Below are positions 1 to 64,000 of a stretch of DNA of 64,000 bases, in pieces (position 1 is the first letter of the stretch; each line of letters opens with the position of its first letter). The stretch lies in the NCBI RefSeq assembly GCF_017873335.1, contig NZ_JAGGKB010000007.1, positions 1 to 64,000 of the forward strand, in the 5' to 3' direction. This stretch comes from Thermococcus stetteri (GTDB taxonomy: Archaea; Methanobacteriota_B; Thermococci; Thermococcales; Thermococcaceae). Both the position numbers and the translations under genes were made by a program. The notes beneath the pieces are model-generated. The model did not search any database, had not been told where the DNA came from, and saw only the letters and a program-made list of their open reading frames with translations.

Positions 1-44
1 TATGGTTTTTGGGTTTTAAAAAAGATTGCTTTCCTCATCGGGCG

Positions 45-345
45 TCAATCTACCAAGCACCGTACCTCGCACTGAAGGGCGAGGCTTGTTAAAAAGAAAA
101 AGTCAACGTCCAGTTCAAAGAGCTTCATAAATTCTTTGTCAATCTGAGAGCACAGTATTATCAGCTCTCCTATATCATGAGTCTTTTTAAGGGGCTTGCC
201 GCTCCACACCAAAAACGCTTTTAACGCTTTCTCAGCACATTGCTGGGCGTGAAATGCGGCGTAATCGTAGATTCCCTAGGATAGGCTGAGAGGGGAAAGA
301 ATCAGGTCCTTTTCTGCCTTTACTCAGCCACTCCCTGTAACTCAA
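45..345 (-). pseudogene. HEPN-domain protein, degenerate (partner of the adjacent MNT)
   Basis: Reading the minus strand gives HEPN pieces in three frames. An N-terminal piece starts at a TTG that overlaps the stop of the upstream nucleotidyltransferase gene (reading SYREWLSK). A second piece reads KAEKDLILSPLSLS and meets a TAG. A third, in another frame, runs from IYDYAAFHAQQCAEKALKAF through KKTHDIGELI to a TGA at 45-47. AAFHAQQCAEKALKA followed by K-THDI is the signature core of HEPN proteins encoded beside minimal nucleotidyltransferases. At least two frame changes and one stop are needed to join the pieces, so the gene is dead. In intact pairs the HEPN protein is an RNase toxin or a substrate for modification by the MNT. 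Confidence in the family is high; the exact lesions are approximate. Confidence 0.8.
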
Positions 346-695
346 ACCTTGATTCCCTCCCTGAGGGCGTAGTAATAGACGTAAGACCTATCCTCTTTTA
401 CTGCTTCAAGCTCATCCCGGGATATTAGGAGAATGTCAGCCTTTACGCCGTTAAACAGCAGTTCTCTATGAACTAGCTTATATAGTTCAAGCTCAATGGC
501 CCTCGGAATCTTTTCCCTGGTGACTATCAGCACATCCCAGTCGGAGTCTCGCCTAAAGTCTCCTCTGGCCCTTGATCCGAAGAGGATTATCTCCTCAACA
601 TCAACTCCAAGTTTTTCTGCAGTTTTCTTAATGACGTTCCTTATGAGCTCTTTCATATTAAGACTTTTGGAATGATCATTTTTAGCTGTTTCCAT
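342..695 (-). CDS. Minimal nucleotidyltransferase (MNT family), orphan antitoxin-like
   Basis: Protein of 117 residues with the nucleotidyltransferase motif GSRARGDFRRDSDWD (GSX10DXD), preceded by EIILFG and followed by a third acidic residue in KADILLI. This is the MntA-like fold, which in HEPN/MNT modules transfers AMP to the HEPN toxin. The start lies inside the 3' end of the PurM-like gene (14-base overlap) and is preceded by GTGAGG as a possible ribosome binding site; an internal ATG at codon 14 (MKELIRN) is an alternative. The downstream HEPN reading frame is broken, so this antitoxin-like gene appears to have lost its partner. It may be inert, or it may act on a HEPN protein elsewhere. 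Confidence 0.85.
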   Translation of the reverse strand: METAKNDHSKSLNMKELIRNVIKKTAEKLGVDVEEIILFGSRARGDFRRDSDWDVLIVTREKIPRAIELELYKLVHRELLFNGVKADILLISRDELEAVKEDRSYVYYYALREGIKV

Positions 696-1677
696 ACAGC
701 CTCACGTAGGGATCCTCCGTGAACTCCGGGAACGATTTTTCTTCTTCCTCTTCCACCAGAACCCTGTCTCTCTCTTCCGTGAACTCGCCCAGCTCAAATG
801 CCAGAATTCCATTTTTAAGTAATTCTGTAATTATGGAATTAACGTTTTCTGGAGGCGTTATCGCTATCAGCGTGCCGGTTGAGGAGACGCTCCAGGGTTC
901 CAGATTGTAAAAGTCGAGCACCTTCCTTACGAGCGGGTCGAGGTGGAGCTTTTCCGAGTAAACCCTGAAGCCAACTCCCGAGTTGTCCGCTATCTCGTGT
1001 AAGGCCGTTAAGCCGCCCTCCGTTGCATCGTGCATGCCCCTCACGAAGGGTTTGGCTACAAGGGCGTCGGGAACGACCGTTTCAAAGTAGAAGGAGCGCT
1101 TGAGCCTCATGAGCTCTTTCTTACTCAGAACTTTTGAAAGCTCGCCTGCCCTAAAGTAGGCCGCTGAGACAGCAAATTCGAGGCCGACCTTAGCCGTCAC
1201 GACTATTTTATCTCCGGGCTTGGCGAGGGGGAGCTTCAGCTCGTCTTTTCTGACTATGCCCATGGCAGTTGTTGTCGCGGTTGGCTCTGAGATGCTCGGA
1301 TAAACACCGGTATGGCCGCCGATTATTGTCGAGCCGTATTTGTGACACTCGGCGTTCAGGTCTTTCATCATAGTCTCCAGAAATTCCCGCGAAGTCCCCT
1401 CCGGGAAGAGGAGGTCAACGACGAGCCATCTCGGCCTTGCCCCAAAAACCGCCACGTCGCTCGAAGCAAAGTGGTAAACAAAGAAGCCGAAGGTCCCTTC
1501 TGGAACGCCGAGCGTTGGGTCCGTTGCAACTACGAGATAGTGGTCATCCTCGTATTCCAGAACAGCCGAATCAAACCCTTCCCTCGGCCCGTAGACCACC
1601 TTGACATCTTCAACTCCGAGGTTTGGGAAGACGACCTCACGAAGGAGATCATTCCTCAGCTTTCCCGGCGGGAGCAT
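682..1677 (-). CDS. PurM/HypE-superfamily (AIR synthase-related) protein
   Basis: 331 residues of the AIR synthase/HypE/SelD ATP-binding superfamily. Supporting segments are VVATDPTLGVPEG, a SDVAVFGARPRWLVVDLLFP segment typical of the glycine-rich N-terminal half, GGHTGVYP, and a C-terminal HDATEGGLTALHEIA, which is the hallmark DATEGGL of HypE/PurM proteins. It lacks the Cys/Sec active-site loop of selenophosphate synthetase and the C-terminal cysteine of true HypE, so the substrate is unknown. The ATG at 1677 follows a GGGGGG Shine-Dalgarno-like run and overlaps the 3' end of the PP-loop ATPase gene by 29 bases, which implies translational coupling. Annotation as hydrogenase maturation HypE would be over-reach. 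Confidence 0.8.
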   Translation of the reverse strand: MLPPGKLRNDLLREVVFPNLGVEDVKVVYGPREGFDSAVLEYEDDHYLVVATDPTLGVPEGTFGFFVYHFASSDVAVFGARPRWLVVDLLFPEGTSREFLETMMKDLNAECHKYGSTIIGGHTGVYPSISEPTATTTAMGIVRKDELKLPLAKPGDKIVVTAKVGLEFAVSAAYFRAGELSKVLSKKELMRLKRSFYFETVVPDALVAKPFVRGMHDATEGGLTALHEIADNSGVGFRVYSEKLHLDPLVRKVLDFYNLEPWSVSSTGTLIAITPPENVNSIITELLKNGILAFELGEFTEERDRVLVEEEEEKSFPEFTEDPYVRLYGNS

Positions 1678-2467
1678 TGGCTTTCCCCCCAAAGTGCATG
1701 ATTATCGATTTTATCTTCTCTAAAGTCTCCTCGTCGCAGTCCCAGCACATTATCTCAAAGCTCGGAACCCTAACGCTGACCCTAACCTTTCTCCTCCTCG
1801 CGACCTTGCTCACCTCGTAGTTCACTCTGTAGGCCAAGTCCATGAGCTCTGGTGTTACTATCTGCTCCCTGTCTATGTACTGGAGCGGGCACCCTTCCCT
1901 CCACTGCCTCCTCCTCGCATGTTCATACATCCTGTAGGGCCTTATTCCCGCCCCATCAGCGAGCCTCTCAACGACGTCGGCGGGGTACTTAATCAGAGGG
2001 CGGAAGAAAGGTATTCCTATCCTCGGAATCCCGCAGAGCCGTATGTCACTCCTACACTGGTCGAGGAGAGCGCCGATTATCTTGTCGTTCGCGTTGTCGC
2101 CTTTGGCCAAAACGTCGAAGCCGTTGTTGATGGCGAACCACTTGGCGTTCCAGAGCATCACCTTCTTGCAGTTTATGCAGACGGGCCCTTTTCTCCCAGC
2201 GGCCTCGCGGAGAAGGCCATCGGTTATATCAACCAGATAGTGCTCGACACCGAGCCTTTTGGTGAACCTCATAGCCCAGTTCAGGGTTTCCCTCCAGCTC
2301 CAGCGGTGGAAGAAAGTTAGAGCCGAAACATTCAAGTCCGCCTCTTTAAGAATGTAAAGGGCGAGTGAGCTGTCTTTTCCTCCAGAAAACAGCATGAGAA
2401 TTCGTTTTTCAAAAAGGCCTGTTTTCTCAGCGAACTTTCTTGTTTCTTCGATGACTTCAGTGAGCAT
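1649..2467 (-). CDS. PP-loop (adenine nucleotide alpha-hydrolase superfamily) ATPase
   Basis: 272 residues with the PP-loop FSGGKDSSLAL near residue 27, the N-type ATP pyrophosphatase signature shared by TtuA/TtcA, QueC/ExsB and related enzymes that adenylate a carbonyl or base. Cysteine pairs occur at VCINCKK in the middle and MCWDCDEE near the C terminus, plus CPLQY, suggesting metal or iron-sulphur binding as in tRNA thiolation enzymes. The ATG at 2467 (MLTEVIEE) is chosen; the longer frame extends into the upstream gene and reads as non-protein-like sequence. It is translationally coupled to the PurM-like gene. The substrate cannot be named from sequence alone. Confidence 0.8.
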   Translation of the reverse strand: MLTEVIEETRKFAEKTGLFEKRILMLFSGGKDSSLALYILKEADLNVSALTFFHRWSWRETLNWAMRFTKRLGVEHYLVDITDGLLREAAGRKGPVCINCKKVMLWNAKWFAINNGFDVLAKGDNANDKIIGALLDQCRSDIRLCGIPRIGIPFFRPLIKYPADVVERLADGAGIRPYRMYEHARRRQWREGCPLQYIDREQIVTPELMDLAYRVNYEVSKVARRRKVRVSVRVPSFEIMCWDCDEETLEKIKSIIMHFGGKANAPAGKAEE

Positions 2468-2499
2468 GAAAAAAGTTGGGGAGGGGGCGTTAAAAACCT

Positions 2500-2865
2500 T
2501 CAGATGTTCACTTTGCCGAGCCACTGTTCTGCTAGGTCTCCCGCGATTGGGAACTTGTAGCGCTCTCCCTGGTAGGCCTTGACCATCCCAACAATCCAGA
2601 CAATAAGACCTATCAAACCGAGGAGATCGGCGAGAATCCAGCCGAGGAAGGGTATGTACTTGAAGATTTCGATACCGATCCACAGCGGGAGAAAGATTAT
2701 CGTTGACTGCATAGCGTGGAAACGGACGAAATCGCTGTCCTTCTCAAGGAGCAGGAGTATTATCCCGCTGACCCACCCCAATAGGTATGCGAGCAGCCCC
2801 TCTAGGTTCTCATCAAGGCCGAGGGAAGTTTTCTTTGGCGGGTTGTCGGGTTGTGTCTCTTCCAT
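2500..2865 (-). CDS. DUF4870-type small membrane protein
   Basis: 121 residues. A short polar N terminus is followed by LEGLLAYLLGWVSGIILLL and then FVRFHAMQSTIIFLPLWIG, a sequence pattern typical of DUF4870 proteins (the FHAMQS motif is characteristic), and a third hydrophobic hairpin ending in a soluble tail. Three to four membrane helices are likely. The ATG at 2865 is preceded by GAGGTGTTTAGC, a good ribosome binding site; a longer frame upstream has none. It ends 33 bases before the PP-loop ATPase start, so cotranscription is possible. The function of the family is unknown. Confidence 0.8.
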   Translation of the reverse strand: MEETQPDNPPKKTSLGLDENLEGLLAYLLGWVSGIILLLLEKDSDFVRFHAMQSTIIFLPLWIGIEIFKYIPFLGWILADLLGLIGLIVWIVGMVKAYQGERYKFPIAGDLAEQWLGKVNI

Positions 2866-2949
2866 GCTAAACACCTCTCTACGTTTTTGGGCAGACACCC
2901 GTTGTGGGTATACGGCTTTATTGTTTAAAAGAGTTGTTTTTGTTTTGTA

Positions 2950-3874
2950 ACCCTAGTTCCCATCAGATCATTAGATTTATATGCATTTAACTTTTTTGAT
3001 TGATTGGGGGTTGTTATGGACTTCCAACAGGAAATCCTGCTCATAAAATCCGAAATCTACCCAATAATCAGAAAACACTACCCGAAAAACACCCGCAGGG
3101 AAGTAATCAGCCTCTACGCGTAACGCGCAATACTAGCACACTTGCACTTTAACAGAGTTTACAAGCACGCTTACAGGGTTTTAATCGAGGAAATGAAACC
3201 CTTCCCAAAAATCAGATACAACAAACTAACAGAACGCTTGAAGGGGCACGAAAACTCTTATTCCTGGCTCAGGAAGAATTATTCAGAAAACACGCCAGAG
3301 AATACGTTAGAATACTGGACTCGAAACCAGTTGAGACCAAAGAGCTGGCCGAAAAAAACAGGAAAGGGAAGGTAGGTTCTTCAGAAGTCATAACTGAAAA
3401 GCCCGCAGTTGGGTTTGTTCAATCCAAAAAAAGTTCTACTATGGGTACAAGCTGACATGTTACTCTGATGGCAACCTGCTTGCCTTGCTGTCCGTTGATC
3501 CGGCGAACAAGCATGATGTGAGCGTTGTCAGGGAGAAATTCTGGGTGATTGTTGAGAAGTTCACTGGTTTTTTCTTGTTTTTGGATAAGGGGTATGTCAG
3601 CAGGGAGTTGGAAGAGGAATTCCTGAAGTTTGGCGTTGTTTACACGCCGGTAAAGCGGGAGAATCAGATTAGTAGTCTGGGGGCGAGGAAGTTTTACAAG
3701 TACCTGTCTGATTTTCGCAGGCGGATTGAGACTTTGTTTTCGAAGTTTTCTGAGTTTCTTCTGAAACCGAGCAGGAGTGTTAGTTTGAGGGGTTTGGCTG
3801 TTAGGATTTTAGGGGCGATTCTGGCTGTGAATCTGGAGGGATTATACAACTTTACAGGTGGTGGGAACTAGGGT
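2950..3874 (+). mobile_element. IS982-family element, copy A (ISPfu3-like), degenerate
   Basis: The ends are perfect 13-base terminal inverted repeats: ACCCTAGTTCCCA at 2950-2962 and TGGGAACTAGGGT at 3862-3874. The interior encodes an IS982 transposase closely matching what I recall of Pyrococcus furiosus ISPfu3. The flanks (GTTTTGTA and AAAAGAAA) do not form a target duplication, so this copy has undergone deletion or recombination since insertion. A nearly identical copy lies in the same orientation at 8273-9192. The right end abuts a truncated surface-protein gene. Confidence 0.9.
3016..3871 (+). pseudogene. IS982 transposase, broken (copy A)
   Basis: The frame opens at ATG 3016 (MDFQQEILLIKSEIYPII). 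It is interrupted by an in-frame TAA at about 3121, where a short stretch present in copy B is replaced by unrelated bases. It shifts again near 3250 in the segment that should read ERLKGHEKLL, and a third time at an A7 run near 3426-3432, where the SKKKFYYGYKLT segment needs one more A. The last piece (3485-3871, MLSVDPANKHDV onward) is clean and contains the C-terminal RREIETLF-like helix region. Not expected to make active transposase without several corrections. Confidence 0.9.
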
Positions 3875-4046
3875 AAAAGAAAAGGGCTCGAAGCCAGTTG
3901 TGGCAGCAGCTGTTGAAGTTGGAAAGGGAAGAATGGTAGCCTATGGATCAAGCAAAGCCCTAAGCGATGACTATTACAGAAGATACATAGCCAGCAACTG
4001 GCCCTTCTTGAAAGGAGTATTACTATGGATAGCAGGCGAAATTTGA
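3875..4046 (+). pseudogene. 3' remnant of a large surface-protein gene, cut by IS982
   Basis: Starting directly at the IS right end, the frame reads KEKGSKPVVAAAVEVGKG and on to KGVLLWIAGEI, then stops. This matches the last 56 residues of the 1292-residue secreted protein at 47999-51877 with 41 identities by my count (73 percent). It is therefore the C-terminal tip of a paralogous gene whose upstream several kilobases are gone, presumably by deletion between the IS and sequences to its left. An apparent ATG inside the IS end is not a real start. Confidence 0.85.
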
Positions 4047-4079
4047 CTCATCTTCCTTTTTCTCTTTTTGCCATGAATT

Positions 4080-4149
4080 GATGAATGGTGGGAACATCAT
4101 TTCTACATTCATCGAAACGATTTTATACTTCAAGAGAGCACTTTTATAT
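4080..4149 (+). promoter_or_regulatory. Inverted repeat and promoter upstream of tldD
   Basis: GATGAATG at 4080-4087 and CATTCATC at 4106-4113 are perfect inverted repeats 18 bases apart. An archaeal TATA-like TTTTATAT at 4142-4149 lies 23 bases before the tldD ATG. The repeat could be an operator or a weak stem-loop; nothing else identifies it. Confidence 0.4.
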
Positions 4150-4171
4150 GCATTAACCAGAGGGGATGTGC

Positions 4172-5589
4172 ATGCATGAGCTTGTTGAATTTGCCGTTGA
4201 AAAGGCCCAGGAGCTGGGTGCAAGTTATGCGGAAGCAAGGTTTGAGGAAAAGAACGGAATGGAGATAGTCATGAAAAACGGCAACCCAGAAGGGCTTGGA
4301 ATATTAGCCGATAGGGGCATAGGCATCAGGGTTCTTGTGAACGGCGGGATGGGATTTGCTTCTACAAACGTCTTAACAAAGGAAAGCGTGGAAGAGGCTG
4401 TTAAAAGAGCTGTGAAGCTTGCGAAAGCTGCGGCAAAACTAAGAAATAAGCCCATACAGTTCAGTGAGGAAGACTTCCACCAGGTTTTCTACGAAGTGAA
4501 GATGAAGAAGGACTTCCGAGACGTTAGTGCTGAAGAAAAGATGGAGTACCTCAAGCTCATCGAGGAAAGGGTAAAAGAGACTGGCGTAAACGTACCAATG
4601 CGTTTTTTGAGGTATGGCGACCTCATGTGGCACAAGGTTTTCATGAACAACGAGGGGCACTCGTTGAGAGCCTTATCCCGAGGGTTTCCGTAACATACAA
4701 CCTTGTTGTCTTTGAGGAAGGACAGATGGAGCAGGCTCCCTTCGTTCAGAGGGCATTTTCAGGCGGGCTTGAGCTTATTGAGAAGGACAAGCCATGGGAG
4801 TGGGCTGTTAAGGATGTCAAAGCCCTCCAAAAGCTGATAAAAGAAGGACAAAAGCCGCCAGAGGGAAAAGTTGACGTTGTTATAAGCCCAGAAGTTGCTG
4901 GCATAGCAGTTCACGAGAGCGTTGGGCACCCCTATGAGCTTGACAGAATAATGGGAAGAGAAGCTGCTCAGGCTGGAGAGAGCTTTGTGAAGCCCGAAAT
5001 GCTGGGAGAGAGAATTGGAAGCGAAGCTGTGACTGTTATAGAAGACCCCACGATTCCAAACAGCTGGGGTTTCTACCTATACGATGACGAAGGTGTCAAA
5101 GCAAGGCCAAGGTACCTAATTAGAGAAGGCATAATAAACGAGTTTCTCATGAACAGGGAATATGCTGCTTATCTTGGAATGAAATCAAACGCAGCAGCCA
5201 GAGCTATAAACTACGACCGCGAGCCAATAGTGAGAATGGCAAACACCTACCTTGCCCCCGGGGACTACTCCTTTGAAGAGCTAATCGAAGATGTCAAGCT
5301 CGGCGTCTACATGGTGAGCTTTAATGAGTGGAACATCGACGATAGAAGATTCCAGCAGAGGTATATAGGCAGAGAGGCTTATCTAATCGAGAATGGTGAA
5401 ATAAAGCACCCTGTGAGGAGACCAGTTCTTGAGATAACCACCAGAGGGCTATGGAGCAGCGTCGATGCCGTTGGAAAGGAAGTGGAATTCTACCCGGGCA
5501 CGTGTGGAAAAGGTGAACCCGGACAGGGAGTGCCAGTATGGATGGGGGGAGCACATGCGAGGCTTAGGGGAGTTATTTTGAGGAGGTGA
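4172..5589 (+). pseudogene. tldD: TldD-family metalloprotease, one-base frameshift
   Basis: Two overlapping frames together give a full-length TldD. The first starts MHELVEFAVEKAQELGASYA and runs to FMNNEG; the second continues LVESLIPRVSVTYNL through the catalytic HESVGHPYE (HEXXXH zinc motif) to the C terminus. The join needs one extra G in the run at about 4654-4657. Everything on both sides is intact, so this is either a very recent mutation or a sequencing error in a homopolymer. TldD and TldE/PmbA form a heterodimeric protease that cleaves unfolded or modified peptides. The ATG at 4172 is preferred over 4166 because GAGGGG then has normal spacing. pmbA follows after 4 bases. Confidence 0.85.
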
Positions 5590-5593
5590 AAAT

Positions 5594-6919
5594 ATGTTTG
5601 AGATTAACGAATTAATCCTAAAAAAGGCGAAAGAGCTCGGCTTTGGCGATGTCGTTGTATTGGCTTACGAGCAAAACAGAAGACAGGTGAGGTTTGCTAA
5701 CAACGAAATAACGGTTGCAAAGAACTGGCACACGCAAAAGGTAAACCTTTTCGTTGAGTACCAGAAGAGATTGGCCTCCACAACTTTAACAGCTCTGGAT
5801 GAGGACACAATAGAAAAAACCCTCCAGATGCTGATGAAAAGCGTTAAAAACCTCGCTCCCAAGGAGGACTACTACGGAATAGCCGAGGGGCCTTTTGAGT
5901 ACAAGGATATTCCAGAGACCTTTGATAGGGCAATAGTTGAGCTTGATGAGCCAGATGAATACGTTGAGAGAGCAATAAATGCTGCACTTGAAGAAGGGGC
6001 AAAAAGAACTGCAGGTGTCCTTTACACAGATCACAACAAGCTCTACCTAACTACAAGCAACGGTGTTGAAGCCTTTGACGAGGGAACGGGAATAGAGATA
6101 AGCATAAGGGCATTTATAGGCGATGAAGAGAGCGGGCATGGGACCAATTCGGTGAGGGTTCTTAAAAAGTTTGATCCAGAGAGTGCGGGGAGAAAAGCCG
6201 GAGAGATAGCAAAGATGGCCGTTAATCCGGTTCAAGGCGAAGCCGGGACTTTTGATGTAATATTCGATCCGCTGGCATTTGCCAACCTGATGAGCTACAT
6301 GAGCTTCATGGCTTCAGCTTTTGCCGTAGAGGCCGGGTTCAGCTTTTTGGTGGGCAAGCTCGGGCAGAAGGTCGCCAACGAGATAGTGACCCTTAAGGAC
6401 ATCGGAAACCTGCCCAACGGCTACGGAAGCAGGAAGTTCGACGACGAGGGAGTTCCCACGAGGGAAACGACCGTCATAGAGAAAGGAACCTTCAGGACGT
6501 TCCTCCTCAACACAAGCTTTGCAAGGAAATACAAGAGGGAAACCACCGCAAATGCTGGTCTATTGATGCCCGAAGCTTGGAACGTCTATGTAGAGCCGGG
6601 GGATTATTCAAAGGAGGAGCTCTTCAGCGAGGTGAAGAGGGGAATCTACATAACCAACGTGTGGTACACAAGGTTCCAAAACTATGTTACCGGGGATTTC
6701 TCAACAATTCCAAGGGATGGGGCGTTTTTAATTGAAAACGGCGAAATAGTAAAGCCCATAAGAAACATAAGGGTAAGCGATAACTTCCAGCACATACTGG
6801 AGAGCATTGCAGCATTAGGAAAAGACCTCTACCACATCCACTGGTGGGAAGTGAGTACTCCTGTGTTTACTCCCTATGTGCTTGTAAAGGATGTGGGAAT
6901 AACAAAGGCTACAAAATAG
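5594..6919 (+). CDS. pmbA: PmbA/TldE-family protease subunit
   Basis: 441 residues, the usual length for the family. The N-terminal half matches modulator-of-gyrase proteins (ARFANNEI-like segment RRQVRFANNEITVAKNW). The C-terminal half carries GTFDVIFDPLAFANLMSY, a YTTNASFARKYK-like LNTSFARKYKRETTANAG, and GDFSTIPRDGAFLIENGEIV, which is typical of the TldE subunit. As in other TldE proteins there is no HEXXXH; TldD supplies the metal site. It is preceded by GAGGTGAAAAT and follows tldD closely, an operon conserved in Thermococcales. The segment about 6340-6520 is richer in G+C than the rest of the gene, which may reflect recombination with a divergent allele. Confidence 0.9.
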   Translation: MFEINELILKKAKELGFGDVVVLAYEQNRRQVRFANNEITVAKNWHTQKVNLFVEYQKRLASTTLTALDEDTIEKTLQMLMKSVKNLAPKEDYYGIAEGPFEYKDIPETFDRAIVELDEPDEYVERAINAALEEGAKRTAGVLYTDHNKLYLTTSNGVEAFDEGTGIEISIRAFIGDEESGHGTNSVRVLKKFDPESAGRKAGEIAKMAVNPVQGEAGTFDVIFDPLAFANLMSYMSFMASAFAVEAGFSFLVGKLGQKVANEIVTLKDIGNLPNGYGSRKFDDEGVPTRETTVIEKGTFRTFLLNTSFARKYKRETTANAGLLMPEAWNVYVEPGDYSKEELFSEVKRGIYITNVWYTRFQNYVTGDFSTIPRDGAFLIENGEIVKPIRNIRVSDNFQHILESIAALGKDLYHIHWWEVSTPVFTPYVLVKDVGITKATK

Positions 6920-6951
6920 TGTACGCCTTATCCTTCATTTTTCTTTCAGTT

Positions 6952-8271
6952 CTAAGGGAATGTTTTAGACTTGAGAGTCCTTGATGTTTTCTTACGATAT
7001 ATCCACTCGCTCATAAAGGAACCTCCTAGAACCAAAACGAGTACAACCAAAGTTAATGGAGAATGTTTAATTTCATAATAAGCCAACACCCCAAAAGATG
7101 CTAAGCAACCAATAATTGAAATCCAGATTACGTAGGGGCTTGCATTGGTTTCTGTATATATCCTTAGATGAGCAAAGTTAACAGCAGCATAAATTAAAAG
7201 AAATGCAGAACTACCGAGCATGGAAATTCCCTCCAAATCCAAAAAGTTGGCAAATATCAGGACTAGACCAGCAGTTATGAATAATCCTTCCATAGCCCTT
7301 CCCCACACCTTTCTATCAAACCCCTTCGGTAGTTCCCCATCCTTTGCAATTATGTAACTAACGTTTGCTGCTCCGTATAAGGTAGCATTAATTGCAGAAG
7401 ATGTAGAAAATAGTGCGGCAATTGTTATTATTTTAAAACCTACCATACCAAGAAAGGGCTTGGCAGCTTCTGCAAGTGCGTAATCTCTGGCTTTCACAAT
7501 CTCTGATATAGGCAAGTTCCCCACTACAGTTAAGGAAACTCCCACATATATCATGATTGTAACTACAACACTCAAAAATAAAGCCCTTGGGAGTGTTTTT
7601 TTAGGATCCTCCATGTCTTCTGCAGCATTTGTAATCAGGCCAAAACCTTCATACGCAAGAAAGACTACAGCAGCAGCAAACAACACATTATTCACCGATG
7701 GCCAGTGCTCTGGAGATAGTAAGGATGGGGTGATAGAAAAGAAGCCGATTAAACTAAATAAAATTAGTATCCCCACTTTTATTGTCACTATAAAAAGCTC
7801 TGACTCCCCAACAGCTTTTGAACCTATAAAATTGACAGCAGTAAATAGGAGGATAATTCCCGTTGCAAAAACATTCAAGTAAATATGATGTGCATTAGGA
7901 AAGAATGTCATAGCATAGGAAGCAAATGCCCGTGCATAGAGTGCAAGAGCAAAAACATAACCAATCCAAAGGAGAATATTAAATCCACCACTTATAATAT
8001 TGTCTCCAAAGCCTTTTATTAAGAATTCCACAGGCCCTCCTGCAGAAGGATATCTTGCACCAAGCTTTGCATAGGAGTATGTACTAAAAAGAGCAACAAT
8101 TCCAGCCATTATAAAGGCAAGGTAAACTGCATTGCCCGAAATTTGTATTGCAACTCCAAGTATTGAGAAGATACCTGCTCCTATCATTCCTCCAATCCCT
8201 ATAGAAACAGCCTCCCATAGATGCATTGATTTTTTGCCTGCCTTATCTTTCCTTTGCTTTGAAATTTTCAT
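6952..8271 (-). CDS. APC-superfamily amino-acid permease
   Basis: 439 residues with about twelve hydrophobic helices. The N-terminal WEAVSIGIGGMIGAGIFSIL is the classic APC consensus (GXGXXXGXGIF), and VFLAYEGFGLITNAAEDMED with DPKKTLPRAL is the conserved helix 6/loop of amino-acid/polyamine antiporter relatives. The substrate is not determinable. The ATG at 8271 sits one base from the left terminal repeat of IS982 copy B; a longer frame into the IS is an artefact. An internal start at MHLWEAVSIG is possible. The insertion has replaced the native promoter region, so the gene is now either silent or driven from IS sequence. Codon use is AT-rich like the surrounding accessory region. Confidence 0.85.
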   Translation of the reverse strand: MKISKQRKDKAGKKSMHLWEAVSIGIGGMIGAGIFSILGVAIQISGNAVYLAFIMAGIVALFSTYSYAKLGARYPSAGGPVEFLIKGFGDNIISGGFNILLWIGYVFALALYARAFASYAMTFFPNAHHIYLNVFATGIILLFTAVNFIGSKAVGESELFIVTIKVGILILFSLIGFFSITPSLLSPEHWPSVNNVLFAAAVVFLAYEGFGLITNAAEDMEDPKKTLPRALFLSVVVTIMIYVGVSLTVVGNLPISEIVKARDYALAEAAKPFLGMVGFKIITIAALFSTSSAINATLYGAANVSYIIAKDGELPKGFDRKVWGRAMEGLFITAGLVLIFANFLDLEGISMLGSSAFLLIYAAVNFAHLRIYTETNASPYVIWISIIGCLASFGVLAYYEIKHSPLTLVVLVLVLGGSFMSEWIYRKKTSRTLKSKTFP

Positions 8272-8272
8272 A

Positions 8273-9192
8273 ACCCTATTCCCCATCGGGTCGTTAGATT
8301 TATATGCATTTAAATTTTTTGGTTGATTGGGGATTGTTATGGACTTCCAGCAGGAAATCCTGATCATAAAATCCGAAATCTACCCGATAGTCAGCAAACA
8401 CTACCCGAAAAACACTCGCAGGGAAGTAATCAGCCTCTACGACCTGATAACCTTCGCAATACTAGCACACTTGCACTTTAACGGAGTCTACAAACACGCT
8501 TATAGAATCCTAATTGAGGAAATGAAACCCTTCCCCAAAATCAGGTACGGGAAGAGAACGCTTGAAGGGGCACGAAAAACTCCATCATAACTCAGGAAGA
8601 ATTATTCAGAAAACACGCCAGGGAATACGTCAGAATAATCGACTCGAAGCCAGTTAAGACCAAAGAGTTGGCCAGAAAAAACAGGAAAGGGAAGGTAGGT
8701 TCTTCAGAAGTCATCTCTGAAAAGCCCGCGGTTGGGTTTGTTCCATCTAAAAAAAGTTCTACTATGGGTACAAGCTGACATGTTACTCTGATGGCAACCT
8801 GCTTGCCTTGCTGTCCGTTGATCCGGCGAACAAGCATGATGTGAGCATTGTCAGGGAGAAATTCTGGGTAATTGTTGAAAAGTTTACTGGCTGTTTTCTG
8901 TTTTTGGATAAGGGGTATGTCAGCAGGGAGTTGAAAGAGGATTTCCTGAAGTTTGGCGTTGTTTACACGCCGGTAAAGCGGGAGAATCAGATTAGTAGTC
9001 TGGGGGAGAGGAAGTTTTACAAGTACCTGTCTGATTTTCGCAGGCGGATTGAGACTTTGTTTTCGAAGTTTTCTGAGTTTCTTCTGAAACCGAGCAGGAG
9101 TGTTAGTTTGAGGGGTTTGGCTGTTAGGATTTTAGGGGCGATTCTGGCTGTGAATCTGGAGGGATTACCTCACAGGTGATGGGAACTAGGGT
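8273..9192 (+). mobile_element. IS982-family element, copy B (ISPfu3-like), degenerate
   Basis: The left end is ACCCTATTCCCCA at 8273-8285, with two differences from the right end TGGGAACTAGGGT at 9180-9192, so the left repeat has decayed. It is very similar to copy A along its length and lies in the same orientation. The flanks TTTTCATA and ACTTTCCA are not a duplication. The left end abuts the permease start codon and the right end replaces the C-terminal codons of the gene at 9170-9652. Confidence 0.9.
8339..9179 (+). pseudogene. IS982 transposase, broken (copy B)
   Basis: ATG 8339 opens MDFQQEILIIKSEIYP and continues intact through SLYDLITFAILAHLHFNG, the part that is damaged in copy A. 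Five bases are missing near 8550 relative to copy A, shifting the frame. A further break lies at the A7 run near 8749-8755 at SKKKFYYG, identical to copy A. The rest (MLSVDPANKHDVSIV onward to 9179) is open. Private lesions in each copy show independent decay, while the A7 break is shared. Confidence 0.88.
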
Positions 9193-9652
9193 ACTTTCCA
9201 ATCCAGTCTTTCCAGTTCCATCCTCTTGCTTCTCCCTCAAGGAGTTTTAGCCACTCTTCTGGTAGCTCTTCTCCCAGTTCTTTAAGAATCTGGATTATTT
9301 CATTGGAGCTGATAGAGAAGAACAATGCACTCTTGTTTGGAAGCCTTTTGAGAAGCTCTTCACTCTTAACCTTGGCTTTTCCTATGGGCTCAAAATCGAA
9401 GTAAGGTTCTTCCTTTTCATTATGTCTCATCCCTTTTATCCTTAAGTACACGAAAGGTTTGTGAAGATAATCGTACACTTTTCCTTTTATTGTCTGCTTA
9501 ATATAAACGCCGAGACCAGGGAGAGGAAGGTATCCCTTAAGGCCTTCCCAATCTTTGAGTTTCTTGTATGATCTCTTAGGATATGGGGCTTCTTTTGCAC
9601 TTTCCCAGTAGTCCTCAGCCCAAGCGGTTTTCAGCACAAGAACACGCTTCAT
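9170..9652 (-). pseudogene. C-terminally truncated hypothetical protein, possible EVE/YTH-like (PUA-fold) domain
   Basis: About 155 native residues from MKRVLVLKTAWAEDYW to WNWKDWIGK, after which the frame enters the IS982 copy B right end and stops. The ATG at 9652 follows GGAGCGTGA. It is 25 bases downstream of hsdR on the same strand, so it belonged to the restriction operon. Short beta-strand-like blocks (KPFVYLRIKGM, PYFDFEPIGKAKV) and the small size suggest a PUA-like fold of the EVE/YTH/ASCH kind, which in some archaeal McrB-type enzymes reads methylated bases. This is inference from pattern and location only. The missing C-terminal part could have been a GTPase or nuclease domain. Confidence 0.45.
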
Positions 9653-9677
9653 AAAATCACGCTCCAATATTTGCTAT

Positions 9678-12600
9678 TCAGCCCCCAACACCCTTTTCTC
9701 CAAACAAAACCGCAGCTTGATTCACTATAACCTCTGAAAGGGCTTTTATCTCATTGTATGATAATCCCTTGAAGTTTTTCATCAATACCCTCTTAACCTG
9801 ATTCTTTATTTTGGCCATAACCTGCTTTCTCCTCCTCCAATCTGCAACCGTTACGTATCCGCTGAGCGTTTTTACTATCTCCTTCGCTATCATCTCTATC
9901 TGGGAATAGTTTTGAGCTATCTTCTCTTGGGACATCAATAGGTCGTAGAATGCCAGCTCCTCTTCGCTCAGATTCAATTGCTTTCCTTCTTCTATGGCTT
10001 TTCTGGTTTCCTTGGCAATCTGTATTAACTCCTCAATTACCTCCGAAACCTCAATAAGCCGTAGGTTGTATTTGTCAATTATCTCTTGAAGCCTCTGATA
10101 CAGCGACTTATATCTGTACGGGTTCTTTCTCATTCTCACCCTTATTTGATCCTCAAGGATTTTGGTTAGGACATCAGCAACATAATTTTTGTATTCCACC
10201 TTTGTCAGTTCCTGTAAGAACTCATCGCTGAGAAGAGAAACGTCCGGCTTCTCCCTTTTCATTAACTCAAACACATCTATCGGCTTCTCTGCTACTATGC
10301 TCTTCGAGATAAGTTCTGTCATATCTTCTTCTATGCTCTTTGTTAGTGTCTTCCCTTTTTGAGACTGATACTTTATTATCATGCTTTTTATCATGTTGAA
10401 AAACACCAGATCCTCCTTTATTTTCATAGTTTCTGGATGAGGACTAGCAAGAGCATACAACTTCTTTAATGCCACAACGTTCTTAAGGAACTTCTTCTTG
10501 GTATTTTCGTCCCTGCTAACCCTAGCATAAGCACTGGCTGTCAATATGGCCAAATCCCTCTCATTCATCTTCCTCCAATTCTTGTAATCTAAACCGTAGA
10601 AATAGGAAGAAACTATGTCGTACTTCTCTTTCATCAGATCCAGTATCTGGTTTATATCTGTGAGTACTTTCTTGGCTTCTTCTGGTGCATACACTGAAAG
10701 GGATTTCTTCAAATCATCAGCTATTCCGATATAATCTACGATCAATCCCCCTGGTTTATCTTTGAAAACCCTGTTCACTCTGGCTATTGCCTGAACCAAT
10801 GAATGGTTCTTCATCGGCTTATCAAAATACATCGTGTGGAGGCATGGAACGTCAAAACCGGTGAGCCACATATCGACCACTATAACCATCAGCAACTCAG
10901 AATCTGGGTCTTTAAACGTCTTTGCTAAGGCTTTCAGCTCCTTTTTCGTTCTTATGTGTGGATGGAACTTCTCAGGATCCCTCGATTTGCTTCCTGAGAT
11001 CACAACCGCCACAGAATTAGGGCCGAATCTTTTTTTCATTGGTTCTTTGAGTCTTTCATAAAGCTCAACCGCAACCCTGCGGCTTATGGTTACCACTATA
11101 GCCTTTCCCTTAAACTCTCCGAGCCTCTTACTGAAATGTTCCACTATGTCCTCTGCTACTTTGTTAAGCCTGTCGGGTGATAGCATCAACCGCTCTAATC
11201 TTGCGAATTTTCTTTTCAACTCCTCTTTAGCTTCTTCCTTTATGGAAGGATCCTTTATGGCCCTCTCGGAGATTTCCTCGAACTCCTCGTCGATGAACTC
11301 ATTAGTCAGGTGTAACCTAGCCAGTCTGGACTCGTAGTATATCGGAACAACCACACCATGTCTTCTCGCTGTGTCCATTGAATAAATGCTGATATAATCC
11401 CCAAACGTCAGCGGTGTTGATTTGTCTGCATATTCAATCGGTGTGGCCGTAAAGCCCAGTAGTGAGGCGTTTGGCAGGGCCTTCCTCAGGTTCTTTGCCA
11501 AGTCTTTATACTGGCTACGATGGGCCTCATCGGCAACCACTATGAGGTTATGCCTGTCGTTGAGTATCGGGTAGAATCCGCTTCTCCTGTGTGGCTTGTA
11601 CCAATCTATCGGCTTAAAAGATACGATATAAACCGTCTTCTCCCTAAGTTTCTTTTCTGAAATCGGCTTATCTGGATGTTTTCTGTTCACTTCCCTTTTT
11701 ATGGCATCTTTCAATTCCTCAAGACTTCTGAAACCCATTCCCTCTATGTCCTCCTTCGATAATTCATCGAACTTCTTTTCCTTAACGTCTTTTATGATAG
11801 CCTCTCCAACAACCAGTTCTCCAACCTGAATAAAACCCGTTTCGGGTTCCTCCTCATTACCGCTAACGGTCCTAATGCTGAATCCCCTTCTTATCTTTCC
11901 CTCCTTAACATTCTCAATGTCGCCTTCACTGGAAGAGGTAACTATGTATCTATCAAAATCACCAAATTTCTGAATCGTGGCGAAAACAACACCACCGGCC
12001 TTCCTGCTAAGAAGTTCCCTAAGCTCTTTAACGCTCTCAGCCTTATTGACATTCCTCATTATTCCGGTGAAAACATCATATAACTGATCGTCAAGCTCTC
12101 TCCTATCCGTGATAAATAGTAACATTGGGTTTTCCAGTTCTTTTGCTTTGAGAGCCCTTCTGGCGTAGAACAGCATCGTTAATGATTTACCGCTCCCCTG
12201 GGTATGCCATATAGTCCCTATCCTTTTTTCCTCCGGTCTCTTTCCATACTTTACGGCCCTTACTGTCCTCTCTATCGCTTTTCTCACTGCGTAGAACTGG
12301 TGATACATCGCTATCTTCTTTGTGAAACTCCTTTCTACTCCCTCATGGATGATAAAATCGTTCAGGTACTCCAAAAGCCTCTCCCTCTGAAAAAGTCCCA
12401 TTAAGAGGACTTCCAAACTCGTTAATGGTTTTTCCATCCCCGGATACTTGTATAGCCTCCCCTCTTCACTTATAATCCTCAGATCATCATCACTCTCTAT
12501 TCCTTCCCATACAAAGAACCTCTCCCAAGGGCTCGTGGGTGATCCATACTTAGTTTCTATTCCGTCACTCACAACCAGAATCTGAGCATATTTGTAAAGC

Positions 12601-13163
12601 TGTGGTATGTCCCCCTTCTTCGTCATGTGGTCTTCATATGCGTCTTTAGCCGTCTGCGGAGAGTTTGGTCCTTTGAACTCAAAAACTGCTATCGGAATAC
12701 CGTTTATGAAAACCACCATGTCGGGGACTCTGTACAATCCCCTCTCTCTGTAAAAATCGACCCTGAACTGGTTTGATACCAAAAACTCATTGTTGTCCGG
12801 GTTTTCAAAATCAACCAGTTTAACGAGCCTCGTCCTCTCATCCTTCCCTCTCCCAACCTTCAGCTTAACTCCAATAGTCAGCATGTCGTAGAACTCTTTC
12901 ATACCAAGACTAAACTCACGGTGAGAAACATCAACGACCTTCTGGTAAACCTTTTCAGCCTGAGACTCGGTTAGCCAAGGATTAAGTCTCTTTATAGCTC
13001 CAATAAACCGGGGCTTGAGAATAACATGCCTGTATGACTCACGCTCACCCTCCTTCGGTGTGAGCTCCTTCCCATGAACATAATTATAGCTAAGCTTATC
13101 TTTGAGAATTTTTATGGCGAGATCCTCTACCGTATATTGTTCATTTAATTCTGCCTCAGCCAT
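9678..13163 (-). CDS. hsdR: Type I restriction enzyme, R (motor/nuclease) subunit
   Basis: 1161 residues. The N-terminal nuclease motif is visible as D148 in VPDMVVFING and E162-x-K164 in VFEFKG. The SF2 motor has Walker A HTQGSGKSLT near residue 325, VVADEAHRSQ as the DEAD-like box, LLGFTATP, and QAIARVNRVF as motif VI. A helical C-terminal region would bind HsdM/HsdS. The family is ATP-dependent DNA translocases that cut unmethylated DNA at a distance. The start ATG at 13163 lies 2 bases after the preceding gene and uses its GGTGAGGG tail as ribosome binding site. No lesion is seen, so restriction activity is plausible. Confidence 0.95.
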   Translation of the reverse strand: MAEAELNEQYTVEDLAIKILKDKLSYNYVHGKELTPKEGERESYRHVILKPRFIGAIKRLNPWLTESQAEKVYQKVVDVSHREFSLGMKEFYDMLTIGVKLKVGRGKDERTRLVKLVDFENPDNNEFLVSNQFRVDFYRERGLYRVPDMVVFINGIPIAVFEFKGPNSPQTAKDAYEDHMTKKGDIPQLYKYAQILVVSDGIETKYGSPTSPWERFFVWEGIESDDDLRIISEEGRLYKYPGMEKPLTSLEVLLMGLFQRERLLEYLNDFIIHEGVERSFTKKIAMYHQFYAVRKAIERTVRAVKYGKRPEEKRIGTIWHTQGSGKSLTMLFYARRALKAKELENPMLLFITDRRELDDQLYDVFTGIMRNVNKAESVKELRELLSRKAGGVVFATIQKFGDFDRYIVTSSSEGDIENVKEGKIRRGFSIRTVSGNEEEPETGFIQVGELVVGEAIIKDVKEKKFDELSKEDIEGMGFRSLEELKDAIKREVNRKHPDKPISEKKLREKTVYIVSFKPIDWYKPHRRSGFYPILNDRHNLIVVADEAHRSQYKDLAKNLRKALPNASLLGFTATPIEYADKSTPLTFGDYISIYSMDTARRHGVVVPIYYESRLARLHLTNEFIDEEFEEISERAIKDPSIKEEAKEELKRKFARLERLMLSPDRLNKVAEDIVEHFSKRLGEFKGKAIVVTISRRVAVELYERLKEPMKKRFGPNSVAVVISGSKSRDPEKFHPHIRTKKELKALAKTFKDPDSELLMVIVVDMWLTGFDVPCLHTMYFDKPMKNHSLVQAIARVNRVFKDKPGGLIVDYIGIADDLKKSLSVYAPEEAKKVLTDINQILDLMKEKYDIVSSYFYGLDYKNWRKMNERDLAILTASAYARVSRDENTKKKFLKNVVALKKLYALASPHPETMKIKEDLVFFNMIKSMIIKYQSQKGKTLTKSIEEDMTELISKSIVAEKPIDVFELMKREKPDVSLLSDEFLQELTKVEYKNYVADVLTKILEDQIRVRMRKNPYRYKSLYQRLQEIIDKYNLRLIEVSEVIEELIQIAKETRKAIEEGKQLNLSEEELAFYDLLMSQEKIAQNYSQIEMIAKEIVKTLSGYVTVADWRRRKQVMAKIKNQVKRVLMKNFKGLSYNEIKALSEVIVNQAAVLFGEKGVGG

Positions 13164-13165
13164 CG

Positions 13166-13567
13166 TTAGAATCCCTCACCAATTTTATCCCAAGCATCCT
13201 TATATTTTTCGTAGTCTTTGTATTCTATCCAGTAAGATACCTCACCCTTTTTGTTGACTCTCTTGTTCATCTCCCTCTTTACCTCCTCCAGAGTCAGGAT
13301 AAAGAGTTCTGGTGAGTCTAAAACGTTTCGACAAATGATAAGGAAGTCAAAATCAACAGTTATCCCTCCTGAGAGAGGTACTGCATTTCTTCCGCTCAAT
13401 GATTTCACTTGAATCGTGTATTTTCTACTTCCATCCTGGCTATAAATTACAATATCAACACCTTTTGCGTTCCGTATTGTAGGTAAACAGTTCCAACCTC
13501 TCTTAGACAGCTCATAGCATACATAAAACAATCCAATATTTCCCACTAACTGTCTATTTCCCTTCAT
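13166..13567 (-). CDS. Small PD-(D/E)XK-like protein within the hsd operon
   Basis: 133 residues. The N-terminal helix GNIGLFYVCYELSKRGWNC, then the GVDIVIYSQDG strand with a conserved Asp, and YTIQVKSL with Q-x-K form the arrangement of Hjc/Mrr-like PD-(D/E)XK nucleases, with Gln in the place usually held by Glu. Many small stand-alone members of this kind have no assigned role. The ATG overlaps the hsdS TGA by four bases (ATGA), so it is coupled to hsdS, and hsdR follows after 2 bases. This is not a standard type I subunit. It may be an accessory nuclease, a DNA-binding pseudo-nuclease, or a modifier of restriction. Confidence 0.65.
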   Translation of the reverse strand: MKGNRQLVGNIGLFYVCYELSKRGWNCLPTIRNAKGVDIVIYSQDGSRKYTIQVKSLSGRNAVPLSGGITVDFDFLIICRNVLDSPELFILTLEEVKREMNKRVNKKGEVSYWIEYKDYEKYKDAWDKIGEGF

Positions 13568-14880
13568 AACTCTTCCACCCTCAACCTTCCAAACACCAAT
13601 TGCGGGAGGAGTGTATCGCGAACCTTTTTCAGGAGCATAATCTCTTTTTCGTTGATAAGTATTTTCTGGAATAGTGGTTCTACGAGAGAGTGGAAGCGCT
13701 CGAGGATTGGTTGTGGTGGAACTGGGATGTAATAATTCTCCTTGAAATTCCTTAAATCAAATCCCCATACTCCCGTTCCAGTGTGATACGTATTTGCAAT
13801 CACTTTTTGATAAGTCCTGAAGATAAGGTACAAATACTCTTTAATTTCCTCTGAGAACGGCATGACCTTAGTTATGTGATGAGAGTAAACACCCTTATCT
13901 TTTCCATACTCGGGTGGGAATATAACAAATGCTGGACTTCCTAGAAGCCGTCCGCTCTTAGTTTGCTCGGTATTCGCGAAAATTAAATCGCCCTCCTTCA
14001 AAAAGTGTCTCTGCTTCAATCTCGTACTCTTAATCCATGCATACTCTGGTTTAAATCCTCCTCCTTCGTTGATATTATTTAAAGTTATGAAAACATAAGC
14101 CCCATCAACATACTCTGAAAACTTCTCGCTTCCTTTATACGACAAACCATTTGTAAACTCTGCAGCCTCTCCAATCGGCTTGACATCCCACCCCTCCGGC
14201 ATCTCCATATCCAGCTCCTCGCTGTAAACGAACTCCTCATCCTGAAAAGGCTCGAAGTCGATAAACCAGCTCTTGAATATCGCCATCGCTGTTTTTTCCA
14301 AAATCTCGTTCTGCCTGCGTTTGTTCTCTATCAGGTCGTCGAACCAAGAAAGAACAGTGGCGATGCGGGTTTGTTCTTCTGGAGGTGGGTAGGCTACACT
14401 AAGATTTTCCAATATGTCTACTGTAAATGCCGGATAAGTTGAAGCGTTTTCCTCCGCAATTTGTGTCAAAAACTCAGTAACATAATCTGTGGTTAGGAAA
14501 AAATAAAGGAATCTTGGCTCAATGTTTTTAGACCTAATTACAGCAAAACCTGTAGATGCAACTGTATTGCTGTTTGCTTTCTTAATAAATGCATAATGTC
14601 GTAGATTTGGTCTTACAGTAGACAACAATATATCTTTATCTTTTACAACTCTCTTGGCACGACTGGGTGCGGATTCAAGAGGTATCAATTTCTTCTCCAA
14701 AATTATACCTTCCTCAACGGAATTTATGTCGATGTATTCGATTATTTTATGTGGGTAATTCTTGTTAATGTTCTCCTCATTCACCCTCGCAATACTATTA
14801 ACTTTCATAACCTCCCAATCCTTCGGTATCTCTCCAATCTCCGTCTCTCTGAACTCAGTTTCCCATCTGAACTTTAGCAT
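13564..14880 (-). CDS. hsdS: Type I restriction-modification specificity subunit
   Basis: 438 residues with the two-TRD plan of HsdS: EIGEIPKDWEVMKVNSIA opens TRD1, PPPEEQTRIATVLSWFDDLI marks the first conserved helix, MPEGWDVKPIGEAAEFTNG opens TRD2, and VPPQPILERFHSLVEPLF with a terminal coiled helix closes the protein. It sets the target for both methylation and cleavage. The ATG at 14880 is preceded by GGTGGTAAAA; a GTG nine bases upstream is possible. A 5' fragment of a second, non-identical hsdS lies about 1 kb upstream (15874-15963). Confidence 0.93.
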   Translation of the reverse strand: MLKFRWETEFRETEIGEIPKDWEVMKVNSIARVNEENINKNYPHKIIEYIDINSVEEGIILEKKLIPLESAPSRAKRVVKDKDILLSTVRPNLRHYAFIKKANSNTVASTGFAVIRSKNIEPRFLYFFLTTDYVTEFLTQIAEENASTYPAFTVDILENLSVAYPPPEEQTRIATVLSWFDDLIENKRRQNEILEKTAMAIFKSWFIDFEPFQDEEFVYSEELDMEMPEGWDVKPIGEAAEFTNGLSYKGSEKFSEYVDGAYVFITLNNINEGGGFKPEYAWIKSTRLKQRHFLKEGDLIFANTEQTKSGRLLGSPAFVIFPPEYGKDKGVYSHHITKVMPFSEEIKEYLYLIFRTYQKVIANTYHTGTGVWGFDLRNFKENYYIPVPPQPILERFHSLVEPLFQKILINEKEIMLLKKVRDTLLPQLVFGRLRVEEL

Positions 14881-14892
14881 TTTTACCACCTT

Positions 14893-15819
14893 TCACCCCT
14901 TTGTCATCTCCACAATCTTTGTGGATGCGTAATTCAGTTCCAGCTCTGTTATCACAACCAATCTTTCATCAAGCCATTTCTTTGACTCCTCTTTTATGAG
15001 GTCTTCCAGTATATTCAGCTCAACAACTATTCCAATATCCATCACTCTATGTAGATCTTCAGCGTACTTATTCAGCTCATCTGGTATGACTTCGATTTCA
15101 AACAATTCTTTTTCAGCAAGGAGTCTTCTACCAACGTTTGTTTTATCTGGTGCCACATGAACATCTGCCGATAGTTCTCTATAATAAAAGTCGTAAACAT
15201 ACTCCACAGGATCTATAATCTCCTGAATTGGATCGAAGATTTTCCAGTCTGCAAGTTGCTTAACAATTGATTTTACGCTTGGAATGATCTTTCTAAGAGT
15301 TCCATCTTCAAAAAGAGGTGAAATTTTATCATAAATCCCTGCAGAGGTTTTCTCCACCTCATCTTCTATTGAAGGTTTCTGCTTAATGAGTTCATCCAGC
15401 CAATCTACGAGCGAGATCTTGTGGTTCTCAACTTTAGCCCTCTCTTTCCTGATAACTTCTGCATTATCTCTGTATCTCTTATGAGCCATGCACTCCCAAA
15501 AAGCACCCTTTAAAATCAGCTCCAGCGTATTTCTCAGTAATGTGTAGGCAGCATTGTAATACCCCGAAAGTGATTCTAATAGGGATCTATGTGCCTGATC
15601 GAAAGCCTCGCTGTGATAAATAAGAAATGCTGATTTTGCCTGAAAATCTTCATTGGAACTTATCAAGTGCGTGGGTATCAGCATGAATTCGTGAATAGAG
15701 TCATGTGCTTTTCGTATTTTTTCAAAATCGCATTTCTGAAGAGAGATAGCAATATGGGGGATATTCAGTTCTTTTAAACAATGTGAAAATGCCTTCCTGA
15801 AAATACTGTCTTCAGCCAT
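14893..15819 (-). CDS. HEPN-like (DUF5677-type) protein inserted in the hsd operon
   Basis: About 308 residues, largely alpha-helical. Two blocks recall DUF5677/AbiV-like HEPN proteins: LLRNTLELILKGAFWE, with Arg near residue 96, and YYRELSADVHV, with His near residue 221. In such families the spaced Arg and His belong to an RNase site or its relic. The ATG at 15819 has GAGGAGATAAAA in front; starts at 15840 and 15846 are also open. It sits between the hsdS remnant and the intact hsdS, so it may have arrived by the event that broke the first hsdS. A role as an abortive-infection effector tied to restriction is inference. Weakly recognised: the family call could be wrong. Confidence 0.55.
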   Translation of the reverse strand: MAEDSIFRKAFSHCLKELNIPHIAISLQKCDFEKIRKAHDSIHEFMLIPTHLISSNEDFQAKSAFLIYHSEAFDQAHRSLLESLSGYYNAAYTLLRNTLELILKGAFWECMAHKRYRDNAEVIRKERAKVENHKISLVDWLDELIKQKPSIEDEVEKTSAGIYDKISPLFEDGTLRKIIPSVKSIVKQLADWKIFDPIQEIIDPVEYVYDFYYRELSADVHVAPDKTNVGRRLLAEKELFEIEVIPDELNKYAEDLHRVMDIGIVVELNILEDLIKEESKKWLDERLVVITELELNYASTKIVEMTKG

Positions 15820-15873
15820 TTTTATCTCCTCATTTTTCATCTTCACACCTAAATTTAATGCCTCGAAACTTCT

Positions 15874-15963
15874 TTAAGTTTCCTTGTAAGCTCCCTTCCA
15901 ATCTATAGGTGTCTCCCCTATCGGTGTATTCTTGAACTCCTTTTCCCACTTGAACTTGATCAT
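15874..15963 (-). pseudogene. 5' remnant of a second hsdS gene
   Basis: The minus strand reads MIKFKWEKEFKNTPIGETPI then DWKGAYKET and a TAA. It aligns with the first residues of the intact HsdS (MLKFRWETEFRETEIGEIPKD), so it is the start of an hsdS cut off after 29 codons. Its ATG overlaps the TGA of the upstream membrane-protein gene by four bases, exactly the coupling expected of a native operon gene. It therefore probably represents the original hsdS position. Confidence 0.8.
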
Positions 15964-16259
15964 CTTTTTTCACCCACCACTGCCGATACAAACGTTCCAG
16001 CTACGTCTCCTATCACCATGCTGGGCAGGGATTCAACGAAGTACGTTATCACATTGGTCAATCTCCACTCCATTTCCTTAGGTGGAGTTCCAGAGGGATT
16101 GAAAATCGCCGGCAACATAAATGACATTAACGTGATAATGAATATCATCGATCCCACATCTGAGTAGAGTTTGTACACGTCAAAACCCCATAGCTGATAC
16201 GTTATGAACCCAACGAAGGCAAAAATTATGAAGAGTATGAGCTGAGTTTCAAGATCCAT
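15960..16259 (-). CDS. Small membrane protein between hsdM and hsdS
   Basis: 99 residues. Hydrophobic segments LILFIIFAFVGFITYQLWGF and MIFIITLMSFMLPAIF are likely membrane helices, and a third weaker one is near the C terminus (VIGDVAGTFVSAVVG). The ATG at 16259 follows GGGGTGACAGTC, which overlaps the hsdM stop region, and its TGA overlaps the start of the hsdS remnant, so all three were translationally coupled. I do not recognise the family. A membrane protein inside a type I restriction operon is unusual and could tether the complex or be a passenger. Confidence 0.7.
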   Translation of the reverse strand: MDLETQLILFIIFAFVGFITYQLWGFDVYKLYSDVGSMIFIITLMSFMLPAIFNPSGTPPKEMEWRLTNVITYFVESLPSMVIGDVAGTFVSAVVGEKR

Positions 16260-16264
16260 GACTG

Positions 16265-17956
16265 TCACCCCAACTTAAACCCGAGAGCCTCGAAGACCTC
16301 TTGGACTTTCCCCCTCACTTCCTCTTCCTGTTTGAGTAGTTTGGCCATCTCTTCGCTGTACTCCCTCATCTTCTCCTCAAATGTCCTCTGATCATCAAAC
16401 TCTAACTTTACACCGACATATCTTCCAGGAGTCAATACGTAGTTGTTCTTCGCTATCTCCTCTATTGTGGCAACTTTAGCAAAGCCCACTTCATCTATCT
16501 CGTCGAGTTTACCTTCTTCAAAGAGACGGAACTTCTCGACTATCTTCGCTATGTGCTCATCTGTTAGAATGTTCTGTCTCCTTGATATTGGCTTATAGAG
16601 GTTCTTGGCGTTAATGAAGAGAACTTTACCCTTCATGTGCTCAGGTTTCTTCTTTCTCATGAACCACAGCGACACCGGTAGCGATACGTTGTAGAACAGC
16701 TTCGGCGGCGCCGCAACAATCCCGTAAACCAAATCCTTTTCAATAAGCTTTCTTCTTATCTTCCCCTCCAGTCCGCCTGCTGAAAGAGCCCCGTTGGCCA
16801 TGACAAACCCAGCCTTACCGTTCGGGGCAAGGTGATAGACAAAGTGAAGTATCCACATGTAGTTGGCGCTGTTCTCGGGTGGTATCAGTGTCTCCTCATC
16901 GCTCACTATTTTAATCCTCGGGTCATCTTCGCTTATCCTGTTCGCTCCCCACCTGCTGTCGTTGAACGGTGGGTTTGAAACCACGAAATTAAACCTCTCA
17001 TGCATGAACTTATCGTCGTGATACGAATCTCCTAACTTTATGTCTCCCTCGGCCCCTCTTATCGCCAGGTTCATCTTACATATCTTCCACGGCCCTTCCT
17101 TTGACTCCTGTCCATATATCGCCAGTCTTGTTTTATCCACCCCCTCCCTTTCGAGAGCTGCTACAAAGAATCCACCGCTTCCACATGCCGGGTCGAATAT
17201 CTTTCCTTCCTTAATGTCTAACACTTCAACGATTAACTTCGTCAGTGAACGTGGAGTATAAAACTCTCCTCCTTTCTGTCCCTCAACCTGTGCGAACTTT
17301 CCAAGGAAATATTCGTAGATCCTGCCGAAAAGATCCCTTCCATCTTTTCCCTTTCCAAAGTCAATATCGGTGAAGAGGTTAATCAGGTACGCTAGGTCCT
17401 CGGGGGCCAAGTTTATCTCGGCATACTTTTTGGGTATAACATCAGCTAGATGATCAGGATACTTATCTTCGAGAATGGAGATTGTGTTATCTATGATCTC
17501 CCCTATGTTCGGCTGGTTTGCGTTCTTTTTGAAATAGCTCCATCTGGCCTCTTCTGGGAGATAAAACACTCCAGCCTCGATATAATATTCCTCGTCCTCC
17601 AAAACGGCCCTTCTCATCTCTGGATCTTCGATGTAATCTTCGCTCTTGGGATTTCCAAACCTTTCTTCAAGCTCCTTTCTTCTCCTCTCAAAAGCCTCTG
17701 AGAGGTACCTTAAAAAAACCAGCCCCAATACTATGTATTTATACTCATGAACTTCAACCTTCTTTCTCAGTTTATCGGCTGCAGCCCATAGCTTCTTTTC
17801 AAGCTCCGGTTCCAGTTCATGATAGCTTCCCCTCCCTCTCCTAACTGTATCAGTTTTAATTCTATCCTTTTTCATTCTCTCCATCTCCGCTTTCTCTTTC
17901 CGCTTATTTACATCCTTCCTGTACGATCTGGAAAGATACTCATCGAGTGTTGGCAT
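16265..17956 (-). CDS. hsdM: Type I restriction-modification DNA methyltransferase subunit
   Basis: 563 residues. The N-terminal HsdM helical domain (LEKKLWAAADKLRKKVEVHE) is followed by the N6-adenine methyltransferase core with SAM motif FDPACGSGGFFVAALE and catalytic SNPPFND. KGGEFYTPRSLTKLIVEVL is the usual linker before motif I. The C terminus is a helical segment that contacts HsdS. The ATG at 17956 follows GGTGATACTA. It is the first gene of the operon, with a leader of roughly 200 bases from the promoter-like sequence near 18175. Confidence 0.95.
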   Translation of the reverse strand: MPTLDEYLSRSYRKDVNKRKEKAEMERMKKDRIKTDTVRRGRGSYHELEPELEKKLWAAADKLRKKVEVHEYKYIVLGLVFLRYLSEAFERRRKELEERFGNPKSEDYIEDPEMRRAVLEDEEYYIEAGVFYLPEEARWSYFKKNANQPNIGEIIDNTISILEDKYPDHLADVIPKKYAEINLAPEDLAYLINLFTDIDFGKGKDGRDLFGRIYEYFLGKFAQVEGQKGGEFYTPRSLTKLIVEVLDIKEGKIFDPACGSGGFFVAALEREGVDKTRLAIYGQESKEGPWKICKMNLAIRGAEGDIKLGDSYHDDKFMHERFNFVVSNPPFNDSRWGANRISEDDPRIKIVSDEETLIPPENSANYMWILHFVYHLAPNGKAGFVMANGALSAGGLEGKIRRKLIEKDLVYGIVAAPPKLFYNVSLPVSLWFMRKKKPEHMKGKVLFINAKNLYKPISRRQNILTDEHIAKIVEKFRLFEEGKLDEIDEVGFAKVATIEEIAKNNYVLTPGRYVGVKLEFDDQRTFEEKMREYSEEMAKLLKQEEEVRGKVQEVFEALGFKLG

Positions 17957-18124
17957 TAGTATCACCAAGTTCTGCTCTCAGTTTCTTTTCTTATATTATT
18001 TAGTCTCCACCTTTTAGAATCTTTTCCCGAGCATCCATAGTGTACTCTCCAGAATTCAGTTTGTTATTATCTCCCTATCCCCGAAACATGGAAAAAACCT
18101 GCTCCAACGCTAAAATCTCCTTTT

Positions 18125-18225
18125 GCTTTGCAAAGCGCTGACAGAAAATTGCGTGCTTTACTCTCTTGAATTGATATAATAGTCAGTATTAGGAGAAGAG
18201 AATAGAAAACCAGATTTAATTCAAG
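18125..18225 (-). promoter_or_regulatory. Candidate promoter and inverted repeats upstream of the hsd operon
   Basis: On the minus strand ATTATATCAA (18171-18180) is a plausible TATA element for hsdM. CTTGAATT (18165-18172) and AATTCAAG (18218-18225) form a perfect 8-base inverted repeat around it, the outer arm overlapping the end of the lipoprotein gene. GCTTTGCAAAGC at 18125-18136 is a perfect 12-base palindrome inside the leader. These could bind a regulator, but no controller gene is recognised in the operon. Confidence 0.4.
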
Positions 18226-18826
18226 GGATCTTTATGGATATAATTGGATCCTCGAAGATGTTGTAGTAGTATCTTAGGCACACCTCTGTACTCTGCGGCA
18301 CCTCAAATGCAATCCACCCCTCAGCCTCTCCTCCCTGAATTAAATCAACCAACTCAAGTTCAGGGGTACTGTCTGGCATTACCACCCATGAGTAGTCTCT
18401 TCCAGCACCATTTGCAAAAGCTTTGAAGTAACTTGGACCTACAGATAATTCCCCTGACCCCTTAATGTATTTCACCCTAACTTTTACCAAGAGATATTCG
18501 TTTCCAGGTTTAGGTTTATCGTTAAACTCATTTGCATCAGCTATCATTTGATTAGCCTGTTTCCCACGAATGTAGTCTATAACGGTGACCTCAACTGTTT
18601 TTGTTCCCCTGTAATCTTTGAAGCTTGCTCGAACAGGTTTCCCTACTTCACCTTCTGCATAGCTTGAGGGAGCTGGACTTTCAGTGAATGTTGTATGTGT
18701 TATAGTGGTCGGTTTTGTTTTAGTAATAGTGGTTGTAGATCCTCCCCCACCAATACACCCAGCACTCAGGACTATCCCTAAAAAGATCATCCAAACTAAA
18801 GCCAGACTTAAAGGTCTCTTTGACAT
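18221..18826 (-). CDS. Secreted lipoprotein with DUF4352-like domain
   Basis: 201 residues. The N-terminal signal peptide ends in a lipobox, IVLSAGC, followed by a glycine and Thr-rich linker (TTTITKTKPTTIT) that is a likely O-glycosylated stalk, as in many Thermococcales binding proteins. The folded part has PKPGNEYLLVKVRVKYIKG and a C-terminal EVCLRYYYNIFEDPIISIKI, consistent with the immunoglobulin-like DUF4352 fold of surface lipoproteins. It is anchored outside the cell membrane; the ligand is unknown. It lies between the hsd promoter region and a dead IS and has no close operon partner. Confidence 0.75.
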   Translation of the reverse strand: MSKRPLSLALVWMIFLGIVLSAGCIGGGGSTTTITKTKPTTITHTTFTESPAPSSYAEGEVGKPVRASFKDYRGTKTVEVTVIDYIRGKQANQMIADANEFNDKPKPGNEYLLVKVRVKYIKGSGELSVGPSYFKAFANGAGRDYSWVVMPDSTPELELVDLIQGGEAEGWIAFEVPQSTEVCLRYYYNIFEDPIISIKIP

Positions 18827-18925
18827 TATGTATACACCCCAAATCGCTGTTATTTGTATTTTCTTTTTGGCTCATCTACTTATTGTGACTGAAAGGCTTT
18901 AAAGTTTTCTTCCTAAGTACTCAAC

Positions 18926-19831
18926 ATGACGGGGGTAATCACAAACGATGTTATCGCCAGAAGATTATTCCTACCAGACCCAGAAGAATGCTACAGGACA
19001 ATCAGACAAATTCGCTGGCCAAACGGAGTAACCTGCCCATACTGCGGCAGTAAAAACATTCAGAAGAACGGACACACGCCGAAAGGAGCTCAAAAATACC
19101 ACTGCAAAAACTGCAGAAAACACTTCAACGACTTAACAGGCACAATATTCGACCACCACAAATTCCCAATCAACGAAATGACTTAACGGGTCAATGCCTC
19201 ACAAAAGCACCAAACTAATCTCAGAAGAACTCAACAGGGACTACCAAGCAGTCCTAAACTTCGTCCACGAAGTGCAGAGGATGGCCGGAAACTCTAAAGT
19301 CAGGCTGGAGGATGTTGTTGAAATTGACGAAGTTTACCCGCACGCCGGCAGTAAAGGCTTTAAAAAAAGAATCCCAGGCGGAGAGGCAGGCACAAGCGTG
19401 GCAGGGGAACTGCAAAGTCCGGAAAACCGCCAGTAGTGACTCTCGTGGCTCGAAGAACAGGGCAAGTTCTCTTTCTTGTCTTTGAGAATCTGCGGGATTT
19501 TCCTCAGAAACTCAAGCAGCGGGTTGGAAATTTGATTGCGGGAGAACTGAAGGTTTTTACTGACGAGTATTCCATTTATGATTCTCTGAAGGAGGGTTTG
19601 GGGGTTATTAATTCTCATGAGCGGGTTAATCATTCTGAGAGGGAGTTTGCGCGTGGTGAGGTTCACGTTAATACTTGTGAAAACAGGCATGGTTTTCTGA
19701 GGGCTTATCTGAAGAAGTATCGTGGTGTTAGTTTCAGGTGGTTGCAGGGTTATTTGGACTTTCTGGCGTTGATTCTGAATAACAGGTGGGGGTGGTTCCC
19801 AGAACTAATATCAACCAGAATACCTAGATGA
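18926..19831 (+). pseudogene. IS1595-type transposase, frameshifted
   Basis: Three pieces make one transposase. The first (MTGVITNDVIARRLFLPDPE) contains a zinc ribbon, CPYCGSKNIQKNGH and YHCKNCRKHF. The second (MPHKSTKLISEELNRDYQAV) leads to VVEIDEVYPHAG, the first acidic residue of the ISXO2-type DDE domain. The third contains VFTDEYSIYDSL and ENRHGFLRAYLKKYRGVSF. The breaks are a stop at 19184-19186 and a minus-one shift at an A7 run at 19362-19368, beyond which NPRRRGRHKRGRGT-like sequence continues the family pattern. I could not identify terminal inverted repeats, so element ends are not given. Confidence 0.85.
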
Positions 19832-19835
19832 GCGA

Positions 19836-20303
19836 TTAAAATATCCTTACGATGCCCAAACTAGGTAGTAAGGTTATCAAAATGCTGAACAATCCTCCAA
19901 ATAACAAGGCACCCATAGTTCTCTTTTTTTCCATCCCAAATATATAAGCCGCTAAACTTCCGGTCCACACTCCTGTTCCCGGGAGGGGTATGGCAACAAA
20001 GATAATAAGGCCTAAAAATCCCCACTTTTCCACATATGGATGGGCCTTTTTCCTTGCTCTCTCAACATATTTTAGATAGAGTTCCGCAAACTTTCCCAAA
20101 GAAGTATTTTCAAGTTTAAGCATTACCAAATCTATTAAGGGTAAAAGAATAGGTAATGTCAAAGAAAGAAGAAGTACCCCAAACGAGGCCATTATTAAAG
20201 TTCCGGATAGAGGGTAACCTCTGCCAATACCATAAACTATGGCATATCTTCCCTCAAACGTTGGAACAAGTGAGAGTAAGAATATTTCTATGAATTTATT
20301 CAA
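19836..20303 (-). CDS. COG2426 small multidrug-export-like membrane protein
   Basis: 155 residues with the family landmarks FLLSLVPTFEGRYAIVYGIG near the N terminus and FVAIPLPGTGVWTGSLAAY near the C terminus, and four or five hydrophobic helices. The family name refers to small multidrug export proteins, but the transported substrate is unproven. It starts with TTG overlapping the 3' end of the PAP2 gene and uses GGAGGTGTT just upstream. A paralogous PAP2-COG2426 pair with the same overlap and start arrangement occurs at 28634-29735. Confidence 0.85.
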   Translation of the reverse strand: MNKFIEIFLLSLVPTFEGRYAIVYGIGRGYPLSGTLIMASFGVLLLSLTLPILLPLIDLVMLKLENTSLGKFAELYLKYVERARKKAHPYVEKWGFLGLIIFVAIPLPGTGVWTGSLAAYIFGMEKKRTMGALLFGGLFSILITLLPSLGIVRIF

Positions 20304-20946
20304 CTCTGAACACCTCCAATTTCAGTTTTTCTATGAGTGAGTTATAGACCAGAAGCCAAAGCTTAGCTGTGGATTCGACTATAATCGAAACCCATATACC
20401 AAGGAAGAGAGCGAATAAAACGTCGCTGAACCAGTGAACACGCAAAAGCAACCTTGAAAGAGCGATAAGGAGCGCATATCCCCATAAAGCTATTCTATAC
20501 TTGGGATAGCGCCCTCCTAAAAAATAGGCTAAAATGGATGCCCTCGTAGTGTGTCCAGAGGGGAACGCAAAATAGTCTGCGTTTAGAAGTGCTTGGAAGA
20601 AGGTTAAGTGTAAAGGTGCTTCATTAGGTCTTGGGATGTCCGTAGAGGCTTTTAATACTCCAACGAGGAGCATGCCAAGAAAAATCGAGAGCGTAAAGTT
20701 CAAAGTTTCAAGACTAAGTTTTCTCTCTTTCTTGAAATCCCAAATTAGAAAGAGCAAGATGTAAAGTACAAAAGCTCCGAAGCTTGCCGACTGTGTTATT
20801 ATATTGACCCAAGAAGAGTTTATGAGAGGTGTGTGAGCATATACATAGGCATTAATTCCATTAAATAAGCCGAGGTATTCGATAATTATTATGCTTACCA
20901 ATGTGAGCGTTAAAAGTGCAAACGGCCAAGATTTTAACTTATCCAT
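20296..20946 (-). CDS. PAP2-family membrane phosphatase
   Basis: 216 residues with about six membrane helices. The three-part phosphatase signature is present: KASTDIPRPNEA, FPSGHTTRAS, and SRLLLRVHWFSDVLFALFLG, with the catalytic His in RVHWFSD. Such enzymes dephosphorylate lipid pyrophosphates or phosphatidate on the outer face of the membrane; in archaea polyprenyl-pyrophosphate recycling is a reasonable guess. The gene overlaps the preceding small membrane protein by 8 bases and the following COG2426 gene by 8. Confidence 0.9.
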   Translation of the reverse strand: MDKLKSWPFALLTLTLVSIIIIEYLGLFNGINAYVYAHTPLINSSWVNIITQSASFGAFVLYILLFLIWDFKKERKLSLETLNFTLSIFLGMLLVGVLKASTDIPRPNEAPLHLTFFQALLNADYFAFPSGHTTRASILAYFLGGRYPKYRIALWGYALLIALSRLLLRVHWFSDVLFALFLGIWVSIIVESTAKLWLLVYNSLIEKLKLEVFRVE

Positions 20947-21226
20947 GCCTTTTACTCTCCTTCACAGCCACTGCAATGAAGAATAGGGAGATTATAAGGA
21001 ACTCCAGCAAGTTTACCATCAAGTCAATGGTTCCTCCTTCTATTTCTGGAAAGACTATGTCAATCTGCTCAACAAACTCCTTCAGCGCATAAAGTAGAAA
21101 CGCTAATGAAACTATCAGGAACTTTCTAAGCTTCGTTCTCTGATATGCAATAATTGCCGCTCCTGTTAATAGGAGAGAGAACATAACAATCCCAAGGCTT
21201 AAAATTTGCTCCATATCCAGCATCAT
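20939..21226 (-). CDS. Small three-helix membrane protein
   Basis: About 95 residues with hydrophobic segments LGIVMFSLLLTGAAIIAYQR, FLIVSLAFLLYALKEFV and LVNLLEFLIISLFFIAVAV, and a short basic C-terminal tail. The ATG at 21226 follows GAGAGGTGATTG and lies 4 bases after the stop of the wHTH regulator gene. Proteins of this layout often accompany archaeal wHTH regulators in Thermococcales, but I do not recognise a function. Confidence 0.7.
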   Translation of the reverse strand: MMLDMEQILSLGIVMFSLLLTGAAIIAYQRTKLRKFLIVSLAFLLYALKEFVEQIDIVFPEIEGGTIDLMVNLLEFLIISLFFIAVAVKESKRHG

Positions 21227-21229
21227 CAA

Positions 21230-21757
21230 TCACCTCTCAAAGTCCATGAATAAATCAACAATTCTATCCGCCCACTTGGCAAGTAAACTCGGATGATAGT
21301 TCATGATCATTTTAAGGAAGAGCTCCTCATTTCCTGTGAAATAATATTTTACAAACTTTCCATCTCTCTTATTTTCAACCAGCCCTAATTCATTGAGTCT
21401 CGTCATGTAGTAATTAATAGTAGGTGGGGTAAGTCCCGTTTTATCGCACAGCTCCATTTGAGTAATTCCTGGGTTTGCAATCAGAGCCATTATTATCTCC
21501 CTCACGTTTTCACTTGAAAGCAATGCCAATATTTCCTTTTCTCTCTCACTAAAAATGCTTGCGGGAAAGTAGTGCCTTTTTAAGCCACTTCGTTTTGATA
21601 CAATCAACCCAAGTTTTTCAAGTTTGTGGATGTGATACTGGAGAACTCCGGGAGCTAGTTCCATTCTCCGGGATATCTCGTTAAAGCTCAGACCGGGATT
21701 TTCTCTGATGAATTCGAGCACTTGCTGCGTCCGCTCATTAAGCTTTTTGTCATTCAT
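21230..21757 (-). CDS. Transcriptional regulator with two winged-helix domains
   Basis: 175 residues made of two tandem winged-helix units: residues about 10-65 (NERTQQVLEFIRENPGLSFN, LAPGVLQYHIHKLEKLGLIV) and about 75-140 (EKEILALLSSENVREIIMAL, LTPPTINYYMTRLNELGLVE). Both recognition helices are of ArsR/MarR type. No cysteine-based metal site or ligand domain is evident. It heads the minus-strand operon and diverges from the secreted PepSY-like protein gene across 205 bases containing the latter's promoter, so it may control both directions. Confidence 0.85.
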   Translation of the reverse strand: MNDKKLNERTQQVLEFIRENPGLSFNEISRRMELAPGVLQYHIHKLEKLGLIVSKRSGLKRHYFPASIFSEREKEILALLSSENVREIIMALIANPGITQMELCDKTGLTPPTINYYMTRLNELGLVENKRDGKFVKYYFTGNEELFLKMIMNYHPSLLAKWADRIVDLFMDFER

Positions 21758-21909
21758 GGCTATCTTTAATCATTTGTGCTCCAAGAGTTAATTAATGTTT
21801 TGTGGTTCAGTTTTAAAAATGTCTTCGTGCTTTAATTGGTTATTAATCCCTTAATCAACCCGATATTTCGAAAATTGAACTAACAATTCAAGAAATAAAC
21901 CAGAACAGT

Positions 21910-21917
21910 TTTATATA
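21910..21917 (+). promoter_or_regulatory. TATA element of the PepSY-like protein gene
   Basis: TTTATATA in AT-rich DNA, 46 bases before the GTG start. This is the usual TATA consensus of Thermococcales. It lies in the divergent intergenic region shared with the wHTH regulator. Confidence 0.55.
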
Positions 21918-21962
21918 AGGTCTAAGTATCTAACATTAGAAAGCTGAATGGAGGTGAAAAAT

Positions 21963-22493
21963 GTGAAATGGAAATTCAATATCGGCCTTAAAGTCGTTGC
22001 AGTAATTGTAGCATTGATAGTTACAGTAGGAGTTGGTGCCTTTGCAGTAGCGGCTTCAGACAATACGTCCAACAGCACTAGCGATACGAATTCCCCAACT
22101 TATGTCGGAAGCATATCAGTACCTCAAGACGTGGAAAATGAAAAAGAAGATCAAGAAGCAAAGACACTTCAGGATCTGGCAAAAATAACCGTGGAACAAG
22201 CTAAGGATTCTGCTCTTTCAGTTGTCAATGGAACGATAAATAAAGTGGAACTTGGCAACGAGAACGGCTATTTGGTGTATTCCGTCGAGGTCAAGACTGC
22301 GGATGGAGTCATCAAAGACGTGAAAGTCGATGCAGGAAACGGTAAAGTACTTCAAATTGACACCGACAATGAAATGAATGGAATGGAAAAAGAAAACGAA
22401 AAAGAAAAAGAACAAGCTGGGGAAAAAGAAGACGATGAATCCTCTGCTGATAACGACAATATTCAAGAAGAATCAGAACAAGAAGAAGGTTAA
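21963..22493 (+). CDS. Secreted acidic PepSY-like protein
   Basis: 176 residues. A signal segment (LKVVAVIVALIVTVGVGAFA) is followed by a Ser/Thr/Asn-rich stretch and one PepSY-like domain: LAKITVEQAKDSALSVV, GTINKVELGNENGYLVYSVE, VKVDAGNGKVLQI. The C-terminal 45 residues are almost entirely Glu, Lys and Asp. The GTG at 21963 has GGAGGTG at correct distance; an ATG 15 bases upstream is the ribosome binding site region itself. PepSY modules bind or inhibit extracytoplasmic enzymes. The acidic tail may bind cations or the S-layer. It is the first gene of the plus-strand half of the envelope cluster. Confidence 0.75.
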   Translation: MKWKFNIGLKVVAVIVALIVTVGVGAFAVAASDNTSNSTSDTNSPTYVGSISVPQDVENEKEDQEAKTLQDLAKITVEQAKDSALSVVNGTINKVELGNENGYLVYSVEVKTADGVIKDVKVDAGNGKVLQIDTDNEMNGMEKENEKEKEQAGEKEDDESSADNDNIQEESEQEEG

Positions 22494-22586
22494 GCTTTCT
22501 CTTTAATTTTCCACACCTCTTTAATATTTGAAAAATGAACCAATTGACTTTTAATAGCAGGGATAAAAGAAAAAGTGGGATTTAAG

Positions 22587-23459
22587 ATGATAAACTTTGG
22601 CGATTACACAGCCCTTATTCGCTCTCTAGACAATAAAAGCTTGGAGCTTTTAGGAATAGCACTAGTCTTGTATTACATAAGCACCCTTATTTACGCTCTT
22701 CGCTGGAAAATAGTACTTGCAGGCATGGGGGAAAATATCCCAGTGCTGGACCTTTTGAAGGTGACCCTATCTTCTATTTTTGTTAACAATATTACCCCCA
22801 TGAGTAGAGGGGGTGGAGAGATACTTCGAGTAACATGGGTATCAAAGAAGCACAAAATACCTCTAACATTATCAACTGTAAGTATTGTCTATGAAAGGAT
22901 TATGGAGATAATCCCAGTTATGTTTCTGCTTCTACTTGCCATTACATACTTTGCAACACACCTACTTTCCATTGCTGCCATATTTGTTATTTTCATACTC
23001 CTCATATGGCTCAAGTGGGAAGACTTGATAAAAATCTCTACCAAACTCTTGAAAATAAGACTTACCCCAGAGGAACTTATTAAAATGAGTGCGCTAAAGA
23101 AAAAGCCCTCTTTAAATATCTTAGCAATAAGCTTGAGTTCGATGGCCTGGACTTTAGAGATTGCAAGACTTAAACTCATAGCCCTTGCATTTGGATGGAA
23201 TCCAAGTATCGGGTTCCTCGCGATAATATCCCTCGCCAATCTGGTATTCGGATTGATGGCATTCACCCCCGGCGGATTGGGCATCGTGGAAGGAGGACTC
23301 TTTGGGACTCTTACCTATTTTGGAATTCCCTCCACACTTGCCATCTCAATCACTCTAATTGAGCGTTTTATCTCATATGTTTTGAGCACTATAGTTGGTT
23401 TTCTCGTATTGATAATTTCAGGAGGAATTGAACTATGGAAAGCCTTAAAATCGCATTAG
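22587..23459 (+). CDS. Lysylphosphatidylglycerol-synthase-TM-like (YbhN/UPF0104) flippase-like protein
   Basis: About 290 residues, eight hydrophobic helices. The conserved LRWKIVLAGMG-like opening, VNNITPMSRGGGEILRVTW (the TP-x-RGGGE motif of the family) and FTPGGLGIVEGG near the C terminus identify the YbhN/AglD-type membrane family. Archaeal relatives take part in lipid or glycan handling. The ATG at 22587 (MINFGDY) is preferred; a GTG 12 bases earlier is also open. Its 3' end overlaps the glycosyltransferase start by 25 bases. Confidence 0.85.
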   Translation: MINFGDYTALIRSLDNKSLELLGIALVLYYISTLIYALRWKIVLAGMGENIPVLDLLKVTLSSIFVNNITPMSRGGGEILRVTWVSKKHKIPLTLSTVSIVYERIMEIIPVMFLLLLAITYFATHLLSIAAIFVIFILLIWLKWEDLIKISTKLLKIRLTPEELIKMSALKKKPSLNILAISLSSMAWTLEIARLKLIALAFGWNPSIGFLAIISLANLVFGLMAFTPGGLGIVEGGLFGTLTYFGIPSTLAISITLIERFISYVLSTIVGFLVLIISGGIELWKALKSH

Positions 23460-24658
23460 CATCTGACTGGTTTTTCCCAAGCGTGGGAGGAATAGAGTAT
23501 CATGTCCATGATTTAGCCACACATTTGACTGCCATTGGTCATGAGGTTCATGTAATAACGAGATTTGGGGCTTACCCTGATGAAAAACTTCCCTATGATG
23601 TTCACCGCTTTAAGGGGAGAATAACCATAAATAGTCTCCATGTGAGCATTGGAACGGATATGCTAAAGAAGGTGAATGAACTATACAAGAAGGAGCACTT
23701 CGACATGACCCACGGTCACAGCATATATTCCCCTACCGCGGTAGGCGTCTCAAATCTTTCAAGTGGTATAAGAAGGGTTCCAAGCATGATCACAAATCAC
23801 TCATTCCTTGGAAATTCCATGCTAAATCCTGCTTATATTGCAGTCCTAAGACTCTCCCTGCGCAAAGTTAACTCCTTTATAGCAGTTAGCGAAGCAGTTG
23901 AGAGAGATCTACGTTCAATTTTAGGTAAGAGCTTAAGAGGGAGACCTATATATACAATTCCAAACGGCATAGATACAGAATTTTGGAGACCAGCTGAGGA
24001 CAAAGAGGAAACAAAGTCAGAACTTGGATATAAAGGAGTTGTAGTTACAACGACCTCTCGCCTCACAAAAAGAAAAAGAGTTCATATAATCCCCAAAATC
24101 GCAAGAACAATAAGAGAGGATTATGGAGACAACATTACATTTTTGATAATTGGTGACGGGCCAGAAAGGAAAAACATCGAAGAGGCAATCAAGAAATACA
24201 GAGTTAATGACATGGTTAAGCTTTTGGGTAAGCAACCTAGAGAGAATATCAAAAAATATCTCCAGGCAAGCGATATTTATCTCTCTCCCACAATATACGA
24301 AGCCTTTGGATTGGCTGCTTTGGAGGCTTTGGCCTGTGGTGTTCCAGTAGTAGCTAACAACCATGGAGGGATTAGTGAGATCGTCAACCATAATAGCAGT
24401 GGCTTGCTTTCCCAAAATGACTATGAACTCCTCCAAAACTTAAGAAAGTTAATAGAAGATGAAGAACTCAGAGAAAAAATGGGCAAGGAAGCAAGAAGAA
24501 GTGTGGAAAAGCGTTTTACATGGGACAAAATAGTGTGGGATATCTTAACCGTATACAAAGAAACAATGAATCTCACTCCAATGCAGCCTTTTGCACTTTA
24601 TAAACTTTACCAGACCCTAAAAAGAGGGATTGCAAATGCTAGTGTCTTTAACCTTTGA
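23435..24658 (+). CDS. GT4-family glycosyltransferase
   Basis: 407 residues with two Rossmann halves. The N-terminal SDWFFPSVGGIEYHVHDLA matches the acceptor-side GG-I-x-x-H/V loop of GT4 enzymes such as PIG-A and PimA. The C-terminal half has SRLTKRKRVHIIPKIA and SPTIYEAFGLAALEALACG, the EX7E donor-binding motif. It probably transfers a sugar from a nucleotide donor to a membrane lipid or glycan. The neighbouring flippase-like and deacetylase genes overlap it at both ends, which points to one pathway. Confidence 0.9.
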   Translation: MESLKIALASDWFFPSVGGIEYHVHDLATHLTAIGHEVHVITRFGAYPDEKLPYDVHRFKGRITINSLHVSIGTDMLKKVNELYKKEHFDMTHGHSIYSPTAVGVSNLSSGIRRVPSMITNHSFLGNSMLNPAYIAVLRLSLRKVNSFIAVSEAVERDLRSILGKSLRGRPIYTIPNGIDTEFWRPAEDKEETKSELGYKGVVVTTTSRLTKRKRVHIIPKIARTIREDYGDNITFLIIGDGPERKNIEEAIKKYRVNDMVKLLGKQPRENIKKYLQASDIYLSPTIYEAFGLAALEALACGVPVVANNHGGISEIVNHNSSGLLSQNDYELLQNLRKLIEDEELREKMGKEARRSVEKRFTWDKIVWDILTVYKETMNLTPMQPFALYKLYQTLKRGIANASVFNL

Positions 24659-25334
24659 TGTAGAACAAGACTGTCCACCTTATTTAAATACTACTTTAGG
24701 AGTAGAAAAGGGATTGCCAAGGATCCTTGACTTACTTGAAGAATACAGAGTCAAGGGAACTTTCTTTTTCACTGCCAAGATAGCCAGAAAGTATCCATCT
24801 CTTGTAAAGCGTGTGGTCGAGGAAGGCCACGAACTTGGGTGCCATGGGTATAATCATGAACGTCTTGACAAACTCTCAAAAGAGGAGGCAGTTAGAAGCA
24901 TAATAAAGTCCATGAACGTGCTTAGGGAATTCGATGATATTATGTCATTTCGGGCCCCCAATCTTCAACTACCCAGTTATCTTTACTCTACTCTCAAGGA
25001 AAACGGAATCCTAGTGGACTCATCAAAAGCACGTTACAAAGGATATACGAAAAAGATTTCCTATATCAATGGGGTCCTTGAAGTCCCAACCTCAATCACT
25101 TCCTCCCTTCTTAGACTGCCGTGGCGGATTCAGAGGCCCATTCATGATTATTTAAATGAACCAAAGGTCTACTTTGCCCACCCTTGGGAATTTGTATCAA
25201 TGAAAAATGTTCGCTTTGATTGTCGCTTCAATACGGGAAATAAGGCTCTTGAACTCCTTAAAAGACTCATAGAGTACTATAAAAACCAAAAAGCTGAGTT
25301 TATCTTAATGAGAGACTATCCACGCATTTATTAG
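24636..25334 (+). CDS. Polysaccharide deacetylase family protein (NodB/CE4-like)
   Basis: 232 residues. LTFDVEQDCPPY carries the catalytic and metal-binding Asp pair, and HELGCHGYNHERLDKL the metal-binding HxxxH; FRAPNLQLPSYLY is the RAP motif region and YFAHPWEFVS the final catalytic His. These fit an N-deacetylase acting on N-acetyl sugars, here presumably of the glycan made by the overlapping glycosyltransferase. The ATG at 24636 follows GAGGG; a TTG six bases earlier is possible. It ends the envelope cluster. Confidence 0.88.
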   Translation: MLVSLTFDVEQDCPPYLNTTLGVEKGLPRILDLLEEYRVKGTFFFTAKIARKYPSLVKRVVEEGHELGCHGYNHERLDKLSKEEAVRSIIKSMNVLREFDDIMSFRAPNLQLPSYLYSTLKENGILVDSSKARYKGYTKKISYINGVLEVPTSITSSLLRLPWRIQRPIHDYLNEPKVYFAHPWEFVSMKNVRFDCRFNTGNKALELLKRLIEYYKNQKAEFILMRDYPRIY

Positions 25335-25355
25335 ATTAAGTAGTTAGGTGTAGTT

Positions 25356-25900
25356 TTAAATACCTGCCCTCTCATTCACCTTCTTCCACCTTATACCATA
25401 CACCAAAGAATACTTGCCTTCAACGATCTTCTTCTCCCATTTTTCCACAAGCTCTTTTTCTCTTTCAAAAGCCCATTTTGTGAGTTCTGCAGGGCTTTCG
25501 TTCTCTTTAACTTCCCTCGCCCTTCTTATTATCTCCATCTGCAACTCATCTCTCTCCTCTGAGAAGCTTTCAATGTACTTTTGATAGTTGGTCTGGAACA
25601 GCCTGTGGAACTTTTCAATTCTCCACCAATAGTTTTTGGGATTATAGCGGTTCGTAGGTGACTCTGACTCTGGAATTCCACCTTCAAAAGATATCGGCTT
25701 GAAGATACTCAAACATGGAAGCGAAGTCCCCGTAAACCAGTGTACATCCTTCCCAAGCTCTGATATTTGGGATGAGGCTGTTTGAGAGGGCCTCGTTAAA
25801 CCACCGTAGTGCATGCAGATGTCCCTCATGGAGCCTTTTCTGGAGAATACGGCTCAAAGCTGTGAGATCTTAAGATTTCCATCATGTACTCGAGAGTTAT
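25356..25900 (-). pseudogene. C-terminal remnant of a C69-type (secernin-like) peptidase
   Basis: The minus strand reads ITLEYMMEILRSHSFEPYSP then EKAP, followed after one missing base by RDICMHYGGLTRPSQTASSQ and onward to KVNERAGI. RDICMH-GG and SLPCLSIFKP match the C-terminal half of archaeal C69-family N-terminal-nucleophile hydrolases as I know them. The N-terminal half with the catalytic cysteine is absent: the fragment begins where the molybdopterin oxidoreductase gene ends. Both a truncation and a frameshift are present, so it is dead. It marks a recombination joint at the right edge of the AT-rich region. Confidence 0.7.
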
Positions 25901-27810
25901 TTCGCCTTTTTAACCTCCACCCACGTTGAGTGATACGCCGAGCCGTTGCCGTAGTTCTGAACGGTCTCGTCGGTTGTCAGGAAGTTGGCGTTCCAGCCGA
26001 GGAGCCTGACCCAGAAGGCCTTGTAGAGGAGGACAACACCCCTTGGCACGTCCTCGGTGAGCTTCACGGTGGTTTTTATCCTCCCGTTGTCGTTGAATAC
26101 CTCCACCTCGTCGCCGTCCTCTATTTCCCTCTCCTCGGCGTCCTTAGGATTCATGTAGAGGTTCGGGTCAATCATCCCGTAGGTGTTGTGGTACTGGCTC
26201 GTTATCGTCATGCGGTAAGTGGGCGTTAGAAGCTTTAGGGGATAACCCCCCTCCCTCCTTCTATATTCCGGGAAGGGCGAGAGGCCCCTTTGGACGGCCC
26301 TCTGGGAGTAGAACTCTATCCTCCCGCTTGGCGTCTCCCACTTCCTCGGCTTTTCGGGCACTTTCACGAAACCTTTCCTCCTCAGCTCCTCCCAGCTCAG
26401 GCCGTTGAGTTCGAGGATTTTCCTTATCACCTCTTCATCGCTCTCGTAGAGGTGGGGGTTTTCGATGCCGAGCGCCCTCGCGAGGAGCCTCGTCACCTCG
26501 CTGTTGCTCTTTCCGTAAAGCTTCGCAACCGGCTCGTTTAAAGCGACGTAGCGGTGGTAGTAGGAATCGGCTACGTCAAGCCTCTCGAAGAAAGTGTTTG
26601 CGGGGAAAACAACGTCGGAGTAGAGGGCCGTATCGGTCAGAAAGATGTCGTGGGTGACCACGAAGACGTCGCTCTCCTTTAGGGCCCTCCTGAGCCTCTT
26701 CTGGTTGGGCAGGCTCGCGAGCGGGTTGGAGTTGTAGACGTAGAGGAACTTTATCTCGCCCCTCTCGATGTACTCTGCCAGCTTCATCTGAGGAATCCGT
26801 TTAGCGGGTTTGGTCCTGAGAAACGCTCCCTCTGCATAGCTCTTGTCTATGGTTTTCATGTCGTAGATGAAGCCGAAGGGGTGTCCAACGAGCGCGGGAA
26901 GAAGGGCTATTGCCCTCACGGCTTCCCCACCAGACAGAGCGCGCTGGAAGCCGTAGCCCATGTGTACAACACCCTTTTTCTCGGCGAAGCCAAAGGCAAA
27001 GTCCTCAATCTCCTCCCGCGAAAGTCCGGTCTCTTCCTCCACGAGATTGATGTCAATCCCCTCAACGTATCCCCTGAATTCCTCAAAGCCGTGCACGTTT
27101 TCCCTCACAAAGCCTTTATCATACAGTTTGTTCTCGATTATTAGCTTGGCAACTCCCAGGGCGAAGAGAACATCCGTCTCTGGCCTTAGCTGAAAGAACC
27201 GGTGGGAACGCTTTGCGGTTTCGGTTCTCACGACATCAACCGTCCAGGTCTCAAGGTTGTGCTTTTTAGCTAGCATGAAGCCGTGAAGGTTGGTCCAGAA
27301 GGGGTTGACGCCCCAGTAGACAACTAGCTTTTGGTTTTTGAGTTCTTCAGGGTCGAGGCCTACCGCGGTTCCATAAACGTCCTTCAGTGCCTCCTGCCCC
27401 GCCCGGTCGCATATCCCGTGGTCGAGCATGGCCGTGTTGAGGTAGTGGAAGAGCCTCAGGGGAAAGGCGTAGTTTACAACTCCCCTGTCGCCAGCGTACT
27501 GGTAAACGAGAACGCTCTCGCTCCCGTGCTTTTCTATCGTCTCCTTAAGCTTGCCCGCCACGAGCTCTATTGCCTCTTCCCAGCTCGCCTCCCTGAACTT
27601 GCCGCTTCCCCTCTCGCCGGTGCTTATTAGTGGGGTCTTTAATCGCTCGGATGAGTGGAACCACCTTGGGAGGAGCGCCCCCTTGGGACAGAGGAAGCCG
27701 GCCGTTACCGGGTGCTCAGGGTTTCCCCTGACGGTGAGCTTTCCTCCCTTGAACTCGCTTATCATCGAGCATGTGTCGTAGCAGTCGCGCATGCAAACTG
27801 AGAACGCCAT
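25897..27810 (-). CDS. Molybdopterin/tungstopterin oxidoreductase, single-subunit, formate dehydrogenase-like
   Basis: 637 residues of the DMSO reductase family. CMRDCYDTC followed by FLCPKG gives the N-terminal [4Fe-4S] site (C-x3-C-x3-C-x26-C). The metal-ligand loop is LDHGICDRAGQE, with Cys where some formate dehydrogenases have selenocysteine. VYWGVNPFWTNLHGF and the C-terminal YRMTITSQYHNTYG belong to the pterin-binding domains. The ATG at 27810 (MAFSVCMRDC) is used; upstream codons read through promoter-like DNA. No electron-transfer or membrane subunit is next to it, so its partner and substrate are unknown. In Thermococcales these enzymes normally use tungsten. Confidence 0.85.
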   Translation of the reverse strand: MAFSVCMRDCYDTCSMISEFKGGKLTVRGNPEHPVTAGFLCPKGALLPRWFHSSERLKTPLISTGERGSGKFREASWEEAIELVAGKLKETIEKHGSESVLVYQYAGDRGVVNYAFPLRLFHYLNTAMLDHGICDRAGQEALKDVYGTAVGLDPEELKNQKLVVYWGVNPFWTNLHGFMLAKKHNLETWTVDVVRTETAKRSHRFFQLRPETDVLFALGVAKLIIENKLYDKGFVRENVHGFEEFRGYVEGIDINLVEEETGLSREEIEDFAFGFAEKKGVVHMGYGFQRALSGGEAVRAIALLPALVGHPFGFIYDMKTIDKSYAEGAFLRTKPAKRIPQMKLAEYIERGEIKFLYVYNSNPLASLPNQKRLRRALKESDVFVVTHDIFLTDTALYSDVVFPANTFFERLDVADSYYHRYVALNEPVAKLYGKSNSEVTRLLARALGIENPHLYESDEEVIRKILELNGLSWEELRRKGFVKVPEKPRKWETPSGRIEFYSQRAVQRGLSPFPEYRRREGGYPLKLLTPTYRMTITSQYHNTYGMIDPNLYMNPKDAEEREIEDGDEVEVFNDNGRIKTTVKLTEDVPRGVVLLYKAFWVRLLGWNANFLTTDETVQNYGNGSAYHSTWVEVKKAK

Positions 27811-28016
27811 GGTGGAGAATGAACACAACGGTTCAAATAGTTTTTGCCCAAAACAGTCCACGCATTCAATGCTCATGCTCCCCTCAACAGTTTGATTGGA
27901 CATAACGCTGAGTTTCAAATTCTGGAAATTATGGCCACGGTGATCAACATTGTTGGATAGAAACCTTTATTAGGCATCAATGAACACCTACAATGATCAA
28001 ATGTGGAGGTGGTAGA

Positions 28017-28613
28017 ATGAGGAAAGTTGTTGGACTCGTAATAGCCATCTTCGTTATGGCCGTGGCCTTCCATCCCGTCAGTGCCAGCGGAAGCAAGGGC
28101 GAAAGCGCCTACTACCACCCCTACCCCTATGGCATCAAGCCTGGTGACATCGTTATAGGCCACAACCCGATCAGCGATCTTATTATTCCGGGCTACTGGA
28201 CCCACACCGGAATGATAGCCTACTACGATTACAACGCTGGTGACTGGGTTGTCGTCGAGGCCTGGGACGACCCGAGCGCCGTCAGGCTCGTCTACCTCTC
28301 GGACTTCCTCAAGAGGTACGACACCGTCGCGGTGCTCCGCGTCAACACCAACGACTACATCAGGCAGGCCGCCGTTAACTTCGCCCTCCAGCAGCTTGGA
28401 AAGCCCTATGACTGGGGATGGTACACCAAACAGGTCTACGGTGACTCCTACTACTGCTCAGAGCTCGTCTGGGCTTCATACATGGCCGCCAGCGGTGGTA
28501 CCGTTGACCTCGATGCCAACCCAGGGTTCACCTGGAGGTACCTCTACGGCGTTGCTCCCCAGGAGATCTACGACGACGATGACACCTACGTCATCTACTA
28601 CGACTCCGCATGA
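28017..28613 (+). CDS. Secreted YiiX-like (NlpC/P60 superfamily) hydrolase
   Basis: 198 residues. A signal peptide (VVGLVIAIFVMAVAFHPVSA) precedes a permuted papain-like domain: IKPGDIVIGHNP, the catalytic His in YWTHTGMIAYYD, and the catalytic Cys in YYCSELVWASY. The order His before Cys is typical of the YiiX/YebB group. Substrates may be amide bonds in cell-wall or lipid-linked material; in an archaeon without murein the target is not known. The ATG at 28017 has GGAGGTGGTAGA in front, better than the in-frame ATG 24 bases upstream. Monocistronic. Confidence 0.82.
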   Translation: MRKVVGLVIAIFVMAVAFHPVSASGSKGESAYYHPYPYGIKPGDIVIGHNPISDLIIPGYWTHTGMIAYYDYNAGDWVVVEAWDDPSAVRLVYLSDFLKRYDTVAVLRVNTNDYIRQAAVNFALQQLGKPYDWGWYTKQVYGDSYYCSELVWASYMAASGGTVDLDANPGFTWRYLYGVAPQEIYDDDDTYVIYYDSA

Positions 28614-28633
28614 CCCCCTTTTCTTTTCCCACC

Positions 28634-29095
28634 TTACCCAAAAAGGCCAAGGGCAGGCCCCACCGTTATTCCCATGCTCAGAAGACCCCCGAGTATGAGG
28701 GCCGGGATCGTCTGCTTCTTCTCAATCCCGAAGAGATACGCCGCGAGCGCCCCAGTCCATACACCCGTCCCAGGGAGCGGAACCGCCACAAAGAGCGTCA
28801 AACCTATGAAGCCCCACTTCTCAACGTAGGGACGTGCCTTCTTTCTTGCCCGTTCAACATAGTAGAGATACAGGCGGGCAATCTTCCTAAAGGGCGTCTC
28901 TTCAAGCCAGAGCATTAGCCTGTCTATCAGAGGAAGAAGGGCTGGTAGAACAATGGAGAGGATTAGAACACCAGAAGCCGCCGTAAGGAGCGTCCCCAGG
29001 AGGGGATACCCCTTCCCAATGCCATAGACTATTGCATAACGACCCTCAAAGGTGGGGACGAGGGAGAGCAGGAAGACCTCAAGGAGACCGTTCAA
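28634..29095 (-). CDS. COG2426 small multidrug-export-like membrane protein, second copy
   Basis: 153 residues. It shares LLSLVPTFEGRYAIVYGIG, ARKKA-PYVEKWGF and LPGTGVWTG with the copy at 19836-20303 over its whole length. The TTG at 29095 aligns with the start of the first copy and again has GGAGGTGTT upstream, inside the PAP2 gene. This copy is GC-rich like the backbone and is presumably the ancestral one. Confidence 0.85.
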   Translation of the reverse strand: MNGLLEVFLLSLVPTFEGRYAIVYGIGKGYPLLGTLLTAASGVLILSIVLPALLPLIDRLMLWLEETPFRKIARLYLYYVERARKKARPYVEKWGFIGLTLFVAVPLPGTGVWTGALAAYLFGIEKKQTIPALILGGLLSMGITVGPALGLFG

Positions 29096-29735
29096 CGTCA
29101 AACACCTCCAGCCTCAGTGATTTTACGACCTTCCTGTAAATCGGAAGCCAGTATGGCCCTGTAACGTCTAGGAGCAGGTAGGCCCAGGGGCCCAGGAGAA
29201 GGCTGAAGAGGACGTCGCCGAACCAGTGGACGTGGAGCAGAAGCCTCGTGAGGGCGATTCCAACGGCGTAGGCCCACCAGAGCGGGGCATACCTCGGGGA
29301 GCGTTCCTGAAGGTAGGAAGCAAGAACCGAGGCCCTGGCGGTATGGCCCGAGGGGAAGGCAAAGTAGTCAACGTTCTTGAGGGCAAGGAGAAGGGGGGGC
29401 GAAAGCATCTCCTCACCGGGCCGAGGTGTCTGCAAAAGGGCCTTCAGGGAGGCGACAGCTACAAGGGCTAGGAACGCCGAGAGGAGGAACTTGAGGGTGG
29501 GATATGAGAGGCGCCTCTTCTCCCGGATGTCGAGGATAATGAAGAGGACAGCAACAAGGCCAAAGAACGCCATTCCAGCGGTATCCGTGAGGACTCTAAC
29601 CCATGGTGAGGAGAGAAGAGGAAGATGGGAATCTACGTAGGTGTTCACCCCGTCCATGAGGCCCATAACCTGAAGGGCCAGGATAAGGAGAAGGAAACCA
29701 GTTAGAGCACCGAGAACCGCCGGTTTTCTGTCCAT
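29079..29735 (-). CDS. PAP2-family membrane phosphatase, second copy
   Basis: 218 residues. The signature is complete: KALLQTPRPGEE, FPSGHTARASV and LTRLLLHVHWFGDVLFSLLLG. It aligns end to end with the copy at 20296-20946, including the C-terminal LRLEVFDVE versus LKLEVFRVE that contains the ribosome binding site of the next gene. It overlaps the COG2426 start by 17 bases. A phosphatase for lipid-linked pyrophosphates is the likely role. The ASCH gene ends 13 bases upstream. Confidence 0.9.
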   Translation of the reverse strand: MDRKPAVLGALTGFLLLILALQVMGLMDGVNTYVDSHLPLLSSPWVRVLTDTAGMAFFGLVAVLFIILDIREKRRLSYPTLKFLLSAFLALVAVASLKALLQTPRPGEEMLSPPLLLALKNVDYFAFPSGHTARASVLASYLQERSPRYAPLWWAYAVGIALTRLLLHVHWFGDVLFSLLLGPWAYLLLDVTGPYWLPIYRKVVKSLRLEVFDVERSP

Positions 29736-29748
29736 CCATTATGCCCCC

Positions 29749-30330
29749 TCAGATGAGTCCTTCCGCGTAGAGCTGGTGATAAGCCTTGAGGAGCGCCTGC
29801 TGGACCCTCTTCGGCCCGAAAGTCCTCACGGCCCTCCCAAGCCCCTCGTTGTAAATCCTGCGCAGTATGAAGTCAGTCTCCCTGTTGAGGTTCAGCTTTT
29901 CCTGGTTTTCGAGGTAGAGACGCGCTATCTCCTCAGGCTCGCGGTAGTTTAACCCCTTAAGCCACTTAAGTGGAATTCCGTCCTCGAAGCGCTTAACAAC
30001 TTCGAAGCCTATTATCGTAACCTCATCGTCGCCGTGAAGCTCGCCGTATATCTTTGAAAGCTCACGGAGAAGCTCTTTAACGTCCTGGAAACCATCCAGC
30101 CTGGCATCTTCGTTCGTGAGCTCCCTGACTTTTTTCTTCTCAACTTTGGTTATTCGAACCTTGGCAACGGCGGTGTCGCTCGGCGTTATGACAAGGTAGA
30201 CCTCGCTTCCCGGCTTCGCTTCGTAGTCCCCGTAGCGTATCGTGGTGACCTTATCACCCCGCAGTATACGGGATTTATAGGCCGAGTCAATCAGCATGAA
30301 CTTCCTTATCTGGACAGCCCTCTTCTTCAT
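29749..30330 (-). CDS. ASCH-domain protein
   Basis: 193 residues. The N-terminal half is an ASCH (PUA-like) domain: [20 protein letters not shown] has the G-K-TT-R motif, followed by [20 protein letters not shown] and [16 protein letters not shown]. The C-terminal 80 residues are helical ([20 protein letters not shown]) and specific to archaeal relatives. ASCH proteins bind RNA or modified nucleosides; some hydrolyse N4-acetylcytidine. The ATG at 30330 lies within the 3' end of the HAD gene (44-base overlap), so the two are coupled; MLIDSAYK at 30297 is an alternative start. Confidence 0.82.
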
Positions 30331-31015
30331 GGTTTAACCCCCTGATTATCCTGAGGAGATCCTCAAGCCTCTCAATGGTGAAATCAGCGTACTCAACGTA
30401 CTCCATCTCCCTGTCCCTGTACTTGCCGTACCTGAACCACACGGTCGTCATCCCAACGTTCTTGGCGCCGTAAATGTCCGAATAGAGCCGGTCTCCCACC
30501 ATGACGGCCTCTTCTGGTTTCACTCCAAGCTTCTTGAGGGCCTTCAGGAATATCTTGGGGTGCGGTTTCTTAACTCCGAGATAGTCCGAGATAAAGACGT
30601 CGTCGAAGTACTCGTCCAGCTCCAGCCGAAGTATCTTCTCCCACTGCTTTATAGGGTCGCCGTCGGTCACGACCGCTACCTTGTAGCCCTCGCGTTTAAG
30701 CTCGAGCAGAACCCTCTTAGAGTTCTTCACACTCCTGAGGTAAGCAAACTTCGTGTTATGGTAAGCTATCACCCCAGCAGCTATCCACTTCGGGTTCTGG
30801 GGGAGATCAAGCCGCCTGAGCAGGTAGTCGAAGTGTTTACCAAAGTTGCTTCCGTACTCGTTTATAAGCTCAAGAAGCTCGCTGTAAGCGGTGTTAAAAT
30901 CAACGGGAAGCCCGTGTCTCACCATGTTCTCAACGGCGTTCTTTCTCGCGAGCTCGGCGAGTTTTGTGGTATCCACGAGGGTGTCATCAAGATCAAAGAG
31001 GACGGCCCTAATCAT
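30287..31015 (-). CDS. HAD-superfamily hydrolase
   Basis: 242 residues. Motif I is [10 protein letters not shown], motif II lies in VAVVTDGDP, motif III in [16 protein letters not shown], and motif IV in [20 protein letters not shown] helical C1 cap separates motifs I and II. Proteins of this size and cap in archaea are small-molecule phosphatases; annotation as glyceraldehyde-3-phosphate phosphatase exists in the family but is not provable here. It lies 38 bases downstream of the sir2 gene on the same strand and overlaps the ASCH gene. Confidence 0.85.
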
Positions 31016-31052
31016 ACACGTTCCCTCGCACTCTTTAGGGATGTACTGGTAT

Positions 31053-31826
31053 TTAACCGTAGTGATTCCCGCCTGCCAGGATGTCCTTGATCCGTCTTAA
31101 GAGCTTCGGCATGACCTCGCCGGCCCTTCCCCTTATGAAAACATCCACTATTGGGGTTATTCCGCTCTTTTCAACGTTGATCTCGATGACCTTCCCGCCG
31201 CGCTCCTTTACGATGTAGGGGATGTACGCCGCTGGATAAACGACGCCGCTCGTACCTATCACGAGAACGACGTCGGCACGCTCAGCCAGGGAGAAGGCCT
31301 TCTCAAGAGCTTCCCTCAGCAGCGGCTCGCCAAACCACACGACGTCGGGCCTCAAAAGGGAGCCGCACTTCGGGCATTTGGGCAGATCCTTCTCGCGGAC
31401 GAACTCGAAGACCCTGCCGCTCTCTTTGAGGTTTTCCTTGTAGGGGCATGAAACGCACCTGACGCGGAAGATGTTGCCGTGTAGCTCGACCACCTTTTTG
31501 CTCCCTGCTTCCCTGTGGAGGTCGTCAACGTTCTGGGTTATCACCGCTTTGAGGATGCCCATGTTTTCAAGCTCCGCTAGAGTTCTATGGGCGGGGTTTG
31601 GCTCCGCCTCAAGAATCTTTCTCATCCTCCATTTGTAGAACTCCCAGACGAGGTGCGGGTCTCTTTTGAAAGCTTCTGGGGTGGCGAGTTCTTCAGCCCG
31701 GTACGTCTTCCAAAGACCGTTCCTGCCGCGGAACGTTGGAATGCCGCTTTCGACACTTATACCGGCTCCAGTGAAGGCTATGGCAAACCTCGCCCTTGCA
31801 AGGAGCCTTGCAGCATGTCCCAACAT
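31053..31826 (-). CDS. cobB: NAD-dependent protein deacylase, sirtuin
   Basis: 257 residues. [20 protein letters not shown] is the NAD-binding motif, [13 protein letters not shown] the second, [15 protein letters not shown] the catalytic-His loop with the first zinc cysteine pair, and [17 protein letters not shown] the second pair. Class III sirtuins of this type remove acyl groups from lysines, in archaea including the chromatin protein Alba in some lineages. The ATG at 31826 is preferred; a TTG two codons upstream is open. It is the first gene of a minus-strand series with the HAD and ASCH genes. Confidence 0.92.
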
Positions 31827-31933
31827 GGTCAATGGTTGGATTTGCCCTTTTAAAAATTCCTCCCAAGGGACACGGCATCTCCATTGCCGTGTCGAATTAT
31901 ATTAGAAGAAAATTTCACCATTCCGAGCATGGC

Positions 31934-31941
31934 TTTATATA
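31934..31941 (+). promoter_or_regulatory. TATA element of the amino-acid permease gene
   Basis: TTTATATA 33 bases before the TTG start and just ahead of GGAGGTGAGAGG. It is the only strong archaeal promoter-like sequence in this gap, which it shares with the divergent sir2 gene. Confidence 0.55.
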
Positions 31942-31974
31942 ATGTATTCATCCATTCATTCTGGAGGTGAGAGG

Positions 31975-33165
31975 TTGCCGGTTTCAGATGGTGTTGAGAG
32001 AAAGAAGGTCCCAACTTCACGCGGGCGGTACTATTCAATGAGGATAGCCTCACAGCGCAGGAAGAAAGTCATACTCATTCAGAGCCTCAGACGGAAAAAG
32101 GGAACCTACGGACTGAGGACAAGTCCAATAAGGGTTGAGAAAGCCCACATAACAAAGGGAGAAGCGCTGGCGATACTCGTTGGAACACAGATAGGGGCCG
32201 GGGTTCTTGGATTGCCCTACGCCGCCAGCAAGGTCGGCCTCATACCTGCCCTCGGAGTCCTAATCGGAGTCATGTTCCTGATGCTCTGGACGGCGATGAT
32301 CGTCCTCAAGTTCTCCGCCGAGATGGGCGGGGCGCAGATGAGCACAACGGCCCAGAGGGTTCTCGGAAGGGCCGGCGGCTGGCTCATGTACCTCAGCATA
32401 ACCCTGATGAGCTTCGGTGCAGTGCTGGCCTACATAGCGGGCATGGGGAACGTAATTTCTAGCCTGTTCGGAGTGAGCGATACGGTGGGAGCGGCGGTAT
32501 TCTGGGTTCTGGCGTCAGTAGTGGTGTATAAAGGTCTCGAGGCGAGTGGAAAGACCGAGCTGGCCATGAGCTTCGTTATGCTGTTCCTCTTCATAGCGGT
32601 GACCATCATGATACTACCTCATGCCGAGCTTGAGAAGGGCCTCTACGTTGACCTTTCGGGCCTGTGGAGCATCACTGGTGTTGCAATCTTCGCTCTCGGC
32701 TGTCACACGGTCATTCCCGACGTTTACAAGGGACTGGAAAGCTATGAAGAGACCAAAAAGGTTGTAGTGTGGGCCTTCATAATCCCGACCGTCATCTACG
32801 CGATATTCATGGCGACCTTCCTGCTCGTCTTTGGAAGAGATACACCACAGATGGCTACCCAGGGACTAGAGATCCTCTACGGAAAGCTGGGATGGCTCAT
32901 CGGAAACCTGATACCGCTCCTCGCCATAACGACCAGCTACATAGGCATCGCGCTGGCCCAGCAGAGCAACAACGAGGAGTTCGTTAAGCTCAAGAGACCC
33001 GTTGCGTGGGCTCTGACTGTAATACCCCCGGCCATCGTCTACTTCGCAGGTGTCAGGAACTTCGCCGACGTTCTTGCCCTCGCGGGGGACACGGGTGACA
33101 TGATAGCCTTTATAGTGCTCCCAATCCTCATGTGGCTGGCCTACAGGATAAAACACAGGAAGTGA
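31975..33165 (+). CDS. Aromatic/hydroxy amino-acid permease-like transporter
   Basis: 396 residues. A hydrophilic, Arg/Lys-rich N-terminal tail of about 55 residues precedes eleven or so helices beginning GEALAILVGTQIGAGVLGLP, the G-x-G-x-LGLP motif of AAAP/HAAAP permeases, and including ALGCHTVIPDVYKGLE. The TTG at 31975 is chosen because GGAGGTGAGAGG sits directly before it; an ATG 33 bases upstream lies between TATA box and ribosome binding site. Probable proton- or sodium-coupled uptake of tryptophan, tyrosine or similar. The long basic tail is unusual for the family. Confidence 0.82.
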   Translation: MPVSDGVERKKVPTSRGRYYSMRIASQRRKKVILIQSLRRKKGTYGLRTSPIRVEKAHITKGEALAILVGTQIGAGVLGLPYAASKVGLIPALGVLIGVMFLMLWTAMIVLKFSAEMGGAQMSTTAQRVLGRAGGWLMYLSITLMSFGAVLAYIAGMGNVISSLFGVSDTVGAAVFWVLASVVVYKGLEASGKTELAMSFVMLFLFIAVTIMILPHAELEKGLYVDLSGLWSITGVAIFALGCHTVIPDVYKGLESYEETKKVVVWAFIIPTVIYAIFMATFLLVFGRDTPQMATQGLEILYGKLGWLIGNLIPLLAITTSYIGIALAQQSNNEEFVKLKRPVAWALTVIPPAIVYFAGVRNFADVLALAGDTGDMIAFIVLPILMWLAYRIKHRK

Positions 33166-33171
33166 GCGCTT

Positions 33172-33190
33172 CGTTTTTATTCCCTTTTTC
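33172..33190 (+). terminator. T-rich terminator after the amino-acid permease
   Basis: The sequence following the stop is a run of T-rich tracts (GTTTTTATTCCCTTTTTCG) without a stable stem, the usual form of archaeal intrinsic termination. Confidence 0.35.
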
Positions 33191-33212
33191 GAACTGTTAA
33201 ACGGTGGTGGAC

Positions 33213-34214
33213 ATGAGGCCTAAAGTTTTCATAACCCGTGCAATTCCAGAGAACGGCATCGAGATGCTGAAGGAGCACTTTGAAGTTGAAGTATGGCCCG
33301 AAGAGCGCGAGATACCCAGGGAGGTTCTCCTTGAGAAGGTCAGGGACGTAGATGCTCTAGTAACAATGCTGAGCGAGAGAATCGACAAGGAAGTCTTCGA
33401 CGCCGCTCCGAGGCTGAGGATAGTAGCAAACTACGCGGTCGGCTACGACAACATAGACGTTGAAGAAGCCACGAGGAGGGGCATCTACGTCACCAACACG
33501 CCCGACGTCCTGACCGACGCCACGGCGGACTTTGCCTGGACGCTCCTCCTTGCCACGGCCAGGAGACTGATAGAGGCCGACAACTTCACCCGCTCCGGAG
33601 AGTGGAAGAGGAGAGGAATTGCCTGGCATCCGCGCTGGTTCCTCGGTTACGACGTTTACGGAAAGACGATAGGGATAGTAGGGTTCGGAAGGATAGGACA
33701 GGCAGTTGCTAGGCGTGCAAGGGGTTTTGGTATGAGAATCCTTTACTACTCCAGAACCCGGAAACCGGAGGCCGAGAAAGAGCTTGGGGCCGAATTCAGG
33801 CCGCTTGAGGAGCTGTTGAGGGAGAGCGACTTCGTTGTGCTGGCAGTGCCGCTGACGAAGGAAACCCAGTACATGATAAACGAGGAAAGGATGAGGCTCA
33901 TGAAGAAGACCGCCATACTGGTGAACATAGCACGTGGCAAGGTCGTGGATACAAAGGCCCTCATAAAGGCCCTGAAAGAGGGCTGGATTGCAGGAGCCGG
34001 CCTAGACGTCTACGAGGAGGAGCCGTACTACAACGAGGAGCTGTTCAGCCTGAAGAACGTCGTTCTGGCGCCGCACATAGGGAGCGCGACCTATGGGGCC
34101 AGAGAGGGCATGGCAGAGCTGGTCGCGAGGAACCTCATAGCGTTCAAGAACGGTGAAGTACCGCCGACTCTCGTGAATAAGGAAGTCTTGAAGATCAGAA
34201 AACCCGGCTTCTGA
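33213..34214 (+). CDS. gyaR: Glyoxylate/hydroxypyruvate reductase (D-2-hydroxyacid dehydrogenase family)
   Basis: 333 residues, closely resembling Thermococcus litoralis Gya[21 protein letters not shown] opens the catalytic domain; [13 protein letters not shown] is the nucleotide-binding motif; NIARGKVVD has the substrate Arg, [14 protein letters not shown] the catalytic Glu, and APHIGSAT the catalytic His. It reduces glyoxylate or hydroxypyruvate with NAD(P)H. The ATG at 33213 follows GGTGGTGG. It ends 66 bases before the MutS-like gene and is followed by a T-rich run at about 34219-34234. Confidence 0.93.
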
Positions 34215-34216
34215 TG

Positions 34217-34236
34217 CCTTTTGCCTTTTTTATTTT
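34217..34236 (+). terminator. T-rich terminator after gyaR
   Basis: CCTTTTGCCTTTTTTATTTT directly after the gyaR stop is an archaeal T-tract terminator, ahead of the separate promoter of the MutS-like gene. Confidence 0.4.
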
Positions 34237-34283
34237 GATCAATCAGGTCAGTTTTATAAGGACTGACACTCATCTTCTTTGGT

Positions 34284-36008
34284 ATGGCGCTGAAGCTCAA
34301 CCCAGAAGCCAGGGCAGTTTACAGGGAGATAACATCTCAAATCAAGTCCAGGCTAGTCTTCAAAGAGAGCTTCGAATATCTTGAGAACTTTTCTCCGACG
34401 AATAACCGCGAGGAGATATTGAAGAGGCAGGAATACCTAAGAAAGGCCCTTGAGAGAGTTAAACCAGGGCTTAGGGACCTGATAGCTAGGGTCAGACTCA
34501 TCCGCTTCACCCGCGACTACCTGCACGACAGGGTTCTCATCGTTGACGAGTCCGAAGTGGAAACGGCCAGAAAGCTCGGCCTGTGCGATGTGACAACGAA
34601 CCCAGAAGGGGCGGAAGGCTACCCGCTCGTCCTGAGCACGATCGGCTACGGCATCGACGTCGAGCTACTGCCATCGCAGGTCGCTCCAGAGCTCTACGTC
34701 CTCCCGCTCTGGGAGAACAGGGAGACGCTCAAAGCCCTTGAGGAGATAGGGAAGCTGACCGGCGAGGGCAGCGTTGCCGGCGAGATCCTCAAACACCTGG
34801 CACCCTTTGGGGAAGTCGTTGAGAAAGAAAAGCTTCTGGGGTCTCTGGATGAGCTCATAGCCGAGAAGGAGAGGGAACTGAACGAGAGAATAGAGGAGAA
34901 GCTTGAGAAGTTCAGCCTCACCCTTACAGGCAAGGATCTCGTGAAGTTTCTGAACGAGCTGAGGGAAGGCAACTACGAGGCCATTTTCTCCCACTTCCGT
35001 GAAATTGAAGGGGAAATCCTCGACATGATAAACGAGGCCGAGGGCGAGCTTTCAAAGGTTCTGGGCCTTCACGTGGAGCTTTTCTCGCGTGAGGAACTTT
35101 ATCCGGTGAGAGTTCCACCAGAGGTCGTTGAGGGCCTGAGAACCGAGCTTGAGCGGGAGCTGGAGGTTGAAGTTTACATGAAGGCGAGGGAGATAGCTGA
35201 GAAGGTTAGACCGCTCCTTCCAAGGCTCAAAGAGGAGCTTTCAAAAATCAGGGAGCTCGACTTCCTTCAGGCGGTGAAGGCATTCACGGAGAGCTTCTCC
35301 TTTCCAGAGATAGCTGAAAGCGGTATAGCCTTCCTGAACGGGCGGCACCTCTTCATAGAGAACCCGCAGCCGGTTAGCTACGTCGTCGGGGAAAAGCCGA
35401 AATGGTTCGACGTTCCGAGCGCGGAGAACGTAAGAGGGGAGAACGTCGTTATCTTAACTGGAGCCAACAGCGGTGGAAAGACGAGCCTGCTCGAGCTGAT
35501 AACCCAGGTTTCCATTCTTGCCCATATGGGCTTTCCTGTTCCTGCTGAGAGGGCTCGCGTCGGAGTCCTCGACGAGCTGTTCTTCTTCAGGCGGAAGAGG
35601 AGCGTCTACGGCGCCGGTGCCTTCGAGACTGCCCTCAGGTCGTTTGTGAGATCTCTCCGTGGAAATGGGAACAAGCTTATACTCATAGACGAGTTCGAGG
35701 CAATCACAGAGCCTGGAGCAGCGGTAAAGATAATCGGCGAGCTGTTGAAGGTCGCCCACGAGAAGGGCTTTCACGTCGTCATAGTCTCCCACCTGGGCGA
35801 AGACCTCAAGAAGGAGCTGCCCTTCGCGAGGGTTGACGGGATAGAGGCAAAGGGCCTTGACGAAAACCTGAACCTCATAGTGGACAGACAGCCAGTCTTT
35901 GGAAGGCTCGGGAGGAGCACGCCAGAGCTGATCGTCGAGAGGCTAGCGAGAAAGGCCAGAAGTGCAGAAAAGGAGATATACGAGAGGGTTCTAGGGAAGT
36001 TCAGGTGA
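34284..36008 (+). CDS. MutS-family ATPase (MutS2/MutS-like, archaeal)
   Basis: 574 residues. The C-terminal third is the MutS ATPase: Walker A ILTGANSGGKTSLLEL near residue 392, RVGVLDELFFFRRKRSVYGA, a Walker B LILIDEFEAITEPG and a switch His in VIVSHLGEDL. The N-terminal part is helical core and clamp, with a long coiled-coil region rich in Glu and Lys; the mismatch-binding domain of MutS1 and the Smr nuclease domain of bacterial MutS2 are absent. Archaeal relatives are thought to act on branched or recombination intermediates. TTTTATAAG at about 34251 is its likely promoter. Convergent and overlapping by 8 bases with bud32. Confidence 0.87.
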   Translation: MALKLNPEARAVYREITSQIKSRLVFKESFEYLENFSPTNNREEILKRQEYLRKALERVKPGLRDLIARVRLIRFTRDYLHDRVLIVDESEVETARKLGLCDVTTNPEGAEGYPLVLSTIGYGIDVELLPSQVAPELYVLPLWENRETLKALEEIGKLTGEGSVAGEILKHLAPFGEVVEKEKLLGSLDELIAEKERELNERIEEKLEKFSLTLTGKDLVKFLNELREGNYEAIFSHFREIEGEILDMINEAEGELSKVLGLHVELFSREELYPVRVPPEVVEGLRTELERELEVEVYMKAREIAEKVRPLLPRLKEELSKIRELDFLQAVKAFTESFSFPEIAESGIAFLNGRHLFIENPQPVSYVVGEKPKWFDVPSAENVRGENVVILTGANSGGKTSLLELITQVSILAHMGFPVPAERARVGVLDELFFFRRKRSVYGAGAFETALRSFVRSLRGNGNKLILIDEFEAITEPGAAVKIIGELLKVAHEKGFHVVIVSHLGEDLKKELPFARVDGIEAKGLDENLNLIVDRQPVFGRLGRSTPELIVERLARKARSAEKEIYERVLGKFR

Positions 36009-36666
36009 TCCAGCTCCTCTCCCTGTACCTGCCTCTGCTCTCTATCTCCCTCATCTTCTCCTCGACTTCTTTCCTCGCTTCTTCGCCGAGAACCTCTGCA
36101 TAGCCTTCCAGAACCGCCTCGAAGCCCCTCTCGAACCAGGTGTAGTGAGTGCTCTCCATCGCTCTCCTGAGGAGATGCAGATCAACTCCCCTCGCTTCAA
36201 GCGTCGAGTCGAAGTCGGCCAAGCCGAAGTCTATCAGGTAAACTTTCCCCTCTCTAAGTATCATGTTCGAAGTCGTTAAATCCCCGTGAACTATTCCAGC
36301 CTTGTGGAGCCTTCCTATCTGCCTGCCGACCTCGCGGCACAGCTCAAGCCTCTCCGCCATCGGAACCCTCTCAAGGAGCTCCTTGAGCCTCTCTCCCTCA
36401 ATGAACTCCATCACGAGCTTCATATCCCTCAGATCGACCTCGTAAACGTAGGGACAGTTGACGCCGAACTCCTTCGCCCTGTGAAGGATTCTCGCCTCTC
36501 TAACGGTCCTCTCCTTCCTCAACTTGATGTCTATCTCCTTGATCCTGTACCTCTTCGGAATCCTGTGCTTTACGATTACTCTCTCCCTGAGCAGAGGAAC
36601 GCCGAAGACCTCATCAAAGTCCGCCTCGTATATCTTCGCCTCGGCCCCCTGGGCTATGAGCTTCAT
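36001..36666 (-). CDS. bud32: KEOPS-complex kinase/ATPase Bud32
   Basis: 221 residues, the compact RIO-like kinase of KEOPS. KLIAQGAEAKIYEADF replaces the glycine loop, VIVKHRIPKRYRI has the catalytic Lys, VMEFIEGERLKELL the hinge, GIVHGDLTTSNMIL the catalytic loop and VYLIDFGLADFD the DFG-like motif. With Kae1, Cgi121 and Pcc1 it makes the t6A modification of tRNAs. It is a stand-alone gene here; Kae1 is not in the window. Upstream (36667-36874) it diverges from the thermosome promoter. Confidence 0.95.
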   Translation of the reverse strand: MKLIAQGAEAKIYEADFDEVFGVPLLRERVIVKHRIPKRYRIKEIDIKLRKERTVREARILHRAKEFGVNCPYVYEVDLRDMKLVMEFIEGERLKELLERVPMAERLELCREVGRQIGRLHKAGIVHGDLTTSNMILREGKVYLIDFGLADFDSTLEARGVDLHLLRRAMESTHYTWFERGFEAVLEGYAEVLGEEARKEVEEKMREIESRGRYRERSWIT

Positions 36667-36815
36667 CCTTCCACCCGCGTGTCTGTGGGATAAAGGGCTT
36701 ATAAAAGTGGCCGTCTGAAAATGGAGCGGTTTTTAGCCAATAACGCAACGTATGGGCATCTAACTGACAAATAGTCCAAAATCTTTCCAAATTTTGAAAT
36801 TTTTGAGCGAAATCC

Positions 36816-36824
36816 TTATAAATA
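36816..36824 (+). promoter_or_regulatory. Thermosome promoter TATA element
   Basis: TTATAAATA with the purine-rich GCGAAATCC upstream as a possible BRE, 51 bases before the thermosome ATG, which has GGAGGAATGTTAA as ribosome binding site. Thermosome genes are heat-induced in Thermococcales; I could not identify a Phr operator with confidence. Confidence 0.55.
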
Positions 36825-36874
36825 ACGCTGACGAACCGCCAGTGCAATAAATGTTTAGAAAGGAGGAATGTTAA

Positions 36875-38521
36875 ATGGCACAGCTTAGCGGACAGCCCGT
36901 TGTTATTCTGCCTGAGGGAACCCAGAGGTACGTTGGAAGGGACGCCCAGAGGCTCAACATTCTCGCGGCCAGGATCATAGCCGAGACCGTTAGAACCACC
37001 CTCGGTCCAAAGGGAATGGACAAGATGCTCGTCGACAGCCTCGGAGACATAGTCGTTACGAACGACGGCGCTACGATCCTTGACAAGATCGACCTCCAGC
37101 ACCCTGCCGCCAAGATGATGGTTGAGGTTGCCAAGACTCAGGATAAGGAAGCTGGTGATGGTACTACCACTGCCGTTGTCATCGCTGGAGAACTCCTCAG
37201 GAAGGCTGAAGAGCTTCTCGACCAGAACATTCACCCGAGCATAATCATCAAGGGTTACGCTCTCGCCGCTGAAAAAGCCCAGGAGATACTCGAAGAGATA
37301 GCCATAAAGGTTGACCCGGACGACGAGGAGACCCTTCTCAAGATAGCCGCCACCTCAATCACCGGAAAGAACGCCGAGAGCCACAAGACGCTCCTCGCAA
37401 AGCTCGCGGTCGAGGCCGTCAAGCAGGTGGCCGAGAAGAAGGATGGAAAATACCTCGTTGACCTCGACAACATCAAGTTCGAGAAGAAGGTCGGTGAGGG
37501 CGTCGAGGAGAGCGAGCTGGTCAGGGGCGTCGTCATCGACAAGGAGGTCGTCCACCCGAGGATGCCCAAGAGGATCGAGAACGCTAAGATAGCCCTCATC
37601 AACGAGGCTCTGGAAGTTAAGAAGACCGAGACAGATGCGAAGATCAACATAACCAGCCCGGACCAACTCATGAGCTTCCTCGAGCAGGAGGAGAAGATGC
37701 TCAAGGACATGGTTGACCACATTGCCCAGACCGGTGCGAACGTTGTCTTCGTTCAGAAGGGCATTGACGACCTCGCCCAGCACTACCTCGCCAAGTACGG
37801 CATAATGGCTGTCAGGCGCGTCAAGAAGAGCGATATGGAGAAGCTCGCCAAGGCCACAGGAGCAAAGATCGTCACCAACGTTAAGGACCTCACTCCAGAG
37901 GACCTTGGCTACGCTGAGGTCGTCGAGGAGAGGAAGCTCGCCGGCGAGAACATGATCTTCGTTGAGGGCTGCAAGAACCCGAAGGCTGTGACGATCCTCA
38001 TCAGGGGCGGCACCGAGCACGTCATTGACGAGGTCGAGAGGGCCCTCGAGGATGCTGTCAAGGTCGTCAAGGATGTCATGGAGGACGGCGCCATCCTTCC
38101 GGCCGGCGGTGCTCCGGAGATCGAGCTCGCCATCAAGCTTGACGAGTACGCCAAGCAGGTCGGAGGAAAAGAGGCCCTTGCTGTGGAGGCCTTCGCTGAG
38201 GCCCTCAAGATAATCCCGAAGACCCTCGCAGAGAACGCCGGCCTCGACACCGTCGAGATGCTCGTCAAGGTCATCAGCGAGCACAAGAACAGGGGCCTTG
38301 GGATAGGCATCGACGTCTTCGAGGGCAAGCCGGCTGACATGCTCGAGAAGGGCATCATAGAGCCGCTCCGCGTCAAGAAGCAGGCCATCAAGAGCGCCAG
38401 CGAGGCTGCCATAATGATACTCAGAATCGACGACGTCATTGCCGCCAAGGCCACCAAGAGCGAGGGCGGCGGAATGCCCGGCGGAATGGGTGGCATGGGC
38501 GGAATGGACATGGGCATGTGA
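36875..38521 (+). CDS. thsB: Thermosome subunit (group II chaperonin)
   Basis: 548 residues. [20 protein letters not shown] and [20 protein letters not shown] are the classic nucleotide-binding segments, and [20 protein letters not shown] includes the GDGTT catalytic motif. The tail is repeats of GGM ending MGGMDMGM, the usual flexible C terminus that lines the cavity. It forms a double-ring ATP-driven folding chamber in the cytoplasm. Codon choice is strongly optimised with very high GC at third positions, as expected for an abundant protein. Whether it is the alpha or beta isoform cannot be settled from this sequence alone; the symbol is tentative. Confidence 0.95.
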
Positions 38522-38655
38522 TGCCCTTTCACTTCTCTTTTCTGTCTAGCAGGAATTATAAACCCAAATGACGAACTTCTGTGCAGAGGTCATACGTTGC
38601 CGTAGGCCAAAACTTTTAATACCAGATTGTTATTTTAGTCTGGAGGTGAGAGGGT

Positions 38656-39528
38656 ATGGGACTTATGATGTGGCTGAGAACTGGAGTGCTCATGGCGATA
38701 CTCACTGGCCTGCTCATGGGGATAGGCTACCTCTTCGGCGGGCCGAACGTGGCCTTCCTAATGTTCCTGTTCTCAATGTTCTTCAACTTCATAACCTACT
38801 GGTACAGCGACAGGATAGTGCTGAGCTGGTACAACGCTAGGATAGTTGATGAATACGAAGCTCCGGAGCTCTACGCGATAGTGAGAGACCTCGCCCAGAG
38901 GGCCGGCCTTCCAACTCCAAGAGTGGCAATAATCCCGAGCGAGACTCCCAACGCCTTCGCGACCGGAAGGGACCCGAAGCACGCCGTAGTGGCCGTAACC
39001 CAAGGGCTCCTCAGGATACTCAACAGGGACGAGCTTGAGGGGGTCATAGGCCACGAGCTGACCCACATAAAGAACAGGGACATACTCATAGGGACGGTCG
39101 CCGCGGCAATGGCCGGTGCAATAATGCAGCTCGCCTACTGGGCCAGGTGGATAGCTATATTCGGCGGCTTCAGGAGGGACAGGGACGATAGCGGAGACAT
39201 CATAGGTGCAATACTAGTGGCGGTCTTGGCTCCAATAGCGGCGATGCTCATCCAGGCGGCGATAAGCAGATCAAGGGAGTTCCTTGCTGACGAAGGCGGA
39301 GCAAGGATAAGCGGCAAGCCGCACGCATTAGCGAGCGCGCTGATGAAAATAGAACAGGCCGTCAATTATCGCCCGATGAAGGATGGCAATCCTGCAACGG
39401 CCCACATGTTCATAGTCAATCCCTTCAGGGGAATGAGCATAGCGAGCCTTTTCTCAACCCACCCGCCGACCGAGGCGAGAATAGAGAGGCTCAGGAAGAT
39501 AGCTGAGGAGATGGGGATTTACTTCTGA
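38656..39528 (+). CDS. htpX: HtpX-family membrane zinc metalloprotease
   Basis: 290 residues. Two N-terminal helices ([20 protein letters not shown] and the next), the zinc motif [11 protein letters not shown], two further helices after it, and [13 protein letters not shown] with the third metal ligand give the HtpX plan. It degrades damaged membrane proteins. The ATG at 38656 has GGAGGTGAGAGG upstream, and CTTTTAATA near 38613 is the probable promoter. Its position 134 bases after the thermosome gene fits a stress-response neighbourhood. Confidence 0.93.
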
Positions 39529-39537
39529 TTTTGTCTT

Positions 39538-39945
39538 TTACTCTCCTTCGAGCTTCTCGTAGGTCTCGATGAGCTTAAGAACTACTTCGTACAGCTCGTC
39601 AATTCTTTTCAGGCCGTCAATGACAATGTTTAAATTAAGCCGGTCGTACTTGTGGACGATGGCGTTTCTCAGGCCATTGTACTTCTTCAGCAGTTCACCC
39701 TCCTGCTGGGAAAGAACGCCCTTTCCAATGAGCCTCTCAATATTGGTATAATCGTCCTCTACCGTAATTCCGAGGTCTTTGGTCAGCATCGCCACGATGT
39801 CCATGGCGACATCAACACAAACCTGCAGGGAGTAGAACAATGCCCGCTGTGTAACCTCATCTTGCATTTCATGGGACTTTATAAACTCGTATTCCTCCTC
39901 GAATTTCTCAAGCTTTTCCAAGTACCTTTGCCTTCTCACGGGCAC
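39538..39945 (-). CDS. hepT: HepT-type HEPN ribonuclease toxin
   Basis: 135 residues, all-helical. LRNAIVHKYDRL contains the RX4HXY catalytic motif of HepT RNases. FYSLQVCVDVAMDIVAMLTK is the conserved helix of the DUF86 family. It pairs with the overlapping upstream MntA gene; in characterised systems MntA adds AMP units to the Tyr of RX4HXY and silences the toxin. The GTG start at 39945 lies inside the mntA 3' end (38-base overlap); a second GTG two codons later is possible. Confidence 0.9.
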   Translation of the reverse strand: MPVRRQRYLEKLEKFEEEYEFIKSHEMQDEVTQRALFYSLQVCVDVAMDIVAMLTKDLGITVEDDYTNIERLIGKGVLSQQEGELLKKYNGLRNAIVHKYDRLNLNIVIDGLKRIDELYEVVLKLIETYEKLEGE

Positions 39946-40321
39946 GCCTCCTCAGTCTGGCCTTTTCCCTCACGCTTTCAAACCTGTTCTCCCGTATTCG
40001 GTGTTCCATGTCACTCCAAAGCTTCCTGAACCTGTAAAAGTACTCCGAAAGTTCGAGCTCGTCTCCATAGATTACCTGGTGGTTCTGGATTACATCGATC
40101 TGCACGTACAGTGGCAGCTCCTCGAAAACCTTGACGTCGTACTTGCCGCCGAGCCTTTCCAGAACCTTCTCGTAAGTCCCTGGCTTCGGTCTCACAAGGC
40201 AAACGTCCACATCGCTCCGCCCAGTTGCTTCTCCCTTGACGTGGGAGCCGTAGAGAAGAATTCCCATGCAGAGGTCTTTGAACTCCCTGAAGTCCCTGCG
40301 AAGCTCCTCTATGCTGATCAT
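39908..40321 (-). CDS. mntA: MntA-type nucleotidyltransferase antitoxin
   Basis: 137 residues. GILLYGSHVKGEATGRSDVD carries GSX10DXD, and VQIDVIQNHQV the third carboxylate. It is the predicted AMP-transferring antitoxin for the HepT encoded by the overlapping downstream gene. The ATG at 40321 follows GGTGGAAGGA. The C terminus is a basic helix (RRRAREKAKVLGK). Unlike the MNT at 342-695, this one retains an intact partner. Confidence 0.9.
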   Translation of the reverse strand: MISIEELRRDFREFKDLCMGILLYGSHVKGEATGRSDVDVCLVRPKPGTYEKVLERLGGKYDVKVFEELPLYVQIDVIQNHQVIYGDELELSEYFYRFRKLWSDMEHRIRENRFESVREKARLRRRAREKAKVLGKA

Positions 40322-40366
40322 TCCTTCCACCTGTGAGAGTTGGGAGTGAATAAAATAAGCCTTTCG

Positions 40367-41173
40367 TCAGATATCCACTGCCCTCGTCATCGCTCCATCT
40401 ATAACGACAGTCGAGCCGAGCATGTACTCAGCTTCCTCGCTCAGCAGAAAAGCCACCAGCGAGCCGAGTTCTTCCCACCTGCCCGTCCTGTGGAGCGGAG
40501 TCCTTGAGAGAACTTCCTTCTTCCAAGTCTCCTCGAAGGACTCTCCTCTTTCCTCAGCCAGCTTTCTCAGGTTCTCCCTTGCGCCAGGGGTATCAAAGCT
40601 TCCCAGCAATACCGAGTAGGCCCTGACGCCGTATTTCCCGTAAGTCCTTGAAACGCTTTTCGCCAGCTGGATCAGACCTGCCCTTGTCACATCCGCCAGG
40701 ACGAGCGGGGGCATCGGCTCCTTAACCGACACCGAGTTTAGGTAGATCAGCGTTCCTTTCATCTTCTTTTCCAGCCATGTCTGGACTAGGAGCGTCGTAA
40801 GGTAGCCGGGCGCGACCGTGTGGAGCTTGGAAGCTTCAAGCCAGTCATCGTAAGTTACTTCGTGGAGAAGGCAGGGCTCACAGCGGACGTTCCCGGCGTT
40901 CCAGACGAGGGCATCAATTCCACCTAGAAGCTCCCAGGAGGTCTTTACAAGGTTCTCCAGCTCTTTCTGGTCGCGGAGATCAGCCCTTACGGCGTGAACC
41001 TCTCCAAATTTCATCAGCTCTTCCCTTGCCCTTTTGAGGTGTTCCTGACTCCTAGAGCTGATGACAACCCTAGCGCTCCTCTTCAAAAGCTCTCGGGCGA
41101 CGTTGAAGCCGATGCCTCGCGATGAGGCTGTCACGATAACCCTCATTCCCTTCAAGTCCATCTCCGCGCTCAT
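40367..41173 (-). CDS. Short-chain dehydrogenase/reductase
   Basis: 268 residues. VTASSRGIGFNVAREL is the TGxxxGIG-type cofactor motif with a first Ser in place of Gly, DALVWNAGNVRC has the NAG motif, and the catalytic Ser is in IYLNSVSVKEP. The usual YxxxK is not obvious: the expected position reads LADVTRAGLIQLAKSVS, with Thr where Tyr normally lies. It may therefore be a divergent or altered SDR. The C terminus (MLGSTVVIDGAMTRA) is standard for SDRs of the glucose-dehydrogenase group. The ATG at 41173 follows GGTGGTAGC. Confidence 0.82.
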   Translation of the reverse strand: MSAEMDLKGMRVIVTASSRGIGFNVARELLKRSARVVISSRSQEHLKRAREELMKFGEVHAVRADLRDQKELENLVKTSWELLGGIDALVWNAGNVRCEPCLLHEVTYDDWLEASKLHTVAPGYLTTLLVQTWLEKKMKGTLIYLNSVSVKEPMPPLVLADVTRAGLIQLAKSVSRTYGKYGVRAYSVLLGSFDTPGARENLRKLAEERGESFEETWKKEVLSRTPLHRTGRWEELGSLVAFLLSEEAEYMLGSTVVIDGAMTRAVDI

Positions 41174-41273
41174 GCTACCACCTTTGCAAAGAGGGTTAAT
41201 AACCTTGTCCGTCTATCCGACGAATTAGGCTTCCCGAATTTGGGGAGTTTTCGCCGTTTGTACAAACTTTTCA

Positions 41274-41304
41274 CAAAAAGTGCCTTAAAGTTGAAAACTT
41301 TTTG
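41274..41304. promoter_or_regulatory. Inverted repeat upstream of the GltD-like gene
   Basis: CAAAAAGT at 41274-41281 and ACTTTTTG at 41297-41304 are perfect 8-base inverted repeats 15 bases apart, in the 170-base gap between divergent genes. It could be an operator for either direction. Nothing ties it to a known regulator. Confidence 0.35.
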
Positions 41305-41343
41305 TTTAAGATCAGAGGTTCTGAAAAGTCTTGGGGTGGTGGA

Positions 41344-43441
<2,098 letters not shown>

Positions 43442-43580
43442 GTCTTTGCCCCTTACTCTGTTTTTTACCTGTTGGGTTAGTAGGGTAGTGTGAGCGATCT
43501 GAAATCCAGCAGGCTTTCTAATTATCCCCCTGCACGCTTCACTCCCTTCACTTCTCCACCGAACCATTAAACCGATAAAC

Positions 43581-43637
43581 TTTTATATACCAACCTTGCA
43601 AGTTAAGTACAGAAAATTGTACTACAAAAATCTGTAC
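43581..43637 (+). promoter_or_regulatory. Promoter and operator of the ArsR operon
   Basis: TTTTATATA at 43581-43589 is the TATA element. Beginning 16 bases downstream, AGTACA (43606-43611), six bases, TGTACT (43618-43623) is a perfect inverted repeat, and a further TGTACT lies at 43632-43637, just before the GGTGGTAGC ribosome binding site. Three half-sites over the expected transcription start are the typical layout for self-repression by an ArsR-type dimer encoded immediately downstream. Confidence 0.65.
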
Positions 43638-43648
43638 TCGGTGGTAGC

Positions 43649-44059
43649 ATGGACGATTTGAAGGCCCAGCTGGAGGAGCTGAAAAAGAGGCTGGAGGTGC
43701 TGGAAGAGAGCATCGACCCAGTTGACGAGCTCATGCTTTCAATAAAGGCCCGCCTCAAAAAGAGGCTTGAGGGAGGGGCCTTACCTGAGCTCGATGAGGA
43801 GAAGGCCGCGAAGACCCTCAAGGCCCTCGCCAACCCCGACAGGATAAGGATACTGAAGATGCTGGCAGAGAAGCCGATGGGCTTCAAGGAGATAAAGGAA
43901 GCCCTTGGAGTGGAGAGTCCAACCGTTTCCCACCATCTCAAGCTCCTCGTGAGGACTGGGATGGTGAGGAAGGGGGAGCGGTACGAGATATTGCCCAATG
44001 GGCGTTTGTTTTTGCGCCTGCTTGAGATAATAACCGCCCTTGGGGAGGTGGAGGAGTAA
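43649..44059 (+). CDS. ArsR-family winged-helix regulator
   Basis: 136 residues. An N-terminal coiled coil (LKAQLEELKKRLEVLEESI) is followed by one ArsR wHTH: ALANPDRIRILKMLAEKPMG, FKEIKEALGVESPTVSHHLK, GMVRKGERYEILPNG. No metal-binding cysteine set is seen, so the inducer is likely not a metal, or the coiled coil is the sensor. Its stop overlaps the ATG of the membrane protein, and the TGTACT half-sites upstream suggest autoregulation. Confidence 0.87.
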   Translation: MDDLKAQLEELKKRLEVLEESIDPVDELMLSIKARLKKRLEGGALPELDEEKAAKTLKALANPDRIRILKMLAEKPMGFKEIKEALGVESPTVSHHLKLLVRTGMVRKGERYEILPNGRLFLRLLEIITALGEVEE

Positions 44060-45366
44060 TGTACGGATTTGCATTTGGAGAAGGAAGAAGCCTCAGGTTT
44101 AGGCTCGCTGAGTACCTGAAGGCCCTTACTGCCCTCCTGATAATCGTTTGGCTTTTCAAAGGGCCGCTGAAGCTTGAGGCATACAACGACTACATGGTGT
44201 ACACGATAATCGCGCTCATCTTCGCCTTTGAGCTCCTGAGCGTGGGGAAGTGGTTCGGGGTAACTATAAGTGGGGTGGTCTTTGCGCTGGCAAAAGCAGC
44301 CTTCTGGACGAGCGTCTTTCTGTTCTTCGGGAAGTGGCTCGGGTTGTCCGAGACCTTCACTGGGAAGGACGCAACGATAACAGCGGGCACAATGTTCGCC
44401 TACGCCGTTGTCCTTTCGATAGCAGGCCTCCTGCTGACCAGGTTCGACGAGAGAATGGTCGAGTGGAAGGTCGAGAAGAAGGCCTATGAGTTCAGCGGTG
44501 CCTCCTTTGGAGAGATCAAGCTCAATGGAAGCGGCAAGGCCTATCCAGTGAAGTTCGGAAGAAAGTTAGTGGGCTGGGTCATAGATGGCGACCTCACGGT
44601 TGATGCCGAGACGCCGATCGGAAAGGTGACGAGAAAGCTCCTCTCGCCCGTTGCAGTGTGGACTTCGGAGGAGATCGCCGAGAAGAAGACCTCCCCAGAC
44701 CCGGCCTTCGTTAAGAGGGCGAACGAGCTCATCAACCCGGATAGGCTTTACCGGTACAAAGACAAAGCGAGCATCGTTGATCTCGGAGTGGTGAAGGTCT
44801 ACGAGGGCAACGGCTTCGAGTACGTGAAGGTGCCCTTCGTGGAGGTCATAAGCACTCCCGCGGGGGAGGAGGTGAAGATAGGCCCCATGAGGCTCCGCGA
44901 CGGCCGCGTTGGGGAGCTGAAGAAGGAGATGCTCACCATCAGGGAGCTCACCAACGGCTTCCAGCTCACCAGAGTTGGCGACAGACTGACCATCCAGACG
45001 GAGGAGTACACGATAGAGGTTTCTGGAGACAGAGTGACCTACAGGAGCGGTGAGGAAAAGCTGAGCCTCGGGGAGACCGTTTCCCTTCATTCGGGCGATA
45101 TCTCCGTAACCGTCGGCAGGGGAAGGGCCAAGCTAAGGATAGAGGACGTGGTTATATCGGCCCGCGACGGGACGGTGAGAATCCGCGTTGGGGACAAAAC
45201 TCACACGATTGAGAGCAAAGAGGCCTGCGACCTCGTTCTAAGGAAGGCGAAGGAGATAGTGGAGGAGCAGGGCGTTGAGATGGTTGAGGGCCTCGGAATA
45301 GACAGGGCTAAACTCAACAGGCGCGTCAAGGAGCTTATAGATGAGCTGATGAAGTACCTGGGGTGA
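44059..45366 (+). CDS. Membrane protein with long beta-rich C-terminal domain
   Basis: 435 residues. Four hydrophobic helices occupy about residues 15-130 (for example LKALTALLIIVWLFKG and MFAYAVVLSIAGLLL). The remaining 300 residues are soluble and rich in short beta-type segments such as VKVYEGNGFEYVKVPFVEV and DRVTYRSGEEKLSLGETVSL, ending in a helical KELIDELMKYLG. I do not recognise the family. It lies between an ArsR regulator and a DUF4097 protein in a tightly packed operon, so an envelope-related role is likely. Confidence 0.75.
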   Translation: MYGFAFGEGRSLRFRLAEYLKALTALLIIVWLFKGPLKLEAYNDYMVYTIIALIFAFELLSVGKWFGVTISGVVFALAKAAFWTSVFLFFGKWLGLSETFTGKDATITAGTMFAYAVVLSIAGLLLTRFDERMVEWKVEKKAYEFSGASFGEIKLNGSGKAYPVKFGRKLVGWVIDGDLTVDAETPIGKVTRKLLSPVAVWTSEEIAEKKTSPDPAFVKRANELINPDRLYRYKDKASIVDLGVVKVYEGNGFEYVKVPFVEVISTPAGEEVKIGPMRLRDGRVGELKKEMLTIRELTNGFQLTRVGDRLTIQTEEYTIEVSGDRVTYRSGEEKLSLGETVSLHSGDISVTVGRGRAKLRIEDVVISARDGTVRIRVGDKTHTIESKEACDLVLRKAKEIVEEQGVEMVEGLGIDRAKLNRRVKELIDELMKYLG

Positions 45367-45371
45367 TTCCG

Positions 45372-46022
45372 ATGATCTTTGAAAACGTGAAGGAAGTTGT
45401 GATAAAGGCCGTGAACGGGAAGGTAGAGATCGAGGGCTGGAAGGATAAACGCGTGGAAGTGAACTACACCCTTCACGGCGACGTTGACGTGAAGGTCGAG
45501 CAGAGGGGAAGCAGGCTGATCGTCAAGGAAGAGCCGAAGAAAAAGCTCATGAACCTATTCAAGAGCGGCTGGGCAGAGATTCACGTAAAAGTTCCCAGGA
45601 ACGTCATCGTCAACGCCAAGAACGTCAACGGGGGGCTGAAAGCGAGGGGCACCCGCTTTGAAGAGGCGACCACCGTGAACGGGGAGATAACTCTCGAAGA
45701 GTGCGAGGTAAAGAAGTTAAGCACGGTGAACGGTGAGATAAGGGCTCACCTAACGGTGGCAGGGCCGCTCAGGGCATCGACGGTCAATGGAGACATAGAG
45801 ATAACCATAGAGGAGCTTGAGGGGGATGTAGAGGCGAGCTGTGTGAACGGCGACATGACGCTCCGCCCCACAGACTTCTGCGACGCGAGGATAGTGGCCA
45901 AGGCCGTCCACGGGGACGTCGAACTGGTTGGCATAAACCCGGAGAACCCGGTAATAGGCACCGGAGACTACGAGGTGAAGGTCTCCACAGTGAACGGCGA
46001 CGTGACGGTTGAACTGGTCTGA
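45372..46022 (+). CDS. DUF4097-type beta-helix protein
   Basis: 216 residues without signal peptide. It is made of repeated turns carrying VNG: KAVNGKVEIEGW, AKNVNGGLKARG, TTVNGEITLEE, STVNGEIRAHL, STVNGDIEITI, SCVNGDMTLR and STVNGDVTVEL. This is the right-handed beta-helix pattern of DUF4097/adhesin-like proteins, which often sit next to anti-sigma or DUF1700-type membrane proteins in bacteria. The ATG at 45372 lies 5 bases after the preceding stop; a GTG at 45363 overlapping that stop is also open. Confidence 0.8.
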   Translation: MIFENVKEVVIKAVNGKVEIEGWKDKRVEVNYTLHGDVDVKVEQRGSRLIVKEEPKKKLMNLFKSGWAEIHVKVPRNVIVNAKNVNGGLKARGTRFEEATTVNGEITLEECEVKKLSTVNGEIRAHLTVAGPLRASTVNGDIEITIEELEGDVEASCVNGDMTLRPTDFCDARIVAKAVHGDVELVGINPENPVIGTGDYEVKVSTVNGDVTVELV

Positions 46023-46096
46023 CTTTCTTTTTTCGATAATCGCATAATTAAATAATTAAACAATTACATAGTTCAACAATCGAGCGGGGTGGAAGC

Positions 46097-47359
46097 GTGG
46101 GCTTAAACAGGAACTTCTGGCTCTTCGCAATAGGCAGGTTCGTCTCCCAGCTCGGCTGGGCGGTGCAGGATGTGGCTTTACCCCTCTACGTTCTGGACAA
46201 AACCCACAGCGGTTCCATGATGACGGCCTTTATCCTGGCAGAGATGATTCCAGCTTTGATAGTCATGCCCTTCGCCGGGGTTGTTGGGGATCGCTACAAC
46301 AGGAAGCTCCTCATGGTGGGCTTCGATTTGATAAGGGGTGCCCTTCTCTTCGGTGTTATCGCCTTCAACCTCCTCAAAATTCACCAGCTCATAGTGGTTC
46401 AGGTGGTAATGGCCGTCATGGGGGCGTTCTTTGGTTCGGCGACGAGCGCGATGTTCCCTGATCTGGTGGAGCCGGACGAGCTTGAGAGGGCAAACTCAGT
46501 GACCTCCTCTATGAACATCCTGGCGAGGCTCATTGGTCCTGCTCTCGGCGGCTTCATCTACGCGATAGGTGGAATTCGACTGGCTATCCTCATCAACGCG
46601 GTCAGCTTCTTCGGCTCGGGTCTCTTCGAGATCCTCATAAAGTACGAGTGGAAAACGAGGGAGCTGGAGAGCTTCTTCCAGGTAGTGGAGGACTTGAAGG
46701 AGGGAATCTCTTACCTGCTCTCGAACAGGTATCTGAGAACGCTCATGTTCTTTGCCCTCTTCATGATAGCCTTTGGACAGCCCTTCGGGGCGGTTTTGCT
46801 TCCCTACTCCTTCAGGGAAGTTCTGAAGTTCTCAAGCTATCAGTTCGGCCTCCTTGAGAGCGCGTTCATGCTCGGGGCCCTCGCCGGGAACATGCTGATA
46901 GGTGTAAAGCTCGGTAGGGAAGCTGGAAAATACCTCTTCCACGCCCTCCTCTTCGACGGGATAATGATACTCCTCTTCACCTGGGCGATAAGCCCTCTCT
47001 CCTCACTGGACAAGACGGGGGCGTTCATCTTCCTGGCAACGATCAACGTCCTCTGGGGGGCCATTGAAGCCTTTTTCAACGTCCCGCTGAACGCCAAGAT
47101 CCAGCGCGCCGTTCCCAGCGAGCTCAGGGGGAGAGTGTTTTCGGCCATGGCAGTCATGATGCACGTTTCCAGTCCTTTGGGCCTCCTGGCGGTCGGGCCG
47201 CTCCTCGACAGGTTCCCGGCCTGGGAGGTTTCACTCGGCCTCTGGACGGGAATGGGAGTTGTAGTCGCCTACTTCTGGGCAAGGCACAAGAAAACCCTAC
47301 TGGCTGATGTGAGGACTGTGAAGGTAAAAGAGAAGAATGGAAGCCGGGAAGTTATTTAA
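46097..47359 (+). CDS. MFS transporter (DHA3/Bcr-like drug-efflux type)
   Basis: 420 residues, twelve helices. FWLFAIGRFVSQLGWAVQDV opens the protein, and MPFAGVVGDRYNRKLLMVGF is the MFS loop 2-3 motif (G-x-x-x-D-R-x-x-R/K-x). The middle loop is short and basic-acidic, typical of DHA3 members that export macrolides or other drugs. The GTG at 46097 follows GGGGTGGAAGC. It lies 75 bases after the DUF4097 gene and may be the last gene of the ArsR operon. The 3' end overlaps the cobalamin adenosyltransferase gene by 8 bases, convergently. Confidence 0.85.
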   Translation: MGLNRNFWLFAIGRFVSQLGWAVQDVALPLYVLDKTHSGSMMTAFILAEMIPALIVMPFAGVVGDRYNRKLLMVGFDLIRGALLFGVIAFNLLKIHQLIVVQVVMAVMGAFFGSATSAMFPDLVEPDELERANSVTSSMNILARLIGPALGGFIYAIGGIRLAILINAVSFFGSGLFEILIKYEWKTRELESFFQVVEDLKEGISYLLSNRYLRTLMFFALFMIAFGQPFGAVLLPYSFREVLKFSSYQFGLLESAFMLGALAGNMLIGVKLGREAGKYLFHALLFDGIMILLFTWAISPLSSLDKTGAFIFLATINVLWGAIEAFFNVPLNAKIQRAVPSELRGRVFSAMAVMMHVSSPLGLLAVGPLLDRFPAWEVSLGLWTGMGVVVAYFWARHKKTLLADVRTVKVKEKNGSREVI

Positions 47360-47867
47360 TTTCCTTCAGTTTTCCCTCCCTCTTCTCTATCGCCCTTGCC
47401 ATTATGAAGAGCAGGTCGCTGAGCCTGTTGAGATAAACGAGCGCGTTCTGGCCGAAGCCGTAGTCGAGGACGAGCTTCGCAACCTTCCGCTCGGCCCTCC
47501 TCGCTATCGTCCTGCAGATATCGAGCTTTGCACTGGCCACGGTTGAGCCGGGCAGGACGAAGGACTTGAGCTGGACTTCCTCTTCATACCTGTGAATGAG
47601 CTCCTCGAGCCACTTAACGTCCTCCTCGCCGACCTTCGAGTACTTGCCCTTGCTCGCCAGCTCGGCCATGAGGTCGTAGAGCTGAACTTGGATCCTTTCG
47701 AGGATTTCGACCATTTCTTCCGGAACGTGGTGCTTCGCCTCGCCGATGAAGCTGTCAAGTTCGTCTATGCTCCCGTTCGCCTCCATAATAGGTGAGAACT
47801 TCGCAACGCGGTCGCCGGTGAAGAGGCCGGTCAGGCCCTTATCTCCCGTTTTCGTTGTAATGGACAT
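47352..47867 (-). CDS. Cob(I)alamin adenosyltransferase, PduO type
   Basis: 171 residues. The N-terminal MSITTKTGDKGLTGLFTGDR is the ATP-binding signature (TKxGDxG-T-L); CRTIARRAERKV and ALVYLNRLSDLLFIMAR supply the Arg and Asp pairs of the trimer active site. It attaches adenosyl to cobalamin. The ATG at 47867 is chosen; the longer frame to 47897 has no ribosome binding site. In Thermococcales the cofactor serves methylmalonyl-CoA mutase and type II ribonucleotide reductase. Confidence 0.93.
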   Translation of the reverse strand: MSITTKTGDKGLTGLFTGDRVAKFSPIMEANGSIDELDSFIGEAKHHVPEEMVEILERIQVQLYDLMAELASKGKYSKVGEEDVKWLEELIHRYEEEVQLKSFVLPGSTVASAKLDICRTIARRAERKVAKLVLDYGFGQNALVYLNRLSDLLFIMARAIEKREGKLKEIK

Positions 47868-47959
47868 TTTCCAACACCACCCATTATAGGTTGCCACGCC
47901 TTTTAGGACTTACTGGACAGATAGTTTCGGAAATTACCTGAAAAGTTGGGAAAAACTTA

Positions 47960-47965
47960 TTTATA
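47960..47965 (+). promoter_or_regulatory. TATA element of the 1292-residue secreted-protein gene
   Basis: TTTATA in CTTATTTATACC, 34 bases before the ATG, with AGGTGGTACCCT as ribosome binding site. Confidence 0.5.
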
Positions 47966-47998
47966 CCCCAGTGCCGTTAGTTACCTAGGTGGTACCCT

Positions 47999-50900
47999 AT
48001 GAAACGGTCCGCGCTGATGTTAGTAGCACTGCTAATCCTGAGCTTAATTCCTGCGTGGGCGATTAAACCAGTGGCCGCAGTTCAAACGAGTGTACAGCTT
48101 CCCCCTACGGACGATGCGTATGTCTACGAAAAGTACCCTGACAGTAATTATAGAGACAAGGACTATATTTGGGTAGGATACTACAACGGCGGTGAAGTGG
48201 CATTCCTGAAGTTCAATCTAAGTTCACTTCCAAAAAACGCTCAAATCCAGAGCGCTGAGGTCTGTCTTTATGACTACGGTCTCTACGGGACACCAGTTAT
48301 CTCAGCACACGCTGTTTCCGATGACAGCTGGACAGAGGACACTATCACATGGAACAACGCTCCATCATGGGATAAGACCGCCGTTGACACAGTCACCCTG
48401 AAAGACAGGTATACATTCTACTGCTGGAACGTCACATCGCTGGCCATTTCGGAGTTTAATGGCGACAAAATCCTCAGCATAGCCCTTGTTTCTGACAATG
48501 GGGACAGCGCTAAATTCGACTCTAAGGAGTACTCCAACTCTACAAAGAGGCCAAAGCTTGAAATCGTCTATGAAGTCCCCAACAAGCCATCACTGATCCC
48601 CCTGGTCTCAATCCAAGAAATCCAGAGCAACACAATTAATGGGGACAATTCTACATATCAAGGACAGAGAGTAACAACTGGTGGAGTCGTCACGGCACTC
48701 ACCAAGAATGGTATATTCATACAAGATGGTACTGGCCCCTGGAGCGGAATCTACGTCTATCTCGGCTCAACTCCAAGTGTTAACATTGGTGATCTTGTCC
48801 AGGTTACGGGAACCGTTAAGGAGTATTATGGATTTACCGAAATTACCGATGTAACGAAACTGACTAAGCTCGGAACTGCAGAAGTCCCGGCTCCAGTCGT
48901 CCTAAAGACCGGCGAAGTTGCTCAGGAGCAGTGGGAAAGCGTCCTAGTAAAGGTCGAAGATGTCACCGTTACAAACCCAGACCTTGGAGATGGCGAATGG
49001 GAAATCGACGACGGAAGTGGACCTCTCATAGTGGATGATCTAATGTACAAATACAATGCTATGGAAGGGCAAAGATTGAAATACGTAACTGGTATCGTTT
49101 ACTACTCCTATGGCAACTTCAAAATCGAACCTAGGAGTGCAGATGACATATCAGAAATGCCAAAAGTCTTCGTTGAAAACGTGACCTTCAGCAGGAAACC
49201 ATATGTCGGCGAGAAGACCAACGTTACCCTTGAGATAAAGAACTATGATCAGAGTGAACATTTGGTTGATCTCGTTGTCAAGACCGATGACGAAGTGCTC
49301 TATGATGGGCACATCCGCGTTTTCGCTGGCTCTGAAAGGAACTTCACAACCCAGTGGACTCCAGAAACTCCTGGAACCCACGTGATAACCGCAGAGGTCT
49401 ATGACGGAGATGTCCTCGTCAGCTCCTACAATACTGAGGTCAACGTTGACTACGGAGTCCTCCTTAACGCTTCCTTGCCCAGTGCCGTCTTCGTCGAAGA
49501 GCCAGTATCTCTGAACTTCACCGTGCTCAACAACTACACCTCTGAGAAGAACGTCACCCTTGAAGTCCGCGTTCAGGGCGATCTCATGTTCAAAGAGACC
49601 CGCACCTTGGAGGGTCAGTCAGCGTGGTTCCTCAGCCTGCCATGGATGGCACCTACCTACGGGACCTACCCTGTCAGCGCTGTCCTTTATATGGACGGCA
49701 TCCCCGTGAGGACGTTTGATGACGTTATCCACGCCCAGTACAGCGTTATCCCCGTTACCTCAGAGAAGCTGCCGCCCGTTGAGGACGCGTACAGCTACTA
49801 CCACAATGGAACAGACTTCAGCTGGAGGAACTATTACACGTACTACGACAAGTACGAGCTTGCCATCGGAAACTCCAAGATGTTCTCCAAGGAGAGGGTC
49901 TACTTCAAGTTTAACCTGCCTTCTCTCCCCAAAGACGCTGAGGTACTTTCCGCGACCCTTAACGTATACGTCCCCTTCATCTGGGATCTGAAAGTGCCTA
50001 TGGAGGTAGGTCTCTACGAAGTCCTGGACAACTGGTCCGAAAGCTCCAAGCCGGATTCTGCCCCCGAGCTGGGGGAGATGATATCCCAGACGACCCTCGT
50101 CAAGGGCTGGAACCAATGGGACCTCACTGAGTACTTAGAGGGGAGTTATTCCACCGAACTCAACGTTGCACTGAAGCTCATCGACGAGAGTATCGAGAAC
50201 TACGTGTGGATATACTCAAAGGAGAACCCCACCAACAGGCCATACCTTGAGATCAGCTACAAGCTCCCAGTTGAGATAAAGAACCTGGGCACTGTAACCG
50301 CAGTCGTAACCGGAAAAGCAAATGTGTCCTCGGAGGACAGTGCACTTACCGTGAGCGTCGGAGGCGAGGACTACACGTTCGAGCTCAAACCGGGTCTCAG
50401 GAACGTCTTCGTTGATGCCAACGCCCTCGAGTCCAGTGAGCCGGCACTGCTCGCCTACTGGAAGGCCCTCGTGAACAACTACAACATCATCAGGAACAGT
50501 ACCATCCTGTACGGGGCAGTCCACATACTCGAGAGGAACACGACGACCATCACAGTCAACCTCTCAATGTCAGACAGGGGATTCGCCGTCGTAGTGGTTC
50601 CGTTTGAGAACGGCACCGTTGCGAGTGTCGTTGTAGAAAAGGACGACGGCAGCTCCTTCGAGCTTAAGGAAAACGACGTTGACAACGGCCTAGGCTACTA
50701 CTACGTGACTGAGGGTAAGGTATTCGTGGTACTCAAGAAAGACCCAACAGTTATCAGGATAACCATCGTAAACGAGGCAAAGCTTCCGGGAGCTTCACCG
50801 TTCATGGCCCTTTACAACATGGCCCTGTACTATTCAATGCATGTGTTCCGCGATGACCCGTACATTGAAGACCTCTACAAGAAATTCACGGACAAGCTTT

Positions 50901-51877
50901 CAGAACTCCAGAGCTACAACGTGAGTACCGACGTTGTTCCTGTAGATGAGATAACCAAGAAAATGGAGGAGTACCGTGAGTACCGTGACAAGATACCCAG
51001 GGACATATTCGACTACCAGAAGAACAAGTATAAGGCTTACCCAGTGTTCATGAGCGCAAAGAAGGCTATGGAGATATCCAAAGACCTAGCAAAGGAGCTT
51101 GAGAAGTGGAACTCCATCTTTGACAACGCTCTTGAGAAGATACAGGCAGGGGAAACGAACGTTGAACTTCCAAAGCCCAGGAAAGTCCTTATTGATGCCT
51201 CCCACGACCAGTACTACGTCACCCGCGTCGGTGTAAATGGCCTCATTAAGAGGATCAACGACGAACTGAGCTGGGACGTAGAAATCAACGATAAACCGCT
51301 GACGTACGAACTCCTGAAGGACTACGATGTCGTGATAATACTCGAACCGAAGGAAGAGTTCACGGACTCAGAAATCAAGGCCCTAAGGGAGTACGTTGAG
51401 AACGGCGGAGGGCTAATAATAGCCAGCGACTGGTACAGGTACTTCAGTCCAAGCCTCAACGAGATCCTTAAGGGGTATGGAGCAGCCTTCGAAGAGACCG
51501 AGCTTATGGACGATGACACCAACAGCGGAAGGCCATACCACCCGTTCGTGGGCATTTACAACAGAGAATCGCCGATCACCAAGTTTATTCCGGACGGATG
51601 GATGACCTACTATCACGGATGCACAGTTAGAGTATCAGGAAACGCGGTTTGGGTCATAAAGGGCTTTGAGACGTCCTACGCAGTTGACCCCAACGGAAAC
51701 GTGGTTCACGAGAAGGGCAGCACCCCCGTCGTGGCCGCGGCCGTTCAGGCTGGAAAGGGACGTATCGTGGTGTACGGCTCAAGCAGGGCATTCAGCGACA
51801 GCTACTACGGCAAGTACATAGCCAGCAACTGGCCCTTCATAAAGGGAGCCCTGCTCTGGCTTGTGGGCGAGATCTGA
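47999..51877 (+). CDS. Large secreted multidomain surface protein (DNRLRE, OB-fold, CARDB-like, GATase1-like)
   Basis: 1292 residues. A signal peptide (LMLVALLILSLIPAWAI) is followed by: a DNRLRE/CBM96-like module at about 35-195 (TDDAYVYEKYPDSNYRDKDY start, VAFLKFNLSSLP); an OB-fold-like module at 200-388 (GIFIQDGTGPWSGIYVY, GDLVQVTGTVKEYYGF); two Ig-like CARDB-type modules at 388-580; a second DNRLRE module at 590-758; a linker; a helical stretch about 935-1045; and a Rossmann-like C-terminal domain at 1060-1292 (KVLIDASHDQYYVTRVGVNG, YDVVIILEPKEEFTDSEIKA, ENGGGLIIASDW) related to GATase1/DUF4350. No C-terminal membrane anchor is visible. Adhesion, carbohydrate binding or S-layer association is inferred. 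A paralogue remnant lies at 3875-4046. Confidence 0.8.
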   Translation: MKRSALMLVALLILSLIPAWAIKPVAAVQTSVQLPPTDDAYVYEKYPDSNYRDKDYIWVGYYNGGEVAFLKFNLSSLPKNAQIQSAEVCLYDYGLYGTPVISAHAVSDDSWTEDTITWNNAPSWDKTAVDTVTLKDRYTFYCWNVTSLAISEFNGDKILSIALVSDNGDSAKFDSKEYSNSTKRPKLEIVYEVPNKPSLIPLVSIQEIQSNTINGDNSTYQGQRVTTGGVVTALTKNGIFIQDGTGPWSGIYVYLGSTPSVNIGDLVQVTGTVKEYYGFTEITDVTKLTKLGTAEVPAPVVLKTGEVAQEQWESVLVKVEDVTVTNPDLGDGEWEIDDGSGPLIVDDLMYKYNAMEGQRLKYVTGIVYYSYGNFKIEPRSADDISEMPKVFVENVTFSRKPYVGEKTNVTLEIKNYDQSEHLVDLVVKTDDEVLYDGHIRVFAGSERNFTTQWTPETPGTHVITAEVYDGDVLVSSYNTEVNVDYGVLLNASLPSAVFVEEPVSLNFTVLNNYTSEKNVTLEVRVQGDLMFKETRTLEGQSAWFLSLPWMAPTYGTYPVSAVLYMDGIPVRTFDDVIHAQYSVIPVTSEKLPPVEDAYSYYHNGTDFSWRNYYTYYDKYELAIGNSKMFSKERVYFKFNLPSLPKDAEVLSATLNVYVPFIWDLKVPMEVGLYEVLDNWSESSKPDSAPELGEMISQTTLVKGWNQWDLTEYLEGSYSTELNVALKLIDESIENYVWIYSKENPTNRPYLEISYKLPVEIKNLGTVTAVVTGKANVSSEDSALTVSVGGEDYTFELKPGLRNVFVDANALESSEPALLAYWKALVNNYNIIRNSTILYGAVHILERNTTTITVNLSMSDRGFAVVVVPFENGTVASVVVEKDDGSSFELKENDVDNGLGYYYVTEGKVFVVLKKDPTVIRITIVNEAKLPGASPFMALYNMALYYSMHVFRDDPYIEDLYKKFTDKLSELQSYNVSTDVVPVDEITKKMEEYREYRDKIPRDIFDYQKNKYKAYPVFMSAKKAMEISKDLAKELEKWNSIFDNALEKIQAGETNVELPKPRKVLIDASHDQYYVTRVGVNGLIKRINDELSWDVEINDKPLTYELLKDYDVVIILEPKEEFTDSEIKALREYVENGGGLIIASDWYRYFSPSLNEILKGYGAAFEETELMDDDTNSGRPYHPFVGIYNRESPITKFIPDGWMTYYHGCTVRVSGNAVWVIKGFETSYAVDPNGNVVHEKGSTPVVAAAVQAGKGRIVVYGSSRAFSDSYYGKYIASNWPFIKGALLWLVGEI

Positions 51878-51955
51878 CGCCCCTTTCCTCGTTTTTCATT
51901 TACATTTCTCCTATTAGCTAAAGCCTTTATGAGAGATAACTTTACCCAAAAGCCC

Positions 51956-52783
51956 TCAGATATCCTTCGGAGGGACTAAAATACCAAGCTCTGTGATGAT
52001 CCCCCGGATGTACCTCCAGGGGGTTACGTCGAAGAGAAAGTTTCTGATTTTGTGACCGTTTTTGACATAGGGCCTCTCCAGAAGCTCAACTTCCCCGCTC
52101 GTGAGTTCAGGGTGGAGCTTGAAGCTCTCTGCAGCAACGTAAAACGGTACGTTGTTATCGTAACAAGCCAGTGCCAGGGGGTATGTGCCGGCTTTGTTTA
52201 TGACCGCACCATCGCGCGTTACGTTGTCGGCACCGACAAGTGCCAGAGTTGCATCCTCTGAAAACAGTCCTATCTGGGCATCGGTTATTACCTCGTAGGG
52301 GACGCCCAACGCAGAGAGCTCGTTTGCAAGTGATAGTCCTTCGAAATCAGGGGCACTCTCCGTGAGAACCACTCTAAAGGACCGCCCCTTCCTCTTTGCA
52401 GCGGCAAGTACCTCAAGGACAGCAGAAGAGTATGAGTGGGTTATCACAACGTCCCCGTTGTCAATCAGCTCGCTTCCTATGTTGCCAATCTCCCTTTTTG
52501 ATTCCGCTATAAGCCTCAAGAACTCTTCAGCACGAGTCCGTAGGACGTTGGGATCACCAGTTATCGGGATAAAACGGACAAGGTTGTATAAAGACGCCAT
52601 CGTTGGGTTAACCCTGGGAAGTTCTTCCCTCATTTCTTCTAGGGCCTTTTCTAGGGCATCCCCCTCAAGGAGGTTGGCCAGTAAAAGGTACGCTTCAGCC
52701 CCTTTCTGGGCCATCCAGCTGGCCCCACGGATCCTTTCAAGCCTCATCTCCTCAAGAAGTTGCATAATTTGAGGAGGAAGCAT
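51956..52783 (-). CDS. eIF2B-like / ribose-1,5-bisphosphate isomerase-related protein
   Basis: 275 residues. The C-terminal Rossmann half has IGNIGSELIDNGDVVITHSYSS split around the conserved ITHSYS, FRVVLTESAPDFEGLSLANE, the G-A-D segment LALVGADNVTRDGAVINKAG with the catalytic-type Asp, and VPFYVAAESFK. These are shared by eIF2B alpha/beta/delta subunits, methylthioribose-1-phosphate isomerase and archaeal ribose-1,5-bisphosphate isomerase. It is shorter than the characterised Thermococcus isomerase, so I leave the substrate open. It follows the KaiC-like gene by 10 bases. Confidence 0.8.
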   Translation of the reverse strand: MLPPQIMQLLEEMRLERIRGASWMAQKGAEAYLLLANLLEGDALEKALEEMREELPRVNPTMASLYNLVRFIPITGDPNVLRTRAEEFLRLIAESKREIGNIGSELIDNGDVVITHSYSSAVLEVLAAAKRKGRSFRVVLTESAPDFEGLSLANELSALGVPYEVITDAQIGLFSEDATLALVGADNVTRDGAVINKAGTYPLALACYDNNVPFYVAAESFKLHPELTSGEVELLERPYVKNGHKIRNFLFDVTPWRYIRGIITELGILVPPKDI

Positions 52784-52793
52784 AGAAACAACC

Positions 52794-53498
52794 TCAGACT
52801 ATTGATTTATCGGGATAAACTATCATGCCTCTCTCCGTTATTTCATAGGGCCGTATGACGTTGTCAAAGCCACTGCCCCTAAACTTCAGTATCTTAATGG
52901 CCCGCTCAAGCCTCCCCTCTCTTTCAAAGATTTCGAGCTGTAGTACTCCGTCAACCAGGTATTCCTCGATATCAACCTGGGTGTTTTCGGAAGTTAGAAC
53001 AACTGTCGTCCTGAGTCTCATCATTGATTTAACAAAGGCGAGAAACGCTTTCCTGTACTCAAGCTCATTGGAGGCCGTAAACTTCAACATAGTGATTGGA
53101 TCAATGACGATTCTAGAGTAGCGCTTTGTCCTAAACTGCTCCTTTATGGCATCCGTGAGTTTGGCGAGGTTCTTCGCAAAGGACTCAAAGAAGTCCTCAA
53201 CGAGAACATAGTGCTCTGTTGTTGGGGTTGCGTCAATTAGAGTGAAGTTCTCATTGTACACATCAAAACCCATCTTACTGAAATCCTGTTTTATGTTCTC
53301 TCCTGGCTCTTCCAGGGTTATATAGAGGACGTTTTCGCCGTTGGCGACTCCTGCCATTGCGAAATGCATGGCGAGGGTCGTCTTTCCAGTCCCAGGGGCA
53401 CCTTTGATAAGATACGTCCTTCCAGGTATTAGCCCTCCACTGATCATTATGTCCAATCCGGGCACTCCCGTTGATATTCGTGATGTGATCATTGTTTC
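52794..53498 (-). CDS. KaiC-like RecA-superfamily ATPase
   Basis: 234 residues, single domain. RISTGVPGLDIMISGGLIPG leads into Walker A IKGAPGTGKTTLAM; Walker B is in RIVIDPITML; LYITLEEPGENIKQD and VVLTSENTQVD are typical KaiC/RadA-paralogue segments. Such archaeal proteins are common regulators of unknown targets. The ATG at 53498 follows GGGAG; an ATG nine codons earlier (53525) lacks a ribosome binding site. It heads a two-gene unit with the eIF2B-like gene. Confidence 0.82.
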   Translation of the reverse strand, partial: ETMITSRISTGVPGLDIMISGGLIPGRTYLIKGAPGTGKTTLAMHFAMAGVANGENVLYITLEEPGENIKQDFSKMGFDVYNENFTLIDATPTTEHYVLVEDFFESFAKNLAKLTDAIKEQFRTKRYSRIVIDPITMLKFTASNELEYRKAFLAFVKSMMRLRTTVVLTSENTQVDIEEYLVDGVLQLEIFEREGRLERAIKILKFRGSGFDNVIRPYEITERGMIVYPDKSIV

Positions 53499-53597
53499 TC
53501 CCAATAAATTTTGGATATCACTCATTAAGAACTTTTCGCAACAACTTTTTGCAGTGATAGTAATTTAGTTAAGAAATAAAAAGGACGGGTATCGGTC

Positions 53598-55448
53598 TCA
53601 GCCCAACGTCTTAACAACAAATGCCAGAAGGTCTGTGAGTTCTTTAGCCCTCGTCTCCGGAGAAGCCCCCATGTGGCCGCTCTTCGTCTCAACTCTGAGG
53701 TAGACTGGTGCACCGGCCTCCTTCAGCTTCATGAAGAACTTAAATGCATGCGCCGGGTGGACGCGGTCGTCGTGAAGACCGGTATAGATAAGCGTCGGCG
53801 GATACTTCTTGTTCGGATCAACGTTGTGGTAGGGTGAGTACTTAAGCAAGAACTCCCTATCCTTCGGGTCGTCTGGGTTTCCGTATTCAGGGATCCAAAC
53901 GCTGCCGATGTAGAGCCTGTGGAAGCGCATCATGTCAATAACGGGGTAGCCAATCAAGGCCGCGTCCATAACGTCTGGCCTCTGGGTGAGGGTAGCTGAA
54001 ACTAAAAGTCCGCCGTTGCTCCTCCCCCAGGCAGCGACCTTGTAGCCCTCTCTCTTGAGCTTTTCGAGGACTGCTATGAAGTCGTCGAAGACGTTCTGCT
54101 TGTTCTCCCTCATCCCGGCCCTGTGCCACTCCTCGCCGTACTCGGAACCGCCGCGGAGGTTGGCCATGGCAAAGGTTCCGCCGCGGTTTATGAACGGAAT
54201 CGCCTGCGGGAAGAAGTGGGGCGTCAGTGAAATGTTGAATCCGCCGTATCCAAAGACCCATACTTTCTTATCGTCCTTCTCTCCCTTAACGTGGAAGTAG
54301 TGAATCTTTGTCCCGTCTTTTGACGTGGCGAAGTCCTCTTCGACCACGAACTCCCCATCAACTTCCTGCTTCCCAATGAGCTTCAGCTCACCATTAAACT
54401 CGTAGAGCCTGTAGGGCACTGTGAAGCTCTCGTAGCGGAGGAGAGCCTTTTTGCCATCAGAGTCAAGAGGATAAACACTCCCGGGAAGATCAAAGGCTAT
54501 ATCATTGAGCTTCTCACCGTTGAGCGAATAGACTTCGAGCCTGTGGCTCGCGTGGACGAGCCTGCCGGCGAGGATTTTGCCGTCAACGACAATCGCCCAT
54601 TCAAGCGGGAACTCGCCTTCTGGGATGACTTCGATAGTTTTCTCACCCTCTATGGCGATCACCCTTCCACAGCCAGTTCCTTCCCTAGTGAGAACATAGA
54701 GCCTGCCGTTGATGACGTCTATAGGCTCGGCAGGCACTTCGGCAGAGTAGACTTTCTGCCATTTTCTTGGTTCTTCAACCGGCCCCACATAGATCTCCGC
54801 TTTGTTCCAGCCAAAGGTGACTGTGAGCATGGCCCACTTCCCGTCGGTGCTCTTTCTGAGACCTATAAAGTAGCCTGAGCCGAGACCCTTTCCGAAGACC
54901 ATCTTCTCTCCGCTCCCATCCTTCCAGAAAAGCCTCACCGCGGGCGCTTTAACACCGTCGGGTGTCTCGTCGTGGCGGTAGAACCTACCGAAGTAGTAGC
55001 CGTTTTCCAGGAAGGTAACGTTCCAGACCGAGGGCTTCATCTCGTCGATGAGCTCTCCAGTTTCAAGGTCTATGATTCGTGTTATTCCTTCGTCAGCGCC
55101 GCCGATGGAGAAACTGTAGGCGAGCCTCTTCCCGGCATTGTCTGCTGTGAATCCCTGGAGAAGAACCTCCTCGCTGAGTTCTTCTTCGAGGGCCTTAGAA
55201 TCAAGGATAATCTTCCCATCCAGCCATCGGATAACTTGTCTGTCTTTCTCCTTGAACATCGCAATGATGCCTTTTTCAGTAAGCTTCGCCCCGTAGAGGG
55301 TCGGCATCGAGTAGTACTCCCAGACCTCCGAGAAGAGTTCGTCGCTGAGTCCGCCGATGAGCTCCCTAAAGCGTTTGTTTTCCTCTTCAACTAGTCCCAG
55401 AACACGCTCGTCCTGCAGGTTCTCCATCCAGATGTACGGGTCATCCAT
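53598..55448 (-). CDS. pep: Prolyl oligopeptidase (S9A)
   Basis: 616 residues, the length of the Pyrococcus furiosus enzyme, which it matches closely from DDPYIWMENLQDERVLGLVE onward. The N-terminal beta-propeller spans about 60-360. The catalytic domain has WGRSNGGLLVSATL with the nucleophilic Ser, LHDDRVHPAH containing the Asp, and ETKSGHMGAS with the His. It cleaves proline-containing peptides in the cytoplasm. The ATG at 55448 is favoured over one three codons upstream. It diverges from ribD across 99 bases. Confidence 0.94.
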   Translation of the reverse strand: MDDPYIWMENLQDERVLGLVEEENKRFRELIGGLSDELFSEVWEYYSMPTLYGAKLTEKGIIAMFKEKDRQVIRWLDGKIILDSKALEEELSEEVLLQGFTADNAGKRLAYSFSIGGADEGITRIIDLETGELIDEMKPSVWNVTFLENGYYFGRFYRHDETPDGVKAPAVRLFWKDGSGEKMVFGKGLGSGYFIGLRKSTDGKWAMLTVTFGWNKAEIYVGPVEEPRKWQKVYSAEVPAEPIDVINGRLYVLTREGTGCGRVIAIEGEKTIEVIPEGEFPLEWAIVVDGKILAGRLVHASHRLEVYSLNGEKLNDIAFDLPGSVYPLDSDGKKALLRYESFTVPYRLYEFNGELKLIGKQEVDGEFVVEEDFATSKDGTKIHYFHVKGEKDDKKVWVFGYGGFNISLTPHFFPQAIPFINRGGTFAMANLRGGSEYGEEWHRAGMRENKQNVFDDFIAVLEKLKREGYKVAAWGRSNGGLLVSATLTQRPDVMDAALIGYPVIDMMRFHRLYIGSVWIPEYGNPDDPKDREFLLKYSPYHNVDPNKKYPPTLIYTGLHDDRVHPAHAFKFFMKLKEAGAPVYLRVETKSGHMGASPETRAKELTDLLAFVVKTLG

Positions 55449-55502
55449 GAAGACCACCGTCTAAACGTTGAGGTTAAAAGGATAAAAAGGTTGTGCTGTC
55501 TC

Positions 55503-55539
55503 AATTATGGAACAAAATCTTAAAAAGATTAGAACAAAA
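55503..55539 (+). promoter_or_regulatory. Candidate operator/promoter of the rib operon
   Basis: The sequence holds AATTATGGAA (55503-55512), a direct repeat GAACAAAA at 55510-55517 and 55532-55539 (22 bases apart, two helical turns), and between them the inverted repeat AATCTT-AAA-AAGATT (55516-55530). AATTATGGAA recurs upstream of ribH at 58344. A shared riboflavin regulator is possible. No FMN-riboswitch sequence is recognisable. Confidence 0.45.
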
Positions 55540-55547
55540 CTTCGGAC

Positions 55548-56630
55548 ATGAGGGAGGAAGATGTACGCTTTATGAGGATCGCCCTTGGGCTGGCGAGGCG
55601 CGGCGAGGGTTTGGTGAATCCCAACCCGATGGTCGGGGCGGTTGTAGTCAAGGACGACAGGATAATAGGCACCGGCTGGCACGAGCGCTTTGGGGGAAAG
55701 CACGCGGAGGTAAACGCTATCGAGGACGCCAAAAGAAAAGGACACGACGTTAAGGGTGCGACCATGTACGTGACGCTGGAGCCCTGCTCCCACTGGGGCA
55801 AACAGCCGCCCTGCGCGGACAGGATCATCAAGGAGGGCATTTCGAGGGTTGTCATAGCCGTGGAGGATCCGAACCCCCTCGTTTCAGGGAGGGGGATTAA
55901 GAAGCTTAGGGCGGCAGGAATCGAGGTGGAAGTCGGTCTTCTTGGGGAGGAGGCAAGGAAGCTGAACGAGGTTTTCATTAAATACATAACTACCAGAATT
56001 CCCTTCGTCTCTATAAAGCTGGCTCTGACGCTGGACGGTTTTATAGCAACGGAGAGCTTTTCGTCCCAGTGGATAACAGGCGAAGCGGCGAGGGCAAGGG
56101 TTCAGGAGCTTAGAAAGAAGCACATGGCGATTATGGTTGGCTCTAGAACCGTTCTCAGAGACAATCCAAGGCTCAATTGCCGGCTCGATAACTGCCCCGA
56201 GAAGGTTAAGGTCGTCCTCGACCGCTCAGGCAGGGTGGCGGAGGAAGTGCGGAGGGGAAGGAGGTTCAACCTATTCGAGGACGGGAGGATCATCTTCTTC
56301 ACGGAAAAGCCGGAGAAGTTCGAGGGGATAGCTGAGGCATACCCAATAACCGAGCCCGGAGAAATCCTGAAGAAGCTCGGCGAGCTCGGGATAGACAGCG
56401 TCCTGATAGAGGGGGGAAGGATAGCCTGCGGATTCCTGCCCCTGGCGGATAAGTTCTACCTCTTCTATGGACCGAAGCTCTTCGGAAGGGGGATAAAGCC
56501 CTTCGAGTGCCTGAACGTTAGAGACGCCAGCGAGGCCCCCCTGCTGAAGATCGATTCCATCGAGAGGCTCGGGGAGAGCTTCCTCGTTACCGCTTATCCG
56601 GGTGGTGGGGATGTTCACGGGGATAGTTGA
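55548..56630 (+). CDS. ribD: Bifunctional pyrimidine deaminase/reductase RibD
   Basis: 360 residues. The N-terminal deaminase has GGKHAEVNAIEDA and VTLEPCSHWGKQPPCADRII, the zinc-binding His and two Cys. The C-terminal reductase has SIKLALTLDGFIATESFSSQ, VGSRTVLRDNPRLNCR and IDSVLIEGGRIACGF. It carries out deamination and side-chain reduction in riboflavin synthesis. The start is an ATG at 55548, nine bases before a second possible one. It overlaps ribE by 20 bases. Confidence 0.95.
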   Translation: MREEDVRFMRIALGLARRGEGLVNPNPMVGAVVVKDDRIIGTGWHERFGGKHAEVNAIEDAKRKGHDVKGATMYVTLEPCSHWGKQPPCADRIIKEGISRVVIAVEDPNPLVSGRGIKKLRAAGIEVEVGLLGEEARKLNEVFIKYITTRIPFVSIKLALTLDGFIATESFSSQWITGEAARARVQELRKKHMAIMVGSRTVLRDNPRLNCRLDNCPEKVKVVLDRSGRVAEEVRRGRRFNLFEDGRIIFFTEKPEKFEGIAEAYPITEPGEILKKLGELGIDSVLIEGGRIACGFLPLADKFYLFYGPKLFGRGIKPFECLNVRDASEAPLLKIDSIERLGESFLVTAYPGGGDVHGDS

Positions 56631-57168
56631 GGGGACGGGGAAGGCCCGCTATTCAGCTGGAAAGCTCTACGTCGAGCTTCCCTTCGAAGTTAGGGGGGGA
56701 GACAGCGTTTCCGTTAACGGTGCCTGCTTAACCGTGGTCTCCTTTGACGGGAAGACTGCCGTTTTCGACATCGGTGAAGAAACTCTCGCGAGGACGAACC
56801 TCGGGGAGGCGAAAGTGGTCAACCTTGAGAGGGCCATGCCAGCCAACGGCCGCTTCGACGGGCACATCGTTACCGGCCACGTTGATGGAACGATAAGGTT
56901 CATAGCGAAGAGGCGGAGCGGGAACACCACCTGGATGGCCTTTGAGATGCCGAAGGAAAGGTGGGGGATTGCGGAGAAGGGCTCGATAGCCCTCAACGGG
57001 GTTTCGCTAACGGTGGCAAGGGTTGAAGCGGGCCGCTTCTGGATCCAGGTCATACCCTACACCCTCAAAAACACCAACCTCGGTCTCCTGAGGCCTGGTG
57101 AGAGGGTGAACTACGAGATAGACGTCCTGGCTAGGTACGTAAAAAGACTGCTGGAGGCGAGAGGATGA
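56611..57168 (+). CDS. ribE: Riboflavin synthase, alpha-chain type
   Basis: 185 residues, two tandem lumazine-binding domains: MFTGIVEGTGKARYS with VSVNGACLTVVSFD, then GRFDGHIVTGHVDGTIRF with GVSLTVARVEAGRFWI. This is the bacterial-type enzyme rather than the unrelated archaeal RibC, so the operon is probably an old acquisition from bacteria. The ATG at 56611 follows GGTGGTGGGG. Its stop overlaps the ribBA ATG by four bases. Confidence 0.95.
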   Translation: MFTGIVEGTGKARYSAGKLYVELPFEVRGGDSVSVNGACLTVVSFDGKTAVFDIGEETLARTNLGEAKVVNLERAMPANGRFDGHIVTGHVDGTIRFIAKRRSGNTTWMAFEMPKERWGIAEKGSIALNGVSLTVARVEAGRFWIQVIPYTLKNTNLGLLRPGERVNYEIDVLARYVKRLLEARG

Positions 57169-58325
57169 ACTGGGAGGAAGTAAGAAAAAAAGTCCTTGAG
57201 GGGAAACCGATTGTCCTCATCGATGACAGGAGGGAGTTCGAGGCCGATCTGGTTTATCCGGCCGAGATAGCCTCGCCCGAGGTCGTGAACTTCATGCTCT
57301 CGATGAAGGGCCTCCTCTGCCTGACGATGGATATGGAGGAGGCCTTGAGGAGGGGATTCTTCCCGCTGCCGAGCAAAGGAGGCGAGACCAACTTTCTCGT
57401 CCCTGTGGACTACAGGGAGACCTTCACGGGGATAACCGCAGAGGAGAGAGCCCTAACTGCCAGAAAAATAGCGGAGGGTCTTGGTGTAGAGGCCTTCCGC
57501 TACCCAGGACATCTCCACCTCCTCGGGGGGATAGGCCTCAACAGGAGGAGGGGCCATACTGAGAGCTCCCTTGAGCTGATGGAGATACTCGGGTTCAGGA
57601 GATATGCCCTTATCGTTGAAATCCTGGACGGGAAGGGAGATTCCCACAAGGGGGAGCACGCGCTGAAGCTCGCGGAGGAACACGGCCTTCCTGTCCTCAC
57701 AACCGACGACGTGTGGAAGGAGTTCGTGAGGAGAAAGCAGCTGATAAGGATTTACGCCAACGCGAGGCTACCGACGAGGTACGGCGACTTCAGAATAATA
57801 GCCTTCGACAACGAGCTTGACTTTAAGGAGCACGTCGCCATAGTCAAGGAGCCCTACGGTGAGGTGCCCCTCGTCAGGGTGCACTCCAAGTGCCTGACCG
57901 GGGACACGTTGGCCTCGCTCAAGTGCGACTGTGGGAGCCAGCTCTCCAACGCCCTGAGGATGATAGCCCAGGAGGGGGGAATACTCCTCTACATGGACCA
58001 AGAGGGCAGGGGGATTGGCCTCAAGGAGAAGATAAAGGCCTACGAGCTCCAGGACAGGGGCTACGACACGGTGGAGGCGAACAGGGCCCTCGGACACGCT
58101 GAGGACGAGAGAACCTACGAGGCCGCCTTCCAGATGCTCCGCGCCCTTGATGTCTCAAGGGTAAGGCTCATCACCAACAACCCGAGGAAGGCGAAGGCCC
58201 TTGAGGAGTTCGGTATAGATGTGGTTGAGACTATTCCAGCTCCGGGGGAGGTAACGGAGCACAACAGGCTCTACCTGAAGACGAAGGCCGAGAAGCTCGG
58301 CCACAAGCTTCCCTTCGAGGTCTGA
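57165..58325 (+). CDS. ribBA: RibBA: DHBP synthase and GTP cyclohydrolase II
   Basis: 386 residues. The N-terminal half has [39 protein letters not shown] and [20 protein letters not shown], the metal and substrate sites of dihydroxybutanone-phosphate synthase. The C-terminal half has [20 protein letters not shown] with the three zinc cysteines and [16 protein letters not shown] of GTP cyclohydrolase II. One protein supplies both precursors of riboflavin. Both active-site sets look intact. It is the last gene of the overlapping ribD-ribE-ribBA series. Confidence 0.95.
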
Positions 58326-58343
58326 TGAATTGTTTAATTGCGT

Positions 58344-58353
58344 AATTATGGAA
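58344..58353 (+). promoter_or_regulatory. AATTATGGAA motif upstream of ribH
   Basis: The 10-base sequence AATTATGGAA is identical to one upstream of ribD, here 28 bases before the ribH ATG. A 10-base match in AT-rich DNA can occur by chance (TTATGGAATT also appears inside a coding region near 831), so it is only a candidate for common control. Confidence 0.35.
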
Positions 58354-58380
58354 TTAAGTAGGAAAAACGGAGGTGCTCGT

Positions 58381-58845
58381 ATGGAGGTGCGCGTGATTGA
58401 GGGCGAATTCAAGGGGGAAGGTTTGAGGATTGGAGTGGTCATCGGGAGGTTCAACGACCTTCTCACGGACGAGCTCCTTAGCGGCGCCCTCGACTGCTTT
58501 GAAAGGCACGGGGTTGAGAAGGTTGACGTTGTAAAAGTGCCCGGAAGCTTCGAGATACCACTGGTTGCGAAAAAGCTCGCCGAGAGCGGTAAGTACGACG
58601 CGGTTCTCGCCCTCGGAGCTGTTGTGAGGGGAGAAACGAGGCACTTCGACCTCGTGGCGAACGAGGTGGCAAAGGGTGTCGCCAAGGTGTCGCTCGACAG
58701 CGGCGTTCCGGTTATCTTCGGCGTGATAGCGGTCGAGGACGAGCTCCAGGGCCTCAACAGGGCCGGCATAAAGAGCAACAAGGGGTTTGAGTACGCGATG
58801 GCCGCCCTGGAGATGGCGAATTTGATGAAGAAATTAAGGGGGTGA
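58381..58845 (+). CDS. ribH: 6,7-dimethyl-8-ribityllumazine synthase
   Basis: 154 residues. [20 protein letters not shown] has the substrate-binding Phe, [19 protein letters not shown] and [20 protein letters not shown] (with the catalytic His) are the family signatures. It condenses the RibA/RibD product with dihydroxybutanone phosphate and forms hollow icosahedral or pentameric assemblies. The ATG at 58381 follows GGAGGTGCTCGT; a longer frame to 58330 is not used. It is separated from ribBA by 55 bases holding the shared motif, so it may have its own promoter. Confidence 0.95.
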
Positions 58846-58902
58846 GCGGCTGTTTTTGATGAACTGACGGAAATTCCCGTCAAACTGTTCTGTTTTTCAT
58901 CA

Positions 58903-58936
58903 TTTTTCTGAAATCCTTTCGGAAAAAGATATAAAT
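58903..58936 (+). promoter_or_regulatory. Near-perfect 11-base inverted repeat at the symporter promoter
   Basis: TTTTTCTGAAA (58903-58913), TCC, TTTCGGAAAAA (58917-58927) form an 11-base-arm inverted repeat with a single mismatch. GATATAAAT at 58928-58936 follows directly as the TATA element for the symporter gene, whose ATG is 40 bases further. A repressor or activator site overlapping the BRE is likely. A separate hairpin TGACGG-N6-CCGTCA near 58865-58882 may be the ribH terminator. Confidence 0.55.
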
Positions 58937-58976
58937 CCCGCCGTATTCTCCCGCTGACACACGTGAGGTGTCAGCC

Positions 58977-60420
58977 ATGGACGTGATATGGACGACGGTA
59001 GTGATCTACATGGGAGCGATGCTAGCAGTTTCAGCGTACGCGCGGAAGTACGTCAGGACCTCGGCCGACTTCCTCCTTGCCGGAAGGAGGCTGGGACTTG
59101 GACTTGTAGTTGGAACCCTCGCAGCCACCCACTATGGTGGTGGCTTTCATCCTGGGCGGAGCTAGCTGGGGAGCAACCTACGGGTTAGGCGGCATCTGGT
59201 ACGGCTTCGCCTGCGGTCTCGGGCTTCTGGTTCTCGGACTGACCCTTGCGCGGCCCATGCGCGTTCTCGCCCGCTACACCGTCCCCGAAGTCCTTGAGAT
59301 GCGCTACAAGAGCAGAGCGATTCGCCTGCTCGCGGCGACGTTATCTCTCCTCGCGCTCGTTGGCATTCTCGGGGCACAGGTGTGGGCAGCCTCGGCGGTC
59401 TTCGAGGCGATAGGCCTTTCGGGGACTGCGGGGGCAGTGTTCGCGACGCTCGTCTTCATAGCCTACACGGCACTCTCGGGACTTTGGGCAGTGACCTTGA
59501 CGGACTTCATCCAGATTATAGTCGGGAGCATCGGGGTGCTGGTGGCAGTGCTCCTCGGCCTGGCCAAGGTAGGAGGGCTCTCCGGCCTGAGGGCTGCACT
59601 TGAGGGCATTAAAGGACTCCCACAGCCGGCGGGACAGTACTTCAGCTTCACATCGCTCGGCCTCTCCCTGCTGGCGCTGACGCTGATAGCGACGGTCATG
59701 TACACGCTCATCGGCCAGGACTTCTACCAGAGGCTCTTCGCTGCGAAGGACGAGAGGACGGCCAGGAAAGGTGCCATCTACGCTGGAGTTCTCCTTATGG
59801 CGCTCTCGGTGCTCCCCGCCCTCGCTGGAATGCTGGCGGTGGCCCTCTCCGGCAACCCCGAAGAGGTTATAAACTCTCCAAAGACGGCCGTTCCGAGGCT
59901 CATAATCTCAGTCTTCGGCGGCACTGTGGGAGCGATATTCGTGGCGGCAGTCCTAGCTGCCATCATGAGCACGGCAGATTCGCTCCTCTCGGCGGCGACC
60001 TCGCACGTCGTCAAGGACTTCTACGAAGGCCTGAGCGGGAAGGCCAGCGACGAGAAGAAGCTATTGAAGCTCTCGATGCTCACCACGGTGGCGGTCGGAC
60101 TGCTCTCGCTCGGCGCGGCTCTGGCCATCCAGGGTATCGTGGAGCTCCTCATATACTCCTACGACGTCTACACTTCCGGCGTCTTCGTCCCGCTGGTGCT
60201 CGGCCTCTACTGGAAGAGAGCAACCAGGGGAGGAGCCCTGGCCGGAATGGTCGCCGGATCTCTGGTAGCCCTCCTCGGAGCGGCTGGAGTCCTTAACTTC
60301 CCCTACTGGGAGTACGTCTACGTGAGCGGGGCAGTGGTCTCGGCCCTCGTGATGGTGGTCGTCAGCGTCCTGACGGAGGTCGAGGAAATGGATGAGGAGC
60401 TTGAGTTGGCCTTCAGCTGA
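58977..60420 (+). pseudogene. Sodium/solute symporter (SSS family), one-base frameshift
   Basis: The first frame gives MDVIWTTVVIYMGAMLAVSA to ATLAATHYGGG; the second continues FILGGASWGATYGLGGIWYG through twelve or so helices to ELELAFS. TADSLLSAATSHVVKDFYEG is the sodium-site helix of the SSS family. Joining needs removal of one T in the TTT at 59145-59147 (GGCTTTCAT), which would restore GGGFILGGASWG. Everything else is intact, so the lesion is recent or a sequence error. Relatives take up proline, pantothenate or other organic solutes; the substrate is unknown. The ATG at 58977 follows GTGAGGTG. Confidence 0.85.
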
Positions 60421-61012
60421 CTAAGGGGGCGGTCACGAGCCCCCAGTTATTTTCTTTTTCCACGACACCTATCGCGAGTACCTTGTGCTCGAAGGGAAGG
60501 TCAAGAACCTTTTTTACGAGCTCTTTTGGTTCAGAAAATGCCATCTCGACCTCTTCAATGTCGTCTACGTTGTACGTCGCCGTCAGGAGGGCCCTTCCCT
60601 CCTTAAGCTCAAGCTCCTTGACCCAGAACTCTTCCCTTCCGACAAAGCCGAGCCAGCCCCTCTTTTCTCCACGCTGAATTATCCCCGCTATCCTGGGAGT
60701 GCTGTAGTCGTCCCTCTCGTAGTCGAGGGCATCCAGGACATGAACGAGGGCCTTCCTCGGGCTCTCCCACTCAAGGGCCTGGGCTATGAAGTCCGTGTGG
60801 AGGCCGTTGGTGACGACCGCGTAGTCCTTAGTTAGCCTTACGACGGGATAGCTCACGTAGGGATTCTCAGTCTCGGTCTGGTTGATTATGTAAACCGCGT
60901 TCCCCTTCACCACCGCCTTCCTGTTCGGAAAGGAGCGGGAGCAGAGGAGATAGAAGGCGAAGGGCTTCCCGCTGTTCAGCCCTATCCCAAGCGTCCTTCC
61001 CACGTACCTCAA
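60413..61012 (-). CDS. purO: IMP cyclohydrolase, archaeal PurO
   Basis: 199 residues. YVGRTLGIGLNSGKPFAFYL, NPYVSYPVVRLTKDYAVVTN and YSTPRIAGIIQRGEKRGWLG match archaeal PurO, which closes FAICAR to IMP. Bacterial-type PurH is absent, as expected. Its ATG overlaps the purP stop by four bases. It ends 8 bases inside the 3' end of the convergent symporter gene. Confidence 0.92.
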   Translation of the reverse strand: MRYVGRTLGIGLNSGKPFAFYLLCSRSFPNRKAVVKGNAVYIINQTETENPYVSYPVVRLTKDYAVVTNGLHTDFIAQALEWESPRKALVHVLDALDYERDDYSTPRIAGIIQRGEKRGWLGFVGREEFWVKELELKEGRALLTATYNVDDIEEVEMAFSEPKELVKKVLDLPFEHKVLAIGVVEKENNWGLVTAPLVS

Positions 61013-61941
61013 GTTACCACCTCCTCAAGCCTGTCTTCCTCCCCGGCAAGCCTGAGCTCCCTCGCTATCCTTTGCCCCATGCTCAGCCTCTCGCCCCAGT
61101 AGAGCTCCGAATACCAGTGGTCGGCGTTGCTTCCACCGTCTATGCGAGAGGCAATGCCCACCGCTTTGAAAGAGCCGTCGTAGGCGAAGTGGAGGGCGAA
61201 CGGGCCGATAACCCCCGGCGGCTCAAGCTCCCCCATGGCCTCGGCGAAAGCTTTTCCATAGTCGTACAGCTGTGGAAGAAGCGACTCCCTGAGAACTACC
61301 GCCCTGTTGCCCACTATGGTGTACGGAAGAGGCTTCATGGGCCAGCGGGCGTTCCCGTCGGCTATGAGAACCCTCTCATCAACGCCGAGGAGCTCAAGCC
61401 TCTCCAGGATTGGCGAGTAGAAGAAGTGCACGTAGAGATAAACCCCGGGAACGAAGCGCTCAACCCTGCATGGCTGGCTGATCCCGCCAAGCCTCTCCTC
61501 AAGCTCGCTCCCCCGGGCTATGAAGTGGCCGCTCCCTCCCCTCGGCCCTTCAATCCTGACAAAGTATAACTCGTCCGGCTTAACGTTTTCAGGCTCGACA
61601 GCCTCAACCCTCGGAATCCCGGCTCTATCGAGGGCCCTGTCCTGGAGCTCGAAGGTCGTCTCCCACTTGAGGAAGCGTTTATTGCCGAAGAACCTTGCTC
61701 TGGCATTCTCTATCGCCTCCAGGCCGAGATAAGCTACGAACGAGCCGTGCGGGACAACTATGCCGTCGTCGTTCAGGATGGCGCTCATCTTCTCGGTGAC
61801 CACGAGCTCATCAACTACTGGTATGGAGGAGTAGAAGGGCTTTCTCTTCGGGCTCACGTAGAGCCTCGTCTCAAGGCCCTCCTTCTTCGCCCCTAAAAGG
61901 ATCTGGAGCGAGGAGTGGGAAGCTATCGTTGAAATCTTCAC
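61009..61941 (-). CDS. purP: Formate-dependent AICAR formyltransferase-like ligase PurP
   Basis: 310 residues of the ATP-grasp fold: KISTIASHSSLQILLGAKKE at the N terminus, GGSGHFIARGSELEERLGGI and GVYLYVHFFYSPILERLELL in the ATP-binding part, and IDGGSNADHWYSEL near the end. PurP joins formate to AICAR using ATP, avoiding folate. Overlaps purC and purO by four bases each. Paralogues exist in archaea, so a diverged substrate cannot be ruled out, but the operon context supports the purine role. Confidence 0.9.
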   Translation of the reverse strand: MKISTIASHSSLQILLGAKKEGLETRLYVSPKRKPFYSSIPVVDELVVTEKMSAILNDDGIVVPHGSFVAYLGLEAIENARARFFGNKRFLKWETTFELQDRALDRAGIPRVEAVEPENVKPDELYFVRIEGPRGGSGHFIARGSELEERLGGISQPCRVERFVPGVYLYVHFFYSPILERLELLGVDERVLIADGNARWPMKPLPYTIVGNRAVVLRESLLPQLYDYGKAFAEAMGELEPPGVIGPFALHFAYDGSFKAVGIASRIDGGSNADHWYSELYWGERLSMGQRIARELRLAGEEDRLEEVVT

Positions 61942-62597
61942 TTTATCACCTCCCTCAGCTCCTCCTGGCTCAGGAGCTCTTTCCCCTTCATCACCCTCAT
62001 CGTGTCGCCGCTCAGCTCGTCTATGACGATGAGCTCCCCATCCCTCCTTCCGAACTCCAGCTTGAAGTCGACGAGCTGAAGGCCCTTCGCTGAGAAGAAC
62101 TCCCTCAGAATTCCCGCCACTTCCAGGGTTTTCTCCTTCATCTCCCGGATTTCTTCCTCGCTCGCTATCCCGAGCTTCACTATGGCCTCTTCAGTTATCA
62201 GCGGGTCCTTCAGGGAGTCGTCCTTTAGGGTGAACTCGACTATGCCCAGTGGGGTCAGCTCTCCCACCCAACTCTTATAGCGCCTCAGGAAGCTCCCGTA
62301 GGCGAGCTCGCGGTAGATGACCTCGAGCGGTATCCTCTCAGCCTTCAGGAAGCGTGCCTTCCTCTCGTCAATCCGCTCGACAAAGTGCGTCCTTGTCCCT
62401 TTCTCTTCGAGAAGGCGGAAGAAGAACTCCGTCTCATCGAGAACCGCGCTCCCCTTGCCCCTCCGCTCGCCCACAACCTCGTTGCCGCCGGTGTCTTCCC
62501 TTCCCCCCTCGCCGAGTATGGAATCATTGAAGTGGAAGACGAGGTAGGGCCCGTCCTCGTAAACGTCTTTGGTCTTTCCGCGGTAGACCAGCCTCAA
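61938..62597 (-). CDS. purC: SAICAR synthase
   Basis: 219 residues. LVYRGKTKDVYEDGPYLVFH opens the ATP-binding domain, PLEVIYRELAYGSFLRRYKS, SLKDPLITEEAIVKLGIASE and VIDELSGDTMRVMKG are the family signatures. It joins aspartate to CAIR. Four-base overlaps with thiC and purP place it in one operon. Confidence 0.94.
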   Translation of the reverse strand: MRLVYRGKTKDVYEDGPYLVFHFNDSILGEGGREDTGGNEVVGERRGKGSAVLDETEFFFRLLEEKGTRTHFVERIDERKARFLKAERIPLEVIYRELAYGSFLRRYKSWVGELTPLGIVEFTLKDDSLKDPLITEEAIVKLGIASEEEIREMKEKTLEVAGILREFFSAKGLQLVDFKLEFGRRDGELIVIDELSGDTMRVMKGKELLSQEELREVIK

Positions 62598-63880
62598 TCC
62601 CGCTCACCCGCGAGCATGTCGTTGATTAGCTTTATCGCGCAGAGGTCGCCGCACATCGAGCATGCTTCCGTTTTTGTCGGCCTATCCTTCCTTATCTCAA
62701 TGAAGCGCTCCTTGTCCATCGAAAGCTCGAACTGCCTGGCCCAGTTGAGCTTCCCCCTCGCCAGCGCCATGAGGTAGTCCTTCCTGAAGTCGGCCTCGAA
62801 GCGGGTTAGGTTGACCGCGTGGGCCGCTATCTTTGAGGCTATAACTCCCTGCCTGACGTGCTCGACATCCGGGAGTCCGAGGTGCTCAGCAGGAGTTACG
62901 TAGCAGAGGAAGTCGGCTCCATTAAGGGCCGCTATTGCCCCACCTATCGCGGCCGTTATGTGGTCGTAGCCCGGGAAGATGTCGGTAACAATCGGCCCGA
63001 GCACGTAGAAGGGCGCGTTGTCGGTGGCTACTTTAGCGAGCTTCACCTGGGCCGCTATCTGATCAATGGGAACGTGACCCGGCCCCTCGACCATCGTTTG
63101 AACTCCAGCCTCTCTCGCCCTCCTCACGAGTTTTCCAAGGGTGTAGAGCTCCGCTATCTGGAGTTCGTCTCCTGCATCCGGCAGGCCGCCGGGCCTCAGA
63201 CCGTCGCCGAGGCTCAGAACCACGTCGTACTCCCTGGCCAGCTCAAGAAGGTAGTCGTAGTCCTTGTAGAACGGGTTCTCCTCGCCCCAGTGAAGTATCC
63301 AAGCGGCCAAAAAAGTCCCGCCGCGCGAGACCATGCCGACGGCCCTCTTGGTTCTCTTCATCTTCTCGACGACCTCTTTTGTGACACCGACGTGAATGGT
63401 CGTGTAGTCCACACCATCTTTGAAGTGCTTCTCAACTGCCCTCCACATGTCCTCCTCGCTCATCTCTATGATGGCCTTGCCCTTAGCGAGCATCTCCTCC
63501 GCGGCCTGGTAGATGGGAACGGTACCAACGGGGACGTCCACGGCGTGCATTATGGTCTTCCTTATCTCGTCGAGATCCCCTCCTGTGGAGAGATCCATTA
63601 TCGTGTCAGCGCCGTACTTCACGGCAACCTTCGCCTTCTCTATCTCGGCCTTAACGTCAACGATGTCCCTTGAGGTGCCTATGTTCGCGTTCACCTTGAC
63701 CCTGACACCCGCGCCAACGGCAACTGGCTTAACCCAGTCGTGGCGGACGTTGCGGAAGATGACGGTATAGCCCTTGGCAACGTTCCTCCTAAGCTTCTCG
63801 GCGTCTATCCCTTCCCTCTCGGCTATGAACTTCATTTCCTCCGTTATGATGCCCTTCCGGGCCTCCTCAAGCTGGGTCAT
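62594..63880 (-). CDS. thiC: Phosphomethylpyrimidine synthase ThiC
   Basis: 428 residues. VNANIGTSRDIVDVKAEIEK, TIMDLSTGGDLDEIRKTIM, VEGPGHVPIDQIAAQVKLAK and LGPIVTDIFPGYDHITAAIG are conserved ThiC segments. The C-terminal radical-SAM cluster motif is CSMCGDLC (C-x2-C-x3-C), one residue shorter than the C-x2-C-x4-C known from bacterial enzymes. ThiC rearranges aminoimidazole ribotide (AIR), a purine intermediate, into the thiamine pyrimidine. Start chosen at 63880 (MTQLEEARKG); 63886 and 63889 are also open. Four-base overlap with purC. Confidence 0.94.
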   Translation of the reverse strand: MTQLEEARKGIITEEMKFIAEREGIDAEKLRRNVAKGYTVIFRNVRHDWVKPVAVGAGVRVKVNANIGTSRDIVDVKAEIEKAKVAVKYGADTIMDLSTGGDLDEIRKTIMHAVDVPVGTVPIYQAAEEMLAKGKAIIEMSEEDMWRAVEKHFKDGVDYTTIHVGVTKEVVEKMKRTKRAVGMVSRGGTFLAAWILHWGEENPFYKDYDYLLELAREYDVVLSLGDGLRPGGLPDAGDELQIAELYTLGKLVRRAREAGVQTMVEGPGHVPIDQIAAQVKLAKVATDNAPFYVLGPIVTDIFPGYDHITAAIGGAIAALNGADFLCYVTPAEHLGLPDVEHVRQGVIASKIAAHAVNLTRFEADFRKDYLMALARGKLNWARQFELSMDKERFIEIRKDRPTKTEACSMCGDLCAIKLINDMLAGERD

Positions 63881-63927
63881 GCCCATCACCCGGTTTTAAA
63901 ACCTGTTTATAACAAAGTTTTTAAATT

Positions 63928-63974
63928 TCAAAACTTAGTTTTGAGCGCGGTTTAAAAGGTTTTTGGGCGCTCAA
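63928..63974. promoter_or_regulatory. Two inverted repeats upstream of thiC
   Basis: TCAAAAC-TTA-GTTTTGA (63928-63944) is a perfect 7-base-arm repeat. TTGAGCGC (63941-63948) and GCGCTCAA (63967-63974) form a second, with 8-base arms and 18 bases between. TTATAAAC on the minus strand (about 63905-63912) may be the TATA element, downstream of both. No THI-box riboswitch is recognisable. Confidence 0.4.
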
Positions 63975-64000
63975 CCGAAAACTTTTTGAAGTTGTATATA

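Follow-up and report, generated by a model that had tools for sequence, protein, structure and literature searches.

Gene systems that place aminated sugars on membrane lipids have been described in bacteria. In Pseudomonas aeruginosa, genetics and lipidomics have demonstrated that gpgSDF makes glucosaminyl phosphatidylglycerol (PMC12713373). This three-gene unit combines a GT4 glycosyltransferase, a cytosolic deacetylase, and a COG0392 flippase (PMC12713373). The same logic of glycosyltransferase, deacetylase, and flippase was established, likewise by genetics and lipidomics, for hexSDF of Clostridioides difficile. Here, a glycosyltransferase, a polysaccharide deacetylase, and an MprF-like flippase have a dedicated neighboring regulator, in the system called hexSDF/hexRK (PMC10128005). 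In archaea, the same three families stand side by side in the context of arCOG00899 (e.g., MA0797/MA0798), which was read in 2015 as glycosylation (PMC5898192).

Amino-sugar phospholipids are themselves known from Thermococcales. In Thermococcus kodakarensis, PHexHexNH2-DGD is the most abundant IPL (~41%), and no PHexHexNH2 was reported for Pyrococcus yayanosii or P. furiosus (PMC7356043). T. barophilus contains PHexHexNH2 together with traces of PHexHexNAc (PMC9294538). We searched the literature for genes behind the amino-sugar phospholipid of T. kodakarensis and found none, and a text search of the literature for glucosaminyl archaetidyl-myo-inositol gave no match.

The locus described here lies in a stretch of 64,000 nucleotides from T. 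stetteri (contig NZ_JAGGKB010000007.1), hereafter the window. It is probably a Thermococcaceae aminoglycolipid operon, present here as an accessory copy under local regulation. A phospholipid would be glycosylated, deacetylated, and flipped, with all eight genes working as one unit.

Gene Content and Predicted Enzymes

An ORF check of the window found the eight ORFs at 19836-25334 present and intact, with no internal stops; most adjacent genes overlap or abut (Table 1). A preliminary description of the sequence had recognized two gene strings diverging from a 205-base region. All eight ORFs are indeed found there, and Pfam backs every function named. The gap (21758-21962) is exactly 205 bases long, given a PepSY start at GTG 21963. 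This start is preferred over the alternative ATG 21948, because the latter, lying upstream, overlaps the GGAGGTGA ribosome-binding site and because relatives start, in an alignment, at the position matching the later GTG. The gene at the end of the minus string, absent from the title of that description, encodes the PF06695 protein.

Table 1. Features of the divergent cluster, in window coordinates.
Feature	Position	Strand	Basis or remark
PF06695 (Sm_multidrug_ex) protein, DedA-superfamily membrane protein, predicted lipid-phosphate translocase	19836..20303	-	Pfam 2e-28
PAP2 lipid phosphatase; KX6RP, PSGH, and SRX5HX3D, all three signature motifs intact	20296..20946	-	Pfam 1.6e-18 and motifs
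Small multi-pass membrane protein, DUF5985/DUF7471-like, constant regulator partner	20939..21229	-	Pfam, sub-threshold
Regulator, two winged-helix domains (wHTH)	21230..21757	-	HTH_24 twice, HTH_HVO_0163_N
TATA-like box TTAATTAA of regulator operon	21788..21795	-	kept in relatives
Candidate operator site 1, 7 nt upstream of regulator TATA-like box	21803..21818	-	
Candidate operator site 2, PepSY promoter, tandem copy, 20-bp period	21867..21882	+	
Candidate operator site 3, one mismatch, just upstream of PepSY TATA region	21887..21902	+	
PepSY protein, acidic, secreted or anchored	21963..22493	+	PepSY 1.7e-11; start from alignment
Candidate operator site 4, 6 nt upstream of TTTTAATA, before flippase	22527..22542	+	
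MprF-like flippase (LPG_synthase_TM, COG0392 type)	22575..23459	+	Pfam 3.4e-45; AlphaFold model
GT4 glycosyltransferase, type A; conserved E289/E297 pair	23435..24658	+	Pfam 1.8e-41
CE4/NodB-type deacetylase (Polysacc_deac_1), no signal peptide; TFDVEQD, HGYNH, RAPN, HPWE	24636..25334	+	Pfam 4.4e-21; motifs

The three plus-strand genes that follow PepSY place a glycosyltransferase, a NodB-like deacetylase, and an MprF-like flippase next to one another, which is the gene content of a hexSDF/gpgSDF-kind operon. A sequence-only search of the PDB gave no match for the flippase. In a fold search of the same database with its AlphaFold model (pLDDT 83), the six best matches were all MprF (probability 1.00; TM, query, 0.56-0.67). 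The protein has 294 aa and carries PF03706 only, the C-terminal lysyl/alanyl-PG synthase domain of MprF being absent. For the GT4 protein, the closest solved structures are those of BshA and then PimB', MshA, and PimA. BshA and MshA are UDP-GlcNAc enzymes, and PimB' and PimA are phosphatidylinositol enzymes; this nearness makes UDP-GlcNAc plausible as the donor and a phospholipid or an inositol-containing molecule plausible as the acceptor. Assignment to the curated Pseudomonas families was rejected for both proteins: GT4 scored 85.5 bits against GpgS (NF053787; cut-off 480) and the flippase 18 bits against GpgF (NF053789; cut-off 320).

In the CE4 protein, the metal-binding HxxxH, the RAPN motif, and the C-terminal H are present and invariant, and motif 1 reads TFDVEQD, not TFDDG. 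A sequence check revealed neither a signal peptide nor a TM segment.

Distribution and Sequence Types

The flippase, GT4, and CE4 genes, which overlap, form a conserved operon (hereafter the trio) in most Thermococcus genomes, and a second copy is present in the genome of the window itself (C3:153245-155990). The trio is thus a core operon, not an invention of this cluster. A family-wide search of 94 Thermococcaceae genomes detected a CE4 relative in 74 and essentially none in one genus-level group of 13. The minus string consists of two modules that are apart in most genomes: wHTH with the small membrane protein, a separate core pair kept in other Thermococcus, and PAP2 with PF06695, a separate core pair with paralogues in nearly all Thermococcus and with a further representative inside the window (28643-29711). 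Among 41 relatives, PepSY occurs only in cluster-bearing genomes.

A search for co-occurrence of the eight genes, as the preliminary description had proposed, recovered the complete set in identical divergent order in four further genomes (G029, G030, G088, and G119), with a frameshifted regulator in G029. Reduced versions also exist. The copy of G007 is degraded (GT4 truncated, CE4 lost), and in another MAG PepSY and the trio stand at a contig end (L045); in both of these genomes the cluster CE4 is lost or broken and another CE4 is retained. What remains in G069 is PF06695, PAP2, the trio, and a short ORF resembling PepSY, and in several genomes, including G118 and G124, PF06695 alone is divergent from the trio. 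The recurrence of the full set in four genomes, together with the degraded G007 copy, indicates that the arrangement is more than chance.

The trio falls into three sequence types (A, B, and C) across Thermococcaceae; the window copy is type A and the second copy type B. In flippase and GT4 trees, the sampled type A loci form one group, apart from type C and from type B, to which the second copy of the window's genome belongs; for G069, G088, G118, G119, and G124, similarity and gene order are the basis for placing them in type A. A recent within-genome duplication of the core operon was discarded as the origin of the cluster copy, which clusters with the type A loci of other species rather than with the type B copy of its own genome. 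Types A and B share about 40% identity in GT4, 62-77% in CE4, and about 50% in the flippase; for type C GT4 the value is about 28%. GT4 has diverged far more than CE4 between A and B, as if the head group had been altered around a common deacetylation step.

A trio copy from Thermodesulfobacteriaceae nests inside type A and its contigs carry bacterial genes, which points to interdomain transfer. Contamination is unlikely for these bacterial copies, as bacterial neighbors are found on both contigs.

The preliminary description had treated the two strings as a unit. At the level of the genus this does not hold: the modules are separate, and most Thermococcus have the trio without the minus string, which is literally the independent occurrence that had been named as the finding that would speak against it. 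Within the type A lineage, however, at least five genomes have the two strings linked, with a candidate operator in common, and there the two are probably functionally tied.

A Common Promoter Element

At all three cluster promoters (3/3), a 16-base element is located 6-7 bases upstream of the TATA-like box. Alignment of the divergent promoter region from four genomes shows three copies of it, with a consensus close to YATTTCNAAAAYTGRACCA. One precedes the TATA-like box of the regulator, and the other two form a tandem ahead of the PepSY TATA. Across the 2.03-Mb genome, TTYNARAAHTGRRCYA is matched exactly three times, each time within the cluster, against an expectation of 0.23; the motif was partly derived from sites that were later counted, and site 4 (22527-22542) alone is independent. 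If as many as two or three mismatches are allowed, the element also precedes the trio in genomes without an adjoining regulator, including G118. In seven genomes, the core wHTH genes that we inspected carry a related TGAACCA element in their 5' region, and three more distant wHTH genes have TGTACCA or nothing clear.

Since the element is common to all three promoters and its exact matches are confined to the cluster, both strings probably belong to one regulon. Together with the elements before other trios and core wHTH genes, this supports a single regulon under the wHTH protein or its paralogue. The two-wHTH regulator would bind a ~20-bp element that directly precedes the TATA-like boxes of its own operon, of PepSY, and of flippase-GT4-CE4, and would control all eight genes as a unit. 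The position of the element beside the BRE suggests activation, and the regulator is probably an activator.

Concordance With Membrane Lipids

We take genome G011 to be T. kodakarensis, G118 to be T. barophilus, and G080 to be P. yayanosii. CE4 is present in G011 and G118 and absent in G080. Its presence therefore agrees with that of PHexHexNH2 in 3/3 lipid-typed species, whose genomes are presumptively identified and one of which, P. yayanosii, gave low biomass. This match between deacetylase and lipid, with three points and presumed identities, is suggestive of a lipid role but no proof. The single CE4 of G118 belongs to a locus that is type A-like by similarity and gene order. The presumed T. 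kodakarensis genome has a type C GT4-CE4 pair with no flippase alongside, from which it follows that the flippase is either dispensable or encoded elsewhere.

Proposed Pathway and Alternatives

The preliminary description had proposed a pathway for a de-N-acetylated glycolipid. This remains the best reading, amended in three points: a phospholipid is the more likely acceptor, the trio is a core operon, and the regulator with its candidate operator probably holds the cluster together as a unit. In this pathway, cytosolic GT4 would attach an N-acetylhexosamine, probably GlcNAc from UDP-GlcNAc, to the head group of a phospholipid, e.g., archaetidylinositol or a phosphohexose lipid. CE4 would then take off the acetyl group to leave a free amine, and the flippase would carry the amino-sugar lipid to the outer surface. 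The small membrane protein and the PepSY protein probably sense or tune the state of the envelope. PAP2 and the DedA-related PF06695 protein are probably a pair for cleavage and return of lipid phosphate. PF06695 is homologous to DedA lipid translocases (PMC7818093); DedA proteins, some of which occur as fusions with PAP2, are candidates for the translocation of polyprenyl phosphate (PMC9876793). Recycling of the lipid carrier by PAP2, as first suggested, is plausible, and all the more so with the PF06695 protein as partner. A phospholipid pathway, however, has no obvious need of PAP2 or of a polyprenyl-phosphate transporter, which counts against our reading.

These two genes are better accommodated if the trio makes an amino sugar linked to polyprenyl (dolichyl) phosphate, which is flipped and serves as a donor for glycosylation of proteins or surface glycans, with PAP2 and the DedA-related protein returning the spent dolichyl (pyro)phosphate to use. 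The DedA-PAP2 fusions (PMC9876793) suit such recycling, and genome context had led to a glycosylation role being given to the archaeal flippase family (PMC5898192). However, no oligosaccharyltransferase, polymerase, or other glycan gene is found in the cluster or its relatives, the trio occurs mostly without PAP2/PF06695, and the agreement with PHexHexNH2 is left unexplained. We thus regard this explanation as unlikely, though worth keeping in mind, and a phospholipid as a more likely acceptor than a polyprenyl carrier.

The CE4 and GT4 families are commonly active on surface polysaccharides. Editing by CE4 of an exported polysaccharide built by GT4, with the flippase-like protein exporting repeat units, would also fit the best NCBIfam relative of CE4, a deacetylase of an exopolysaccharide system (below cut-off). 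This is very improbable, given a CE4 with neither signal peptide nor TM segment and a single GT4 with no polymerase or other glycosyltransferase.

The origin of the cluster bears on a last alternative. Its GC content is 0.395, vs. 0.543 at window positions 26-64 kb, and it lies within a low-GC stretch (about 7-26 kb of the window). An IS1595-type transposase relic adjoins it, and a type I restriction system also stands beside the low-GC island. As had been supposed, the cluster looks acquired, in view of its low GC and the nearby relic. That three unrelated envelope modules were simply gathered in this island, with no common pathway, would be in line with these neighbors and with the separation of every module in most Thermococcus genomes, but is the least probable explanation of all, given five genomes with identical divergent order, a candidate operator common to all three promoters, and reduced loci that still have PF06695 divergent from the trio.

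Returning to the aminoglycophospholipid pathway, a bolder version can be put forward tentatively, with somewhat more doubt than trust. The cluster may be a dedicated, regulated archaeal membrane-charge system, MprF-like in function, in which the two-wHTH regulator would sense the envelope and switch on synthesis and flipping of aminoglycophospholipid as well as lipid-phosphate recycling. The operon would then explain the major amino-sugar phospholipids of Thermococcales, would have exchangeable GT types, and would have crossed into Thermodesulfobacteriaceae. If true, archaea, like bacteria, would control surface charge through aminated, flipped lipids, and the cluster would offer an archaeal regulator for which there is a clear candidate operator as well as a set of targets. 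The trio is, in any case, a concrete, deletable gene candidate for the amino-sugar phospholipid in genetically tractable strains.

Comparison With Known Systems

Among Thermococcales regulators, activators of the TFB-RF1 (PF1088) type of Pyrococcus, which act on promoters with a weak BRE, come close to the role proposed for the wHTH protein. The TFB-RF1 paper concerns a different operon, that of a putative ABC transporter, and the regulator was accordingly not equated with TFB-RF1 itself (PMC5937170).

With MprF, the cluster shares the predicted fold of the flippase domain and a likely effect on surface charge; it differs in having no aminoacyl-tRNA-dependent synthase domain, and the amino sugar would come instead from separate enzymes. 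The gpgSDF unit is bacterial, its gene order is unlike that of the trio, and GpgD belongs to COG3233, whereas the deacetylase here is a CE4 Polysacc_deac_1 protein. In addition, PAP2, PF06695, PepSY, and wHTH, all four present in the cluster, are not described for gpgSDF. In hexSDF/hexRK, HexS belongs to the monogalactosyldiacylglycerol synthase type, a two-component system exerts the regulation, and the product is built on a diradylglycerol glycolipid (PMC10128005).

The preliminary description could name no archaeal pathway with this set of genes. This was nearly right: the archaeal context of the families had been noted in 2015, as glycosylation, and the available part of that work describes no regulator, operator, or lipid correlation (PMC5898192), and bacterial analogues have since appeared (PMC12713373; PMC10128005). 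Compared with these systems, what is new here is the reading as an aminoglycolipid system, the concordance with lipids, the candidate operator regulon, and the spread between domains.

Genes flanking the cluster

The eight-gene cluster begins a few bases past the end of a transposase relic of the IS1595/ISXO2 type, and a low-GC stretch (~7-26 kb) is common to the Type I restriction-modification genes and the cluster. A second PAP2 and PF06695 pair, whose products are 47% and 71% identical, respectively, to those of the cluster pair, lacks upstream the operator, the 16-base element of the cluster's three promoters.

Features of the window near the cluster
Feature	Position	Remarks
Type I restriction-modification genes	9678-17968	Pfam confirms HsdM; the large ORFs resembling HsdR and HsdS were assigned by eye
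Transposase relic, IS1595/ISXO2-type	18926-19831	Split into three ORFs
Second PAP2 + PF06695 pair	28643-29711

Related loci in other genomes

The regulator of genome G029 carries a frameshift (locus L032, 6846-7378), which may be either a true loss or a sequencing error. A TldD-like gene lies divergent from the core pair of wHTH regulator and small membrane protein in loci L036, L087, L042, and L035.

In the type C loci L070 (G011, taken as T. kodakarensis), L071, L072, and L073, which have similar neighbours, GT4-CE4 occurs with the flippase missing or, in L073 (G002), decayed.

Outside Thermococcaceae, two Thermodesulfobacteria MAGs contain the flippase-GT4(-CE4) trio adjoined by bacterial genes (L049, L051), with a candidate tRNA gene, judged by eye, upstream in L049. 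MAGs labelled Diapherotrites and Micrarchaeota (L060, L061), possibly through misbinning, contain either all three genes or the flippase and GT4; their GT4 is close to that of type A, the type of the window cluster.
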